Shown here in pieces: positions 1-44,435 of a DNA stretch of 44,435 bases (the first letter of the stretch is position 1; every line of letters begins with the position of its first letter). Origin of the DNA: a virus. Location of the stretch: IMG/VR virus record IMGVR_UViG_3300036832_001140, positions 1 to 44,435 of that record; one strand, 5' to 3'. Made by a program: the position numbers and the translations under genes. Below the pieces are notes generated by a model. It did not search any database. It had not been told where the DNA came from and worked only from the letters and a program-made list of their open reading frames with translations.

Positions 1-156
1 GAGGACGTGCTCGCCGAGGCTCGTCCCGGCGTTCTCGATGAACTGGGCGCCCGAATACTTCTTCAGGTCGCCCCAGAAACCACCGCCGCCCTTCTTCGGA
101 GCTGAGCGGGCACCTGCAGTCGTGGTGCCGAAGAGATCGGGAGCGTCCCCTCCCCC
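1..156. repeat. Terminal direct repeat, left copy (circular overlap)
   Basis: Bases 1-156 recur at 44280-44435 with a single difference (C at 30, T at 44309). Both copies encode the same stretch of the large virion protein in the same frame, so the genome closes into a circle of about 44,279 bp. The difference changes Ala to Thr in that protein, which suggests a mixed population or an assembly error. A real T7-like terminal repeat is possible but less likely, because the repeat lies inside a coding region. Confidence 0.9.
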
Positions 157-234
157 TCCACCGCCGGAGAGGGTCGGGGCGCCACCGCCGCCACCACCGC
201 TACCGCTACCAAAGAGGTTCGGAGCAATGCTCAT
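1..234 (-). CDS. Large virion protein, N-terminal part (continues at the right end of the window)
   Basis: These are the first 78 codons of a 1013-residue protein whose remainder is encoded at 41472-44279 after the circle is closed. The ATG at 234 overlaps the stop of the upstream gene (ATGA). The N-terminus is very Gly-rich and carries two related short motifs (APNLFG and DAPDLFG) separated by Gly runs, then a Lys/Gly linker. Such low-complexity N-termini occur in virion proteins that are ejected or that bind partners, but no specific function can be assigned from this part. Confidence 0.85.
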   Translation of the reverse strand, partial: MSIAPNLFGSGSGGGGGGAPTLSGGGGGGDAPDLFGTTTAGARSAPKKGGGGFWGDLKKYSGAQFIENAGTSLGEHVL

Positions 235-2225
235 GGCACGAAGGGCGAACTGGTCTGAGAGCTACCGAAGGGTGAGGTCGGAGTCGTCGGCGTGACCGTG
301 GCCGTCTGCCCAGAACCGAAGCCGCCGGGCTGGTTGCTGCTCGCGGAACCAGCGATCGGAGAGTAGGGACCGCCGTAGTAGACCTGCTGCAGGATCTGCT
401 CAAGCGGGGCACTGGGTGAGTAGTGGCTCTTGAGCGTCTGCAGCGCCTGCTGGTAGGGGGTGCCAGCCGAGAAGGCTTGCTGGGCGTTGATATGGATCGC
501 GTTCGGGTCGCTGTATTTGTCGTTGACCCACTGCGTGACCCTGGCCCTCCAAGTCTTCGACGGCGCCATCTGCAATGCCTTCTTGAGCGCATCCTTGTAA
601 CCGAGCTGAGCGACGGAAGTGCCCGGCTTGTAAATGAAGCCGTTTTTGTCGGCGTTCGTGTCGGTCGGGCGGTAGAGCCAAGGTGTGCCGGGGCTGCCCG
701 TGAACCAGGAGGCGATCTGATTCTGGATCCTCGTCTGGTCCGAGACGGCCGTCGAGGGCGGGATCCCGCCGGTCGCGGCGTTCGTCGTCGACGCTGCCGC
801 CGTGGGGCTGTACGGCATCGTCTGCCCGTTTACCAGGATGGCCTGCCCGCCCTTGGTCACGAGGTGGTGCACCTGCGCGGAGAGCTTCGGGTCGTACGCC
901 TGGTTACCGATGCTCGTGCTCGTGTACGGAATAGTCCCGCCGGTCGCACTATTGGGGATCGCCTGGCGGTTGTTGTCGACGAGATGACCGACCTGCGCGG
1001 AGAGCTGCGGGTTGTATTGCTGCCCGGCTGCCTGGGCGCGAGTAGTGGCCGCGTTCGCCGAGGTCACGCGGGCGCCCCCGATCTGGTTCCAGTAGGCGGC
1101 TTGACTCCCCCAGTGGGCTGCCTGAGCTGCCTGGTTGAAGGGGACAACAACCGTCCTGCCGTCCGCGAGTGTGATCGGCGTGTAGCCCGGCATCGGCTGC
1201 TGGGTATAGGGGTTGACGCCGGTCATCTTCGCAAGCTCCATCCCGTACTGCCCCTGCACCTGCGCCCTCTGTAGTGCCAGGCCCATCCGGCTGGCGATGT
1301 ATTGCGACCCGGCGCCGATCGTGTTCATGATCCGGTCCTGGGTCTGGTACTCGTCCTGACGCTGCTGCTCCAGTGCCTGCTGGTAGAGCTGCGGCTGCTG
1401 GGCGATGATCGAGGCGCGCTCAGCGGTGCGCTGCTGCAGCGCGTTGACCGCCTGCTGCTGGTAATACTGCGCGACTCCCTGGACCTGGCCCTTGTCGGCC
1501 ATCGCCCCGTAGAGACCCATCTGGGCGGCGTTGTAGCCCTGGAGCGCGAGCGCGTTGCCCGGCATCTGCACGCCGGTCGTCGAAAGCGTCGAGGCGAGCG
1601 CGGCCGGGTCGTAGCTCGACACCTGCCCCTGTCCGCCGGTCTTGGCGGCGACTTGCGCCTTGGCGGCGTCGAGGGCGCTGCTCATATCGCCCGCGCCCTG
1701 GGAGACGACGCCGGGGCCGACAGCGGCCATCGTTCCTGCGGCCTGGGTGTAGGCGTTCTGCATCGCGCTCGCGTAGTCGGGGCCGAAGTTCCCGAGCGCG
1801 GCGGCGAGGCCGGAAGCGCGGTTCTGCTGCGCCGCGAGCACGGCCTGCTCGGCGGTCTGGTTGGCGTAGCTGGCGCCGAGCTGGGAACCGATCGTCGCCT
1901 GGGTCTGCTGGCCTGCGATCGTGCGGAGCTGGTTGGGGTTGTAGTTGTATTGCTGGAGCTGCGAGAGCATCGGCCCGTACGGCGTCTGCCCGATCGAGGT
2001 CGGCAGACCTTTGAAGATGTTGCCGCCGTAGGGGTTAGGGAAGTAGGCGCCGTAGCCGTAGCCCATGCCTAGGCCCGCGCCCGTGTTGGGAGGGGCGACA
2101 CTGACGCCCGATCCCGCTGGCATCCCGTAGTTGACCGACCCGCCCGGCATCGGGGAGAGGAAGCCAAGCCCGGCCTGCTGGTTCGCCCGCATGAGTGGAG
2201 TGACGGTTGCGACCGGAGCGGCCAT
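231..2225 (-). CDS. Gln/Ala-rich virion protein
   Basis: This 664-residue protein is encoded directly upstream of the large virion protein and overlaps its start by four bases. It is rich in Gln, Ala, Gly, Tyr and Asn. Residues about 90-330 are largely helical, with Ala/Gln heptad-like stretches. Later segments repeat a motif of the form YxPxLSAQVxHLV at least twice (about residues 400-460), followed by a Pro/Ser/Thr-rich tail. Position among the tail genes and composition suggest an internal virion or tail-tip structural protein. I do not recognise the family. Confidence 0.8.
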   Translation of the reverse strand: MAAPVATVTPLMRANQQAGLGFLSPMPGGSVNYGMPAGSGVSVAPPNTGAGLGMGYGYGAYFPNPYGGNIFKGLPTSIGQTPYGPMLSQLQQYNYNPNQLRTIAGQQTQATIGSQLGASYANQTAEQAVLAAQQNRASGLAAALGNFGPDYASAMQNAYTQAAGTMAAVGPGVVSQGAGDMSSALDAAKAQVAAKTGGQGQVSSYDPAALASTLSTTGVQMPGNALALQGYNAAQMGLYGAMADKGQVQGVAQYYQQQAVNALQQRTAERASIIAQQPQLYQQALEQQRQDEYQTQDRIMNTIGAGSQYIASRMGLALQRAQVQGQYGMELAKMTGVNPYTQQPMPGYTPITLADGRTVVVPFNQAAQAAHWGSQAAYWNQIGGARVTSANAATTRAQAAGQQYNPQLSAQVGHLVDNNRQAIPNSATGGTIPYTSTSIGNQAYDPKLSAQVHHLVTKGGQAILVNGQTMPYSPTAAASTTNAATGGIPPSTAVSDQTRIQNQIASWFTGSPGTPWLYRPTDTNADKNGFIYKPGTSVAQLGYKDALKKALQMAPSKTWRARVTQWVNDKYSDPNAIHINAQQAFSAGTPYQQALQTLKSHYSPSAPLEQILQQVYYGGPYSPIAGSASSNQPGGFGSGQTATVTPTTPTSPFGSSQTSSPFVP

Positions 2226-2228
2226 CGT

Positions 2229-3170
2229 CTATCCCGCCATCACGTTGCGGAGGGTCTGGCCCAATCTTGGCGCCGGTTGCTTGATCGCGCTGATCGCACG
2301 CTGGACGGCCTGCTGGGTCGAGGTCGAGCCGAGCTGCGCGGGCGACCCGGCGTAGCTTCCATAGGACGGGACGACCGGCGGCACGTCGTAACCGGGGACG
2401 TTCCAGGTGCCGTCGACACCGCCTCCACCCAATCCGCTGCCGTCGCCGCCGCTCGTGTCGATCGACTGCGAGTACCCGGCGGTCTGCGAGAGCCGGTTGG
2501 CGACCTGCTCGCGAGCGTAGGCGAGCTGGTTGACCGCGTTGTTGTAGTTCCCGGCGTAGGTGTTCGCGGAGCCGTAGATCGAGTCGAGCAGGCTCTGCAT
2601 CCCCTGGTACTGACCCGTCTGGTACTGGCGTTGCAGGTTGCCCTGGTTGATCGCGGCGGCGCCCGAGCGCCCCATCCCGGAGGCGGCGAGGTCGTAGGGG
2701 AGGTTCTGGTTGGCCTGACTGAGCTGCAGGTCGAGCTGGGCCTTCGTGCTCATCGGGTTGGCGGCGGCAGCAGTGAGCGTCTGCGGAGTCACGTCCCCGG
2801 CGTATGCCTGCAGACTGGGGGGCAGGGTCGGGCTGTAGCCCGAGTTGATGATCGCGCGCTGAATCGCATCGGCACGCGCGGCGGCGAGACCACTCGACTG
2901 CGCGTTGAAGATCCCCTGCGCCCCGACCGCTTGGGGATCGCTGAGGATGTCGCCCGCGTAAATCTGGTTGGGCGTGTAGGTGGTCGTGACCGACTGCCCG
3001 CCGCTCACAGGAGGAGCCGCGCTCCCGATCGCGCCAACGAGTGAAGCGGGAGGTCTGGGGGCGCTCGCGGGCGCGGCGTATCCGCCCAGGCCGCTGCCGA
3101 CGGCCTGCCTCGGTCTCACGAGCGGCGCGACGGGGCTGTAGCCGCTGTCGGCTCCTCCTATGCGTGCCAT
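2229..3170 (-). CDS. Virion protein, low complexity with helical core
   Basis: This 313-residue protein starts at an ATG preceded by GGAGGG. The N-terminal 60 residues are Pro/Ala/Gly-rich. Residues about 75-230 form a helical Ala/Gln/Asn-rich region (YQTGQYQGMQSLLDSIYG and similar), and a Gly-rich linker is followed by a short helical C-terminus. Its composition resembles the neighbouring 664-residue protein. Both may form one assembly, for example an internal ejection complex. Function is inferred only from context. Confidence 0.75.
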   Translation of the reverse strand: MARIGGADSGYSPVAPLVRPRQAVGSGLGGYAAPASAPRPPASLVGAIGSAAPPVSGGQSVTTTYTPNQIYAGDILSDPQAVGAQGIFNAQSSGLAAARADAIQRAIINSGYSPTLPPSLQAYAGDVTPQTLTAAAANPMSTKAQLDLQLSQANQNLPYDLAASGMGRSGAAAINQGNLQRQYQTGQYQGMQSLLDSIYGSANTYAGNYNNAVNQLAYAREQVANRLSQTAGYSQSIDTSGGDGSGLGGGGVDGTWNVPGYDVPPVVPSYGSYAGSPAQLGSTSTQQAVQRAISAIKQPAPRLGQTLRNVMAG

Positions 3171-3180
3171 CGACCCTCCT

Positions 3181-3621
3181 TCATCTGACGATCACCCATT
3201 TCGTGTTCGCGACTGGCCCAGGGATGGTCGGGACGTTGAAGACGCTGCCCGAGCCGCCGTAGACGTAGCCGATCGCTTTGAACAGGTCTGCCTGCGCGGT
3301 CGTGTCGTAAGCACTGCCGTCGCAAAGAAGCGTGTTGTCGGGAGTGGTCGCGCCCGCCCAGAGCACGCAGCTCCCGGTCTGCAGCATCCCGAGCGCACCA
3401 CTCATCCCGGCGTCGAGGCCGAGCGTCGAGGTCAGCCCGAGCACCGCCGTCATCGGCAGCTTGATGTCGCTGATCTCCAGCCAGTTGACCATCCAGGTGC
3501 GGAAGACCATCGGGATCGAGAGTGGATCGCCGAAGAGCCGCTGCATGAGCTGCAGCTCCTCGCCCGAGAGCGGCCTGTTGTCGGCGCGCGGGTCCGCCAG
3601 CCCGAGGCCGATATTGCTCAT
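3181..3621 (-). CDS. Tail collar-domain protein
   Basis: This 146-residue protein has a recognisable phage tail collar domain in its C-terminal half. A cargo-like loop (TTPDNTLLCDGSAYDTT) is followed by LFKAIGYVYGGSGSVFNVPTI, matching the family pattern of an LLCDG motif and a YGG-FxxP motif. The domain is found in tail fibres and spikes of many phages. The ATG overlaps the stop of the upstream gene (3618-3621), so it is translationally coupled to the nozzle candidate. It probably sits at the distal tail or on a fibre. Confidence 0.75.
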   Translation of the reverse strand: MSNIGLGLADPRADNRPLSGEELQLMQRLFGDPLSIPMVFRTWMVNWLEISDIKLPMTAVLGLTSTLGLDAGMSGALGMLQTGSCVLWAGATTPDNTLLCDGSAYDTTAQADLFKAIGYVYGGSGSVFNVPTIPGPVANTKWVIVR

Positions 3622-5156
3622 ACCCGACCCCGGTCGATCGGGTGGGCGTCGACGGCGAGGTCGCTGATCCGCGTGACCGTGGTCGGCGCGGTCTGGGAGA
3701 GCTGGAAGGCGATCCCGTAGGGCGCCTTACCGACCGGGAGTCGGTAGCGCGTGTAGGCCGAGGTCAGCGGCAGCGTCCCCGCTGGCGTCCAGGTCGTGTC
3801 CTGCGGCGAGAGGATATAAGCGAGCGAGAGCACGTCGCCGCTCGCCGCAGCGATGGGGCCGGAGCCGTTGACGTACTCCTCCTCGCGCAAACGCCGCTGC
3901 CAGCTCGCACCCTCGTCGACGGCGAGCGTGCCCGAGCGCGCGTCGTAGGAGAGGTAGGCGAAGCGGACGCGCTTGCGGCCCTCCTGCGCGAGCTTGTAGA
4001 AGCCCGTCTCCAAGTAGGGGAGCACGTTGACCCCGTTGGCGTCGGCCGCGTGTACGCCACTGGTAACGGGGAAGAAGCAGGCCGAGAGGCGCCCGAGCTG
4101 GTGCGCTCCGAGGATCCCGGCCCAGATCCGTTCCATCCCGACCGTGCCGCCCGAGGCCCACATCGAGACGGCGGCGATGTTGGAGAAGCGGAACCACTGA
4201 CGCGAGTTGAGGTCGCAGACGAGGGTGTCATTGATCCCGTCGGTGCGGTTGACCGAGACGATGTAGTAGTCGAGGAAGACCGAGGCCGAGATCGTCTGCT
4301 TCTTGTTGTAGAGGTTGCGCCAGTAGCTCAGGATCGACCCCTGCTGGACGAGGTTGCGCAGGACGGCGCCGTCGGTGATGTGCACGCCGTGCTCGTCGGC
4401 GAAGAGGATGTTCTCCTGCCAGTAGCAGATCGTCTTCGGCTCGGTCGTGCCGACCTGGTGGAAGAGCGGCTCCAGGACGAGGTCGCCGGGGTTCGTCCCG
4501 GCGGGCGGACGCGAGCCGCGCAGGCGCTCGATCGAGGCCGCGTGGAAGACGAGGATCAGCGTGCGCAGGGCGGCGAGGCCGGTGACCGCGCCCGCCGTCT
4601 GCACGAGCGCGTTCGGGTCCCACGGCTGGGTCACGTCGTCGGGGGGTGCGAAGTAGACCGAGTTCTCGTGGCCGGGCGCGTTCGCGCCGACGAAATACTC
4701 GCCCCAGATCGTCCCGACCTTGACCTTCTGGACGTTCGCGGCGGCGATCGGGGTGGCGTTCCCGGCCGGGGTGACGACCGAAGGCGGCGCCGCGCCCGAG
4801 CCGTCCATCCAGATCACCTGGTCGAACAGCATCACCGGGTTTTGGATCGCGACCGGGACCGAGCCGCGCGCGGTCAGCCCGTAGGGCGAGGTCGTGGCGA
4901 TCTGGTAGAGGGCACCGTTGGCGGCGCCGAGGTTCTGCTCTCCAGCGGTGAAGGGAGCGAGGATCCCCGCCTCGTAGTCAGCGGCGGCGCCCACATCCGA
5001 TCCCCAGACCCAACCGCCCCGGCTCGTCAGGAGCGTGTCGATCATCTGGGGCACGTAGTCGATTACGTCCCAGAGGAAGCCGGGCGGCATCGCCTCGCGC
5101 GCCACGTCCCGCGCGAAGGCCCGTGCCCCGCGCAGGATCGAGATCGGAGCCGCCAC
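3618..5156 (-). CDS. Beta-rich tail protein, nozzle/propeller candidate
   Basis: I place the start at the GTG at 5156, which overlaps the TAG of the adaptor gene, giving 512 residues. The protein is strongly beta-predicted, with repeated short strands and aromatic turns. Blade-like segments such as ICYWQENILFADEHGVHITDGA and DTLVCDLNSRQWFRFSN recall propeller-fold nozzle proteins of podoviruses (P22 gp10, T7 gp12 class). Gene order adaptor - this gene - collar protein fits a tail nozzle. The assignment is inference from composition and context. Confidence 0.7.
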   Translation of the reverse strand: MAAPISILRGARAFARDVAREAMPPGFLWDVIDYVPQMIDTLLTSRGGWVWGSDVGAAADYEAGILAPFTAGEQNLGAANGALYQIATTSPYGLTARGSVPVAIQNPVMLFDQVIWMDGSGAAPPSVVTPAGNATPIAAANVQKVKVGTIWGEYFVGANAPGHENSVYFAPPDDVTQPWDPNALVQTAGAVTGLAALRTLILVFHAASIERLRGSRPPAGTNPGDLVLEPLFHQVGTTEPKTICYWQENILFADEHGVHITDGAVLRNLVQQGSILSYWRNLYNKKQTISASVFLDYYIVSVNRTDGINDTLVCDLNSRQWFRFSNIAAVSMWASGGTVGMERIWAGILGAHQLGRLSACFFPVTSGVHAADANGVNVLPYLETGFYKLAQEGRKRVRFAYLSYDARSGTLAVDEGASWQRRLREEEYVNGSGPIAAASGDVLSLAYILSPQDTTWTPAGTLPLTSAYTRYRLPVGKAPYGIAFQLSQTAPTTVTRISDLAVDAHPIDRGRV

Positions 5157-5842
5157 TAGGTGAAGGACTCCCTGCCCAGGCCCGAGCTGAGCCTGACGTG
5201 GGCGCGCGGCGCGCGCGCGGTGCCGCGCTTGTTGATCCCGATGCGGATCTGGGCGAGCCTGCCGCCGCGCCCGTCCTGCCCCTCGTAGAGGACGCGGTAA
5301 TACTCGCCGTTCTGGCTGTTGCCGTCGTCGGCGTAGTCGGCGCACTTCCACATGGCGTAGCCGGTGATCGCGTCCTGGAACTCGTCGGGAATCGCGCCGA
5401 ACTGCTCCTCGCTGGGCGAGTCGGTGTCAGCGGTCATCTGCTGCGGGCGCAGCACCGCCCAGACCTGCACCTGGCCGTCCGCCGAAGGAGTCGGGACGAG
5501 ATGGAGCAGATCCGAGCGGATCAGGGTGAAGCCGTAGACCGACTCGACCTGGTCGGCGGGGCCTGTGCCAAGGATGATCCCGGCGTCGATCGTCGCTCCC
5601 TGCTGGTCGCGCCGCAATCGGATGCGGGCACCGTCTTCCACGTCGACGAGGGTGAGGATGCCGTGGTCGAGGATGTAGTCGTCCTGGTCGGCGGTGACGT
5701 TGAGCTGGACGCAGCGGACGACGCAGCGGGTGCGCGCGAGCAGATCGAGCGTCCCCTGGTAGAGCTTGTCCTCGACGAGCTGGGTCTCGTCGAGGCTCGT
5801 GATGTCCTGCAGGCCGAGGAAGGCCACGACCTCGTCGCGCAT
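5156..5842 (-). CDS. Head-tail adaptor protein (SU10/P22 gp4-like)
   Basis: This 228-residue protein begins MRDEVVAFLGLQD and continues with helices and beta segments typical of connector proteins that dock on the portal. The C-terminal helix IPDEFQDAITGYAMWKCADY, then a turn before YYRVLYEGQ, is the pattern I associate with SU10-type adaptors. The conventional ATG is 5842, but its ribosome-binding site (AAAGGAG, 5864-5870) lies too far upstream. An in-frame ATC at 5857 has ideal 6-base spacing and would add ITLKQ, so translation may start at ATC. The downstream gene overlaps its stop. Confidence 0.7.
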   Translation of the reverse strand: MRDEVVAFLGLQDITSLDETQLVEDKLYQGTLDLLARTRCVVRCVQLNVTADQDDYILDHGILTLVDVEDGARIRLRRDQQGATIDAGIILGTGPADQVESVYGFTLIRSDLLHLVPTPSADGQVQVWAVLRPQQMTADTDSPSEEQFGAIPDEFQDAITGYAMWKCADYADDGNSQNGEYYRVLYEGQDGRGGRLAQIRIGINKRGTARAPRAHVRLSSGLGRESFT

Positions 5843-5856
5843 CTGCTTGAGGGTGA

Positions 5857-5870
5857 TAGTAAGCTCCTTT
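5857..5870 (-). promoter_or_regulatory. Ribosome-binding site pointing at an ATC codon
   Basis: On the minus strand AAAGGAG is followed by six bases and then ATC-ACC-CTC-AAG-CAG-ATG. The spacing is ideal for ATC and poor (21 bases) for the ATG. Either ATC is used, or an original ATG has been mutated or mis-assembled. Confidence 0.5.
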
Positions 5871-5875
5871 GTGAG

Positions 5876-6379
5876 ATGCCGCGCTGGCCTGACCGAACAC
5901 CTCTAGAACGCTTCATGGAGAAGGTCAAGAAGGAGCCGTCAGGATGCTGGCAATGGACCGGGGCTTGTCTCAAGAGCGGTCATGGAGTGTTCGATGGCAC
6001 AACGGCCCATCGCTTCGCCTACCAACAGCTTGTTGCTCCCATCCCGTCGGGATACCACCTTCACCATCTCTGTAAGAACGCCAGGTGCGTAAATCCCGAG
6101 CACGTCGTGCCAACGACACCCGGAATGCACCGCTTTGTCCATCGTGGAACCGCATGTCGAAAGGGGCATCCATTCGACGTGGCGAACACCCACATCGACT
6201 CAGGTGGCAATCGACGCTGCCGAGCATGCTGGAGGATTAGGGCGCAAAAGGCCCGCGAGCGAAAGCGTCACGGCTCCTCCTTGGAAGGTGGGGTCTCCTT
6301 CGTGTCCTCCAGATCGAGCGAGGAGGGCAGGTTGCGCGGCCAGGGTGGCTCGATCTCGTCCTCGCCTTCCTCCTCGTAG
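5876..6379 (+). CDS. HNH homing-type endonuclease
   Basis: This is the only plus-strand gene inside the leftward late region. It encodes 167 residues if started at the ATG at 5876. The core reads GCWQWTG, AHRFAYQ, GYHLHHLCKNARCVNPEHVVP and then CRKGHPF...CRACW. This is the His-Asn-His metal-finger layout with four zinc-binding cysteines of small free-standing HNH nucleases. Such genes are typically mobile and insert between essential phage genes. The last 110 bases overlap the opposing holin candidate, and the Ser/Gly-rich C-terminus is probably read-through with no function. Confidence 0.85.
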   Translation: MPRWPDRTPLERFMEKVKKEPSGCWQWTGACLKSGHGVFDGTTAHRFAYQQLVAPIPSGYHLHHLCKNARCVNPEHVVPTTPGMHRFVHRGTACRKGHPFDVANTHIDSGGNRRCRACWRIRAQKARERKRHGSSLEGGVSFVSSRSSEEGRLRGQGGSISSSPSSS

Positions 6380-6519
6380 CGGTCGCGCTCGACGAAGAAG
6401 CCGAAGCGCGTCCGGCGCACGTCGGGGTCGCGCAGGAGGAAGCGGGCGCAGATCGCGGCCAGGACGACGACCCCGACGACGAGCACCGCCAGCGGCTCGG
6501 TGCCGAGGAAGCCGGTCAC
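6268..6519 (-). CDS. Small membrane protein, holin candidate
   Basis: The GTG at 6519 overlaps the stop of the endolysin gene. The 83-residue product has one strong hydrophobic segment near the N-terminus (LAVLVVGVVVLAAICARFLL, about residues 9-28) and a long charged C-terminal tail rich in Asp, Glu and Arg. A single-span protein encoded immediately after an endolysin is a plausible holin, but the tail is longer than usual. Other membrane roles cannot be excluded. Confidence 0.65.
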   Translation of the reverse strand: MTGFLGTEPLAVLVVGVVVLAAICARFLLRDPDVRRTRFGFFVERDRYEEEGEDEIEPPWPRNLPSSLDLEDTKETPPSKEEP

Positions 6520-7439
6520 TCGGCAACGCGGACGAAGGTCGTCGCCTGGCCGGAAACACTGCGGCTGCAGCGGAGCACCTCGCCGCCGTTGGAGTAGTCG
6601 GCCGGGCCGGTGTTGCCCTCGATCGCCGAGAACGTCGAGCCGATGGACGACCACGCCTCAAAGATCCCGACGTGGTCGTAGGTGCCGTCGTAGCCCCAGT
6701 CGTAGCAGACGAGATCGCCCGCGATCGGGCTGCTCGTGGCGTTTAGCCCGTTCCGCCCGTTGCGGGCATCGCTGACGATGTAGGGGACGTAGGCATAGTT
6801 CTGGCCCTTGACGAAGCTCGGCGAGCCGCCTGCGTCGTGCTCGTAGCAGTAGGTGCAGAAGATCGCACACCACGGCTGGTAATCGACGCCGTACCACTCC
6901 CCGAACTTGGTGTGGTTGGAGTTCGCGGGCGACTCCTTGACGCCGATGTAGGTCTTCGCGGCGGCGAGCGCGCGCTGCCTCGTCGTTGTCGTCGACTCAG
7001 ACGGCGGCGGCGGCTCGGCCCCGCCGAACTGCTCCCACGCGAGCGCGACCAGGTTGGCGGCGTTCGCGTCCATCGCCATCTCGCCCTCGTGCGGACCAGT
7101 GGGGACGCGGATCGAGCGCAGGGTGTTGAAGGTCTTTTCGCCGATCCAGCCGGTGTCGTCGACATTCTGCTGGCGCTGCACCCCCGCGACCCCGGTGTCG
7201 ATCACGTCGCCGCTCGTGCCGTGCGCGAAGCCGTTGGAGTAGGCGCGATCAAAAACCGAGGCCGGGCCGGGCCAGCGCCCCGCCCGCCAGACGGTGCGCT
7301 TGTACGCCTCCACGTCGGGGCCGTTGATCGAGGGGGTCTTGCCCTTGTCGGCGGCGTCGGGCGGGTACAGCGGGCGCGGGAAGCCGGGGACGGCGACCAT
7401 TGGCCCGCCGCCGTAAGCGTGCTCCCACCAGTCGGTCAT
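6516..7439 (-). CDS. CHAP-domain endolysin with peptidoglycan-binding segment
   Basis: I choose the ATG at 7439 behind GAGGAGGCGAG, giving 307 residues. Residues about 40-115 resemble a peptidoglycan-binding domain (VQRQQNVDDTGWIGEKTFNTL). A Pro/Ser/Thr linker at 142-153 leads to a CHAP amidase/peptidase domain with Cys191 (YQPWCAIFC) and His256 (YDHVGIF), the expected catalytic pair, and a GNTG segment near 276-279. It should cleave host peptidoglycan at lysis. The next gene downstream is a membrane protein, consistent with a lysis cassette. No signal peptide is present. Confidence 0.85.
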   Translation of the reverse strand: MTDWWEHAYGGGPMVAVPGFPRPLYPPDAADKGKTPSINGPDVEAYKRTVWRAGRWPGPASVFDRAYSNGFAHGTSGDVIDTGVAGVQRQQNVDDTGWIGEKTFNTLRSIRVPTGPHEGEMAMDANAANLVALAWEQFGGAEPPPPSESTTTTRQRALAAAKTYIGVKESPANSNHTKFGEWYGVDYQPWCAIFCTYCYEHDAGGSPSFVKGQNYAYVPYIVSDARNGRNGLNATSSPIAGDLVCYDWGYDGTYDHVGIFEAWSSIGSTFSAIEGNTGPADYSNGGEVLRCSRSVSGQATTFVRVAE

Positions 7440-7522
7440 CTCGCCTCCTCGGGGTCGGGACCCGAGCGCAGGGCCGGGAGGAGGCGTCCCCCGTGGCCCC
7501 ACGCTGGGCCGAAGAGCCGCTC

Positions 7523-7804
7523 CTAAGAGCTGCTCGACTTGCTTGAGCTGGTACTGGTCGACTTGCTCGCCGGAGGCGTCTCCTCGGCCACCGGGCCAGG
7601 CTCGGTCGTGGCGACCTCGTGCTCGTGCTGAGCGACGGCCTCCTTCTCCGCTTCGTCGGCGGCGGTGCGCTCGTCGTAGATCGCCTGCTCGTCGGCCGGG
7701 ACGGTGCCCGTGCCGAGGACCGGGCTGCGGTCGTAGTTCGTATATCCGGCCTGCGGGTGGCCGACCGGCAGAGTCTGCAACTGCTCCTCTTCGCTGCTCG
7801 ACAT
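7523..7804 (-). CDS. Acidic small protein with Ser-rich tail
   Basis: This 93-residue protein has an acidic N-terminus (MSSSEEEQLQ), a central Glu/Ala helix (about 40-65) and a C-terminal tail of almost pure Ser, Thr and Lys. It lies in a run of small late genes between the capsid and lysis genes. Composition suggests a mostly disordered virion or assembly protein. No family is recognised. Confidence 0.65.
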   Translation of the reverse strand: MSSSEEEQLQTLPVGHPQAGYTNYDRSPVLGTGTVPADEQAIYDERTAADEAEKEAVAQHEHEVATTEPGPVAEETPPASKSTSTSSSKSSSS

Positions 7805-7812
7805 GCTTCCTC

Positions 7813-8025
7813 CTAATAGGGGCCGTAGTTATGGTTGTTCTTGTTGTCGTCCGAGCGGGCCTGCTTCCAGGTGAAGAAGCCGACCGAGTTGACCGACTCG
7901 TCGACGTACCCGGCCGTGCGCGTCGTCCCGCCCTGCTCCCACGGCCTGTTGTAGCCGGGTCTGTAGGTCAGCTCGGTCGAGTCGATCCCCGACTGCATCC
8001 CGTTGGGTGTCGTGGTGGCTGCCAT
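7813..8025 (-). CDS. Small late protein, unknown
   Basis: This 70-residue product starts at the ATG at 8025, which follows a purine-rich GAGAGGAGTGAG site. It is polar, with several aromatic residues (GYNRPWEQGG, VGFFTWKQARSDD) and an Asn/Tyr-rich end. It sits between the acidic Ser-tail protein and the repeat protein in the late operon. I see no domain that gives a function. Confidence 0.65.
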   Translation of the reverse strand: MAATTTPNGMQSGIDSTELTYRPGYNRPWEQGGTTRTAGYVDESVNSVGFFTWKQARSDDNKNNHNYGPY

Positions 8026-8051
8026 CTCACTCCTCTCGCTCGCTTCTCTTC

Positions 8052-8789
8052 CTAGCTGCACCCCGCTGACTGGAGATCAAGCACGAGGGCCGGAGGCTCC
8101 GGGTCGAGGTAACCCTCCAGGCAGTCGGACTCCTCGATGAAGTTGATCCCACCGCAGATCACCCCAAGCCCGCCACAGATCGGCACGCCGCAGATCATCT
8201 CGTTGGGCGAAGAGATGCAGTCGGACTCGTGCAACCAGACGTGGAAGACGGCCAGTCCGGTGGTCGTCGAGCCGAAGCTCTGGGCCGAGGGGACACCGCC
8301 TACCGGCTGCCACTGCGGATAGACGAGCCAGATCGCGCCGAAGCTCTGCGCCGTCGGGACGCCGCCGGTCGGTTCGCTGATCCGTGTCTTGATCGTGACC
8401 GGGCCGAACTGCTGCGCGCTCGGCACGCCGCCAACGTGGGCGGGCTGCCACCAGTGCAGCGTCAGGGCGCCGAAGAGCTGCGCCGAGTTGACGCCGCCGA
8501 GCGCGACGAACTGCACGAGCCGCAAGCTCGGGATGCCAAAGAGCTGCGCCGAAGCGACCCCGCCGAGGGGGACGATCTTCCTCGTGATCGGCGTCGGGAC
8601 GCCGAAGCTCTGTGCGCTCGGGACGCCGCCGAGCGCGACGGGCGGGATCGGCGGTAGGATCGTCAGCACCCCGAAGGGGCTGCCCTGAAGTCCGCCCGAG
8701 ACGTGCCCGTCGCCGCTTACGACCTGCCCGGTGATCGAGACGAGCGAATACGGCTCGTAGACACCCGTGACGGTGACGACCGTCGCCAT
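8052..8789 (-). CDS. Virion protein with GGVPSAQSFG tandem repeats
   Basis: This 245-residue protein carries six or more repeats of about 20-25 residues, each built on GGVPSAQSFG or a variant (GGVASAQLFG, GGVNSAQLFG, GGVPTAQSFG), spread over about residues 53-175. The repeats are preceded by a beta-sandwich-like N-terminus (VVTVTGVYEPYSLVSITGQVV) and followed by a Cys-rich segment with eight cysteines. Similar GIPSAExFG repeats occur in other phage structural proteins. The repeat probably forms an elongated beta structure on the capsid or tail. Function is unproven. Confidence 0.75.
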   Translation of the reverse strand: MATVVTVTGVYEPYSLVSITGQVVSGDGHVSGGLQGSPFGVLTILPPIPPVALGGVPSAQSFGVPTPITRKIVPLGGVASAQLFGIPSLRLVQFVALGGVNSAQLFGALTLHWWQPAHVGGVPSAQQFGPVTIKTRISEPTGGVPTAQSFGAIWLVYPQWQPVGGVPSAQSFGSTTTGLAVFHVWLHESDCISSPNEMICGVPICGGLGVICGGINFIEESDCLEGYLDPEPPALVLDLQSAGCS

Positions 8790-8797
8790 CGTCTACC

Positions 8798-9217
8798 TCA
8801 GAGCTTGGCGATCCAGGGGACGGCGTTTTGCCACTGCACGGTGATATCGCCGCCATTCGGGACGACCGAGAAGCCGTCGATGTAGAAGAGCAGGTTGGAG
8901 GTCGCGGGGGTGCCGGTGTCTTTGAAGACGGCGAGGCAGTCGATCGCGGCTCCGGCCGGAACGGCGGCGAAGGTCGCATCGGCCGCGTCGAAGCAGCCGG
9001 GGTCAGCGCCCCCGCCGCCGTTCGCGGCCTTCGTCCCGAGCACGACATCAGGCACGAGCGCGGCCGGGAGCGAAGAGGCGAACTGGTGGGCCTGGTTGAT
9101 CGTGTAGACCGAGGTGCGCATCAGCCGCGCCTTGACCGTAGTCCCGGCGGCGGTGATGTCGCCGAGGGTCGCCTTCCAAAACTCCTGCAGGGCGAGGTTG
9201 TAGTGCTGGGAGGCCAT
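8798..9217 (-). CDS. Head-associated protein, possible decoration protein
   Basis: This 139-residue protein starts at an ATG directly overlapping the stop of the upstream gene. Features seen are a small helical start (HYNLALQEFWKATLGDI) and a beta-rich body with GCFDAADATFAAVPAG and KDTGTPATSNLLFYID. It resembles proteins often encoded two or three genes after the major capsid gene, where decoration or head-completion proteins are usual. I cannot assign a named family. Confidence 0.65.
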   Translation of the reverse strand: MASQHYNLALQEFWKATLGDITAAGTTVKARLMRTSVYTINQAHQFASSLPAALVPDVVLGTKAANGGGGADPGCFDAADATFAAVPAGAAIDCLAVFKDTGTPATSNLLFYIDGFSVVPNGGDITVQWQNAVPWIAKL

Positions 9218-9399
9218 CAGACGTTCACCTGCTGGTGGTCGGCCTGGATCGCGTCGACTTCCTCGCCGCTGTAGTCGCGGGAGAGATCGCCGGTCGCGTA
9301 GTCGAGCAGGATGAAGCGGTCGCTCGTCTCGTCGTCGAGGTCGTACTCCTCCCCGGCGACGTGCTCACCGACCGAGTTGATCATCTTGACCTTCGTCAT
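9217..9399 (-). CDS. Small head-region protein, unknown
   Basis: This 60-residue acidic protein starts at an ATG behind GGAGGA, and its stop overlaps the next gene. The sequence MTKVKMINSVGEHVAGEEYDLDDETSDRF suggests a small beta-barrel start of the type seen in head-completion or tail-joining accessory proteins. The evidence is limited to composition and position in the late operon. Confidence 0.6.
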   Translation of the reverse strand: MTKVKMINSVGEHVAGEEYDLDDETSDRFILLDYATGDLSRDYSGEEVDAIQADHQQVNV

Positions 9400-9734
9400 T
9401 CCTCCTCCTTCCGTCGGCGTTCCTCCAGACCGTCCAGCTCTTCCTCCCAGTCGCGCGTCGAGCCGACCTCAATCTCGCCGCCGAACTCGTGGGCGAAGAA
9501 GCGGGTCTGCTCGGTTCGCATCGGGTAGCCGCAGAGCGAGCAACGCTCGGGCCAAGCGTGCTCCTGCGGCTCCAGGCAGTTGACGCACTTGTAGCCCGCG
9601 CGGAAGCGCTCGATCGTCTCCTCGGGCCAGGCGATCTGCGGATGGGCGAGTAGGCGCCCGTCGGGAAGCAGGATCCCCTGGTCGGCTGGTTCGATCGCAA
9701 GCGGCGACTGCCACTGGCGCCAGCGCTCAGCCAA
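9396..9734 (-). CDS. Zinc-ribbon small protein
   Basis: This 112-residue protein starts at TTG (9734), overlapping the stop of the preceding gene. Its centre holds a zinc ribbon: CVNC at about residues 50-53 and CSLC about 15 residues later. The C-terminus is a charged helix (DWEEELDGLEERRRKEEE). It sits in the head operon, so a role in virion assembly is possible, but the ribbon by itself does not define function. Confidence 0.65.
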   Translation of the reverse strand: MAERWRQWQSPLAIEPADQGILLPDGRLLAHPQIAWPEETIERFRAGYKCVNCLEPQEHAWPERCSLCGYPMRTEQTRFFAHEFGGEIEVGSTRDWEEELDGLEERRRKEEE

Positions 9735-10305
9735 CCAGCTCCTCCTCGGCCTGCTCGCGCATCCGGTCGCCGATGTCGTCGAGGTCGATCGCCTCCTCCA
9801 GCGCCGCGATCACCTCGGGGCGGTTCTGGTTCTCCTGCTCGTAGGCGAGGATGTCTGTGAGCGCGAAGCCATCGGCCTCGATCTTCAGCAGCAGCTCGTC
9901 GACCTCGCCGGGGAAGGTGTCGTAGGTCGGCCACGGGATCGCAACGCGCTTCTCCTCGATCACGATCAGGTCTTGCGGGAAGCGCTCGGCGGTGCGGCTG
10001 AGCACGGTCTCGACCAGCTCGCGCTCCTCGTCTGTCCAGTCGTTCTCGGCCTGGGCGAGGCGCGAGTCGAAGGCCGAGATCCGGTAGTCGGGCGCGACGA
10101 TCGAGACCATGTCCTCTTCCTGGTAGAAGCCGTTGAAGCTCCACATCTGGCGGGCGAGCGCGCGCTCGTCCCCGTCGACGAGGTTGAGCGAGAACTGGGC
10201 GACGATCTGGGGTTGGACGACCTTCGTGTGGCCGGTTGCGTACGCCTCGATGATCTGAGGGCGGATCTGGACCGCGTACTTCGCGTACTTGGCGATGAAG
10301 CGCAT
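9727..10305 (-). CDS. Late protein downstream of the capsid gene, unknown
   Basis: This 192-residue protein has the ATG at 10305 behind AAAGGAGGAGC. It is mixed alpha/beta, with an acidic C-terminal helix (EVIAALEEAIDLDDIGDRMREQAEEEL). It is the first gene after the major capsid gene, separated by a strong hairpin. Position suggests a head-completion role, but no motif supports a more precise call. Confidence 0.65.
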   Translation of the reverse strand: MRFIAKYAKYAVQIRPQIIEAYATGHTKVVQPQIVAQFSLNLVDGDERALARQMWSFNGFYQEEDMVSIVAPDYRISAFDSRLAQAENDWTDEERELVETVLSRTAERFPQDLIVIEEKRVAIPWPTYDTFPGEVDELLLKIEADGFALTDILAYEQENQNRPEVIAALEEAIDLDDIGDRMREQAEEELVG

Positions 10306-10322
10306 GCTCCTCCTTTACGAAG

Positions 10323-10359
10323 AGAGGGGGCCGGACGTGTGGCTCGCCCGGCCCCCTCT
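10323..10359 (-). terminator. 12-bp stem hairpin after the capsid gene
   Basis: A perfect inverted repeat (10323-10334 and 10348-10359, loop 13 bases) with a GGGGGCCGG core lies between the major capsid gene and the next gene. There is no U-run on the minus strand, so it may act as a partial terminator, or as an RNA-stabilising 3' end that boosts capsid transcript relative to downstream genes. Confidence 0.65.
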
Positions 10360-10373
10360 ACCCCCCCTTCGGC

Positions 10374-11585
10374 CTACGGAGGAGCGGTGATGCCGATCAT
10401 CAAGCCGTGCGTCCGCTCGTGGGCGATCTCGTACGTCGCCTCGGTCATGTACTCGGCGTTGTACGAGTCCTTACCGGCGGGCTGGCGGTCGGTGAGCAGC
10501 TTCGTGTCCGCGTTGGTCATCGGACGCCGCTCGACGTAGTCCATGTCGACGAGGAAGAGGTAGCCCCCGTAGCCCTTGTTGGCGACCGGGAACTCCGACC
10601 ACTCCTTCTTGACGACGACGGGGATCTTGTAGCCGTAGGCGCCCGAGATGAAGGCGTCGACGTTGACCCCGTAGACGTTGCGGGGCGTGGGGTCCCACTG
10701 CGATCCCATGCCCGAGCGGTTCCAGTTCGACATGCACATCGTGGCCGTCGGCGAGGCGAAGATCACCTTGTTGGTGCTGCCGACCGCCATCACTGCCGCG
10801 ACGAAGGCGTCGAAGAACGTCGGCGAGAGCACGCCGTTGGAGTCCTGCTTGTTGGTCTGGATGAACTCGACCAACCCTCCGGCGGTGCCTCTCGGGTTAT
10901 TCTCCGGCGGGACGGCCGCAGCGAAGGAGCGGGCACCGAAGAAGCCAATCATCTCCCACTTCTTCTTGTGCTCGCGCGCCTTGCGCTTGGCCTCCTTCGC
11001 AGGCTCGTTACCGCCGTACTTGTTGATGTTCGTGTCGGTGCGGGTGAAGCCCCAGGTCGTGCGCGTGATCTGCGTGTAGTTGAAGCCGAGCACACGCGCG
11101 AGGTAGCGGGGCGTCGGGAAGTCCGACCCCTGTGGCTGGGCATCTCCCGTGACGAGCCAGGCGTCGCTCGCGTTGATCGCGGCGGCGGGGATATTGCCGA
11201 TCCCGCGAGCGACGGTGATCGTGTCGGTCGCGACGGAGACGACACGGGCCATCTCGCCCGTCCGCATGTTGCGGATCATGTCGTTCCCCATCACGATCTT
11301 GCCCTGCCCGGCGCTGAGCGGGAAGCTCGTATCGCCGACGAGCTGGGCGGCGGTGTTCGTAACGATCCTCGGGAAGTCCTCTTCCTCCAGCCAGTTGACC
11401 TTCTCCGAGGTGGCGACCCGCGACGGGGTCTGCGAGGTCATCGTCGTGAACTGAGTGTCGTCCGGGCGTAGCACCCGGATCTTCTCGTCCATGTCGATGA
11501 TGCGCTCTCCGGCGAACGAGGTCGCGGCAGACGGTCCGACCTGTGCTTCGGTCGCGACGTTGCCCTGGACGATGGTGCCAGCCAT
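10374..11585 (-). CDS. Major capsid protein (SU10-like, HK97 fold)
   Basis: This 403-residue protein has the expected size and features of SU10-type major head proteins. There is an N-terminal arm with ERIIDMDEKIRVL, a segment EKVNWLEEEDFPRI, a helical spine region (EPAKEAKRKAREHKKKWEMIGFFGA), and a long A-domain-like part ending in YLFLVDMDYVERRPM and EATYEIAHERTHGLMIGI. It follows the scaffold gene and precedes a hairpin, as expected for a highly expressed capsid gene. The ATG is preceded by GGGAGG. Confidence 0.85.
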   Translation of the reverse strand: MAGTIVQGNVATEAQVGPSAATSFAGERIIDMDEKIRVLRPDDTQFTTMTSQTPSRVATSEKVNWLEEEDFPRIVTNTAAQLVGDTSFPLSAGQGKIVMGNDMIRNMRTGEMARVVSVATDTITVARGIGNIPAAAINASDAWLVTGDAQPQGSDFPTPRYLARVLGFNYTQITRTTWGFTRTDTNINKYGGNEPAKEAKRKAREHKKKWEMIGFFGARSFAAAVPPENNPRGTAGGLVEFIQTNKQDSNGVLSPTFFDAFVAAVMAVGSTNKVIFASPTATMCMSNWNRSGMGSQWDPTPRNVYGVNVDAFISGAYGYKIPVVVKKEWSEFPVANKGYGGYLFLVDMDYVERRPMTNADTKLLTDRQPAGKDSYNAEYMTEATYEIAHERTHGLMIGITAPP

Positions 11586-11663
11586 GCGGCTGTCCTCCCT
11601 TGCAAACGAAGTGACGAGTTGTCGCTTCGGCTGCGGGGTGTCTCCAGGGGGAGGCCCGGTGGC

Positions 11664-12719
11664 CTAGCTCTTCGCGAACTCGGTCTCCAGATCCCCAAGG
11701 GTGAGGCCCGGCATGATCTCCACGTCGCGGGATGTCTCGCTGGGGGTACTGGGCGCGTTCGCCGACGAGGTTACAGCAGCCGCCGCCTTGGCGCTAGTCG
11801 ACTCGGCGCGGGCGCGCTTCTTGATCTCGCCGCGCCGCTCCTCGACGCTCGCCGACGACGCCTGCGCGATTTCAAAGATCGAGAGCAGCGCGCGCATCGA
11901 GACATCGACGTTCGCGGACTGCGCCTCCTGCACGAGGTGGTGGGTGGGGCCGAGGTTCTGGAAGACGGCGACCATCTGCGGCTCCCACTCGGCGAAGCCC
12001 GGCACCTTCGCCTTGAGCGCGTCGACGATCTCCTCGGTAGGCGCCTCGACCGGCTGGGGCACCGAGGACTGGTACTCGACCGAGTCGATCCACTGCCCGG
12101 CCCGGCCCGCGTTGAAGGGATCCTCGCGCGCCCAGTAGGTGCAGACGGCGCGAGCGAGGTCGAACTGGCCCGCGCCCAACGCCTGCTCGATGTAGCTGCC
12201 AGGGTTCGGGGTCGCCGCCGCGCCCTCGGCCCACTCGTGCTGCTCCTGGCTCAACGCGACCCCGCCCGAGAGCATCCGCGCCTGCACCATCTGCTGCTCC
12301 AGGGCCTGGTTACGCTGCCGCACCGCCGCGAGGTCTGTGCCCTGACGGCCGAAGGCCCGCCTCAGCTCGGCGGCTGCGCGAAGAGCCTTGACAGGATCGT
12401 TCTGGTACTGGGCGAGGTAGGCGAGGATCTCCACGTCGGAGACATCGAAACCATCGAGGGCGAGAGCCTCGACTCCCTCCTCCTCCTCAGCAGCGTCCCC
12501 TTCGTCCTCGTCCTCACCGGCCTGCTCTTCTCCTTCCTCGGGTTCTGCGGGTTGCGGGGTCTCCTCCCCCTCGTCTGGCTCGGGACCAGCCTCGACCTCT
12601 TCCTCGGGCTGCTCCTCCGGCTCGGCCTCCGACAGCGTCGGTTGGGGAACATCGACCACCTGCTCGTCTTCGTCGTCCCAGCCCTGTAGTAGCGACTCGG
12701 CCACGCTTATGTCACTCAC
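11664..12719 (-). CDS. Capsid scaffolding protein
   Basis: This 351-residue protein starts at GTG (12719), overlapping the preceding stop. The N-terminal 85 residues are extremely acidic (long Glu/Asp/Pro runs). The middle is helical with a coiled-coil stretch (LAAVRQRNQALEQQMVQARM), and the basic C-terminal region (EIKKRARAESTSAKAAAA) is the kind that contacts capsid protein. Position between portal and major capsid genes fits scaffold. No protease was recognised, so it is probably recycled or cleaved by an unknown enzyme. Confidence 0.75.
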   Translation of the reverse strand: MSDISVAESLLQGWDDEDEQVVDVPQPTLSEAEPEEQPEEEVEAGPEPDEGEETPQPAEPEEGEEQAGEDEDEGDAAEEEEGVEALALDGFDVSDVEILAYLAQYQNDPVKALRAAAELRRAFGRQGTDLAAVRQRNQALEQQMVQARMLSGGVALSQEQHEWAEGAAATPNPGSYIEQALGAGQFDLARAVCTYWAREDPFNAGRAGQWIDSVEYQSSVPQPVEAPTEEIVDALKAKVPGFAEWEPQMVAVFQNLGPTHHLVQEAQSANVDVSMRALLSIFEIAQASSASVEERRGEIKKRARAESTSAKAAAAVTSSANAPSTPSETSRDVEIMPGLTLGDLETEFAKS

Positions 12720-13023
12720 TGGCTGCCACCTCCTCGTCTCTCGGACTGCTCTCGGTCAACTCTCGTGCGCGCGCGTGCTCGGGGATCGAGCGGGCGGCGC
12801 GCAGGCCGACGATCCGACCGCGCATGAACGCCTGCTCCTCCAGGCTGATCCCGGCCCCGAGCATCTTCGCCATCATCGCCCGCTTGACTCGCTCGATCTC
12901 CTCCTCGACCACCGCGCCGAGCACGATCCAGTTGGGGAGGTCGACGAGGACGGCCAGCTCGTTGCGGCGCAGAAGCAGCGCGCGGCGCTCCTCCAAGCTG
13001 ATCACGCGCCGGGGTCTAGCCAC
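12712..13023 (-). CDS. Small helical protein between portal and scaffold
   Basis: This 103-residue protein starts at GTG 13023 and overlaps both neighbours by a few bases. It is helical, with an Arg-rich N-terminus (ISLEERRALLLRRNELAVL), a central helix VVEEEIERVKRAMMAKML and a variable acidic end. Such small genes between portal and scaffold are common in SU10/P22-type phages, but their role is unknown. Confidence 0.65.
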   Translation of the reverse strand: MARPRRVISLEERRALLLRRNELAVLVDLPNWIVLGAVVEEEIERVKRAMMAKMLGAGISLEEQAFMRGRIVGLRAARSIPEHARARELTESSPRDEEVAASE

Positions 13024-15010
13024 CCGGCGCTCCCGGCGGTCTCGGCGCGTTGTTGACGCCGCCCTGCATCGCCATCGTCCGCTGCATCGCCGCCTCGGGC
13101 GACATCGTCTGCGCGTTACTGGGCGACATCGGTCCGGCCGCGAGCGTCGGGTTGGTAATCCCCATCGGCGGCGGTTGGCCCATCGGCGGCGCCTGACCAG
13201 GCGGCGGTGGTTGCCCTGGCGGCGGCTGGCCGGGTGGTCCCGGCGGTGGTGCCCCGACCGGCGCGGGAGGCTTGGGCAGGTAGTAGCGCTCCTTGTCGGT
13301 GATGTTGTAGGCGTCGAGCGTCTTGTCCATGTACGCCTTGAGGTTGAGCGGGGTGCCCGACTGGGCGAAGATCGGCTGGAAGGTGGCTGCCATCTGCAGC
13401 AGTGACTGGGCCTCGGCGCGGCGCTCCTGGCGCATCAGCGAGTCGGCGGTCACGTCGATCGTCACGTCGTAGTCGCCCGCGATCTCGATCGGGGTGATCG
13501 AGCGGTACGCCTGCGCGCCCGCCTGGCCGACGATGCGGACGACGCGCTCCTCGCGCAGGAACTGCTGGTAGAGGAGGAGGAACTGCTTGCCGAGGCCCGC
13601 GTAGGCCCAGAGGTAGTGCTGCTTGCGGGCCTGGATGATCCGCTGGGCGATCGTGGTGATGATCGAGACGCCGGTCGCGGTCGACTGGTCGACCGTCTGA
13701 GAGTTGACCCCCGAGTTCATCGGCAGCCCGCCCATGATGTTCTGCAGGTCGCCCTTGAGCAGGGCCTCGGCCTCAAGGGTGATCGTCGCCGCCGCCGGGT
13801 CGATCTGGAGCTGCCCGACCTGGCCGGGATCCTCGACGAGCCACTGCGCGCCCGGCTCCCAAACGAAGCCCTCGGGGTCGTCCACGTCCGAGCGGATCAG
13901 CGTGATCAGGTTGGCGAGCATCCGCACCACGTCGATCCGCTGGTTCTGGAGCGTCCACAGCATCTCCTGGAGCTGGGCGAGCGCCTCGACGACCGAGAGG
14001 CCGGGGATCTGGAAGGCGTCGGGCATCCCCGAGCAGACGACGAACGGCATCCGCCCGAGCCAGAGCGGGTTGGGCCGGTCCTTGAGCACCTGCTGGCGGT
14101 TGCCGACCGTGATCACCCGCTCGGGCGTCCAATACTCCAGCACCTCGATGAGCTGAAAGGTGCGGTCGACGTTGCGCAGCCGCATCTCACGCTGGCTCAC
14201 GTCCGAGGTCTGCGGCGAGGAGCTGACGGACTCCCCGTGCTTGAGATCGTCGACGTGCTCGTAGTTGTAGAAGCCGTCCTTCTGCTTGCGCTTGAGCGAG
14301 TCGAACGTCTCCCAGGTGCGGTGGATCAGGTACTCGGCCTTCTCGACGTTCGGGGCCACGCCGGGCCAGAAGAAGTCGCGCACGTCGACGACCTCGGAGC
14401 AGGCGTCGTCGCGGATCATCGTGTCCTCCGGCGGGGCCTCGGAGTAGACGGTCATCGTGTCGTACTGGGTGCCGAAGGCGTCGGTGATCGCGAAGCTCTT
14501 GGGTGCGAGCCGGGAGACCTTGCGCGTCTCGGTCTGCCAGTAGCTCTTCAGCACCGAGATCCCCGCGATCATGTCCTGCTGCATGAAAGCCCGCTGCTTC
14601 ATCGCGAAGCCGTCACGGTCGAGCGCGTAGGCGAGCGTGTCCCCGATCGACTCGACCGAGGCGATCCGGCCGAGCACCTCCTGCAGCGGCTCGTCGGGTT
14701 GCGGGCGCGGCTGGATGTCGAAGCGCGGCTTCGGCTCCAGCATCGTCGCGAGCATCCCCTCGCAGGTCTGGAGCACGTAGGGGGTCGTGACCGCCGAGCG
14801 CCACGCCTCGGTCGGGTCGGGATCGGTCTGGCCGAGATCCTCGTCCTGGGCGAGACCTCGGTAGGCGAGGTAACGCCGCTCGACCTTGCGGATGAACTCG
14901 TCGTGGTAGTCGCGCTCGCACTTCTCGACCGCGTTGACGACGAGCGAGAGCGCGTCGGCGTTCTCGGTCTGGGTGTAGGGGTCGACGTTTGCCGCGAGGG
15001 TCTGCGACAC
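13016..15010 (-). CDS. Portal protein (P22-type)
   Basis: This 664-residue protein starts at GTG 15010, directly after the stop of the upstream gene. It has the typical order: an N-terminal helical wing, the crown-facing MPFVVCSGMPDAFQIPGLSVVEAL segment, a long stem helix region (LQEMLWTLQNQRIDVVRMLANL) and a clip/barrel-like C-terminal part (TVDQSTATGVSIITTIAQRIIQARKQH). The last 90 residues are a Pro/Gly/Met-rich disordered tail. It should form the dodecameric DNA channel at one capsid vertex. It lies between the terminase and scaffold genes, as usual. Confidence 0.85.
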   Translation of the reverse strand: MSQTLAANVDPYTQTENADALSLVVNAVEKCERDYHDEFIRKVERRYLAYRGLAQDEDLGQTDPDPTEAWRSAVTTPYVLQTCEGMLATMLEPKPRFDIQPRPQPDEPLQEVLGRIASVESIGDTLAYALDRDGFAMKQRAFMQQDMIAGISVLKSYWQTETRKVSRLAPKSFAITDAFGTQYDTMTVYSEAPPEDTMIRDDACSEVVDVRDFFWPGVAPNVEKAEYLIHRTWETFDSLKRKQKDGFYNYEHVDDLKHGESVSSSPQTSDVSQREMRLRNVDRTFQLIEVLEYWTPERVITVGNRQQVLKDRPNPLWLGRMPFVVCSGMPDAFQIPGLSVVEALAQLQEMLWTLQNQRIDVVRMLANLITLIRSDVDDPEGFVWEPGAQWLVEDPGQVGQLQIDPAAATITLEAEALLKGDLQNIMGGLPMNSGVNSQTVDQSTATGVSIITTIAQRIIQARKQHYLWAYAGLGKQFLLLYQQFLREERVVRIVGQAGAQAYRSITPIEIAGDYDVTIDVTADSLMRQERRAEAQSLLQMAATFQPIFAQSGTPLNLKAYMDKTLDAYNITDKERYYLPKPPAPVGAPPPGPPGQPPPGQPPPPGQAPPMGQPPPMGITNPTLAAGPMSPSNAQTMSPEAAMQRTMAMQGGVNNAPRPPGAPGG

Positions 15011-15406
15011 CTAGCCCCCGAGTCCGGGCAGTCCGGGGGCGCCGGTCAACGCGCGGACGAGGCTCTTGCCGCCGCCCTTCTGCGCGTCGGCCTGGTGACC
15101 GCCCTTGAGGCCGGTGACGATCGTGAGCGCCTTCGCGGCCTGGGCCTTGTCGACGGCGTCGTGGTCCATGCGGATGAACGCCTGCAGCGCGTGCTCGGCC
15201 ACGTCGAGCGCCTGCATCGAGGTCGAGTAGACATCGTCGGGGTGACCGGGCCGGTCGGGCAGGTCGGGCGGTGGCCCGGCGAGCGCGCCGAGGCCGGGAG
15301 GCCCGCCGGGGCCGAGACCAGGAGGAGGCCCGCCTGGGCCGAGACCGGGAGGAGGCCCTCCTCCTCGTGGCCCACCGGGGCCGAGCACGTCCATTAGCGA
15401 ACTCAT
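15011..15406 (-). CDS. Gly/Pro-rich small protein between terminase and portal
   Basis: The ATG at 15406 overlaps the terminase stop (ATGA), giving 131 residues. The N-terminal half repeats GPGGPPPGLG units. The C-terminal half is a helical domain (MQALDVAEHALQAFIRMDHDAVDKAQAAKALTIVTGL; quoted in parts) ending in a Gly-rich tail. The layout suggests a flexible linker joined to a small helical bundle. Function is unknown, and a packaging or portal accessory role is inferred from position. Confidence 0.65.
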   Translation of the reverse strand: MSSLMDVLGPGGPRGGGPPPGLGPGGPPPGLGPGGPPGLGALAGPPPDLPDRPGHPDDVYSTSMQALDVAEHALQAFIRMDHDAVDKAQAAKALTIVTGLKGGHQADAQKGGGKSLVRALTGAPGLPGLGG

Positions 15407-17055
15407 GCGACTCCCTTCTTCTCCCAGGGGTAGGAGGCTCTCGTCGAGCGACGGCGACGGGGCTTGGCGCGATAGCGGCGCTCGTGCACCCCGTAGAGGC
15501 GGTACATCTCCAGCGCGATCCCGAAGGCCATCACCCGGTCGTCGTTCGACCCGTCCTGGGCGCGCGGCGAGGGCAGCGTCTTCTGGCGGACGAAGGTGCG
15601 GCACTCCATGATCAGCGTCCGGTTGAGCGCCGGGATCGAGCGCTCGCGGATCGCCTGCTCGATCTGGTTGATCACCTGCGGCCTCGTCTTCTGGTTCATC
15701 GGGAAGCCGTAGTTCTGGAGCAGGTGGTTGTCGGGCCGGTCGGCGATCGTGTGCCGGTAGAGCTTCGGGTAGTGCGGCCTGCCCTTGCGCCCGTCGCGCA
15801 GGCTGATGATCACCGGCTCGCCGTAGCCGCCGCCCATCTCGACCGCGATCCGCGCCGTGCCGTACCAGCGCCCGAGGTAGTGGAGCTGCTCGGCGAACTC
15901 GTCGGCGTCGACCTTCCCGTGCAGCTCGGCGACGAGCGCCATCGAGGTCAGGTCGATCACGTAGGCGCACGAGTAGTCGAGGCCCCGGCCGGTCGCGACA
16001 TCGGCGCCGATCGCGTAGTCGTGCTCGCGGTCGGGCTTGGCGTAGACGCGCACCCAGCCCTTCGGCGTGTAGTGGATCTTCGCCTTGCCCCCGGTGGCGC
16101 TGACGATGAAGCGCATCCGCTGCTCGTCGGAGAGGACGGCGTTCTCCGAGTACCAGGCGAGCGCCTCCAGGTCGAACCAGCACTCGCCCGTGTTGATAAA
16201 GGCGTCCTCGGGGTTGCGCGGGAACTGCTCGGCCCGGTCGGCGGCGGGGAGCGCGCGGGCGTGACTCTCGTACCAGACCTCGTCGCGGTCGGGGTGGAGG
16301 TCCCAGGCGAGGAACTGGCCCTCGATCCCGTAGCTCTCCTGGTTGACCCAGAGGTGGTGAAAGAAGTTGCCCTCACCAGTCAGCTCGTTGGAGATCCCGT
16401 TCGCGGTCGAGATCACGATCAACTGCCCGCCGTTGTCGGCGGTCGGGAACAGCGCCTTCCAGCTCTCGCGCGCGTACTCGTGGCGGGCGTACTCGTCGAG
16501 CAGGACGATCGTGGCCGTCTCGCCGTGGCCCGCCCGACGGGTCGAAGGCAAGCCGACCACGGACGAGATCCGGCCGTCTGGGAAGGTGATCTCGATCAGG
16601 GTCGAGGGACGCGCTGTCCGCGTCGGCTTCGTGATCTCGCCGTCGTAGCGCAGGTGGTCCGGCAGCGAGTTGAACATGTCGAAGAGCCGGTTGACGACCT
16701 TGATCGCCTCGTCCTCGTTGATCGAGACGATCAGCGCCCGCGTGCCCGGCATCGTCAGGAGCTTCCAGAGCGCGTATCCGGCGGCGAGCCAGGTGATCCC
16801 GATCTGGCGGGCCTTCAGCACCATCGAGAGCGGGTGGTTGAGCCAGTCGTCGAGCACCTTGCGCTGCCAATACCAGCCCGCCTCGGGGTCGTTGAGGGTG
16901 AAGGCGAAACGCTCCCCGGTCTTCGGGTCGATGCACTGGACGTGGTCGAGCAGCGCGGCCGGATGCTTGAGCGCGGCCTCGCGCTCGCCCTTGCGCTGCT
17001 CGTAGACCTCGCGGAACCGCTGGAGCTTCTCGGGGTCGACCGTGGTTGCGCTCAG
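15403..17055 (-). CDS. terL: Terminase large subunit
   Basis: ATPase/nuclease motor that packages DNA into the prohead. With the start I propose (550 residues), the ATPase has Walker A KARQIGIT near residue 81, Walker B IVLLDEY with Asp187/Glu188, and motif III STANG near 216. The RNase H-like nuclease has Asp352 (GADVATG), Glu406 (AVEMGGG) and Asp505 (SNDDRVMAFG). The first conventional start is the GTG at 16857, which would remove 66 residues of typical pre-Walker sequence. No ATG, GTG or TTG exists upstream before an in-frame stop. A CTG at 17055 lies five bases after GGAGG and is my choice. Confidence 0.85.
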   Translation of the reverse strand: MSATTVDPEKLQRFREVYEQRKGEREAALKHPAALLDHVQCIDPKTGERFAFTLNDPEAGWYWQRKVLDDWLNHPLSMVLKARQIGITWLAAGYALWKLLTMPGTRALIVSINEDEAIKVVNRLFDMFNSLPDHLRYDGEITKPTRTARPSTLIEITFPDGRISSVVGLPSTRRAGHGETATIVLLDEYARHEYARESWKALFPTADNGGQLIVISTANGISNELTGEGNFFHHLWVNQESYGIEGQFLAWDLHPDRDEVWYESHARALPAADRAEQFPRNPEDAFINTGECWFDLEALAWYSENAVLSDEQRMRFIVSATGGKAKIHYTPKGWVRVYAKPDREHDYAIGADVATGRGLDYSCAYVIDLTSMALVAELHGKVDADEFAEQLHYLGRWYGTARIAVEMGGGYGEPVIISLRDGRKGRPHYPKLYRHTIADRPDNHLLQNYGFPMNQKTRPQVINQIEQAIRERSIPALNRTLIMECRTFVRQKTLPSPRAQDGSNDDRVMAFGIALEMYRLYGVHERRYRAKPRRRRSTRASYPWEKKGVA

Positions 17056-17074
17056 CTCGACCTCCAGTTGAGGG

Positions 17075-17413
17075 TTAGATCAGGCCACACAGCCTCGCCG
17101 AGTTCGGCCACGGGGTGTAGCCCCGGCCGGAGAGGTAGGCGCGCATCGCCACGACGATCTGCACGGCCGGAGGCCAGTGGTCGGCGGTGCCGTAGGCGCG
17201 GAGGAACTCGGGGCCGTAGGTGCGCTGGAAGCCGTAGTCCATCTGCAGCCCGCCGTAGTAGCTGTTGCCGGTGTTCGCGTTCCAGTCGCCCTCGTAGCGA
17301 TGGATGCACTGGAACGCCGCCCAGACTCGGCTCGCCTCACCCCCCGCGCGTGCGGCGCGTGCGATGACGACGGAGAGGGTGAGAGCGAGCGCGAGTAGGA
17401 CGGCAACCTTCAC
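17075..17413 (-). CDS. Secreted Rpf-like transglycosylase
   Basis: The GTG at 17413 lies seven bases after AGGAGG. The 112-residue product has a signal peptide (residues 1-23, hydrophobic VAVLLALALTLSVVIA, cleavage after an Ala-rich stretch). A compact resuscitation-promoting-factor/lysozyme-like domain follows: FQCIHRYEGDWNANTGN with probable catalytic Glu41, then YYGGLQMDYGFQRTYG and Cys109, which can pair with Cys36. Rpf-like domains are characteristic of Actinobacteria and their phages. It may cleave glycan at entry or assist lysis from outside the membrane. Confidence 0.8.
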   Translation of the reverse strand: MKVAVLLALALTLSVVIARAARAGGEASRVWAAFQCIHRYEGDWNANTGNSYYGGLQMDYGFQRTYGPEFLRAYGTADHWPPAVQIVVAMRAYLSGRGYTPWPNSARLCGLI

Positions 17414-17532
17414 GAGACAACCTCCTGGGTCGCTGACGTGACGACGCCGTAAGAGAAGGGCGTCGATCGTCGGACTGGGAGGTAAGGCCCGTCTCGCTCG
17501 GCGTGTGGGTGAAAAGCTGACTGCGCTGCTAG

Positions 17533-17548
17533 GAAGTCCGAGGACTTC
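17533..17548. promoter_or_regulatory. Palindrome in a 174-base intergenic gap
   Basis: GAAGTCC-GA-GGACTTC is a perfect 7-bp inverted repeat with a two-base centre, in the only sizeable gap of this part of the late region (17414-17587). Nothing else recognisable lies in the gap. It could be an operator or a weak transcript end. Confidence 0.35.
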
Positions 17549-17587
17549 TCAACAGTTACGGCGAACCAACCCCGGAGCGGGGCGGGT

Positions 17588-17677
17588 CTACCCCCAGCCG
17601 TTGAAGTAGGCGAGGATGACGAAGACGGCGATGACGACGAGTGCGACATCCCCGATCGTGAACGTGATCGACCTCAT
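17588..17677 (-). CDS. 29-residue membrane peptide
   Basis: The ATG at 17677 overlaps the stop of the upstream gene (ATGA). The peptide is MRSITFTIGDVALVVIAVFV followed by ILAYFNGWG, a single transmembrane segment with a polar N-terminus. It is the last gene before a gap and the Rpf-like gene, so a lysis-related role (small holin or pinholin type) is possible but unproven. Confidence 0.55.
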   Translation of the reverse strand: MRSITFTIGDVALVVIAVFVILAYFNGWG

Positions 17678-17979
17678 TTCCCGCCGCGCTTCTTCGCCCA
17701 GTAGGCGGCAAGACCCGGAGGCATGCCCTTGGTCGACTTCGGTGTCGGCGGCGTGCGCTTGCTCGCCGTGGCCGACGGCTTGCGCTTCTTCTTCGCTGCT
17801 GCCACGTTGCTCCTCCCTGCCTGCCCGGATTGGCTGAGTGCGATCGCGACCGCCTGGCGCTGGCTGGTGACGCGCGGCCCCTGCTTCGATCCCGAGTGGA
17901 GCGTCCCGGCCTTCCACTCATGGAGAACGGTCTTCACTTTGGCCCGCTGAGCGGCCTTGGTTTTAGGTTTCCGCGCCAT
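17674..17979 (-). CDS. Small basic protein, DUF6496-like
   Basis: This 101-residue protein starts at ATG 17979 behind GAGGAGAAGAG. The central motif HEWKAGTLHSGSKQGPRVTS followed by QRQAVAIALSQ matches the pattern of the small DUF6496 family (a G-x-L-x-SGS turn followed by RQAIAIALSE). The rest is Lys/Ala/Pro-rich, like a histone tail, and ends WAKKRGGK. It may bind DNA or protein during head assembly. The neighbouring HNH gene overlaps its 5' end. Confidence 0.65.
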   Translation of the reverse strand: MARKPKTKAAQRAKVKTVLHEWKAGTLHSGSKQGPRVTSQRQAVAIALSQSGQAGRSNVAAAKKKRKPSATASKRTPPTPKSTKGMPPGLAAYWAKKRGGK

Positions 17980-18340
17980 CTCTTCTCCTCTGCCTGTAAG
18001 CCCGTGTCCGCTCGCGGTTACAGACACGACAGATCGGGCGAGTCTGACTTCGATGGTGATACACGTTCGCGGGATCGGTTAGGTCGTGACCGTGCTTGCA
18101 GCGCCCGTCCTCGATTCCGAGATGTAGCCGATTGTGCTCAGCTTGGGTCACTAGTCGCATGTGAGCTGTGTTCACGCACGCACGCTCACCGCATTTGTGA
18201 TGGACGTGCAGCCCGGCCGGGATCTGCCCGTAATCCCGCTGGTAGATCATCCGGTGGGCAAGCTGGAGTTTGCCGTCGAACCAAACCTTGCCGTAGCCGT
18301 TGTCGCTCACGGCCTTCGGCCAGAGAACGCACTCGTCCAC
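17963..18340 (-). CDS. HNH homing-type endonuclease
   Basis: This 125-residue protein starts at GTG 18340, which overlaps the TAG of the upstream gene. Core motifs are CVLWPKAVSDNGYGKVWFDG, LAHRMIYQ, GLHVHHKCGERACVNTAHM and CKHGHD...CRVCNRERTRAYR, the same layout as the genes at 5876 and 18868. It overlaps the next gene by 17 bases. Free-standing HNH genes of this class usually spread by cutting relatives that lack them, and it is probably an insertion into the late operon. Confidence 0.8.
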   Translation of the reverse strand: MDECVLWPKAVSDNGYGKVWFDGKLQLAHRMIYQRDYGQIPAGLHVHHKCGERACVNTAHMRLVTQAEHNRLHLGIEDGRCKHGHDLTDPANVYHHRSQTRPICRVCNRERTRAYRQRRRDGAET

Positions 18341-18462
18341 TACTTGCCCTTGGGCTTGGCGACGGGCTTGACCTTCTTGTGCGCGCGACCCATGTGCCCC
18401 GGCAGCGCGTAGGCGCTCATGCGGGCGCCGCACTCGGGACAGGTCGTCATCGCCTGCGCCAT
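18340..18462 (-). CDS. 40-residue zinc-finger peptide
   Basis: The ATG at 18462 overlaps the upstream stop (ATGA). The product has a C2H2-like finger: CPECGARM at residues 8-15, then ALPGHMGRAH, followed by a basic KPVAKPKGK tail. Overlaps on both sides support real translation. It may bind nucleic acid. No family name is recognised. Confidence 0.6.
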   Translation of the reverse strand: MAQAMTTCPECGARMSAYALPGHMGRAHKKVKPVAKPKGK

Positions 18463-18692
18463 CAGCCCGCCTGCTCCGGGTTGCGGCCGACCCAGCCGAT
18501 CATCGTGCCCTCCTTGTTGAGCACCTCGACGATCCGGTTAGTGTCGACGGCCCAGGCTTGTGAAGCGATGTAGAAGGCGCCCGCAAGCGCGATTGCGTGG
18601 GCCGGGTCGTCGGCGCCCCCGGCGTGTACGCCGCGAGAGCCGTCCGCCTCGCGCTCGTAGATGTCGCAGTAGGTCGCGAGATCGTCTGGCAT
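18462..18692 (-). CDS. Small late protein, unknown
   Basis: This 76-residue protein has the ATG at 18692, one base before the stop of the preceding gene. It has a helical Ala-rich middle (DPAHAIALAGAFYIASQAWAV) and ends GWVGRNPEQAG. It sits in an overlapping cluster of small late genes. No motif supports a function. Confidence 0.6.
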   Translation of the reverse strand: MPDDLATYCDIYEREADGSRGVHAGGADDPAHAIALAGAFYIASQAWAVDTNRIVEVLNKEGTMIGWVGRNPEQAG

Positions 18693-18881
18693 CTACTTCC
18701 CCTTCCGCTTCTTCGCACCCGAGACTTTGAGCAGGTTCGGGTTGCGTTTCTTCGCAGCCGGGCTGGCCTTACGGGCGCCTGCAGCAAGGATCGCCCCGGC
18801 CCGCGCCTGGCTGATCCCCTGCTTCTTGGCGATCTGGGACTGGGCCGCTTTGAAGCCCGGATGCGCCTTACGCTTTGCCAC
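18693..18881 (-). CDS. Small basic protein with helix-turn-like motif
   Basis: I choose the GTG at 18881 behind GAGGAGGGAAGAG, giving 62 residues. The segment GFKAAQSQIAKKQGISQARA followed by GAILAAGARKASPAAKKRN is a repeated pattern in small phage late proteins, with two helices and a basic tail. It is rich in Lys, Ala and Gly. A DNA-binding or internal head role is plausible but unproven. Confidence 0.6.
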   Translation of the reverse strand: MAKRKAHPGFKAAQSQIAKKQGISQARAGAILAAGARKASPAAKKRNPNLLKVSGAKKRKGK

Positions 18882-19188
18882 GTCTCTTCCCTCCTCGCCA
18901 GTGTCCGGTTTCGCCTCGACGGATGTTTTCGCCAACAGTGACCGGCTCCAGATGTGATGGGTTGACGCAGCCTCGGTTTCGACAGAGATGGTCGAGCGTC
19001 AGACCATCGGGGATCGGGCCGCGCAATAGCTCGTAAACGACTCGGTGAGCACGCGCCGAGGTTTTTCGTCCTGACGACGACACCTTCAACTGGCCGTAGC
19101 CATGACGATCCCTACCCGCTGTCCATTCCCAGCACCCGTCGCCCACGAGCATCTTGTTGGAGAGACGAGTAAGCACCGTCTCTGTCAT
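18868..19188 (-). CDS. HNH homing-type endonuclease
   Basis: This 106-residue protein starts at ATG 19188. It overlaps the stop of a 10-codon reading frame upstream. Core motifs are GCWEWTAGRDRHGYGQL, RAHRVVYELLRGPIPDG, LTLDHLCRNRGCVNPSHLEPV and the HWRGGKRRGK tail. It is shorter than the other two and lacks the second cysteine pair. It overlaps the next gene by 14 bases. Probable mobile insertion into a small-gene cluster. Confidence 0.8.
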   Translation of the reverse strand: MTETVLTRLSNKMLVGDGCWEWTAGRDRHGYGQLKVSSSGRKTSARAHRVVYELLRGPIPDGLTLDHLCRNRGCVNPSHLEPVTVGENIRRGETGHWRGGKRRGKA

Positions 19189-19217
19189 CGGCCCATTCCC
19201 TTCTTGGCCTTTGCCAT
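19185..19217 (-). CDS. Ten-codon minigene MAKAKKGMGR
   Basis: A purine-rich site (GAGAGGCAAGAG) precedes ATG-GCA-AAG and a TGA that overlaps the HNH start (ATGA). The peptide begins like the neighbouring basic proteins (MARK, VAKRK). It may be a leader that couples translation of the HNH gene, or the stump of a small basic gene cut by the HNH insertion. Confidence 0.35.
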   Translation of the reverse strand: MAKAKKGMGR

Positions 19218-19243
19218 CTCTTGCCTCTCTTCCTAGTCGCTCA

Positions 19244-19900
19244 TCAGGCACTCGCCCTGACCATCATGAACTCGGGGGAGTAGTGCGCCGCCGAGTTCAC
19301 GTTGATCGCACCGCCTGAGCTTTGGGCCGCGACCAGCTCGACGTAATCGTTGACGGCCAGTTGATAGAGCGTCGAGACGGCCATGCGGCGGTAGTCGCCT
19401 GTGACCATGTGATTCCAGGCGATCGGCATGGCGCCGTTGAGGTTGATCTTGAGGTATCCGTTGGTCGGGTTCGCGGCCCATTCGGCGCTGCCGCTGATCT
19501 GGTAGACACCGGCGGTCTTACATGTGAGCCTGGTGTTATTCGTGGCCGGGTCGTGGATCGTGTCGGTGTCGAATAGCTCGGAGTTGAAGGCCAGAGGTGT
19601 ATCGACGCCGGAGACCGTTGCTTGTGCGGCGTTGTGGAAGACGCGAGCGCAGGGCACCACCGGCAGATCGGTCGCCCCGATCGGCGCCCAGACCGCCGCG
19701 CCGCCGACGCCCTTGACCCACTGGCCGTTCACGACCGGACTCGGAAGCGTCCCCGCGCCCGGTAGCTGCGCGGCCGGGACCTTGCCGGTGCCGTCGAGCG
19801 CGGCGTAGCCGTTCGCCTGACTCTTCTCGGCCTTCTGCTGGAGCGCGTTCATGTGCACGGCATCCAAAGGCGTCGTGCCGTCGACGTAGGTCGTGCTCAC
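19244..19900 (-). CDS. C1q-like tail fibre / receptor-binding protein
   Basis: The GTG at 19900 lies six bases after AAGGAG, giving 218 residues. The N-terminal part (LDGTGKVPAAQLPG) is a typical fibre stem motif. Residues about 85-218 form a C1q/TNF-like jelly roll: ARVFHNAAQATVSGVDTPLA, FDTDTIHD, RLTCKTAGVYQISGSAEWA and a final FMMVRASA strand. Such domains trimerise at fibre tips and bind host surfaces. It is the first gene of the leftward late operon, next to the divergent control region. Confidence 0.75.
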   Translation of the reverse strand: MSTTYVDGTTPLDAVHMNALQQKAEKSQANGYAALDGTGKVPAAQLPGAGTLPSPVVNGQWVKGVGGAAVWAPIGATDLPVVPCARVFHNAAQATVSGVDTPLAFNSELFDTDTIHDPATNNTRLTCKTAGVYQISGSAEWAANPTNGYLKINLNGAMPIAWNHMVTGDYRRMAVSTLYQLAVNDYVELVAAQSSGGAINVNSAAHYSPEFMMVRASA

Positions 19901-19925
19901 AGAGACTCCTTCCCAGAATGACGAA

Positions 19926-19967
19926 GGCGCCCCGAAGGGCGCCCTCGCTTCCCAACGCAAGGAGGCA
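19926..19967 (+). repeat. Hairpin-leader cassette E0 (orphan copy)
   Basis: A perfect 7-bp hairpin (GGCGCCC-CGAA-GGGCGCC, 19926-19943) is followed by GCTTCCCAACGCAAGGAGG, almost identical to the leaders before the genes at 25791 and 26589. No start codon lies at usable distance. The first ATG (19988) opens only a five-codon frame, MPDLA. The gene it once served appears to be missing. Here the outer base of the leader pairing is G-C (GCUUCC/GGAGGC) rather than U-A, which preserves pairing. Confidence 0.7.
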
Positions 19968-20059
19968 CGCGGCCCACGAAGAGACACATGCCCGACCTGG
20001 CGTAGCCGACAGATTAGCTTGCGGATGTCCGGTCGGTGGTACAGACTTGGCGAACCGGC

Positions 20060-20105
20060 ACTAGAGAGAGGCGCTCTAGTTGCGGCGAAGAGTTGCCTCT
20101 CTCTA
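20060..20105. promoter_or_regulatory. Two mutually exclusive hairpins in the divergent control region
   Basis: Hairpin A pairs ACTAGAG (20060-20066) with CTCTAGT (20074-20080). Hairpin B pairs TAGAGAGAGGC (20062-20072) with GCCTCTCTCTA (20095-20105), a perfect 11-bp stem. Both use bases 20062-20066, so only one can form at a time. They lie 40 bases upstream of the first rightward gene, and an attenuator or an operator is possible. The rest of the 244-base gap (19901-20144) holds cassette E0 and no clear promoter. Confidence 0.5.
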
Positions 20106-20144
20106 CGCTGGTTGACGTAAGACACCCAACGTAGGAGGACACCC

Positions 20145-20639
20145 GTGAGTGAAGTAAGCCTGGACGAGCAGGTCGCGAAGACGATCGCGAGCCTACTGCT
20201 GCCGCTCGACGAGCTTGACCAGAAGCTGGCGACGAGGGAAGCCCAGCTCAACGAGGAACTGGACGAGCTACGCGGTGAGCGGCGCAAGCTGCGCGCGCTC
20301 CTGCGCGTCGCCGATCCCAACGCGCCGAAGATGGGACCCAAGCCGAAGGAGAAGGAGAAGAACGCGCACAGCACCCAGTGGTCGATCAGCGAGGAGATAG
20401 TCGCCCGCGTCGGAGCCGCCGCCACCCAGATCGAGGACGAGTGGCGCCACGGCCAGGTCGCGAAGCTCGCGAGCACGACCCCCGACATGGTGCGTCGTGC
20501 CTGTCGCGTCATGCGCGAGCGCGGCCAGATCAGACTCGTTCGCGGCGGTGGCACGGGCGTCCCGCTCGTCTACGTCGTCACCCCGAAGGGCAAGGCCGAG
20601 CTGACTCCCGAGATCCCCGTCAACGCAAACGGCTCGTGA
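20145..20639 (+). CDS. Coiled-coil / winged-helix protein
   Basis: The GTG at 20145 follows TAGGAGGACACCC. The 164-residue product has an N-terminal coiled coil (about 20-55, LDQKLATREAQLNEELDELR), a basic linker (PKMGPKPKEKEKN) and a C-terminal winged helix (about 80-155: HGQVAKLASTTPDMVRRACR, then a wing with LVYVVTPKGKAEL). It is the first gene of the rightward operon and overlaps the next start (GTGA). A transcriptional regulator of the early operon is likely; the target is unknown. Confidence 0.7.
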   Translation: MSEVSLDEQVAKTIASLLLPLDELDQKLATREAQLNEELDELRGERRKLRALLRVADPNAPKMGPKPKEKEKNAHSTQWSISEEIVARVGAAATQIEDEWRHGQVAKLASTTPDMVRRACRVMRERGQIRLVRGGGTGVPLVYVVTPKGKAELTPEIPVNANGS

Positions 20640-21097
20640 GCGCCAACGGCAGACGGAAACCGAAGCTCTCGCTCGACCTCTACGCCTTCTCCGACGAGGA
20701 ACTGCTCGCGCTCGTGCGCGACCACCTCGACGAGTCGGGCTGGGTGACCTCCTCGGAGCTGGCGGACGCGATCGGCCTCGACCCCGACGCCGAGACGCGC
20801 AACAACGCGGTCGGGATTCGGCTCGCGTGGATGGCGCGCTTCGGCGTCATCCGCCGCGCCAGAGCAGGCGACCAGGTCGCCGTCACCCCGGCACATTGGA
20901 CGATAACCGGGCGGGGGATCGTGATCCTCGATGCGACCTTCTCCAAGACGCTTGAGAAGGAGCTGGAGGGAATGAAGGGTGAAGCACTCTGGCGGCTCGC
21001 GCGTTCGGTCAGCTTGCGCTACACGATGACCGACGACGAGTCGGCGGTGATGGTGCGACGTTCTTTCCAACGGGCCTACCGGCAGAGGCGGGGATGA
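20636..21097 (+). CDS. Winged-helix DNA-binding protein
   Basis: The GTG at 20636 overlaps the upstream stop. The 153-residue product has a winged-helix segment at about 25-95 (LVRDHLDESGWVTSSELADA, IGLDPDAETRNNAVGIRLAW, RFGVIRRARAGDQVAVTPA), and a helical C-terminus ending in basic RRSFQRAYRQRRG. It probably works with the preceding regulator. It may be a subunit of the same complex, but this is inferred only from coupling. Confidence 0.7.
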   Translation: MSANGRRKPKLSLDLYAFSDEELLALVRDHLDESGWVTSSELADAIGLDPDAETRNNAVGIRLAWMARFGVIRRARAGDQVAVTPAHWTITGRGIVILDATFSKTLEKELEGMKGEALWRLARSVSLRYTMTDDESAVMVRRSFQRAYRQRRG

Positions 21098-21312
21098 AGA
21101 TAAAGCGGATGGAGCTGTGGCGCCCCCGGCTCGGAGGCCCCGAGCTGCGCGTGCTCGATCTCGCGCTCACGACCCACCTCGACGGCTGGGAAGGCCCCTG
21201 GAACGAGGACGCCGTGCTCGCCGAGGAGCTGCTGGAACGTGTCCGACAAGCCCGCACCCAGGTAGAGGGTGATCCTAAGCAGCGGTTCCGAATCCTTGAG
21301 GGCGGGCGGTGA
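21094..21312 (+). CDS. Small operon protein, unknown
   Basis: The ATG at 21094 overlaps the upstream stop (ATGA), giving 72 residues. It has a basic start (MKIKRMELWRPRLGGPELRV) and a C-terminal helix (AVLAEELLERVRQARTQVEG). It is part of an unbroken chain of overlapping genes. No domain is recognised. Confidence 0.6.
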   Translation: MKIKRMELWRPRLGGPELRVLDLALTTHLDGWEGPWNEDAVLAEELLERVRQARTQVEGDPKQRFRILEGGR

Positions 21313-21581
21313 GCGGGCGCGATGTACGCCGCACCGAGGGCGAGCCGCACGACTCGCTGACGCGGCTGACGAAGGTGATGACCGACGCGCTCGAAGCCGA
21401 CCCCGACTACGACAAGCGCATCAAGGTGCAGGTGTTCTTGAACGACGGCACTCGCGGCGGGATTCAGCACTCCGGCTACGACGAGGACTCCGAGGCGATA
21501 GCCGACCTCTTTGTCTACCTGGCCCAGATGTTCGAGGCGAGCGGGAAGACGCTCCTGATCGCGCCACTGGGACGGGGATGA
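21309..21581 (+). CDS. Small operon protein, unknown
   Basis: The GTG at 21309 overlaps the preceding stop, giving 90 residues. The sequence alternates acidic helices with a short beta pair (KRIKVQVFLNDGTRGGIQHS). The C-terminal helix IADLFVYLAQMFEASG precedes a hydrophobic strand. No family is recognised. Confidence 0.6.
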   Translation: MSGRDVRRTEGEPHDSLTRLTKVMTDALEADPDYDKRIKVQVFLNDGTRGGIQHSGYDEDSEAIADLFVYLAQMFEASGKTLLIAPLGRG

Positions 21582-21790
21582 TCGCCGAGAGCCAGCTACG
21601 CCTGCTCTTCCCCGAGATCCCCTGGGATCAGCCGGTCCCGGTCAAGGTCGGCGGCTTCCCGCCGGTCTGGGTCTGCCGCTACTGCATCGCCCGGCACGGC
21701 CTACGCGCGGTCGAGATCGAGGAAGTCGCCTACTCCTTCCACGATCGCGCCGAGGCACTCGACCATATCGGGCAGGTCCACCATGGCTGA
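21578..21790 (+). CDS. Small zinc-finger-like protein
   Basis: The ATG at 21578 overlaps the preceding stop, giving 70 residues. A CRYCIARHG motif at about 34-42 and a distal HIGQVHH at the C-terminus could together hold one zinc ion (C2H2-like). Such single-finger proteins are frequent in actinophage accessory operons. Function is unknown. Confidence 0.6.
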   Translation: MIAESQLRLLFPEIPWDQPVPVKVGGFPPVWVCRYCIARHGLRAVEIEEVAYSFHDRAEALDHIGQVHHG

Positions 21791-22064
21791 CGCCTTCACC
21801 GTCACCCCGGCGCGGCGCGGCCTCGACGCGCTGCTCGCGCGCTACCCGATGCTCGACCTCGTCAAGGCGGACGCGCGCGCGAACGACGATCGCTTCCGCG
21901 CCTCCGACCCGTGGCTGATCGTGACGCTGGGGCAGCGCTCGGAGGGAATGGCCGAGGTCTACGCCCGGCACGAGTTCGCGATCTGGAAGAACACGGGCGC
22001 CGTCTACATCGTCGACCACCACGGCGCCGTCGGCGAAGATCCGATCATCGAGGGGAATCAGTGA
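21783..22064 (+). CDS. Small operon protein, unknown
   Basis: The ATG at 21783 overlaps the previous gene by eight bases, giving 93 residues. It has a helical start and a beta-rich middle with WLIVTLGQRSEGMAEVYARH and FAIWKNTGAVYIVDHHG. It is part of the overlapping operon. No recognised domain. Confidence 0.6.
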   Translation: MADAFTVTPARRGLDALLARYPMLDLVKADARANDDRFRASDPWLIVTLGQRSEGMAEVYARHEFAIWKNTGAVYIVDHHGAVGEDPIIEGNQ

Positions 22065-22459
22065 GCCGCGTCCCCGAGACGCGCTCGGGCAAGGTGCGGC
22101 TCTGGGACGGTGCGATCCCCGGCACGCACGAACCTGGCTTCGTCGAGGAGCCGATCCGCGAGTTCGATTCGGGCGGCGCGCTCGATCCGCTCAAGGGGAA
22201 GGTCGACTTCCTCGCCACCTTCGCGATGGGCGAGTGCCACCTGATCCTCTCGCGCGAGCTGGGACGCTGGCACCTCTCGATCTCCCGCGAAGACCGCCAC
22301 CCCTCCTGGGACGAGATCAAGACCGCGCGCTACCGCCTGCTCGGCCCCGACCTGACGATGGCGATGATCCTGCCCAAGGCCGAGCGCTACGTGAACGTGC
22401 CGATGCAGGATCACGTCTTCCAGCTCTGGCAGTTGCTCGCCGAGGAGGATGGCTGGTGA
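22061..22459 (+). CDS. DUF7694-like protein, paralogue A
   Basis: The GTG at 22061 overlaps the upstream stop, giving 132 residues. The C-terminal half, WHLSISREDRHPSWDEIKTA then RYRLLGPDLTMAMILP and YVNVPMQDHVFQLWQ, matches the layout of the phage family I know as DUF7694. The protein at 33949 is a clear paralogue, and 45 consecutive bases of the two genes are identical around the WDEIKTARYRLLGPD codons. Function is unknown. Confidence 0.7.
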   Translation: MSRVPETRSGKVRLWDGAIPGTHEPGFVEEPIREFDSGGALDPLKGKVDFLATFAMGECHLILSRELGRWHLSISREDRHPSWDEIKTARYRLLGPDLTMAMILPKAERYVNVPMQDHVFQLWQLLAEEDGW

Positions 22460-22659
22460 GAACGTGGTGCGAGCGCGTCCCGCTCGACCGCTACTTCGCA
22501 GGCGTGCGCGCGGGGCCGGACGATCCAGGCCCTCCGGCGCTCGACCGGATCAAGGCGATGATGAGGAGCGAATGGGACGTGACCGTGCTCACGGTCGAGC
22601 TACGCCCTCGTCGGCTCGGGTTCGCGCCCTACGTGCTCGTGCTCGGGTGGCGTCCGTGA
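22456..22659 (+). CDS. Small operon protein, unknown
   Basis: The GTG at 22456 overlaps the preceding stop, giving 67 residues. It has a short helical start (WCERVPLDRYFAGVR) and a beta pair at the C-terminus (VTVLTVELRPRRLGFAPYVL). Nothing recognised. It is the last gene before the four that share a start-associated repeat. Confidence 0.55.
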   Translation: MRTWCERVPLDRYFAGVRAGPDDPGPPALDRIKAMMRSEWDVTVLTVELRPRRLGFAPYVLVLGWRP

Positions 22660-22865
22660 CTGGCGGCGGTATGGACATAGCAGCCGTCGCATCCGATCTT
22701 GCCGATGCGCTCTGGACTTGTTTCGAGGCGCGGCGTGAAGAAAAGGAAGCGCGAGATATGGCGGGTGTGCCGGACTCGTGGGATTACTTCGGCCATCCGT
22801 ATTTCGTCGCGATTGAGCGCGCTGATAAGCGTCTAGCCGATGTTCTGGAACGGCTGCGCGCGTGA
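22656..22865 (+). CDS. MTGGG-start small protein 1
   Basis: This 69-residue product begins MTGGGMDIAAVASDLADALW. The remainder is helical and charged (CFEARREEKEARDMAGV, YFVAIERADKRLADVLERLR). Translation may start at the GTG at 22656 or the internal ATG at 22671. It shares only its start region with the following three genes. No domain is recognised. Confidence 0.55.
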   Translation: MTGGGMDIAAVASDLADALWTCFEARREEKEARDMAGVPDSWDYFGHPYFVAIERADKRLADVLERLRA

Positions 22866-23065
22866 CCGGCGGCGGTGTGGACATAGCCGCGCTCGAAGCG
22901 ATCCGGCGAGACGGGGAACGCCTGCTCGAACTTGCCGAGGATCTGGAGCGCGAAGGTTGTCCATGCGGGCAGCGGTTGCCGCGCTGCGCTCATCTGATTG
23001 CTTTAGCGAAGGCGGCGGCGTTCCTTTGCGAAGCACCGGGATACGCAGCGGAGAAGAAGCGGTGA
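22862..23065 (+). CDS. MTGGG-start small protein 2
   Basis: This 67-residue product begins MTGGGVDIAALEAIRRDGER and contains CPCGQRLPRCAHLIALAKAA, a three-Cys/one-His cluster that may bind zinc. Start region identical to copy 1 apart from two bases. Function is unknown. Confidence 0.55.
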   Translation: MTGGGVDIAALEAIRRDGERLLELAEDLEREGCPCGQRLPRCAHLIALAKAAAFLCEAPGYAAEKKR

Positions 23066-23361
23066 CCGGCGGCGGTGTGGATGACGGCTACGGCGCGGGA
23101 GTGGAAGCGCCTTGGGGAATCACGATGCCCGACTGGCAAGACTCACCCGGATCGGTGTGGAGTCGCACGTCTTGTCTTGCTCGGGCGCTGACTGAGTATG
23201 GCGAGTGGTTCACGGAGCGCAGCCTGGACGCCGCTGGAGACACAAAAGCGCTGGAACTTCGATGCGCTCGTGAATGGGACGGCCTCGACCTAGAGGCGAT
23301 CCAGATCAAGCTATACGAGGCACAGGCCGCGTTACGCCTACTCATCGGGGAGGAAGCGTGA
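23062..23361 (+). CDS. MTGGG-start small protein 3
   Basis: This 99-residue product begins MTGGGVDDGYGAG. It continues with a helical body (LARALTEYGEWFTERSLDAA, LDLEAIQIKLYEAQAALRLL). It is part of the overlapping operon; the next gene overlaps its stop. Unknown function. Confidence 0.55.
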   Translation: MTGGGVDDGYGAGVEAPWGITMPDWQDSPGSVWSRTSCLARALTEYGEWFTERSLDAAGDTKALELRCAREWDGLDLEAIQIKLYEAQAALRLLIGEEA

Positions 23362-23594
23362 CCGGCGGCGGCGTGGACAAAGCAGGCTCGCACGGATGTT
23401 ACGAACCCATGATGGTCGCTGGTTTCCAAACACGCTGCGTCCTCGACGCTGGACATGACGGGCCGCACAAGAGTTACGCGCACGTCTTGAACCTGCAGCA
23501 TCTCACCAACCAGCCTCCTGGGGAGATGCCGACGAAACGCGAGATGGGCGTGGATGCACCGGATCTTGGCAAGCCGATTTCGGAGCAGCCGTGA
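23358..23594 (+). CDS. MTGGG-start small protein 4
   Basis: This 78-residue product begins MTGGGVDKAGSHGCYEPMMV. A CYEP...RCVLDAGHDGPH motif is a Cys/His pattern often seen in small actinobacterial phage proteins, and may be a zinc site. The C-terminus is Pro-rich and probably disordered. Unknown function. Confidence 0.55.
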   Translation: MTGGGVDKAGSHGCYEPMMVAGFQTRCVLDAGHDGPHKSYAHVLNLQHLTNQPPGEMPTKREMGVDAPDLGKPISEQP

Positions 23595-23845
23595 GCTACG
23601 TGATGCTCTTGCTCGACGGCCCCGACGCAGGTCGCTACCTGCGCGCCTACGATCCCGACGCGCGCGAGGGCAGGGGTGAGATCCTCGTTTCGGAGACGCC
23701 GGAGGAGGCGCTGAAGTTCGACTCGGTGATGGAGCTGTGGGCGCTGTGGAAGACGGCCTCGACCGTGCACCCGATCAGGCTGTCGGACGGGAAGCCGAAC
23801 AGGCCCCTGACCGCGTACTCGATCACGACGGTGAAGCGGGAGTAG
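23591..23845 (+). CDS. Last gene of the first rightward operon, unknown
   Basis: The GTG at 23591 overlaps the upstream stop, giving 84 residues. It is an alpha/beta protein: MSYVMLLLDGPDAGRYLRAY, SETPEEALKFDSVMELWAL, then a basic end. It is followed by a double hairpin and an opposing gene, so transcription probably ends here. Confidence 0.6.
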   Translation: MSYVMLLLDGPDAGRYLRAYDPDAREGRGEILVSETPEEALKFDSVMELWALWKTASTVHPIRLSDGKPNRPLTAYSITTVKRE

Positions 23846-23848
23846 AGT

Positions 23849-23947
23849 CGGGCAGGCGGGGGTGAGCCTGGGATTACCTGCCCGGCTCAGCGAGCCGCCG
23901 CTCCATCAGACCGGCGACTGAGGGTAAAGGCGGCGGCTCGCTCAGCC
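23849..23947. terminator. Double hairpin between convergent genes
   Basis: The first stem is CGGGCAGG (23849-23856) with CCTGCCCG (23877-23884). The second is an 18-base inverted repeat (23884-23901 with 23930-23947, 17 of 18 paired, about 28-base loop) built on GCGAGCCGCCG. It separates the rightward operon from the leftward gene ending at 23942 and probably acts as a bidirectional terminator. Confidence 0.65.
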
Positions 23948-24472
23948 GAGCTTGGCGCGCTCCTCGGCGGTCGGGGCCAGGTCCCCTCGCGTCTGCGTGG
24001 GGAAGGCGACGGTCGATAGCCCGGCAGGCCCCACAGGCTCCTCGACCGGGGTGCCGTTCTCGTCGAAGCGCGTGTTGGCGCTGGGCTTGGCTTTGATCCG
24101 GGCGGCGACGGCGTCTCGTTCCAGCAGCGTCCGCTTCTCCGAGCTGGCGTAGCCGTAGTGGTTGCGGATCTTCTGCTCCTCGCGCTCGGTCAGGACGATC
24201 TCGCGCATGCGCGCCGCCAACATCAGCCCGCGCAAGGTGGTGGGCCTGCCGTCGGCGTCCAGCTCCTCCCGGCTGCGCGGGTGCTGCGGAACCTTGGTCT
24301 TCCCGTCGGGCTGGAGCATGACCGAGTTCTCTTGTCCGGCTTGCTTCTGTCCGCCTTCAACCCGGACATCCGTCCGGCTTCTGCTGGCCGCTTTCCGGTG
24401 TGCGTCCGAGCAGAAGCGCGCCTGGGCAGGCCCCTCAAACGGCTGCCCGCAGTGCTCGCAGGTCTTCAGCAC
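23942..24472 (-). CDS. Zinc-finger protein, unknown
   Basis: This 176-residue protein has an N-terminal zinc finger (CEHCGQPFEGPAQARFCSDA then HRKAASR), typical of short phage and bacterial proteins that begin with this CxxC...FCS..H motif. The rest is charged and helical (LRGLMLAARMREIVLTEREE). It is one of two leftward genes lying between the two rightward operons. A nucleic-acid-binding role is likely; the target is unknown. Confidence 0.65.
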   Translation of the reverse strand: MLKTCEHCGQPFEGPAQARFCSDAHRKAASRSRTDVRVEGGQKQAGQENSVMLQPDGKTKVPQHPRSREELDADGRPTTLRGLMLAARMREIVLTEREEQKIRNHYGYASSEKRTLLERDAVAARIKAKPSANTRFDENGTPVEEPVGPAGLSTVAFPTQTRGDLAPTAEERAKLG

Positions 24473-24588
24473 GATCGCCTCCTCTCGTGTGGTAGGGCCA
24501 AGCCAGGCCCCCGAAAACTCGCAGCCTCAGCGGAGAAACGGTACGCAAGGAGGCCCCAGCGCTCGCGCGCGCGCGGGCGGGGTGGCCG

Positions 24589-24607
24589 GGTCCGGCTACG
24601 CCGGACC
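24589..24607 (-). terminator. Hairpin in the gap between two leftward genes
   Basis: GGTCCGGC-TAC-GCCGGACC is a perfect 8-bp stem in the 211-base gap 24473-24683. The flanks are GC-repetitive (CGCGCG) and could extend the stem. On the minus strand it follows the gene ending at 24684. The gap otherwise holds CCTGACCCC repeats and nothing coding. Confidence 0.45.
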
Positions 24608-24683
24608 GGCTCGCGCGCTCGCCTGACCCCTCCCTGACCCCTCCCTCAAAACCCCTGCAAATCAGCGCTTTTCTGCCCTGCCT

Positions 24684-25346
24684 TCAGCCTAGCAAGCTGG
24701 CGGCAAGCCTCTCCATGTCCTTCCAGGACATGCCCTCCACGTTCTCGATCTCCAGGCTCACAGAGCCTGATTGGAGCGGGAACGTCGCGTCCAGTGCTGC
24801 TAGAGCAGCACGCTGCTTCTCGACCGCTGAGATGTCCGCGTCAAGCGGTCCGTCGACGATGGCGAAGCCAAGCTCAACGGCTCGCTGTGACGCGCGCAAC
24901 CGTGCAGCCATGCGCGGATCCGCCGCGCGACTCGATCCGATGCCAAGCAACTGCCGTGTGGCTTTGAGCCGTTTACGGCTCTCGTTGGCTGTGAGGCGCA
25001 TCCTGTCTAGGTCTGCCGACCCTCCCCCGCCCGCGTGGCCCATGCACAGGCCCAGTGCGCGCGGAGCTGCGGCCTTGCACCGTTCCCCGCTTGCATGGGT
25101 GACCCGGCAGCGAGAGCTTGCGTCAGGAGCACACAGGCTTGCGTCTGCGGGTATGCGGTGCGTAGCGGGCACCTGCTCCCCCGCGTGCTCGACCGTGCCC
25201 TGCGCCACTACCCATGCGACCGTGCCTAGCTTGGGCACGTCCTGCTCGTCATGCGGAGCTGGCTCGGCCGTTTCCTCGACTGGCATCAGCACTAGCTCGG
25301 CCGACGGAATCTCAGGATTTGCAGGCATTTCCTCGTTTGAAGCCAT
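24684..25346 (-). CDS. Cys/His-motif protein, possible small terminase or regulator
   Basis: This 220-residue protein has a central CRVTHASGERCKAAAPRALG then LCMGHAGGGGS, which resembles the phage HGG-type zinc motif found in proteins encoded near small terminases. The N-terminal 90 residues are acidic and probably disordered. The C-terminal half is helical (LRASQRAVELGFAIVDG, ISAVEKQRAALAALDATFP). No other small terminase was recognised, so it is a weak candidate. The start ATG has no clear ribosome-binding site. Confidence 0.55.
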   Translation of the reverse strand: MASNEEMPANPEIPSAELVLMPVEETAEPAPHDEQDVPKLGTVAWVVAQGTVEHAGEQVPATHRIPADASLCAPDASSRCRVTHASGERCKAAAPRALGLCMGHAGGGGSADLDRMRLTANESRKRLKATRQLLGIGSSRAADPRMAARLRASQRAVELGFAIVDGPLDADISAVEKQRAALAALDATFPLQSGSVSLEIENVEGMSWKDMERLAASLLG

Positions 25347-25720
25347 ATTTTAGTCCTAGACCATCGGCCAGGTAGAACCTAGACCAATGTCCGGGGCGGC
25401 AGGCTGTTCCGTCATGGCACATTGGGTCGGCAATCGCAGTCCTCGTTGTCGCCCGGCGCAGTCATCGAAAGCGTGGTCGGTACGGCGAGGCGAGATCCCA
25501 CAGCGTGAAGGGTGATGGCGCGGAACATGGCGCCGCCTGTACAGCTCGTGTCTCTCGGCCAGCTTTAGCTGGTAGGCGACAAGGATTCCTCCTCCTTGAC
25601 CCCTCGGGTGATTCCTTCCCGTTGCGCGTGGAACTGATGACCGGCGACGGCCGGAGCGCTGCTTGCAGCGCTGGCTTACGCAACGTGGATCATGACGCCC
25701 GAGGGAAAAGCCGAAACGAC
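25347..25720. promoter_or_regulatory. Gene-free control region with palindromes
   Basis: No coding sequence is supported here. Seen are a direct repeat CCTAGACCA at 25355-25363 and 25378-25386, a palindrome CCAGCT-TT-AGCTGG at 25559-25572, and AGCGCTGC-TT-GCAGCGCT at 25655-25672. The region lies between a leftward gene and the rightward cassette operon, so promoters for both directions and operators are expected. I could not define a convincing -35/-10 pair. Confidence 0.45.
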
Positions 25721-25790
25721 GGAGGGAAGCTTGCGCTGCCGAGCGCTTGCGAGCTTCTCCCTCCGGTCTTCCCTACGCAAGGAGGATTCA
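25721..25790 (+). repeat. Hairpin-leader cassette E1
   Basis: The longest hairpin of the family: GGAGGGA-AGCTTGC pairs with GCGAGCT-TC-TCCCTCC (25721-25764, two-base bulge). The leader then runs GGTCTTCCCTACGC and AAGGAGGATTCA before the ATG at 25791. UCUUCC (25767-25772) can pair with GGAGGA (25781-25786). Confidence 0.75.
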
Positions 25791-26021
25791 ATGCCAGTGC
25801 TGACAACCGTCCCCCGTGACGTGTACGGCGAGTTTCCGCCTGGCGACTACGTCGCCATCCACGCCGATGCAGCGCGGCCGTTCGCTGTCCGAGTGCCCTA
25901 CCGCGTGGCGCTCCAGTCGCAGCGCGACGGTACACCGTTCGCACACTGGTCGCTTCTGACCGATGCCGAGCGGGACCTCGTCTGGTCGAACCGTGACCGG
26001 ATCGTGGCAGGGCGCTTTTAG
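25791..26021 (+). CDS. First gene of the cassette operon, unknown
   Basis: This 76-residue product starts at an ATG behind AAGGAGGATTCA. It has a beta-rich N-terminal half (VYGEFPPGDYVAIHADAARP, FAVRVPYRVALQSQ) and a C-terminal helix DAERDLVWSNRDRIV. Its stop codon lies in the loop of the next cassette hairpin. No family recognised. Confidence 0.6.
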   Translation: MPVLTTVPRDVYGEFPPGDYVAIHADAARPFAVRVPYRVALQSQRDGTPFAHWSLLTDAERDLVWSNRDRIVAGRF

Positions 26022-26052
26022 CGCCCCGTCTTCCCAAACAAGGAGGAATCAC
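26010..26052 (+). repeat. Hairpin-leader cassette E2
   Basis: GGGCGC-TTTTA-GCGCCC (26010-26026) holds the stop codon TAG of the upstream gene partly in the loop (26019-26021). The leader is GTCTTCCCAAACAAGGAGG. UCUUCC can pair with GGAGGA. Confidence 0.75.
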
Positions 26053-26556
26053 ATGGACACCGTCACCATCGAGGGTCTGACGAAGTCAGACATCAACGCT
26101 CTGCGGCTGGCCGACGACGTGTATGCCGTCTTCTACGAAGACGCCTACCTGCTCCGCTGCATCAAGCGGCCGACGTTCGCCGAGCGGGAGCGCAACCCCT
26201 TCGCCGATGACGTGCGGATCGAGGTCCCGGTCACCGGCTCGATCACCGTTTACGGCGCCGACGGCGGTAGCAACTTCGCCGCCACCGAGTCGGTCACGGC
26301 TTGCTTTGCAAGCCTGTGGGATTCGACCGGCATCTGGCAGGTCGTCAAGCCTGGCGACCGCGTCAAGCTCCGCTTCGCGGCGAACAACTCGACCGACAAC
26401 ATTCGGGCAGCGAACTACGTTCGCGACTCGGTCAGCGTCGAGGTCATCCGCAAGGCGGACGTGAACGGCCGCAAGCCGCTCAAGTTCGCGGGCGGCGACT
26501 ACGTCGGACCGAACAACTCGGCTCGCTTCGTCAGGAGCCACACACACGGCCTTTAG
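26053..26556 (+). CDS. Cassette-operon protein, unknown
   Basis: This 167-residue protein is beta-rich, with a helical start (GLTKSDINALRLADDVYAVF) and strands such as DVRIEVPVTGSITVYG and VVKPGDRVKLRFAA. It ends in polar, basic KPLKFAGGDYVGPNNSARFV. Its stop codon lies at the loop of cassette E3. No family recognised. Confidence 0.6.
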   Translation: MDTVTIEGLTKSDINALRLADDVYAVFYEDAYLLRCIKRPTFAERERNPFADDVRIEVPVTGSITVYGADGGSNFAATESVTACFASLWDSTGIWQVVKPGDRVKLRFAANNSTDNIRAANYVRDSVSVEVIRKADVNGRKPLKFAGGDYVGPNNSARFVRSHTHGL

Positions 26557-26588
26557 GCCGTGTCTTCCCTAACGCAAGGAGGATTCTC
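26544..26588 (+). repeat. Hairpin-leader cassette E3
   Basis: ACACGGCC-TTTA-GGCCGTGT is a perfect 8-bp stem (26544-26563). The upstream TAG stop (26554-26556) sits in the loop. The leader CTTCCCTAACGCAAGGAGG follows. UCUUCC (26563-26568) and GGAGGA (26578-26583) can pair. Confidence 0.75.
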
Positions 26589-26864
26589 ATGAACTACGGC
26601 ACTGCATGGGTCTGCACTGACTGCTACTTCGCCCATCACTACGGCGCCATCGAAGTCGACGGCCAGTGGTTCGCTGGCGAGTCAGACACACCCTGCGACC
26701 GTGAGCCGCTGGCCCTCCTTGAGGGCTTTGACCTCGCTGACAACACGGATTCGGAGACCGGCGAGGGCATCGACGAGTTCTCGTGGCGCTCGTGCGACGG
26801 CTGCGGCTCGACGCTCGGCGGTTCCCGCGAGCGGCTGGCGCTGTTCCCCCTCACGACGGCTTAG
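26589..26864 (+). CDS. Cys-rich protein with CDGCGSTLGGSR motif
   Basis: This 91-residue protein has three Cys pairs: WVCTDCYFAHH near the start, CDRE in the middle and SCDGCGSTLGGSRERLALFP near the end. The last motif and the preceding EFSW segment are a recurrent signature in small actinobacterial phage and plasmid proteins. It probably binds one or two zinc ions. No activity is known to me. Its TAG lies in the loop of cassette E4. Confidence 0.65.
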   Translation: MNYGTAWVCTDCYFAHHYGAIEVDGQWFAGESDTPCDREPLALLEGFDLADNTDSETGEGIDEFSWRSCDGCGSTLGGSRERLALFPLTTA

Positions 26865-26896
26865 GCCGTCGTCTTCCAACACAAGGAGGAACCACC
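26853..26896 (+). repeat. Hairpin-leader cassette E4
   Basis: ACGACGGC-TTAG-GCCGTCGT (26853-26872), with the upstream TAG (26862-26864) forming most of the loop. The leader TCTTCCAACACAAGGAGGA follows. The stem sequence differs from all other copies but pairs perfectly. Confidence 0.75.
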
Positions 26897-27286
26897 ATGA
26901 ACGCTCAAGCTCTGCTTGACACGATCGCCACGGCCTACATCCAGTGTGCGCTCTGGTCGTCGGTCGACGACGAAGGGGAGCCGCTGGACGGCCTCTATGA
27001 GGTCTGGGACCTCAGCGATGAGGCGACGACCTCGATCATGGAGGAGATCGGCGACTTCCTCGACCTGCTCGCAAGCGAGGGCATCGACTGGGACGCAGGC
27101 TGGACGGCCGAGCAGCTCGGGCACGACTTCTGGCTGACCCGCAACGGTCACGGTGCTGGCTTCTGGGACCGCTACGGCGGCGCCGATCTCCGCGAGGATC
27201 TCGGCGACCTGCTCACGAAGTGGGCCAAGTCGTTCGGCAGCTCGGATCTCTACGTCGGCGACGACGGCAAGCTCTACCTCTCGTAA
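26897..27286 (+). CDS. Cassette-operon protein of a widespread phage family
   Basis: This 129-residue acidic protein has a helical N-terminus and a characteristic C-terminal half: LGHDFWLTRNGHGAGFWDRY, then LTKWAKSFGSSDLYVGDDGK and LYLS. I have seen this HDFWLTRNGHGAGFWDR pattern in many unrelated phages, without a known function. Its TAA lies in the loop of cassette E5. Confidence 0.65.
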   Translation: MNAQALLDTIATAYIQCALWSSVDDEGEPLDGLYEVWDLSDEATTSIMEEIGDFLDLLASEGIDWDAGWTAEQLGHDFWLTRNGHGAGFWDRYGGADLREDLGDLLTKWAKSFGSSDLYVGDDGKLYLS

Positions 27287-27316
27287 GAGAGGTCTTCCCT
27301 ACGGCAAGGAGGAATC
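27276..27316 (+). repeat. Hairpin-leader cassette E5
   Basis: ACCTCTC-GTAA-GAGAGGT (27276-27293) carries the upstream TAA in its loop. The leader TCTTCCCTACGGCAAGGAGG follows and serves only a seven-codon frame (27317). Confidence 0.75.
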
Positions 27317-27340
27317 ATGAGCTTGGACAGCTCCAGGTAG
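27317..27340 (+). CDS. Seven-codon minigene MSLDSSR
   Basis: A full cassette with ideal spacing precedes ATG-AGC-TTG and a TAG seven codons later. Thirty bases on, cassette E6 starts. It is either a leader peptide, or the remnant of a gene deleted between two cassettes by recombination. Confidence 0.4.
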   Translation: MSLDSSR

Positions 27341-27370
27341 CCGAGCGAAGCCTCCTTAACCAGCTAGACA

Positions 27371-27410
27371 ACGCCCTTCGGGGCGTCTTCCCTAACCAAG
27401 GAGGAACCGA
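27371..27410 (+). repeat. Hairpin-leader cassette E6
   Basis: ACGCCC-TTCG-GGGCGT (27371-27386) has a C(UUCG)G tetraloop and is very stable. The leader TCTTCCCTAACCAAGGAGGA follows. No stop codon lies in the loop here. Confidence 0.75.
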
Positions 27411-27596
27411 ATGTCTGCATCACCGAAAGGCGCGTTCACTGTCGTCGTCACCTGGCTGCTTGTCTGGGCCGGTGGCGTCTCGATCCTGTTCTCGCTCCAC
27501 GCAAGCCCGTTCATCGGCATCGTCGTCCCGACGATCGTCGCGAGCGTGATCGCGGGCAAGCTCGCCCACGGTCTCGACGCGATGGGCGAGAAGTGA
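27411..27596 (+). CDS. Small membrane protein (two spans)
   Basis: This 61-residue protein has two hydrophobic segments (AFTVVVTWLLVWAGGVSILF and FIGIVVPTIVASVIAGKLA) separated by a short polar turn. It has no signal-cleavage site. The next gene overlaps its stop (GTGA). A role in the host membrane, such as superinfection exclusion, is possible, but no motif supports it. Confidence 0.6.
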   Translation: MSASPKGAFTVVVTWLLVWAGGVSILFSLHASPFIGIVVPTIVASVIAGKLAHGLDAMGEK

Positions 27597-27793
27597 CTGC
27601 CCTGGTCGACCCGCGCGAGCTGGTCGGCTCCGTCGAGGCGGCGAAGATCGCCGGGATCGCGACTGGCACGCTCAAGGTGCGACGGCAGCGTGGGCAGACG
27701 CCCGAGCCGCTCGTCGTGCTCGCGTGCGGGCCGCTCTGGCTCCGCTCGACCATCGAGCAGTGGGCGGCAGATCTCGCCGCCCAGCGCCCCTAA
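27593..27793 (+). CDS. Small helix-turn-helix protein
   Basis: The GTG at 27593 overlaps the preceding stop, giving 66 residues. LVGSVEAAKIAGIATGTLKV then RRQRGQTPEPLVV is a MerR/AlpA-like helix-turn-helix followed by a wing (GPLWLRSTIEQWAADL). It resembles small excisionase or regulator proteins. The stop lies in the loop of cassette E7. Confidence 0.65.
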   Translation: MTALVDPRELVGSVEAAKIAGIATGTLKVRRQRGQTPEPLVVLACGPLWLRSTIEQWAADLAAQRP

Positions 27794-27824
27794 CGGGGCG
27801 TCTTCCCAACAAGGAGGCATCACG
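27785..27824 (+). repeat. Hairpin-leader cassette E7
   Basis: CGCCCC-TAAC-GGGGCG (27785-27800), with the upstream TAA in the loop. The leader TCTTCCCAACAAGGAGGC follows. Here the outer leader pair would be U-C, so only five bases of the Shine-Dalgarno can be paired. Confidence 0.75.
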
Positions 27825-28112
27825 ATGAGCAGTGTGCGGGCGTTCCAACCGCGCAAGTTCGATCCACCGCGCTTCGTCGCCGAAGACGAGGCCGAGCTGG
27901 AAGAGCTGGAAGGCAGCTTCGTCGACGCCGGTCAGTGCGACGGCTGCGGCAACTCGACCTACCGGATCTCGTGCGACCGCACCAGGGCGTTCCCGCGCTG
28001 GTATGCGACCTGCGCGATCGACCCGGAAGGGTCGTCCGAATTCCGGCACCCGAAGCCCTGTGGCAACGTCTACCGGATCGAGCTGTACGACGAGACCCTC
28101 GTCGAGTTCTAA
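27825..28112 (+). CDS. Cys-rich cassette-operon protein
   Basis: This 95-residue protein has an acidic helix (EDEAELEELEGSFVDAGQ) followed by four cysteines in a zinc-ribbon-like layout (CDGCGNSTYRISC..CAID..PCGNVY). No family recognised. It is followed by cassette E8, separated from its stop codon by two bases. Confidence 0.6.
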   Translation: MSSVRAFQPRKFDPPRFVAEDEAELEELEGSFVDAGQCDGCGNSTYRISCDRTRAFPRWYATCAIDPEGSSEFRHPKPCGNVYRIELYDETLVEF

Positions 28113-28114
28113 GC

Positions 28115-28159
28115 GACCCGTCCCGAGAGGGGCGGTCTTCCCAAACAAGGAGGAATCGC
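28115..28159 (+). repeat. Hairpin-leader cassette E8
   Basis: GACCCGTCCC-GAGA-GGGGCGGTC (28115-28137) pairs with one bulged C and one G-U pair. The leader TCTTCCCAAACAAGGAGGA follows. The GAGA loop is GNRA-type. Confidence 0.7.
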
Positions 28160-28450
28160 ATGAAGGGCATCACCGAGATCGTGCTCCCCGAGCACGGTAT
28201 GCGCATGCTCGCGTTCACGCTGATCCCCGAGCGGATCGGCCAGGCGATCGTGCTCGTCGAGAGCGTCGGCGTCGAGGACTTCGACCGCGAGTGGGTTACC
28301 TGGGCGATCTTCGCCGACGGCGAGACGGTCAACCGCTTCGACCACTGCGAGTGGGGGCACTACTTCGACAACGCCGAGGACGCCTGGAACGACTACGTCA
28401 ACCGGGCGATCAACCCCCGGATCGTGCCGTTGCGGCGGGCGAAACCGTGA
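28160..28450 (+). CDS. Cassette-operon protein, unknown
   Basis: This 96-residue protein begins MKGITEIVLPEHGMRMLAFT and continues with LVESVGVEDFDREWVTWAIF and FDHCEWGHYFDNAEDAWNDY. It is alpha/beta, with several aromatic and acidic residues. The next gene overlaps its stop. No family recognised. Confidence 0.6.
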   Translation: MKGITEIVLPEHGMRMLAFTLIPERIGQAIVLVESVGVEDFDREWVTWAIFADGETVNRFDHCEWGHYFDNAEDAWNDYVNRAINPRIVPLRRAKP

Positions 28451-28605
28451 CCCACATGGAGGCGCTCGCCCGCGCCGCCTGGCAGAGCTGGGGCGCGTAC
28501 GCGAAGTGGACGGTCTGTACCGCCTGCAAGGAGTGGCGCTACTCCCACTCCAAGGGCGGCGAGCGCTACGTTTGCGTCGACTGCTTCGACCAGGGTCACA
28601 AGTAG
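28447..28605 (+). CDS. Small zinc-ribbon protein
   Basis: The GTG at 28447 overlaps the preceding stop, giving 52 residues. CTACKEWRYSHSKGGERYVC then VDCFDQGHK is a compact four-cysteine zinc ribbon. Such single-ribbon proteins often bind RNA polymerase or nucleic acid. Cassette E9 begins directly after its TAG. Confidence 0.6.
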   Translation: MTHMEALARAAWQSWGAYAKWTVCTACKEWRYSHSKGGERYVCVDCFDQGHK

Positions 28606-28608
28606 GAT

Positions 28609-28646
28609 CCGCCCTTCGGGGCGGTCTTCCCAATACAAGGAGGAGC
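28609..28646 (+). repeat. Hairpin-leader cassette E9
   Basis: CCGCCC-TTCG-GGGCGG (28609-28624) has the C(UUCG)G tetraloop. The leader TCTTCCCAATACAAGGAGGA follows with a short spacing to ATG 28647. Confidence 0.75.
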
Positions 28647-28838
28647 ATGAGCACGACCGCAAGCACGATCACGATCCTCGCCACGACGGCGGCGCTTGTC
28701 TTCGGCGCGATCGGGATCCAGACCTACTGGATCGTCCGCACGCTGGACAGGATCGACGCCCGACTGGACCGCATCGAAGGAGTGTTGATGAGCTTCAGCG
28801 AGCGGATCACGCGACTGGAGGAGCACACGAATGGCTGA
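28647..28838 (+). CDS. Membrane-anchored coiled-coil protein
   Basis: This 63-residue protein has an N-terminal transmembrane segment (TITILATTAALVFGAIGIQT) followed by a coiled coil (VRTLDRIDARLDRIEGVLM, ERITRLEEH). The layout resembles haemolysin-XhlA-like and phage membrane-associated coiled-coil proteins. Function is unknown. Confidence 0.6.
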   Translation: MSTTASTITILATTAALVFGAIGIQTYWIVRTLDRIDARLDRIEGVLMSFSERITRLEEHTNG

Positions 28839-28998
28839 GCAACCCGAGGGCAAGTCGATGCAGGAGCTGCGCCGACTCGTCGCCGAGAGTGACGCCCGCT
28901 ACCGCCGGATCGGCGAGGTCTGGGGCGATCTCTCGGACGAGGACCAGGAGCGGCTCGCGTCCGACGCCGAGGCGAGCGCGTCAGAGAACGAAGACTGA
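28831..28998 (+). CDS. Small acidic helical protein
   Basis: The ATG at 28831 overlaps the previous gene by eight bases, giving 55 residues. The sequence MAEQPEGKSMQELRRLVAES followed by DLSDEDQERLASDAEASASE is fully helical and acidic. It is the last gene of the cassette operon, followed by a hairpin. No family recognised. Confidence 0.55.
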   Translation: MAEQPEGKSMQELRRLVAESDARYRRIGEVWGDLSDEDQERLASDAEASASENED

Positions 28999-29021
28999 CC
29001 GGAGGGGGAGGAATCCTTGTT

Positions 29022-29051
29022 GCGGGGGCAGGCTACGCCCATCGCCCCCGC
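29022..29051. terminator. Hairpin between convergent genes
   Basis: GCGGGGGC (29022-29029) pairs with GCCCCCGC (29044-29051) around a 14-base loop. It lies between the end of the cassette operon (28998) and the leftward gene ending at 29055. A bidirectional terminator is likely. Confidence 0.6.
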
Positions 29052-29054
29052 GCT

Positions 29055-29795
29055 TCACATCGCCGTTGCCGGGATTCCAGCGCGACTGGATCTTACCGCG
29101 CGGCGCTTCAGCTTGCGCACGACGGCCTCCTTCGGGAGGCCGAGCGCGCGCGCGATCTCTCCGGCCGAGAGGCCGATGCTCGCCAACTCGGCGAGCGTCT
29201 CGGCGTTCTCGCTCGCGCGCGTGCGCTCGATCAGCCAGCCGGGCACCTTGACGCTGCGCATCCACAGCGCGAGCTGGACGACGCCGAGGTCGATCTCGAC
29301 GTACCCGCGCCGGTCGAGCTGGATCGGCTCGTGCTCGACGAGCACGCTGCGCACGAGCCAGTAGCGGCGACGGCGAACCAGGGAGAGCCGGGAGAGCTGG
29401 GTGCGTAGCTCGGCGTAGCTCCCGTGCCGGTCGTAACGGGCGCGGTCGCGCTCCCAAGCGTAAGACTCCTCGACACCGGGCGGCGGCTCGCTCTTCGGCG
29501 CGATCGGCACCGGCAGCTCGTTAGCCTGCGCGAGCGGCAGCTCGACGTAGGCGTCCCACGGCTCCTCGTCGTTCTCGCGCCGCCGCCAGCCGCGCCCGTC
29601 GCAAAGCAGGCAGAGCTGGAAGCCGCCGCGCACACGCACCTCACCCTGGCGGCGGCAGGTCTCGCAGGGCACGTACGCGCTCGGCGCGGGACCGCTCTCG
29701 GGCCGTAGCGCCACGCCGGGCACTGGGTAGGGATCGTTGAGCGTGTCGAGCAGCAGGCGCACCCGCTGCACGCGGTCGGCGAGATCGGTCGTCAT
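29055..29795 (-). CDS. Zinc-ribbon plus helix-turn-helix protein
   Basis: I choose the ATG at 29795 (GGAGG four bases upstream), giving 246 residues. Residues about 35-65 form a zinc ribbon with two CxxC pairs (CETC, then CLLC). The C-terminus has a helix-turn-helix (ETLAELASIGLSAGEIARAL, GLPKEAVVRKLKRRA), and the middle is basic and hydrophobic. It is transcribed away from the Cro/C1-like gene at 30232, as a repressor or antirepressor would be. Function in lysis-lysogeny control is inferred. Confidence 0.65.
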   Translation of the reverse strand: MTTDLADRVQRVRLLLDTLNDPYPVPGVALRPESGPAPSAYVPCETCRRQGEVRVRGGFQLCLLCDGRGWRRRENDEEPWDAYVELPLAQANELPVPIAPKSEPPPGVEESYAWERDRARYDRHGSYAELRTQLSRLSLVRRRRYWLVRSVLVEHEPIQLDRRGYVEIDLGVVQLALWMRSVKVPGWLIERTRASENAETLAELASIGLSAGEIARALGLPKEAVVRKLKRRAVRSSRAGIPATAM

Positions 29796-29851
29796 GGGCC
29801 TCCGGTCTCGCGGGCCTCTGGTGCTGGCAGCGTAGACGACCAATAGTCACC

Positions 29852-29881
29852 TTGACAGGGACCTATGGAAAGGAATACGGT
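29852..29881 (+). promoter_or_regulatory. Candidate sigma-A-type promoter
   Basis: TTGACA (29852-29857) and TACGGT (29876-29881) are 18 bases apart on the plus strand. It faces the regulator gene at 30232 with a leader of about 345 bases. The leader includes small hairpins (CTCCG...CGGAG, GGGTCT...AGACCC) and the iterated repeat at 30151. Confidence 0.5.
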
Positions 29882-30150
29882 CCGTCGCTTCACAGTCGGG
29901 GGTAGCTGGCTCCCCCTGGGGGGACGCTCGCGGCGGGTGCCGGAACCTCCGATCCACCGGAGACAACCAGGTCTGTTACGGGTCTGGATGAGACCCCTCG
30001 CCTGGCTATAGCTGCGGATCGCACCGCTCACTCGGAGGAGACTGGCGATGGCGGAAAGCCCGAAAACGGCTGCGCTCGATTTTTCCTGCATTTTGCGAAC
30101 TTCACGTCTGGCAACACGACTCGCATGGATAAACGGCTTCCACGAATAGT

Positions 30151-30208
30151 GGCCCAATACGGCCCAGCTAAGCCCAGCTTGGCCCAGCTAGGCCCAGCTA
30201 GGCCCAGG
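30151..30208. repeat. Six 10-bp iterons upstream of the regulator gene
   Basis: The unit GGCCCAGCTA recurs every 10 bases from 30151 to 30208. Copies at 30161, 30181 and 30191 are exact, that at 30171 is AGCCCAGCTT, and the outer ones are partial (GGCCCAATAC, GGCCCAGG). One helical turn per repeat puts every copy on the same DNA face. The array lies 24 bases upstream of the Cro/C1-like gene and just after an AT-rich patch. Operator array or replication origin are the main options. Confidence 0.75.
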
Positions 30209-30231
30209 GGTTCCGCGCTAGGTTCGACCCC

Positions 30232-30522
30232 GTGTCAGAGAGAGCAACGTTGTCCATAGAGCCGGACGAAGCCGCGCGACTATTCGTCCCTCGCTTCCGC
30301 GAGATGATGCTACGACGGAATGTCGGCGCAGCCAGCCTGAGCAAACGCACGGGGATCCCGATCCGCACGATCAACCATTGGTTCAACGGTGATCGCACGC
30401 CGCCACTCGGAAGCCCGTATCGGGCGAAGGTCGCAAAGGCCCTCGGCGTTCCTCTCGACTGGCTCAACGGGCTAGACGACGAGGAGGCGCGAAATGCCGA
30501 CCCAGGCAACCCAAGAGAGTGA
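30232..30522 (+). CDS. Cro/C1-type helix-turn-helix regulator
   Basis: The GTG at 30232 gives 96 residues. The DNA-binding domain spans about residues 20-80: MMLRRNVGAASLSKRTGIPI, RTINHWFNGDRTPPLGSPYR, AKVAKALGVPLDWLNG. It is a one-domain protein with no recognisable oligomerisation or cleavage domain. It is encoded next to the 10-bp iterons, which are its best candidate operator. Likely a Cro-like or immunity repressor. Confidence 0.75.
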   Translation: MSERATLSIEPDEAARLFVPRFREMMLRRNVGAASLSKRTGIPIRTINHWFNGDRTPPLGSPYRAKVAKALGVPLDWLNGLDDEEARNADPGNPRE

Positions 30523-31063
30523 ACCGCTCCATATCATCGAGGTCACGCACGACGAGGTAAGGGACTTCTACGACGCGACGACCGACGGCTTCCCCAAGAA
30601 GCTCGCGACCAACCGCGCACCGCAGGGCCGCGAGCTGGGCCGCTTCAAAGCCGAGGGAACGCTGATCACCGTCGACTACGTCCATAAGCACAAGGTGCTG
30701 GACGACGGTCGGGCCTTCGACAACTACTACTACTTCGGCGGCAGACCGGCCGAGACGAGCAACGGCAAGCCCGACGACGGGATCACGCGCGTCCGCTCGA
30801 CCGCCGCCGAGAAGACGCCCGCCGAGGCGTGGCGGATCGCGCTCTCGGTCGGGAGCGAGCGCGCCGTCACACTCGCGCCGCACCTGCCCCAGGGGAAGGC
30901 CGATTTCCCCTTCATCTGGGCGCTTTCCTACGAGTTCGCGAAGCGGATCTACCTGACCCCGCCACCCGAGCCTGACTCGCTCGACCCGCTGCCTATGGGA
31001 GGTGGAGCGGGCGCCTACGACGACCCGACCGTCCCACTCGATGACGACGACATCCCGTTCTGA
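30494..31063 (+). CDS. Protein with SSB-like C-terminal tail (DDDDIPF)
   Basis: The ATG at 30494 lies seven bases after GAGGAGG, giving 189 residues. The body is alpha/beta with no classical OB-fold signature that I can identify. The C-terminus is disordered and ends DDDDIPF, the exact form of bacterial single-stranded-DNA-binding protein tails that recruit repair and replication enzymes. It lies next to a RecB/Cas4-like nuclease, so a role in recombination or as a divergent SSB is plausible. Confidence 0.65.
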   Translation: MPTQATQESEPLHIIEVTHDEVRDFYDATTDGFPKKLATNRAPQGRELGRFKAEGTLITVDYVHKHKVLDDGRAFDNYYYFGGRPAETSNGKPDDGITRVRSTAAEKTPAEAWRIALSVGSERAVTLAPHLPQGKADFPFIWALSYEFAKRIYLTPPPEPDSLDPLPMGGGAGAYDDPTVPLDDDDIPF

Positions 31064-31071
31064 GGTCCGCC

Positions 31072-31401
31072 ATGAGCGTCGACGTTTCCAAGACCTCGTT
31101 CTCCTTCCGCGCGCCCGAGCCGCTCAAGCCCGCTGCGGAGCTACTCGCCGAGATCCGAGGGCGCGGCGGGCGTGTCTACCGCATGCGCTCGCTGCGCGTC
31201 TTCTGCCTGACCGACGACCCTGAGCTGGCCGAGTGGCTCACCGCGCGCGGCGGCAAGGGCTACGTCCCGAACGGCGCCGACCGACGCTTCGTCGACGGCG
31301 CCTTCCAGCGGGCGCGTGCGAGCCTCGGCGGCAAGATCGAATACGACCTCTGGATCCACACGATCCCGGTCGAGGGCGACCTCTGGGAGGCCGCTGGATG
31401 A
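31072..31401 (+). CDS. Small protein before the nuclease gene, unknown
   Basis: This 109-residue protein is alpha/beta, with PLKPAAELLAEIRGRGGRVY, LRVFCLTDDPELAEWLTARG and a basic end. The nuclease gene overlaps its stop (ATGA), so the two are translationally coupled and may act together. No family recognised. Confidence 0.6.
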   Translation: MSVDVSKTSFSFRAPEPLKPAAELLAEIRGRGGRVYRMRSLRVFCLTDDPELAEWLTARGGKGYVPNGADRRFVDGAFQRARASLGGKIEYDLWIHTIPVEGDLWEAAG

Positions 31402-32279
31402 GCGTCTCGATCGACCCCTCGCAACTGTCACTCCTGCGCGGTCCCGAGTGGTTCGATCTGGAGCGCTATCCGCGCCTCGATCACGTCAGCCCTTCCATGA
31501 CCAACAAGTTCTCGGACTGCCCCGAGCAGGGGCGCCAGCGCTACGTGCTCAACAACCCCGAACGCCCGGCCGAAAACCTCGTGATCGGGAGCGCCGTGCA
31601 CCTCGCGGTCGAGCGCAACATGCGCCAGAAGATCGAGAGCCACACCGACCTCCCGATCGCCGAGGTGATCGACTGGTACGACGACTTCGGCTTCGCCGAC
31701 CACTGCGCCTCCGAGGAGGAGAAATCGGGGATGGAGATCGCCTGGGATACCGACTACGAGGACGCGCGCACGCGCGGACGCCTGATGCTCGGCGAGTACC
31801 ACAACCGCGAGGCCCCGAAGATCCAGCCGATCGCGGTCGAGGGCAGCTTCTCGGTGCCGATGGGGCTGCCGGTCCCGGTCGAGGGCCGCTTCGACATCCT
31901 CTGCGCCGACCGCGCGATCGACCTCAAGACCGGCAAGCAGAAGCAAAGCAAGCCGAAGGCTTCCTGGCTGATCCAGGCCGCGATCTACCAGTTCGCGACC
32001 GGGAGGCCGGTCGAGTTCCACACCGTCTCCTGCTCGCTCAAGGATCACAAGGTCGCGGTCGTGACGCCGCTGGAGAGCGAAGCGCTCTACCTCAACATGG
32101 CCCAGGCCGAGATCGACGCGATCCAGCACACGGTGCGGACGGTGATGGACGACGCCCTCTACTACATGCGCCGCTACGGCCCGGACACACCCTGGCCGAC
32201 GCGCGGGCGCTTCCACATCTTCGCCTGCGACTTCTGCTCCTTCAAACCGACCTGCCCGGCCTGGGCGGGAACCGAGTGA
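31398..32279 (+). CDS. RecB/Cas4-like PD-(D/E)XK nuclease
   Basis: The ATG at 31398 overlaps the upstream stop, giving 293 residues. The nuclease core has His68 (GSAVHLAVE), Asp166 (VEGRFDIL), Asp175-x-Lys177 (AIDLKTGK) and Gln193 (LIQAAIYQF), the full PD-(D/E)XK/RecB set. Cys277, Cys280 and Cys286 (CDFCSFKPTC) with an early Cys41 match the four-cysteine iron-sulphur cluster of Cas4/AddB-type enzymes. It is likely the phage recombination exonuclease. No cas1 or CRISPR array is present. Confidence 0.8.
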   Translation: MSVSIDPSQLSLLRGPEWFDLERYPRLDHVSPSMTNKFSDCPEQGRQRYVLNNPERPAENLVIGSAVHLAVERNMRQKIESHTDLPIAEVIDWYDDFGFADHCASEEEKSGMEIAWDTDYEDARTRGRLMLGEYHNREAPKIQPIAVEGSFSVPMGLPVPVEGRFDILCADRAIDLKTGKQKQSKPKASWLIQAAIYQFATGRPVEFHTVSCSLKDHKVAVVTPLESEALYLNMAQAEIDAIQHTVRTVMDDALYYMRRYGPDTPWPTRGRFHIFACDFCSFKPTCPAWAGTE

Positions 32280-32398
32280 GCGCGCTCGTGACCGTCGGAC
32301 TGGTCGCGATCATCGTCGCCGCCGTGATCGCCGTCTTCCTGACCGTCGTGGCCTGGACGATCTCGGTCTGGGAATGGAGCAAGGAGCGGCGCCCATGA
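32276..32398 (+). CDS. 40-residue membrane peptide
   Basis: The GTG at 32276 overlaps the nuclease stop, and its own TGA overlaps the next ATG. The product has one hydrophobic segment (LVTVGLVAIIVAAVIAVFLT) followed by VVAWTISVWEWSKERRP. The tight overlaps on both sides argue for a real gene. Function unknown. Confidence 0.6.
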   Translation: MSALVTVGLVAIIVAAVIAVFLTVVAWTISVWEWSKERRP

Positions 32399-32610
32399 GC
32401 ACCCTCGTCCCTTGCGTCGAGTGCGGCGAGCCGGTCGACGCGACCGCGAAGACCGTCGTCGTCGAGCACATCGGCTTCGCCCCGCGCTCGCGCAAGGGCG
32501 GCGGCGAGCACGGACTGAAGCGCCGTCGGGAGACGGGCCGCGTTATGTGCAACCGCTGTTACCTGGCGATCAACTTGCCCGGCGGGCGCCAACAGGGGGC
32601 GCTCACATGA
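32395..32610 (+). CDS. Zinc-ribbon small protein
   Basis: The ATG at 32395 overlaps the preceding stop, giving 71 residues. It contains CVECGEPV near residue 7 and CNRCYLAI near residue 52, a spaced four-cysteine zinc ribbon with a basic middle (RSRKGGGEHGLKRRRETGR). A nucleic-acid-binding accessory role is likely. Confidence 0.6.
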   Translation: MSTLVPCVECGEPVDATAKTVVVEHIGFAPRSRKGGGEHGLKRRRETGRVMCNRCYLAINLPGGRQQGALT

Positions 32611-32816
32611 GCGCCTGCGCTCCCGCCGCGCGCCAGGAGGTCATCCTGCGCGAGCACTACTCCGACGGCCTGCGCGACACGCTCGCCTGCGGCCACGCCG
32701 TCTACGTGACCTCGCTCAGGGAGGTCGACCACCGGCTCTGCCTGCTCTGCCTGCGCTCACGGAGACCACGCACCCGCCCGCGCGATGGAGGCCGATTACC
32801 CACGTACCCCGCTTAG
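32607..32816 (+). CDS. Small Cys/His protein
   Basis: The ATG at 32607 overlaps the preceding stop, giving 69 residues. Cys/His residues at LACGHAVYVT and LCLLCLRSRRPRTRPR suggest one zinc site followed by a basic tail. It is part of the unbroken operon. Function unknown. Confidence 0.55.
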   Translation: MSACAPAARQEVILREHYSDGLRDTLACGHAVYVTSLREVDHRLCLLCLRSRRPRTRPRDGGRLPTYPA

Positions 32817-32828
32817 GGAGGAGGCGTC

Positions 32829-33266
32829 ATGGAAGAAGTAGTCACCGTCGAGAACCCCGAGAACGAGGTGGTGCTCGGCGAGTCCCAATCCGAGGACGTT
32901 CGCCGCATCCGCGTCTACGACAACCAGGGTGACTTCATCATCGAGGTGCCCGCCAAGGCGAAGGTCACGTTCAGCTACTTCAACCCGGCGATGTCGGGTA
33001 GCTCTGAGCCGAACGGCTACGGCCAGCGCGAGAACGTGAGCAAGCAGACGGCGCTACGGATCTACGAGCACGGCGACAAAGGCAACCAGCTCGCCTGCTT
33101 CGTCGGCGTACGCGGCTTCCGCGACCTCGCCGTCAAGAAGACGAAGCTCTCGCAGAAGGTTGTCGTCGAGCGCCGGTACTCCGACGACGGCGAGGGCAAC
33201 GAGGACTGGAGCGGCAGCCAACAGCGCGAGCTGGTCGTAGGCAACGAGGACGACATCCCGTTCTGA
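32829..33266 (+). CDS. Second protein with SSB-like C-terminal tail (EDDIPF)
   Basis: This 145-residue protein starts behind GGGAGGAGGCGTC. The body is largely beta (RIRVYDNQGDFIIEVPAKAK, VTFSYFNPAMSG, QLACFVGVRGFRDLAV), consistent with a single OB-like domain, and the C-terminus ends NEDDIPF. It is unrelated in body sequence to the protein at 30494, which has the same tail. It is the better candidate for the phage SSB. The HNH gene overlaps its stop. Confidence 0.65.
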   Translation: MEEVVTVENPENEVVLGESQSEDVRRIRVYDNQGDFIIEVPAKAKVTFSYFNPAMSGSSEPNGYGQRENVSKQTALRIYEHGDKGNQLACFVGVRGFRDLAVKKTKLSQKVVVERRYSDDGEGNEDWSGSQQRELVVGNEDDIPF

Positions 33267-33952
33267 TGACGCTCTCGCCCTGGACAGGCCCGGAGGTGCG
33301 CGGGGTCGGCGGTCCCGACTACAAGGTCGGCGCCCGCTGCTGCAACCCCGGCTGCCCGCGCTGGACCGACCACGCCCACCACGTCTTCCGCCGCACCGAC
33401 CAACGGCTCGGGGGCGCCTTCGCCTGGATCGAGATCAAGGGCGTCGTCTACCAGAACCTCGTCCCGGTCTGCGCGCGCTGCCACGACGACCTGACCGGCG
33501 GGCCGGGCGGGCACAAGGCGGCGATCAAACTCGTCGGCCCCGACTTCGACTGGGTCTGGAACTGGTGCTCGGTCACGAGCGTCGACGGCGAGGAGAGGAT
33601 TTCGCCGCTCGCGCCGATCGAGCCGCAACCTCTGGCGCTGGAGGAGTTCGCGACCTCGCGAGCCTCTGGTGACCCAGTGCCAGAGCAGTGCCCCACCTGT
33701 GGGCACGTCACCATGCGCGCCCGCCCGACCGGGCAGGGGAGGCGGGCGCGTAAAAGCTGGACGATCAAGGTGCCCGACGACGCCGAGGAGGACGGTGCGG
33801 CCGTGCTCGACGCCCTCACCGACGACCTCGGCCTGATCCTCGGGGTCGAACCGAACCAGACCGGGCGCTACTACATCGTCGTTCCCGTCCTCTACTACGC
33901 CCACCAGGACAAAGCCCGCTTCGTCGAGTCGGTCAAGGGGGTCGGCGGATGA
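33266..33952 (+). CDS. HNH-type nuclease with extra C-terminal domain
   Basis: This 228-residue protein has an HNH-like core: CCNPGCPRWTDHAHHVFRR with an early Cys pair, then VYQNLVPVCARCHDDLTGG and GHKAAI. A second zinc ribbon (CPTCGHVTM) follows at about 147. The C-terminal 70 residues are alpha/beta. It is distinct from the three small mobile HNH genes in the late region, and is embedded in the recombination operon. It could process DNA during replication or attack host DNA. Confidence 0.7.
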   Translation: MTLSPWTGPEVRGVGGPDYKVGARCCNPGCPRWTDHAHHVFRRTDQRLGGAFAWIEIKGVVYQNLVPVCARCHDDLTGGPGGHKAAIKLVGPDFDWVWNWCSVTSVDGEERISPLAPIEPQPLALEEFATSRASGDPVPEQCPTCGHVTMRARPTGQGRRARKSWTIKVPDDAEEDGAAVLDALTDDLGLILGVEPNQTGRYYIVVPVLYYAHQDKARFVESVKGVGG

Positions 33953-34368
33953 AGGTGCCGCCCATCCGCTCGGGCAAGGCTCGGATCTGGCCGGGCGAGA
34001 TCCCCGGCACGCACGAGCCGGGCTACGTCGAGGCGCCGCTCGCCGAACTGGAGCTGTCGCCCGAGCTGCGCGCCGCCGTCCACGGCCCCTACGAGCTGGA
34101 GCTGCACCGCTTCCGCTTCGGCGAGTGCAACGTCCTGCTCGGACACGAGCCGGTACTCGGCGACGAGCTGCGCTGGCACCTGACGATCTCGGCACCCGAG
34201 CGGCACCCGAGCTGGGACGAGATCAAGACCGCGCGCTACCGCCTGCTCGGCCCCGACACGGTGATGGCGATGATCCTCCCGCCGGTCGCCGACTACGTCA
34301 ACGTCGAGACGCAGGACCACGTCTTCCAGCTCTGGGAGATCGTCGACGAGTGCAGGCCGTGGCTATGA
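33949..34368 (+). CDS. DUF7694-like protein, paralogue B
   Basis: The ATG at 33949 overlaps the HNH stop, giving 139 residues. The whole length matches the protein at 22061: IRSGKARIWPGEIPGTHEPG, FGECNVLL, WHLTISAPERHPSWDEIKTA and DHVFQLWE. The coding sequences share a 45-base identical block. The two copies lie in different operons 12 kb apart. Function unknown. Confidence 0.7.
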   Translation: MKVPPIRSGKARIWPGEIPGTHEPGYVEAPLAELELSPELRAAVHGPYELELHRFRFGECNVLLGHEPVLGDELRWHLTISAPERHPSWDEIKTARYRLLGPDTVMAMILPPVADYVNVETQDHVFQLWEIVDECRPWL

Positions 34369-35327
34369 GGCCCCGCATCCGCGTCGAGAGCCTCGTGTTG
34401 CCACGCTTACTCGCGACCGTCAACGAGCTGTATGCGGTGAGCGAAGCGGTGACGACGATCGCGCTCAAACCAGTGGTGCGAGGGATGCTCCACCCCCAAG
34501 CCGGAGCGAGCATCTTCTTCGCCACACTCGCTCGCACCGCCGCGCTCTTCCTCGTCGACTACCAGGAGTTCGCCGAGGCCACACAGTCGGCAGCAGAGTA
34601 CGGCTCACCCCGAATCGAGCTACCGCCTCTGCCCTATCCCCGACTCGCAGTTGAGTGCGCGGACGACGCCGTCTGGCAGATGGGAGACGAGGAGGGCCAC
34701 GTCATCCAGGAGCTTGAGTTCTTCATGATCAACGAAGTTGAGAGGGGCGAAGAGTGGGCTGTCGTACTGCTCACCCGCGAACCACTGGGCGATGACGACG
34801 ATCTCGGCAACACCGAACCGCATGTCGTTCTCTACACCCTGACCAAAGATGGCTACGTGCGCCTCTGGGCAGGTCGTGGTAACGAACCGCCGAGCGCCCA
34901 AGACCTCATGCGGGCGAGCCTGGAGGAGCTTCAGGAAAAGGCCGACGCCAACATGGAGCAGATCGTCCTCCAGCCGGAGAGCGCCGAGGCGCAACTCTAT
35001 CGCAACATTCCGGTCGAGTTCGCCCACCTCGTCAACGCTCGTGGCGTCGAGGTTGAAGCGCTCCCGATCCCCCTCCCGGAGCGACGACGCTGGGGACGCA
35101 AGGGTCTCGTGCATCCCCAGGTCTATTTCGTCCACATCGGCGATGGCACGAGTGATCGCGGTGGTCAGTCCGACCGCGAGTACCACTGTCGCTGGCTTGT
35201 CCGTGGTCACTGGCGCCACTACCAAAACGGCGCGAAAAGTTGGGTTCGGCCCTATGTCAAAGGCCCTGCGGGTGCTCCCTGGCGTGGCCGACCGATCTAC
35301 ATCCTCGACCCCAGAGCCGACGGATGA
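34365..35327 (+). CDS. Protein with actinobacterial C-terminal motif
   Basis: I take the ATG at 34365 (overlap with the preceding stop), giving 320 residues. The C-terminal block REYHCRWLVRGHWRHYQNG then SWVRPYVKGPAGAPWRGRP is a signature I have seen in many actinobacterial and actinophage proteins, without a known activity. The N-terminal two thirds are mixed alpha/beta with an acidic helix (LEELQEKADANMEQIVLQ). It is the largest protein of this operon after the nuclease. Confidence 0.6.
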   Translation: MRPRIRVESLVLPRLLATVNELYAVSEAVTTIALKPVVRGMLHPQAGASIFFATLARTAALFLVDYQEFAEATQSAAEYGSPRIELPPLPYPRLAVECADDAVWQMGDEEGHVIQELEFFMINEVERGEEWAVVLLTREPLGDDDDLGNTEPHVVLYTLTKDGYVRLWAGRGNEPPSAQDLMRASLEELQEKADANMEQIVLQPESAEAQLYRNIPVEFAHLVNARGVEVEALPIPLPERRRWGRKGLVHPQVYFVHIGDGTSDRGGQSDREYHCRWLVRGHWRHYQNGAKSWVRPYVKGPAGAPWRGRPIYILDPRADG

Positions 35328-35533
35328 GCGCGCGCTTCGTCGTCGCGAGCGTGACCGGCTACCCGATCTCACCGGACGTGCAGCGCCCGAAGCGGCGCCC
35401 GTCGACGGCCTACTCCGTGCTCGACAGCGCCGTCTGTTACGGGATCGTCCAGCAGTTCCCCGCGCACCGCACAAGCGCCAAGAAGGCCCAGGAGCTGTGC
35501 GACCGGCTCAACGCACTGGCGGGTGCGCTGTGA
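35324..35533 (+). CDS. Small operon protein, unknown
   Basis: The ATG at 35324 overlaps the preceding stop, giving 69 residues. It reads MSARFVVASVTGYPISPDVQ, then a domain AYSVLDSAVCYGIVQQF and a helix SAKKAQELCDRLNALAG. The composition resembles small phage proteins that mimic a metabolic-enzyme fragment, but I recognise no family. Confidence 0.55.
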   Translation: MSARFVVASVTGYPISPDVQRPKRRPSTAYSVLDSAVCYGIVQQFPAHRTSAKKAQELCDRLNALAGAL

Positions 35534-35988
35534 AGACGAAGGAGATGCGGCTCTGCACCGGCCCCTCCCACCCCGACCCGGTCTGGCTGCCGCTCGACCG
35601 CGAGCACTGGCACTTCCACCTCTCGGGGCGTAGGAAGGGCAAGTCGTACAACCACTGCAAGAGCTGCCGACGGCTGTACGGCATGGACGGTAACCACGGT
35701 CTCGTCGAGGTCGCGGAACTACTCCCCGCCTTGACCGAGCTGATTTCGCGCTGCGACGGGGTTCTCGGCGTGCAGGCGACCCACGGGATCGCCCATTCCA
35801 CGGTCTACGGACTGCTCTCCGGCGATCATCCCAGGATCACGAAGCGCACCGCCCGACGGATCCTGAGCGCGCTGATCGAGCAGCGCAAGCACGACCGAGT
35901 GAACGGCGCGAGTAGCAAGGGCTTCCGACGCGCGCGCTGGGCACACGCCCACGCCGAGGGCAAACTGGAGCAGCGGTATGGGATCTGA
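35530..35988 (+). CDS. Helix-turn-helix-like regulator
   Basis: The GTG at 35530 overlaps the preceding stop, giving 152 residues. An N-terminal Cys pair (CKSCRRLYG) forms a small zinc site. The C-terminal half contains a helix-turn-helix-like region (LGVQATHGIAHSTVYGLLSG, HPRITKRTARRILSALIEQ) and a basic end. It probably binds DNA. Its target is unknown. Confidence 0.6.
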   Translation: MKTKEMRLCTGPSHPDPVWLPLDREHWHFHLSGRRKGKSYNHCKSCRRLYGMDGNHGLVEVAELLPALTELISRCDGVLGVQATHGIAHSTVYGLLSGDHPRITKRTARRILSALIEQRKHDRVNGASSKGFRRARWAHAHAEGKLEQRYGI

Positions 35989-36181
35989 GCTGGTCTGCTC
36001 CAACTGCGAGCGCGGGCAGAACGCCTGCCAATACTGCTACGACCTCGCGCGGCTCGACTGGGAGACGATCTGCGACTGCGGCCTCTACGACTTCGGTGCC
36101 CACCTGCTCGACTGCGCCAAGCGCGAGGGCTACCGCTGGGTCGTCGCCTCCGACTACGCCTCGGCGGGAGAGCGGCTGTGA
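35978..36181 (+). CDS. Cys-rich small protein
   Basis: The ATG at 35978 lies inside the end of the preceding gene, giving 67 residues. Eight cysteines, including CSNCERGQNACQYCYDLA and CDCGLYDFGAHLLDCAKR, suggest two zinc sites. No family recognised. Confidence 0.55.
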   Translation: MGSELVCSNCERGQNACQYCYDLARLDWETICDCGLYDFGAHLLDCAKREGYRWVVASDYASAGERL

Positions 36182-36408
36182 GGTTCCGCGACCCCGAGCT
36201 GGCCTTCCTCAGCGTGCTCGTCGACGCCGACGAGGTCACCCCGGAGATCGTCGACCGGATGCAGGCGCGGTGCGACGAGACGCTCGGATGGCTGGAGACG
36301 ATCAGGACTGATCCCGACGAGAGCATCGAGGAGCGCCTCTGGGCAGCCGAGCACGCCGGGCGGCTCGCGTCACTCATGGACGCGATCAGGAAGCTGGTCA
36401 CCGAATGA
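36178..36408 (+). CDS. Small helical protein, unknown
   Basis: The GTG at 36178 overlaps the preceding stop, giving 76 residues. It is almost entirely helical and acidic (EVTPEIVDRMQARCDETLGW, IEERLWAAEHAGRLASLMDA). It precedes the resolvase-like nuclease gene and overlaps it. Function unknown. Confidence 0.55.
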   Translation: MRFRDPELAFLSVLVDADEVTPEIVDRMQARCDETLGWLETIRTDPDESIEERLWAAEHAGRLASLMDAIRKLVTE

Positions 36409-36728
36409 GCCTCTCGGGCGCCGGGCGCAGACGCAAGGGCGTCAAGGGCGAGCGCGAGGTCCGGGAAATCTTTGAAGCCTGGGACTACGACGTGCGCGGC
36501 CTGGAGGGCGAGGGCGACCACCTCGCGACCCGTCAGGACGAGCGCAGCTTCGTCGCCTTCCACCTGGAGGTGAAGCGCCAGGAGAAGCCTCCGATCCACG
36601 CGGCGGTACGGCAGGCCCATGCCGAGGCGCCCGACGGCTTCATCCCGCTCGTCTGCTACCGCCGCTCGGGCGAGCCGTGGCGGGTCGTGCTCGACCTCGG
36701 CGAGCTGCTGAGGCTGGTAGACCGATGA
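36405..36728 (+). CDS. Holliday-junction-resolvase-like PD-(D/E)XK nuclease
   Basis: The ATG at 36405 overlaps the preceding stop, giving 107 residues. KGVKGEREVREIFEAWDYDV with an early conserved Glu, then GDHLATRQDERSFVAFHLEV-K (Glu-x-Lys core) and a following PPIHAAVRQAHAEA helix are typical of Hjc/VRR-type endonucleases that cut branched DNA. It probably resolves recombination or replication intermediates before packaging. Confidence 0.75.
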   Translation: MSLSGAGRRRKGVKGEREVREIFEAWDYDVRGLEGEGDHLATRQDERSFVAFHLEVKRQEKPPIHAAVRQAHAEAPDGFIPLVCYRRSGEPWRVVLDLGELLRLVDR

Positions 36729-36967
36729 GCGGTCAGATGCCCTGGGACAAGGCCCTACTCGACGCCCAGGTCAAGCAGGCCGCGCTCCTCGACGACTGCC
36801 AGGACGAGGTCGTCCGGCTCAAGGTCACGATCACGAATCTGCGCCGCCGCCTGCAACAGGCGAAGCTCGTGCACGCGAACTGGCTCCTGCGCCAACAGAC
36901 GTGGCGGGCCGAGCGCGAAGAGCTACTGCGCAGGCTCAGGAAGGCAGGGACCAACGAACTGACATAG
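36725..36967 (+). CDS. Coiled-coil small protein
   Basis: The ATG at 36725 overlaps the preceding stop, giving 80 residues. It is a continuous coiled coil (LDDCQDEVVRLKVTITNLRR then RLQQAKLVHANWLLRQQTW and REELLRRLRKAG). It is the last gene of the recombination operon. Function unknown. Confidence 0.6.
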   Translation: MSGQMPWDKALLDAQVKQAALLDDCQDEVVRLKVTITNLRRRLQQAKLVHANWLLRQQTWRAEREELLRRLRKAGTNELT

Positions 36968-37230
36968 ACGGCGGAAGGCCCGGCTGGCTAGAGCGCCTGC
37001 AAGGGACGTGATGCGCAGCCGGACACCACCGCCGTTGTCTAGGAGGTTACCCAGGCTCCCGATCGTGGGGGGGGTCTGGGGGGGGCAGCTCAAGAGCACC
37101 ACCCACCCAACTCAACCCTCGCCGCTCTCAACGCCCCAAAGAAGAGAGGGAGACGGACGGAGATATATGACGTTTCTAACTGCACCTCCTCACCGCGCAC
37201 TACCAAGCCTGCTCGGAGGTTGGCACCCCT
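36968..37230. other. Gene-free gap with G8 runs
   Basis: This 263-base gap follows the recombination operon. It contains two runs of eight G (37067-37074 and 37078-37085) separated by TCT, and an imperfect inverted repeat of TAGACGGCGG (36966) with CCGCCGTTGTCTA (37029). A short AT-rich GATATATGA lies at 37159. A promoter for the 37231-39225 genes is expected, but I cannot define one. Confidence 0.4.
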
Positions 37231-37668
37231 ATGCTTGAGATTCGGGATCTTGAGCTGACCCCGCTCCAGGTTCGCGACATAGAAGACTCCGATCCTGCTC
37301 TCGTCGCTTCCTGGCTGGCGGCGGCGAGCGAGCCTGAGATCCGCAGCCCAACCGGCTACTTCTTGGCGGGCATGCGTAGCGGCGAGCCGCCCTGGGGGCC
37401 GAACCGCGAGCACGCCCAGAACCTACGTCTCGCCGAGCGCTGGGTCGAGAACGTGGGGCTGCTCTACGACCAAGAGGAGGCCGTGCTCGACGAACTGTTC
37501 GGACGCAACGGCCTGCTGCGTCACCACGCCGGGGACGTGCAGCTCCAGAAGCGCATGCTCTTACTTTGGGCCGCGAACCGCCCGCGCGGCGAGCAGGTCG
37601 AGCGCGAGCAGATCGACCGCGCGCAGCGCAACAGCGCGACCTACTTCCTGCTGCGAAAGAAGCCGTGA
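37231..37668 (+). CDS. Protein before the excisionase gene, unknown
   Basis: This 145-residue protein is helical and charged. Segments include LQVRDIEDSDPALVASWLAA, NLRLAERWVENVGLLYDQEE and VEREQIDRAQRNSATYFLLR. Its stop overlaps the following GTG. Similar proteins occur next to small helix-turn-helix genes in other actinophages; I do not know a function. Confidence 0.6.
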   Translation: MLEIRDLELTPLQVRDIEDSDPALVASWLAAASEPEIRSPTGYFLAGMRSGEPPWGPNREHAQNLRLAERWVENVGLLYDQEEAVLDELFGRNGLLRHHAGDVQLQKRMLLLWAANRPRGEQVEREQIDRAQRNSATYFLLRKKP

Positions 37669-37949
37669 GCTTGGACGAATCCCTACGCGAGCTGATCCAG
37701 CCGATCGTCGACGAGGCGGTCGAGCGGAAGCTGCGCGAGGAGATCCAACGCCTCCAACCACCGCATCGCTGGCTGACGATCGTCCAGGCTGCCGAACGGT
37801 TCGGGATCCAGGAGGCGGCGGTCCGTCAACGGATCAGAAGAGGCCAGCTCGCGTCACGCATGCTCGACGGGCGGCGATACGTCGACATCGAGGAGCACGA
37901 CCGTCGTCTGGACGAGCAGCTACCATGCCCGCCTCAGCTTACAAACTGA
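37665..37949 (+). CDS. xis: Excisionase-like helix-turn-helix protein
   Basis: The GTG at 37665 overlaps the preceding stop, giving 94 residues. The C-terminal half, WLTIVQAAERFGIQEAAVRQ RIRRGQLASRMLDGRRYVDI (split here), is a MerR/excisionase-type helix-turn-helix with a wing. The N-terminal part is a helical coil. It is encoded directly before the integrase, the usual place for a recombination directionality factor. A transcriptional regulator role is the alternative. Confidence 0.65.
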   Translation: MSLDESLRELIQPIVDEAVERKLREEIQRLQPPHRWLTIVQAAERFGIQEAAVRQRIRRGQLASRMLDGRRYVDIEEHDRRLDEQLPCPPQLTN

Positions 37950-37984
37950 CCCCGACGGACCAGCCGCCGGGGCCATCGACACAA

Positions 37985-37999
37985 GGAGGTGCAAGCTCC
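37985..37999 (+). promoter_or_regulatory. Integrase ribosome-binding site in a small hairpin
   Basis: GGAG (37985-37988) can pair with CTCC (37996-37999) around GTGCAAG. The spacing of GGAGG to the ATG at 38002 is 12 bases, longer than usual. Weak, structured initiation would keep integrase levels low. Confidence 0.4.
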
Positions 38000-38001
38000 C
38001 G

Positions 38002-39225
38002 ATGTCAGCGTCAGACTACGTGGTCGAGAAGACCACGCTGATCTCAGGAAGAGGCCAGGGGAACCTGGAGGAGTGGCTCTTCAGGACAGGCAGGATCGTC
38101 CATAAGAGCCGGGTCTACATCGGCAACAAGCAGCCGGTCAAGACCTGGGAGGGCCTCACGCGCACCGAGGCCAAGCGGAAGCACAACGACCGCCTGGTCA
38201 AGACGGCGAACGGTGAGAAGCCTGCTCAGCGGCTCCTGCTGAGCGACGTGATGGTCGATGCCTACGAGCATCTCGACAGCCTCGCGAAACGGAACGAAGC
38301 CTCTCGCGGGACCGTGAAGAACTACCGCGCGGCCTGGAAGAAGAGGATCGCGACCCAACCGATCGCCAGTATGCGGCTCGACCAGATCGACCGAGCAGCT
38401 TGTCTGCGGTTCCTGCGCGACCTTCGCAAGAACGTCGATCTCGGGACCTCGACCCAGAACGGCACCGTCAGTGCGCTCCGCAACGTTCTGCACTACGCAC
38501 GCGATCTGGACTACATGTCGGTCGACCCCTTCTCGGGCATCCCCAGTCGCGAGTTCCCGCCTCAGAAGGATCCGAATCCAAGACGGCTGTCTCGCCGGTT
38601 GAGCAACGGCGAGTCGCAACAGCTCCTCGCGGCGGCGCGATCCGAGGCGTTCGTCGAGCAGACGGACACGCTCTTCACCAATGCGATCATCCTCCTCCGC
38701 TACCAAGGCCCGCGCAGCAGCGAGGCCCTCGGCCTCCATTGGCGAGAGATCCACCTGATCGACGAGCAGATCAGCTTCGTCGGCCAGCTCGCTCGCGACC
38801 AGAAGGTCAACGACCCTGTCGTGATCCGGCCACCCAAGAACGGAGAGAACGGCTTTCGCAAGCCGTCGATGTTCCCCGAAGTCTGGTCGGCGTTGAACGA
38901 CCAGCTCCTTCACGAGCAAGGCAAGGGGCGGGGACGCCCTGACGACCTCGTCTTCACGACCGCCACCGGCCAGCCGATGAGTCGTCACTCTCTCCTCCTG
39001 GCCGTCAGGCGTGCGGCGGCTCTTGCCGGGCTAGGACGAGTCGTCCCGAAGGATCTCCGGTCGAGCTTCTTCACGGCGGGCGTGAACGCGGGCATCTCCC
39101 CCGCCGAGCTGTCCGAGATGGGCGGCAACACCGCAGCCGTGGTCGAGCGCTTCTACGCTGGCCCGATGCGCACCGCTGAGCAATCGAAGAAGAACGTCAC
39201 GAGGTTCGTCGCCAGCGGCTTCTGA
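38002..39225 (+). CDS. int: Tyrosine integrase
   Basis: This 407-residue site-specific recombinase has an N-terminal arm-binding/core-binding part (about 75-190, with the SAM-like helix bundle TVKNYRAAWKKRI...) and a catalytic domain. Seen are Arg238 (GPRSSEALGL), Lys candidates at 279-287 and Arg353 in KDLRSSFFTAG. The nucleophile is Tyr385 (VVERFYAG). The HxxR box reads KDLR, so the first catalytic His is Lys. The attP lies directly downstream, with a terminator between. It integrates and, with the excisionase, excises the phage. Confidence 0.9.
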   Translation: MSASDYVVEKTTLISGRGQGNLEEWLFRTGRIVHKSRVYIGNKQPVKTWEGLTRTEAKRKHNDRLVKTANGEKPAQRLLLSDVMVDAYEHLDSLAKRNEASRGTVKNYRAAWKKRIATQPIASMRLDQIDRAACLRFLRDLRKNVDLGTSTQNGTVSALRNVLHYARDLDYMSVDPFSGIPSREFPPQKDPNPRRLSRRLSNGESQQLLAAARSEAFVEQTDTLFTNAIILLRYQGPRSSEALGLHWREIHLIDEQISFVGQLARDQKVNDPVVIRPPKNGENGFRKPSMFPEVWSALNDQLLHEQGKGRGRPDDLVFTTATGQPMSRHSLLLAVRRAAALAGLGRVVPKDLRSSFFTAGVNAGISPAELSEMGGNTAAVVERFYAGPMRTAEQSKKNVTRFVASGF

Positions 39226-39249
39226 GGGTTAGGCAGATCCATCGAATCA

Positions 39250-39273
39250 GGGCGTCCTCCGGGGCGCCCTTTT
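39250..39273 (+). terminator. Rho-independent terminator after the integrase
   Basis: GGGCGTCC (39250-39257) pairs with GGGCGCCC (39262-39269) around TCCG, followed by TTTT. It stops integrase transcription before attP. Confidence 0.8.
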
Positions 39274-39291
39274 CGTGGTCCTAACGAGCTT

Positions 39292-39311
39292 CCCTGATCC
39301 TTCCCTGACCC
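39292..39311. repeat. attP arm-type repeats, left
   Basis: CCCTGATCC (39292-39300) and CCCTGACCC (39303-39311) are an 11-base-period direct repeat just left of the tRNA-like core. An exact inverted copy, GGATCAGGG, is at 39418-39426. They fit integrase arm-binding sites flanking the core. Confidence 0.6.
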
Positions 39312-39338
39312 TTGGCTCTCGGTGGGCCGCAAACCTAG

Positions 39339-39379
39339 AGCGGGTGGGGGGAATCGAACCCCCATGACCAGCTTGGAAG
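39339..39379 (-). other. attP: attP core: 3' half of tRNA-Gly(TCC)
   Basis: Read on the minus strand, TTCCAAGCTGG is followed by the T-arm GGGGG-TTCGATT-CCCCC and the acceptor CACCCGC with discriminator T. This is the 3' half of a tRNA-Gly with anticodon TCC, including the anticodon loop and everything downstream. The 5' half is absent: no matching acceptor or anticodon stem precedes it. Phages that integrate into tRNA genes carry exactly this, so that integration restores the tRNA. Confidence 0.85.
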
Positions 39380-39417
39380 ATCGCGTTCTCCGCGTAACAG
39401 AGCCAAACTAGGGTGAA

Positions 39418-39426
39418 GGATCAGGG
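39418..39426. repeat. attP arm-type repeat, right (inverted)
   Basis: GGATCAGGG is the exact reverse complement of the left arm repeat CCCTGATCC. Further CCTGACCCC-like copies lie at 39480-39500. The region 39427-39567 contains no gene. Confidence 0.55.
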
Positions 39427-39567
39427 CAGAAATCGGCTTGATTCCATACAGGTCGAGATCAGTCTCGCAATCTTCCCTAACCCCCTGCCTGACCCCTCTG
39501 ACCCCGATCGGGACCACGCGGAAGCGGCCCCCCTCGCGTCTCTTGACTGGGAGCGCGCGAGAGGGGC

Positions 39568-39816
39568 CTAGGCGTAGATCGAGGCGAGATAGCCGTTCAG
39601 CTCGTCCTTTTCCTCGGACGAGAGGTCGAGAGCCTCAAGCTCTTCGTTGACCTGCCAGCTCCTCGTCTCCCACGTCGACATCGGCGTCAGGTGCATCGCG
39701 ACCATCTCGTCCCAGACGAGCGTGTAGGCCGAGCGGAGCTTGTCGGTCGACGCCCGAGCGAGATCATCGGGCGGTATGTCCATCCGGTCGAGTGCGGCGA
39801 GTAGTTCTTCTCTCAT
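39568..39816 (-). CDS. Small late protein at the end of the leftward operon
   Basis: This 82-residue acidic helical protein starts at an ATG overlapping the stop of the lysin gene. Segments are LLAALDRMDIPPDDLARAST, YTLVWDEMVAMHLTPM and EELEALDLSSEEKDELNG. It is the last gene of the late transcript, next to attP. Function unknown. Confidence 0.6.
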   Translation of the reverse strand: MREELLAALDRMDIPPDDLARASTDKLRSAYTLVWDEMVAMHLTPMSTWETRSWQVNEELEALDLSSEEKDELNGYLASIYA

Positions 39817-40856
39817 GCGAAGCTCCTTGCGCCAACGTAGTCGCTACGTCCGGCGAGATTGGAGACGCGCACGTCGGCTCCTGTGTGCGGCGCCTCGACG
39901 AACTTGCCGCCGCCGATGTACATGCCAACGTGGCCGGGCAGATCGCCCTGGGGGTCGGAGCCGGTGAAGTAGACCGCGTCTCCGGGCTGCAGCTTGCTCT
40001 TCGCGACGGGCGTGCCCGCCTGGAACTGCTCGTAGGTCGTGCGCGGGATCTGCACGCCCTGCTGCCCCCAGACGTACTGGAGCAGGCCCGAGCAGTCGAA
40101 GCCCGAGGGGCTTGAGCCGCCCCACTGGTAGGGCGTGCCGATGAAGTGCTCAGCGAGGTGGACGGCGGCAAGGTCGCGCGGGGCCACCTTGCCCTGCACC
40201 TCGATCTGGTTGCCGTTCGGACTGGTCGCCGTCCTGACCCCGCTCGCCTGCGCCTGCTGCATCGGAGTCGTCATCCCCAGGGCCTTGCCAGCGCTCCCGA
40301 GCACGTCGAGGTTGCCCAGACCGCCCGTCGCCGAGAACATCGAAGAGGACGGGAGGATCGAAGAGGACGGCATCGAGGAGAGGGGCACGTTGGAGGGCGA
40401 GGGAGGCATGTTGTAGCTCGGAAGGCGTGGGCTGGCGCCGGAGATCGGCGCGAGCGACACGCCCCCGCCAGGCACGCCTTGCCCGAGCGCGCCGAGCGCG
40501 CCCGCGATCTCGGAGCTGGGGTTGGCGGGGCGCTCAAAGCTCGTGACGATCGCACGCACGGCAGCCGGGCCTTGCAATCCGCCCGCGACCTGACCGATCC
40601 GGCCGAGCGCGTAGTTGACGCCCTGCGGCGACCACGCCCACTGCTGCGAGGCGGCTGCGCCCTGTGGGGCGCTCGACGGGTACGCGCCGCCGTAGTGGAG
40701 CTGGAAGGGGCCGAAACTCGTCCCCTGGTCGCCGATCCCGCCGCCGAGGCCCTCCTGTCTCGCGACCGCGAGCACCGCGTTCGGGTCGAGACCGCGCGCG
40801 CTCGCCATCGCGGCAAGCTGGCTCGGACTTACCTGGATGCCGCTGGGAGCGGCCAT
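39813..40856 (-). CDS. Virion-associated lysin: lytic transglycosylase-like plus NlpC/P60
   Basis: This 347-residue protein has two parts. Residues about 10-115 resemble a lysozyme/SLT-like fold (AVARQEGLGGGIGDQGTSFG, PFQLHYGGAYP) with a candidate catalytic Glu. A Pro/Ser/Met-rich linker (about 140-175) leads to an NlpC/P60 peptidase at 230-340 with Cys255 (GFDCSGL), His309 (GHVGMYIGGG) and His324 (APHTG). Encoded with tail proteins, it probably opens the cell wall during DNA entry. Confidence 0.85.
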   Translation of the reverse strand: MAAPSGIQVSPSQLAAMASARGLDPNAVLAVARQEGLGGGIGDQGTSFGPFQLHYGGAYPSSAPQGAAASQQWAWSPQGVNYALGRIGQVAGGLQGPAAVRAIVTSFERPANPSSEIAGALGALGQGVPGGGVSLAPISGASPRLPSYNMPPSPSNVPLSSMPSSSILPSSSMFSATGGLGNLDVLGSAGKALGMTTPMQQAQASGVRTATSPNGNQIEVQGKVAPRDLAAVHLAEHFIGTPYQWGGSSPSGFDCSGLLQYVWGQQGVQIPRTTYEQFQAGTPVAKSKLQPGDAVYFTGSDPQGDLPGHVGMYIGGGKFVEAPHTGADVRVSNLAGRSDYVGARSFA

Positions 40857-41462
40857 CTACGCGACGAGCCGCCTTCCACGTTGTTGGGAGAGCGCGCGGG
40901 TCGCGAGCAGGTGGAGGAGGTCGTTCGTAAACCCCTCCTTCATGCTCGGGGCGCCCGCCGCCGTGGTGATGAGCGGCCCTCTGGGCAGTCCTCCGAGCGG
41001 CACGTTGATCAGCGGCCCCTGCGGCAGGCTTGCGTTCGGAGGGGTATTGATCAGCGAGCCTGTGCCCGGCGGAGGTCCCGGTGGGCGGTTGATCAGCGGC
41101 CCGCCGGGCAGTTGCATGAGCGAGCGGTTGTTTTGCATCGTGCTTTTGAACTGCGGGCCGTACCACTCCTTGAGCGCCTGCATCAGCTCGTCCGGGCTGA
41201 ACTGCTGGATCTTCTCGTCGAAGGTCGAGGCGGGGACGGGCTGATCGCGCACCAGATCGTTGGGCACCTTCTGGGTGCCCTTCGGCTCTAGCTGCGGCCG
41301 GTAGACGCCGGGGAAGTTCGGCTCGTTGAAGAAGCTCGGGTCCTTCTCGTACAGCGAGAACGACTGATTGAGGAAGGTCTGGAGGTCGGCCTGGTCCTTC
41401 GCGCCCCACTGGGTCGTCGGCGCTGGCTGGACCTTGCCCTTCTCCTGTGGTTGGTCTGCCAC
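40857..41462 (-). CDS. Pro-rich virion protein with GPLINxP repeats
   Basis: This 201-residue protein starts at GTG 41462 behind GGAGGACAG. The N-terminal half is charged (WGAKDQADLQTFLNQSFSLY). The C-terminal half repeats short units (GGPLINRPPG, GSLINTPPN, GPLINVPLGG, GPLITTAAG). The repeats look like flexible linear motifs. It lies between the large virion protein and the lysin. A structural role in the tail complex is inferred. Confidence 0.65.
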   Translation of the reverse strand: MADQPQEKGKVQPAPTTQWGAKDQADLQTFLNQSFSLYEKDPSFFNEPNFPGVYRPQLEPKGTQKVPNDLVRDQPVPASTFDEKIQQFSPDELMQALKEWYGPQFKSTMQNNRSLMQLPGGPLINRPPGPPPGTGSLINTPPNASLPQGPLINVPLGGLPRGPLITTAAGAPSMKEGFTNDLLHLLATRALSQQRGRRLVA

Positions 41463-41471
41463 CTGTCCTCC

Positions 41472-44435
41472 TTACTGCCCCGCCGCTGCGCGCTGGGCGG
41501 CGACGGTGGGGTCGGGCTTCTTGATCGGGGCGCCGAGCCAGGCCCAAAGGGCCGTCTCGCGATTCCGCTGCGGGTACAGCTTGGACGGGCCTCGCGGCCA
41601 GATGAGCTGCGAGGTCGGGAGGCTGGTGAAGATGTTTTCGGTGCCCTTGGCGATCATCGTCAGCGGGTTGGCCGTGCCGCCGTGCGCCGTCTCCTTTGCG
41701 TACTCGTCGAGTGCGCCCTGGATGAACGGGTTGAGGCCGAGGGTCGAAACGTCCTGGTCGGAGCCGCGCACGAGCTGCTCCAGGGTCGACCACGGGTTGA
41801 GGCCGCTCGTCGAGAGAATCCGTCCGTGGCTGAGCGGGATTCCACCCTGTAGGTAGCTCGGGAGCACGGCGTTGAGCGCCGACATGTTGTTCATCCCCAT
41901 CTTCCCGAGCTGGAAGAGCAGGTTGGCCCGGAGCGGGTTGTTGACGGCGAGGTGGAAGGTCGCCGAGAGGATCGCCCTGTACCAGGCGTAGAAGGGCAGC
42001 GCGGTGCGGAAGACGTTTTGCTCGATCCCGCTCAGGTCGCGGTAGTTACCGAGGCTGCGGTCGACCTCCCTGGAGACGTAACGCTGGAAGGCAAGCCCGC
42101 CCTGGCCCTGGTGGAGCCTCTCGGCTGCGGCCTCAAAGCTGCGCGTGTCCTTGGGCATCGAGCGGTAGACGGCTTTGAACTCGGGCGAGCGGCGGGTGAA
42201 GTTGCGGATCAGCAGGCGTCTCAGATCGCCCTCGGCGACCTTGGCCGTGAGCTTCGGGATCGCGCTCGTGGTCGCGCCAAACGCCTTACCCGCCTTGCCG
42301 GAGAAGCCGCGCAGGTAGCCCTGGGCGCCCGGCGCCTGGGTGTAACCGAAGCTGCCGAAGCGTTCCATCTGCTCGGGGTAGTGGCGCTGATAGAAGCTCT
42401 CCCTCGGCGGTGGCGCCACCGGCTGGCGCGCCGATTCGTCGCCGACCTCCGAGAATGGGATCCTGTGCTCGGGAGTCTCCAGCCCCCTGCCGTAGCGGAG
42501 GAGGCCAGCGCCGGGTGCAGCGGCGCCGACGCCAAGCGCTCGGGCCGCGTCGGTGGTCAACTGCGCCCGCAGGGCGGGTGGCGTGGCGTGGTCGTCGAGG
42601 AGCGCCTTCGCCGTGCGCCAACCGTGATGCTCCAGCACCGACATGAACAGGTCGCGGAACATGCCCGTGCCGCCGACCTTCGCGGCCGTCATCAGACCGT
42701 TGCCGATCAGGTTATTGGTCAGGAAGCCGGGCCGCGTCCCGAGCAGGAGCGCCCGCCAGATCCGTATCGGGTACTTGTTGAAGTAGTAGAGCGGCGTCGA
42801 CATGCGGGTGAACTCGCCGGTCGCCGCCCTCGCGGCGCTCTTGTTGATGATGTGGTACTCGCCCGTCGCGGGGTCGAGTCCCTCGGCCGGGTTGTCCGTC
42901 GTAAACCCCTTCTTGACCAACTCGGAGTGCTGAAGATCCTCGGCGTTGGGCATGATCCGTGCCAGCGCCTGCGAGCTGGGGACGCCGCTCGCACCACCAG
43001 CCTCCTCGGCAGCCTGCGCACCCTTGAGCGGGACCTCACCCTCGGCCCTGATCGTGTAGGGGACGTGGAAGTTGAGGTCGGGACGTAGGTAGGTGAATCC
43101 CTTGGGCAGCGTCTGGCCGGGCAGCGCCTGGATGTCGTCCCAGGAGAGGCGCACCGACCCCTGCTTGAGCGCGTTATGGATCTCGTTCGCCTTCAGCCAC
43201 TTGTTACGACGTAGCCATTCCGGTCCGAGCGTGTCCCTGCCCAGCACGAGCTTGCCCGCCCCGAAGAGGATCCCCCGATTCCGCTTCAGAGCACCGGGCT
43301 TGGCGACCGGCGCCTTGCCCATGCCGCTGGAGGCGAACGGGTGTGAGCCGACCTTCTCTGGCTGCATCGAGTGCGGGAAGTAGTAGGGGTCGCCCGTGAT
43401 CCCGATCTCGTGCTCGGGTAGCCCGGACTGCTTGGAGACGATCGTTTTGAAGCGGCCGGGTCGTTCGTACTCGTTCGTCAGTACCTTGCCACCGGCTTTG
43501 AACAGCTCGGCGCCCGACTGGGAGAGGGCGCGCATGACCGGCTCGGCGCGCAGCATCTTCTTACTCGGGTCGAGCGCCAGCTCGCGCACCGCCGGAGTCA
43601 ACTCCGCTTCAGCCGGTGTGCCCGCCCAATGCTCGGCGAGCACGTCGGGCTTCACGTCGAGGGCGCGGACGTGGAGCGCCGTCCACTCGCTCGGGTTGAG
43701 CGACTTGGTCACCTTCGCGTACTGGTCGAAGACCGGCATGCGCATGTAGGCGCTGCGGTTCGTGTCGCTTCTGATCACCTTCCCCCACCGTCTCAGCTCG
43801 GTCTGGAAGAGGTGGAGCCTGCTGTCGGGGTTGAAGCGGGTGACCTTCTGCACGGCGGCGGCGCCGAGGTTGCGCAGGGGCTTGGTCGAGGTGATGTCCT
43901 TGACCACCGGGCCACCCGTGCCCGGCTGGTAGACCTCGCGCGGGGAGCGGGTGAGGACTTCGCCCCGCTCGCCGAGCTTCGCCAGCTTGCCCACGTCCGC
44001 GAGCTTGCCCGCTTGGGCGGCGGCGCCAGCGCCAACGTCGGCGACGGTGAGCGCGTCGAGGATCGGCTGCCACGGGTCCTTGTAGATGTGCCCGCCCAAG
44101 TCGTGACCATAGAAGCCCTTGTATTGCTGCGCTGCCCCCTTGACGATCGCCTGGGAGGTACTCCGCGTCTTGTTTGCTTCGGCGCGAGCCTTGCCGACGT
44201 TGCCCTCCAAGAGATAGCCGACCGCTCTCGCCTCGTGGTAGGGGAGCGAGCCGAGCGTCACCGCCGCCGGGCCGAGACCGAGGACGTGCTCGCCGAGGCT
44301 CGTCCCGGTGTTCTCGATGAACTGGGCGCCCGAATACTTCTTCAGGTCGCCCCAGAAACCACCGCCGCCCTTCTTCGGAGCTGAGCGGGCACCTGCAGTC
44401 GTGGTGCCGAAGAGATCGGGAGCGTCCCCTCCCCC
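41472..44435 (-). CDS. Large virion protein (main part; start lies at 234 after circularisation)
   Basis: This is the bulk of a 1013-residue protein that begins at 234 on the left end. It is alpha-rich, with amphipathic helices and a hydrophobic C-terminal third. The segment VFRTALPFYAWYRAILSATF followed by HLAVNNPLRANLLFQLGKMG recalls the C-terminal region of very large phage proteins thought to be internal virion/ejection proteins. Other segments (RIWRALLLGTRPGFLTNNLI) are membrane-active in appearance. It probably leaves the head with the DNA. Family is not certain. Confidence 0.75.
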   Translation of the reverse strand, partial: GGGDAPDLFGTTTAGARSAPKKGGGGFWGDLKKYSGAQFIENTGTSLGEHVLGLGPAAVTLGSLPYHEARAVGYLLEGNVGKARAEANKTRSTSQAIVKGAAQQYKGFYGHDLGGHIYKDPWQPILDALTVADVGAGAAAQAGKLADVGKLAKLGERGEVLTRSPREVYQPGTGGPVVKDITSTKPLRNLGAAAVQKVTRFNPDSRLHLFQTELRRWGKVIRSDTNRSAYMRMPVFDQYAKVTKSLNPSEWTALHVRALDVKPDVLAEHWAGTPAEAELTPAVRELALDPSKKMLRAEPVMRALSQSGAELFKAGGKVLTNEYERPGRFKTIVSKQSGLPEHEIGITGDPYYFPHSMQPEKVGSHPFASSGMGKAPVAKPGALKRNRGILFGAGKLVLGRDTLGPEWLRRNKWLKANEIHNALKQGSVRLSWDDIQALPGQTLPKGFTYLRPDLNFHVPYTIRAEGEVPLKGAQAAEEAGGASGVPSSQALARIMPNAEDLQHSELVKKGFTTDNPAEGLDPATGEYHIINKSAARAATGEFTRMSTPLYYFNKYPIRIWRALLLGTRPGFLTNNLIGNGLMTAAKVGGTGMFRDLFMSVLEHHGWRTAKALLDDHATPPALRAQLTTDAARALGVGAAAPGAGLLRYGRGLETPEHRIPFSEVGDESARQPVAPPPRESFYQRHYPEQMERFGSFGYTQAPGAQGYLRGFSGKAGKAFGATTSAIPKLTAKVAEGDLRRLLIRNFTRRSPEFKAVYRSMPKDTRSFEAAAERLHQGQGGLAFQRYVSREVDRSLGNYRDLSGIEQNVFRTALPFYAWYRAILSATFHLAVNNPLRANLLFQLGKMGMNNMSALNAVLPSYLQGGIPLSHGRILSTSGLNPWSTLEQLVRGSDQDVSTLGLNPFIQGALDEYAKETAHGGTANPLTMIAKGTENIFTSLPTSQLIWPRGPSKLYPQRNRETALWAWLGAPIKKPDPTVAAQRAAAGQ
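44280..44435. repeat. Terminal direct repeat, right copy
   Basis: Same sequence as 1-156 except T instead of C at 44309. See the left copy. Confidence 0.9.

What the first reader, a model, noticed from the sequence alone, without database searches (positions are those of the whole stretch)
25721..28646. Nine intergenic hairpin-leader cassettes in one operon (plus an orphan copy at 19926)
Seen directly: every gene or gene pair in this operon is preceded by a hairpin of 6-14 bp, then a conserved leader of the form TCTTCCC(T)AA(c)(g)CAAGGAGGA and the start codon. The hairpin stems have different sequences at each site (for example ACGACGGC/GCCGTCGT, ACCTCTC/GAGAGGT, CCGCCC/GGGCGG) but always pair. 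Pairing kept despite sequence change is strong evidence for an RNA structure. In concept this resembles the start-associated sequences and their extended inverted-repeat forms in cluster K mycobacteriophages, but the sequence is unrelated. It may set up uniform translation, transcript processing or partial termination for each gene.
Basis: seen in the sequence. Interest (0 to 1): 0.87.

Follow-up and report, generated by a model that had tools for sequence, protein, structure and literature searches.

The report
Hairpin-gated gene starts in soil phages
In an uncultured phage and its relatives, almost every small gene of one operon begins with the same RNA module, a stable hairpin at the end of the previous gene followed by a shared ribosome-binding leader; in this phage's branch the leader also folds shut over the ribosome-binding site, so each gene probably has its own standard translation start with a gate.

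Summary
In detail: nine copies in the operon plus one at 19926, where shuffles give 0.01. Relatives extend it. G001 and G002 (IMG/VR) carry 13 and 16 copies of the same leader. Six more distant relatives carry 50 copies with a different leader (CUYGRUCA...GGAG), some in front of homologous genes. Hairpin 1 is an RNA structure: arms pair far better within a copy than between copies, all four Watson-Crick pairs occur, and GNRA/UNCG/UNAC tetraloops are enriched on the sense strand. (1) In the window's lineage the leader is a second hairpin: UCUUCC pairs with GGAGGA and hides the Shine-Dalgarno in all 39 copies. (2) The upstream stop codon lies 9-11 nt before UCUUCC (inside the hairpin loop) or 21-27 nt before it. 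(3) Leader type is uniform within a genome, and the UCUUCC type marks one clade, as if many copies changed together. Best reading: a standard translation-start module for each cistron, hairpin 1 insulating and hairpin 2 gating. No copy shows an intrinsic-terminator signal. It is not a cluster K SAS: that consensus is absent. The orphan has no start codon and is unexplained. Function is inferred; there are no expression data.

The parts
25721..25790 (+). Cassette 1: long imperfect hairpin (about 25720-25765), UCUUCC leader, SD; no + strand gene was called directly upstream; gene start 25791
26008..26052 (+). Cassette 2: hairpin GGGCGC...GCGCCC with the upstream UAG, leader, SD; gene start 26053
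26543..26588 (+). Cassette 3: hairpin ACACGGCC-UUUA-GGCCGUGU with the upstream UAG, leader, SD; gene start 26589
26852..26896 (+). Cassette 4: hairpin ACGACGGC-UUAG-GCCGUCGU with UAG in the loop, leader, SD; gene start 26897 (phrog_1915)
27274..27317 (+). Cassette 5: hairpin ACCUCUC-GUAA-GAGAGGU with UAA in a GNRA loop, leader, SD; followed only by a 7-codon ORF (probable deletion scar)
27371..27410 (+). Cassette 6: hairpin ACGCCC-UUCG-GGGCGU, leader, SD; gene pair 27411/27593
27783..27824 (+). Cassette 7: hairpin GCGCCCC-UAAC-GGGGCGU with UAA in a UNAC loop, leader, SD; gene start 27825
28118..28159 (+). Cassette 8: hairpin CCGUCCC-GAGA-GGGGCGG (GNRA), upstream stop just before the stem, leader, SD; gene pair 28160/28456
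28609..28646 (+). Cassette 9: hairpin CCGCCC-UUCG-GGGCGG, upstream stop before the stem, leader, SD; gene pair 28647/28831
19923..19965 (+). Orphan copy: hairpin (CGAA loop, i.e. UUCG on the - strand) plus leader and SD, no start codon in reach; syntenic copies in G001, G002 and G009
25791..28998 (+). Operon of about 12 small genes (76, 167, 91, 129, [7], 61, 66, 95, 96, 49, 63, 55 aa), mostly of unknown function

Best explanation
Each cassette is an RNA module that gives every cistron (or overlapping gene pair) its own standard translation start. Hairpin 1 is short, very stable and free in sequence. It sits at the stop codon of the previous gene and walls the leader off from the upstream coding RNA and from drifting ribosomes (insulation). 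Behind it comes a short linker and a strong SD (AAGGAGGA) 5-9 nt before the start codon. In the lineage of this window the leader also carries UCUUCC, which pairs with GGAGGA to form hairpin 2, directly abutting hairpin 1, so the SD is closed at a uniform cost of about 5-6 kcal/mol. Inferred step: a ribosome that terminates inside hairpin 1 (stop codon 9-11 nt before UCUUCC) melts hairpin 1, brings its leading edge to UCUUCC and loosens hairpin 2, so that a new 30S can bind. Where the stop lies 21-27 nt before UCUUCC, hairpin 1 stays largely ahead of the ribosome and the next gene is more insulated. Shown here: both predicted structures, their positions, their conservation and the leader switch between lineages. 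Inferred: insulation, gating, and opening by termination.
For: Within-copy versus cross-copy pairing in two lineage sets, 39 and 50 copies; pair types at every stem position and a C-G closing pair in 33/36 and 36/47; GNRA/UNCG/UNAC loops in 31 of 56 cassette tetraloops against 76 of 638 background hairpins, sense-strand biased. Hairpin 1 ends within 0-4 nt of the TTCC anchor in 36 copies. SD unpaired probability 0.08 in this lineage, 0.38 in other genes of this phage, 0.36 in the other lineages. SD opening cost 4.9-6.1 kcal/mol against 3.9 (controls) and 2.2-3.7 (other lineages). Consensus hairpin 2 at -5.3 kcal/mol, kept when C becomes U in five copies. Stop codon 9-11 or 21-27 nt before the leader and never between, wherever the preceding gene runs from its own cassette to the next one. 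Cassettes stand at junctions of at least 29 nt; overlapping or 5-nt junctions lack them. Also found at 5' ends with no upstream gene (cassette 1; G002 7396), so the element goes with the downstream gene.
Against: No expression data exist. The other lineages keep hairpin 1 but do not hide the SD, so gating cannot be the general function. Hairpin 2 hardly varies, so covariation cannot support it. The orphan keeps leader and SD without a gene. A nuclease site or a protein-binding site would show much the same anatomy, and the uniform leader within a genome points to something recognising its sequence.
Confidence: 0.45

Rival explanations
1. RNA processing and stability element: the operon transcript is cut at the leader next to each hairpin; the hairpin then protects the 3' end of the upstream mRNA and the cut frees the 5' end of the next one.
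For: Stable UUCG/GNRA hairpins with a conserved sequence just 3'; T4 and phage 7-11 CUUCGG-type intergenic hairpins are linked to mRNA stability or processing (PMC8948821); the leader changes between lineages as a nuclease site could.
Against: The hairpin is locked to the downstream leader and also occurs in 5' leaders with no upstream gene; in this lineage the leader is paired, not single-stranded.
Confidence: 0.2
2. RNA regulon: a phage (or host) RNA-binding protein reads hairpin plus leader at every gene and switches the whole operon, as RegA does for T4 early genes (own knowledge); leader type and protein coevolve.
For: Leader type is uniform within a genome but differs between genomes, some copies standing before homologous genes; the UCUUCC type marks one supported clade; the orphan keeps leader and SD without a gene in four genomes.
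Against: No candidate protein identified; sequence-free stems argue against recognition of the stem; homogenisation by recombination could give the same pattern.
Confidence: 0.2
3. DNA-level repressor sites spread along the operon, like cluster A stoperators or the Corndog 17-bp repeats (PMC4351075).
For: Many oriented copies in short intergenic regions; an orphan copy without a gene.
Against: Stem sequence is free while pairing is kept; sense-strand tetraloop bias; spacing inside the leader varies by several nt.
Confidence: 0.07
4. Weak intrinsic terminators or attenuators between genes.
For: GC hairpin followed by UCUU or UUUU in this lineage.
Against: No cassette passes the terminator scan; leaders of the other lineages have few U.
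Confidence: 0.05
5. RNA thermometer of the FourU type controlling all genes together.
For: UCUU/UUUU opposite the SD; SD opening cost in the window falls from 7.8 kcal/mol at 20 C to 4.6 at 50 C.
Against: Control genes also decline, less steeply (4.8 to 3.2); only five of the 33 aligned copies have UUUU.
Confidence: 0.03

Closest known systems
Ribosome termination structure (RTS; Chemla et al. 2020, PMC7518266)
   Same: Stable mRNA structure at or just after the stop codon, found where the next gene is at least 25 nt away, proposed to insulate against re-initiation
   Different: RTS is a statistical tendency without a defining sequence; here every copy abuts a genome-specific conserved leader, the stop is often inside the loop, and the element also stands in front of genes with no upstream gene
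Start-associated sequences and extended SAS of cluster K mycobacteriophages (PMC3203893)
   Same: Oriented copies (11-19 per genome) just upstream of start codons of non-structural genes, an SD inside the repeat, upstream inverted repeats, lineage-specific variants, function unknown
   Different: SAS consensus absent here; ESAS arms have a conserved sequence that does not support RNA pairing, whereas these stems vary freely and always pair
T4 intergenic CUUCGG hairpins (Tuerk et al. 1988, as discussed in PMC8948821)
   Same: Very stable UUCG-type hairpins between phage genes
   Different: Here GNRA and UNAC loops are also used, stop codons sit in loops, and a conserved leader plus SD follows directly
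RNA-unfolding translational coupling (review PMC12548453)
   Same: SD hidden in structure next to the upstream stop codon
   Different: The reviewed cases are individual gene pairs; here one uniform two-hairpin design is repeated up to 16 times in a genome

Membership tests
Cluster K SAS/ESAS | 13-bp GGGATAGGAGCCC close to the start codon (up to 2 mismatches) | tested here: not met
   0 matches in the window
Cluster K SAS/ESAS | 17-bp inverted repeats of conserved sequence | tested here: not met
   34 distinct 3' arms in 39 copies; stems mostly 6-12 bp
Cluster K SAS/ESAS | Oriented copies just upstream of start codons of non-structural genes | tested here: met
   nine copies upstream of starts; the orphan is the exception
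Ribosome termination structure | Next gene at least 25 nt away | tested here: met
   31-47 nt at the seven window junctions measured
Ribosome termination structure | 40-nt window at or below -6 kcal/mol close to the stop | tested here: met
   -15.6 to -20.1; not discriminating in this GC-rich genome, as non-cassette junctions reach -16.5 to -21.6
Ribosome termination structure | Folding stronger than codon-preserving randomisation (negative delta-LFE) | not tested
   only mononucleotide shuffles were run (36 of 39 copies with at least 5 pairs against 8.4 shuffled)
Ribosome termination structure | Measured effect on re-initiation | not testable with these tools
   needs reporters
Intrinsic terminator | GC hairpin followed by a U-rich tract | tested here: not met
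   no cassette passes the scan
T4-type CUUCGG hairpin | C(UUCG)G loop on a stem between genes | tested here: inconclusive
   met only by a subset: 8 of 56 tetraloop copies are UNCG
Coupled gene pair by RNA unfolding | SD hidden in structure within reach of the upstream ribosome | tested here: met
   predicted SD unpaired probability 0.08; stop 9-11 nt from UCUUCC in about half of the junctions; lineage-specific
Coupled gene pair by RNA unfolding | Downstream translation depends on upstream translation | not testable with these tools
   needs reporters or ribosome profiling
FourU RNA thermometer | Four U opposite the SD with a sharp melting transition | tested here: inconclusive
   UUUU in five of 33 copies; gradual change between 20 and 50 C
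Rfam families | Match at the gathering score | tested here: not met
   no match in the window

The most novel reading that the evidence does not exclude
An undescribed phage RNA regulon: every cistron of one operon carries a hairpin-leader tag that is read by one trans-acting factor, and tag and factor change together between lineages (CUCRGUCA type to UCUUCC type on one branch), the UCUUCC type turning it into a two-hairpin translation gate.
Probability: 0.2. Interest if true: 0.8.

Novelty: new variant of a known kind. Interest (0 to 1): 0.6.

Why it matters
It shows natural operons in which hairpin-insulated, SD-gated starts are repeated up to 16 times in one genome and kept while the stem sequence drifts. 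That makes two open questions testable: what intergenic hairpins at stop codons do in nature, and how a whole set of leaders changes together. It also offers natural parts for insulating genes in synthetic operons, and a signature for finding such operons in uncultured phages.

Tried and rejected
Host identification failed: no portal relative in 84,980 genomes with the single protein or with the 13-row alignment, and the integrase only reaches streptococcal phages at 24% identity. Cultured phages: leader probes gave only short or weak single hits in 50,697 records, none with the repeated pattern. Terminator and sigma-70 promoter scans found nothing in the operon that fits the cassettes. Phage RNA polymerase promoters were considered: no polymerase found by PHROGs or Pfam among the proteins searched, and the spacing inside the leader varies. 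Column-wise covariation with the alignment tools does not suit hairpin 1, because stem length varies while the 3' end is fixed, so a cross-copy permutation was used instead. A scan for relatives of one operon protein found nothing. 54 of the 58 stretches from the first leader scan hold a single match, as chance would give; the other four come from two contigs. Leader motifs for G032, G038, G003 and L131 did not hold up on inspection. No covariance model was built.
Full report
OBSERVATION. The pattern TTCC-N(3-8)-CAAGGAGG occurs ten times in the window, all on the + strand; shuffles give 0.01 on average. Nine lie in 25769-28643 and one at 19949. The window is an IMG/VR virus record of 44,435 bases with an SU10-type capsid, a portal, a terminase and a tyrosine integrase, far from cultured phages. 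Each copy has an abutting hairpin upstream, all different.

Folding shows that the leader is not single-stranded: UCUUCC pairs with GGAGGA, a second hairpin that usually begins 0-1 nt after the first. Consensus folding of 33 aligned copies gives this hairpin at -5.3 kcal/mol; in five copies C becomes U and the pair is kept as U-G. It does not covary, because it hardly varies. Its predicted effect is clear: mean SD unpaired probability is 0.08 in 39 copies, 0.38 in 28 other genes of the same phage and 0.36 in 50 copies of other lineages; the leader alone folds at -4.9 against -1.2 kcal/mol when shuffled. The cost of opening the SD is 4.9-6.1 kcal/mol against 3.9 and 2.2-3.7.

RELATIVES. A pattern scan of viral contigs gave two multi-copy relatives, G001 with 13 copies and G002 with 16. 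Portal homologues at 61-79% identity gave 47 loci. The exact leader is confined to G000, G001, G002 and G009. Other members carry hairpin plus a different leader: CUCGGUCAACC in G016, G044, G040 and, mixed with CUCGGUCAAUCC, G031; CUCGAUCA in G029; CUCGGUCAC in G015; CUCAGUCAUC in L106; and CACCACCAC in G045. G012, about 47 kb, shows none. Four gene families of the operon carry cassettes in both lineage sets, with different leaders: G000_27803 with G016_6200 (54%) and G040_12758 (53%), G000_26874 with G031_22282 (59%), G000_28627 with G016_7044 (63%), and more weakly G002_15635 with G029_11553 (39%). In the portal tree the UCUUCC type falls in one clade (100/100), with the CUCAGUCAUC genome in the neighbouring pair (95/95), so the CUCRGUCA type is probably older and many copies changed on one branch (direction inferred, root drawn at midpoint). 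Contigs are often fragments, so absence is weak evidence.

HAIRPIN 1 IS AN RNA STRUCTURE. Arms of the same copy pair at -13.7 kcal/mol on average; arms dealt between copies at -7.2 (sd 0.49, best of 10,000 deals -9.4). The second set gives -12.6 against -8.6 (sd 0.35, best -10.1). Related copies are not independent, but the stems are nearly all different (34 and 42 distinct 3' arms). Positions 2-5 of the stem show all four Watson-Crick pairs in the first set. At least five contiguous pairs occur in 36 of 39 copies against 8.4 in shuffles. GNRA, UNCG or UNAC loops make 31 of 56 tetraloops against 76 of 638 in the background, their reverse complements only 4 of 56, two of them orphans. That points to the sense RNA.

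POSITION OF THE STOP CODON. Reading each gene from its own cassette, the stop lies 9-11 nt or 21-27 nt before UCUUCC and nowhere between; the start follows the stop by 29-33 or 41-49 nt (the remaining cases have a second gene, or a scar, in between). The first class places the stop in the loop (e.g. UAAC, GUAA, UUAG), the second just upstream of the stem. Stems are GC-rich, so absence of stops in the arms is partly expected. Junctions that overlap or are 5 nt apart have no cassette.

MECHANISM. From textbook footprints (own knowledge), a ribosome with the stop codon in its A site covers about 11-12 nt from the first base of the stop. In the first class its leading edge would therefore reach UCUUCC and hairpin 1 would be melted; in the second it would end within hairpin 1. 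I infer that hairpin 1 insulates, that hairpin 2 gates, and that termination in the loop loosens the gate. Transcription termination is unlikely: no cassette passes the terminator scan. Processing or a regulatory protein remain possible; the uniform, lineage-specific leader and the orphan favour something that reads the sequence. I give the start-module reading 0.45.

THE ORPHAN. It is syntenic in G000, G001, G002 and G009, between the leftward tail gene and the rightward genes, without a start codon in reach. Its hairpin loop is CGAA in G000, G002 and G009, i.e. UUCG on the other strand. Whether it is a 5' leader, a decoy or a relic is open.

KNOWN SYSTEMS. The closest concepts are the ribosome termination structure (PMC7518266), cluster K SAS/ESAS (PMC3203893; K4 survey PMC12699233), T4-type CUUCGG hairpins (PMC8948821) and RNA-unfolding coupling (PMC12548453). 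None that I read combines a sequence-free hairpin at the stop codon with a genome-specific leader repeated across an operon. The papers library is open-access only, so a description I could not read may exist.

Noticed in passing
window 27293-27410: Cassettes 5 and 6 lie 93 nt apart with only a 7-codon ORF between; the sequence before cassette 6 (CCAGCTAGACAACGCCCTTCGGGGCGT) matches the end of a 95-aa gene in G002, which suggests a deleted gene with its start and end left behind.
   Followed up: partly
window 19923-19965; G001, G002 and G009 at the syntenic place: Orphan hairpin-leader-SD with no start codon in reach, conserved in four genomes between divergent genes.
   Followed up: partly
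G045 (reverse strand), 37354-38970: A relative with a different repeated leader, CACCACCACCAC plus SD, behind one or two hairpins.
   Followed up: partly
window 26897-27286: Operon gene of family phrog_1915 with homologues in 391 cultured phage records, mostly mycobacteriophages and coliphages; function unknown.
   Followed up: no
window 41472-44261, - strand: 929-aa protein without any PHROG or Pfam match in a temperate phage with an SU10-type capsid protein.
   Followed up: no
L165 (G001), e.g. 12269-12307 and 11364-11402, - strand: Some copies have UUUU opposite the SD, like FourU thermometers.
   Followed up: partly

Follow-up and report, generated by a model that had tools for sequence, protein, structure and literature searches.

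The 44,435-nt stretch analysed here (called the window throughout, with positions counted along its whole length) carries part of a tRNA gene close behind the gene of a tyrosine integrase. We asked whether this locus is the attP of a temperate phage, which gene such a phage would enter, and whether the tRNA part tells the host. The window belongs to an uncultured phage from soil, and the following marker genes show it to be tailed:

6516-7502, minus strand, CHAP protein
10374-11585, minus strand, major head protein
13016-15010, minus strand, portal
15403-16857, minus strand, terminase
39813-40856, minus strand, NlpC/P60 tail protein

The first and last 156 bases of the 44,435-base record (1-156 vs. 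44280-44435) agree with one mismatch, and the IMG/VR record is displayed without mention of end repeats. A circle of about 44.28 kb is most likely the form of the genome, which is probably complete. It is owing to this 156-base overlap that the window can be read as a circular phage genome with an attP.

The tRNA-Gly(TCC) half, its repeats and the integrase

The elements at and around the site are given below, the arm-type copies being named after the words that they match.

38002..39225, plus strand, int, tyrosine integrase of 407 aa (PF00589, 1.5e-10; phrog_1 integrase, 4e-36)
39226..39233, minus strand, inverted arm-type copy right behind the int stop (YCTRAYCC)
39250..39273, plus strand, terminator-like hairpin and T run 3′ of int, read from the sequence
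39293..39300, plus strand, arm-type copy in the P arm (YCTRAYCC/CCCTGAYCC)
39304..39311, plus strand, arm-type copy in the P arm, 11 bases from the copy at 39293 (YCTRAYCC/CCCTGAYCC)
39339..39380, minus strand, attP core, tRNA-Gly(TCC) 3′ half, anticodon loop through discriminator base (direct reading and in silico joining)
39373..39379, minus strand, anticodon loop CTTCCAA, presumed 7-base overlap (crossover) region
39418..39425, minus strand, inverted arm-type copy on the P′ side (YCTRAYCC/CCCTGAYCC)
39476..39483, plus strand, arm-type copy in the P′ arm (YCTRAYCC)
39488..39495, plus strand, arm-type copy in the P′ arm (YCTRAYCC)
39497..39504, plus strand, arm-type copy in the P′ arm (YCTRAYCC)

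The core comprises 42 bases, lies 113 bases behind int and starts one base ahead of the anticodon loop. It contains a T arm (GGGGG-TTCGATT-CCCCC) with five G-C stem pairs, the acceptor strand CACCCGC and the discriminator base T, after which no CCA follows. ARAGORN called no complete tRNA in the window, where the 5′ half is missing. When a cellular tRNA-Gly(TCC) (L002) supplied the missing 5′ half in silico, the program called a tRNA-Gly(TCC), vs. none in the native stretch. An Rfam scan of the att region gave no tRNA match and two weak matches to tmRNA models at the T arm, both far below threshold. Direct reading, ARAGORN and the in silico restoration thus bear out the claim of the earlier note that the core is the 3′ half of a minus-strand tRNA-Gly(TCC). 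The crossover role of the CTTCCAA loop is presumed from known tRNA-targeting tyrosine integrases. As tRNA genes occur in some phages and serve in tRNA-dependent lysogeny (PMC10865867), the half might be a degenerate phage tRNA gene at which there is no attachment site. Yet what is left of this gene is a 3′ half whose T arm is fully paired and which breaks at the anticodon loop, and the same break occurs in three relatives; we consider such a remnant highly improbable.

The earlier note described direct CCCTGAYCC repeats on one side of the core and an exact inverted copy on the other. These were confirmed, with starts at 39292 and 39303 and the inverted copy at 39418, where the match extends past the nine bases; the whole 44 kb has just three plus-strand and two minus-strand copies. 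The core and repeats placed at 39292-39426 are therefore real, but four copies had been missed (39226 on the minus strand; 39476, 39488, and 39497 on the plus strand) and the true span is about 39226-39504. The copies at 39293 and 39304 are spaced by one helical turn, as arm-type pairs often are, and the relative L119 has a P′ arm similar to the stretch that runs from the 39497 copy up to about 39516. Seven of the 19 YCTRAYCC sites found on both strands of the whole window fall within 39226-39504, and the ten densest 290-base stretches listed for this word are all at or around the att site. The stretch 39200-39560 holds seven sites, whereas 5000 dinucleotide shuffles of it had 0.16 on average and never more than 3; this test is biased by the derivation of the motif from the same region. 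In an unbiased test the best-repeated 8-mer (at most one mismatch) had seven copies, a number reached by 0 of 300 shuffles. The repeat density around the core exceeds chance.

The predicted model of the integrase matches Tn1549 Int, Xer, and lambda Int in the PDB; three strands and a helix are predicted at its N-terminus, with pLDDT mostly below 50 there. The active site of tyrosine recombinases usually has two His (or His/Trp), and at these positions the window integrase has Lys in place of the first His and Gly in place of the second His/Trp (alignment A2). The activity of the protein is uncertain because of these two replacements, and the site might be an attP that was formerly used and is now inactive. 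The 407-aa frame is nevertheless open, the repeats are intact, and the same alignment shows that the first His is missing from the integrases of L126 and L119 too, and the second from that of L120, so we give loss of function a small chance. A peptide-pattern search for relatives of the integrase in IMG/VR found none, the search in plasmids gave zero matches, and the search in phages returned four Streptococcus phages at about 24% identity.

Relatives and the presumed route of integration

Terminase and portal searches yielded 98 loci on 82 different IMG/VR contigs, and 49 of the 82 were searched for PF00589. An integrase was found in 12 of these 49 relatives, with G009 and G041 seeming to be near-copies. 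In three of the 12, all found through their terminase, a tRNA 3′ half stands behind int (G004 and G017, Gly-CCC; G002, Ala-TGC), placed and oriented as in the window, with the acceptor end towards int; by eye, a terminator-like hairpin lies between int and core in all three as well as in the window. Repeats of TGACCCC or TGGCCCC type flank these cores on both sides. In the unbiased repeat test the observed number was reached by 13/300 shuffles for G004, 23/300 for G017, and 1/300 for G002, and the repeats of G004 and G017 are weakly beyond chance. Upstream of int, G004 also has an EGFOA RNA (RF02955) above the gathering score (L113, 2362-2463, minus strand), while the window has none at the gathering threshold.

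The adjacent integrase, the repeats, the circular contig and the matching layout in three relatives lend strong support to the attP layout of tRNA core and arm-type sites proposed in the earlier note. A tRNA half also marks the ends of a prophage, and the window could be pictured as the attL or attR junction of an integrated element. The int-side junction would then hold a complete tRNA, of which ARAGORN finds none. Phage-type genes stand on both sides of the site, including the NlpC/P60 tail protein gene at 39813-40856, and the contig closes on itself; the flanking phage genes and overlapping ends nearly refute a junction, to which we assign hardly any probability. Almost certainly, a temperate tailed phage whose tyrosine integrase is lambda-like has its attP here, an ordinary site of a kind already known. 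The integrase would bind the arm-type repeats on either side of the core, and the anticodon-loop region of attP would recombine by strand exchange with that of the host tRNA-Gly(TCC) gene. Insertion would cut the host gene, the phage 3′ half would rebuild an intact tRNA-Gly at the int-side junction, and the host’s own 3′ half would be displaced to the far prophage end; the existence of lysogens is presumed. Phages with such tRNA-half sites insert in the matching tRNA gene, and the predicted place of the prophage follows from this established knowledge, although we found neither a lysogen nor an attL/attR pair.

Similar cores near a tyrosine integrase occur in the actinophages Journey13 and Getalong. 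Mycobacterium phage Journey13 likewise has a tRNA-Gly(TCC) 3′ half from the anticodon loop, 83.7% identical to the window core and of the L5 kind, but located upstream of int, whereas that of the window lies downstream. According to Table 2 of PMC10865867, the Gordonia phages Whitney and Kuwabara have attB in tRNA-Gly-TCC, with cores of 51 and 47 bp. They share with the window the isoacceptor, a long tRNA-rebuilding core and the lack of a phage tRNA, but belong to another phage group and have a core identity of 81.4%. The tDNA-targeting islands of the Islander set are also alike: in PMC4383910, a tDNA fragment in an attP of ~250 bp restores the target, and an anticodon-centred subsite is common (2083 islands).

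The host question

The earlier note expected the core to identify the host. A genome search for tRNA-Gly(TCC) genes with an identical 3′ end was run, and the exact 41-base core had 0 matches in genome_contigs, as also in IMG/VR; no empty attB was found. A relaxed form of the core, with five positions free (the variable loop and one T-loop base) and two end bases dropped, matched three genomes of genome_contigs from three unrelated phyla (an Armatimonadetes MAG, a Kiritimatiellia MAG, and an Asaia MAG). Because the relaxed matches scatter in this way, we make no host call, and the expectation was not borne out.

Armatimonadota were followed up because the L002 core differs from the attP core at 1/41 bases, and a core with at most three mismatches was present in 11/201 of their genomes. 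We rejected this phylum as host: its terminase relatives (17/151 genomes) do not exceed 34 to 39% identity, vs. up to 87% in viral contigs, and L002 encodes the CCA that attP lacks. A search for WhiB as an actinobacterial marker gave 0/28 records. The following domain also occurs in relatives:

17075-17413, Rpf-like transglycosylase domain PF06737

It was detected in 10/28 records (four above the cut-off, window included), and among 14 control genomes it had a match in Corynebacterium glutamicum only. These matches are a hint that may point to an Actinomycetota host. Among known phages, similar cores occur in those of Mycobacterium, Gordonia, Escherichia, and other hosts, and, judged by such comparisons, the tRNA half is too widely conserved to name a host.

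Two kinds of tRNA half and the TTTGGCT...AGCCAAA bracket

In another three of the 12 integrase-bearing relatives we detected a tRNA 5′ half: G036 (Gly-CCC), G021, and G014 (both Ser-CGA). These halves are located as follows:

L116, 5711, plus strand, Gly-CCC 5′ half
L124, 7303, plus strand, Ser-CGA 5′ half
L120, 6118, minus strand, Ser-CGA 5′ half

They run through the anticodon loop and then depart from the tRNA. The ad hoc search for 5′ halves, which covered twelve stretches, also returned one full tRNA-Cys and three matches without tRNA sense. The complete tRNA-Cys of G034 (L127, 7844-7916) lies about 0.8 kb behind int and could be a case of tRNA-dependent lysogeny. No tRNA half was recognised in the remaining 6/12 relatives, G034 among them. 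In all seven half-bearing phages, window included, the half stands between int and the anticodon loop; since it is always on the int side, a rebuilt tRNA would be expected at the int-side junction with either type of half.

The integrase tree comprised 14 sequences, 12 of the group (near-copy G009 omitted) together with Journey13 and Getalong. A branch with support 87/90 sets apart the three 5′-half rows together with two rows without a known half, and the group’s four 3′-half rows with two others fall under 91/96, in a tree with long branches in which the join of the window and G017 is flagged unsafe. From these sequences, the half carried seems to follow the integrase clade and not the packaging genes. 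The sequence TTTGGCTTARATACA with a tRNA 5′ start behind it was found in IMG/VR in just the three phages already known, and is possibly a promoter of the 5′ half; shorter forms of it also stand beside 3′-half cores.

The 5′-half strategy is known but rare, and the mixture of both halves is a rare variant. PMC4383910 gives 3760 Islander islands with a 3′ fragment vs. 159 with a 5′ fragment, whereas here the 5′ half occurs in 3/12 integrase-bearing relatives. In a thaumarchaeal survey (PMC6563490), recombination of the 5′ type is described as considerably rarer, with reference to Zhao and Williams (2002). In a limited literature search we met no report of 3′- and 5′-half types within one phage group.

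The window core is also bracketed by an inverted pair of words, identified by pair scan:

39312..39317, plus strand, TTGGCT, left member of the pair
39401..39406, plus strand, AGCCAA, right member of the pair (AGAGCCAA / TTGGCTCT)

The scan looked for TTGGCT followed by AGCCAA within 40-170 bases in 156 sequences (phage loci, some cellular). Pairs were found at six places, namely the window and G002, G036, G014, G021, and G034 (loci beside the window: L103, L106, L107, L111, and L127). In 5/6 the pair encloses a tRNA half; that of G034 has no recognised half and stands about 2.2 kb behind int. G017 is without the pair, and G004 has both words in a different arrangement. Seven pairs were counted in 267,700 bases, while 59 permuted words averaged 1.3. 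As one of the permuted words had 7 as well, the count by itself is no proof, and the case for the pair rests on where the pairs are located and not on their number. The window words separate the arms from the core, a place taken in lambda by host-factor sites, and TTTGGCT...AGCCAAA is perhaps a site for a DNA-bending or excision protein.

Taken together, these data can be read as soil phages with common packaging genes that swap their integration module between two integrase clades, one whose attP has a tRNA 3′ half and one with a 5′ half. The half would lie between int and crossover in both, such that the int-side junction always rebuilds the tRNA; the common TTTGGCT...AGCCAAA bracket, perhaps bound by a bending or excision protein, would serve both, and a prophage of the 5′ type would also have to supply the host tRNA promoter. 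We put this forward tentatively, with the balance tilting slightly against it.

The site indicates how an uncultured phage from soil would integrate into its host while leaving a tRNA gene functional, and its core provides a tag to seek in new genomes. The usual 3′-half and the rare 5′-half ways of sparing the tRNA gene are both present in one phage group, and this mixture of halves is a natural set for testing what decides which half is carried.
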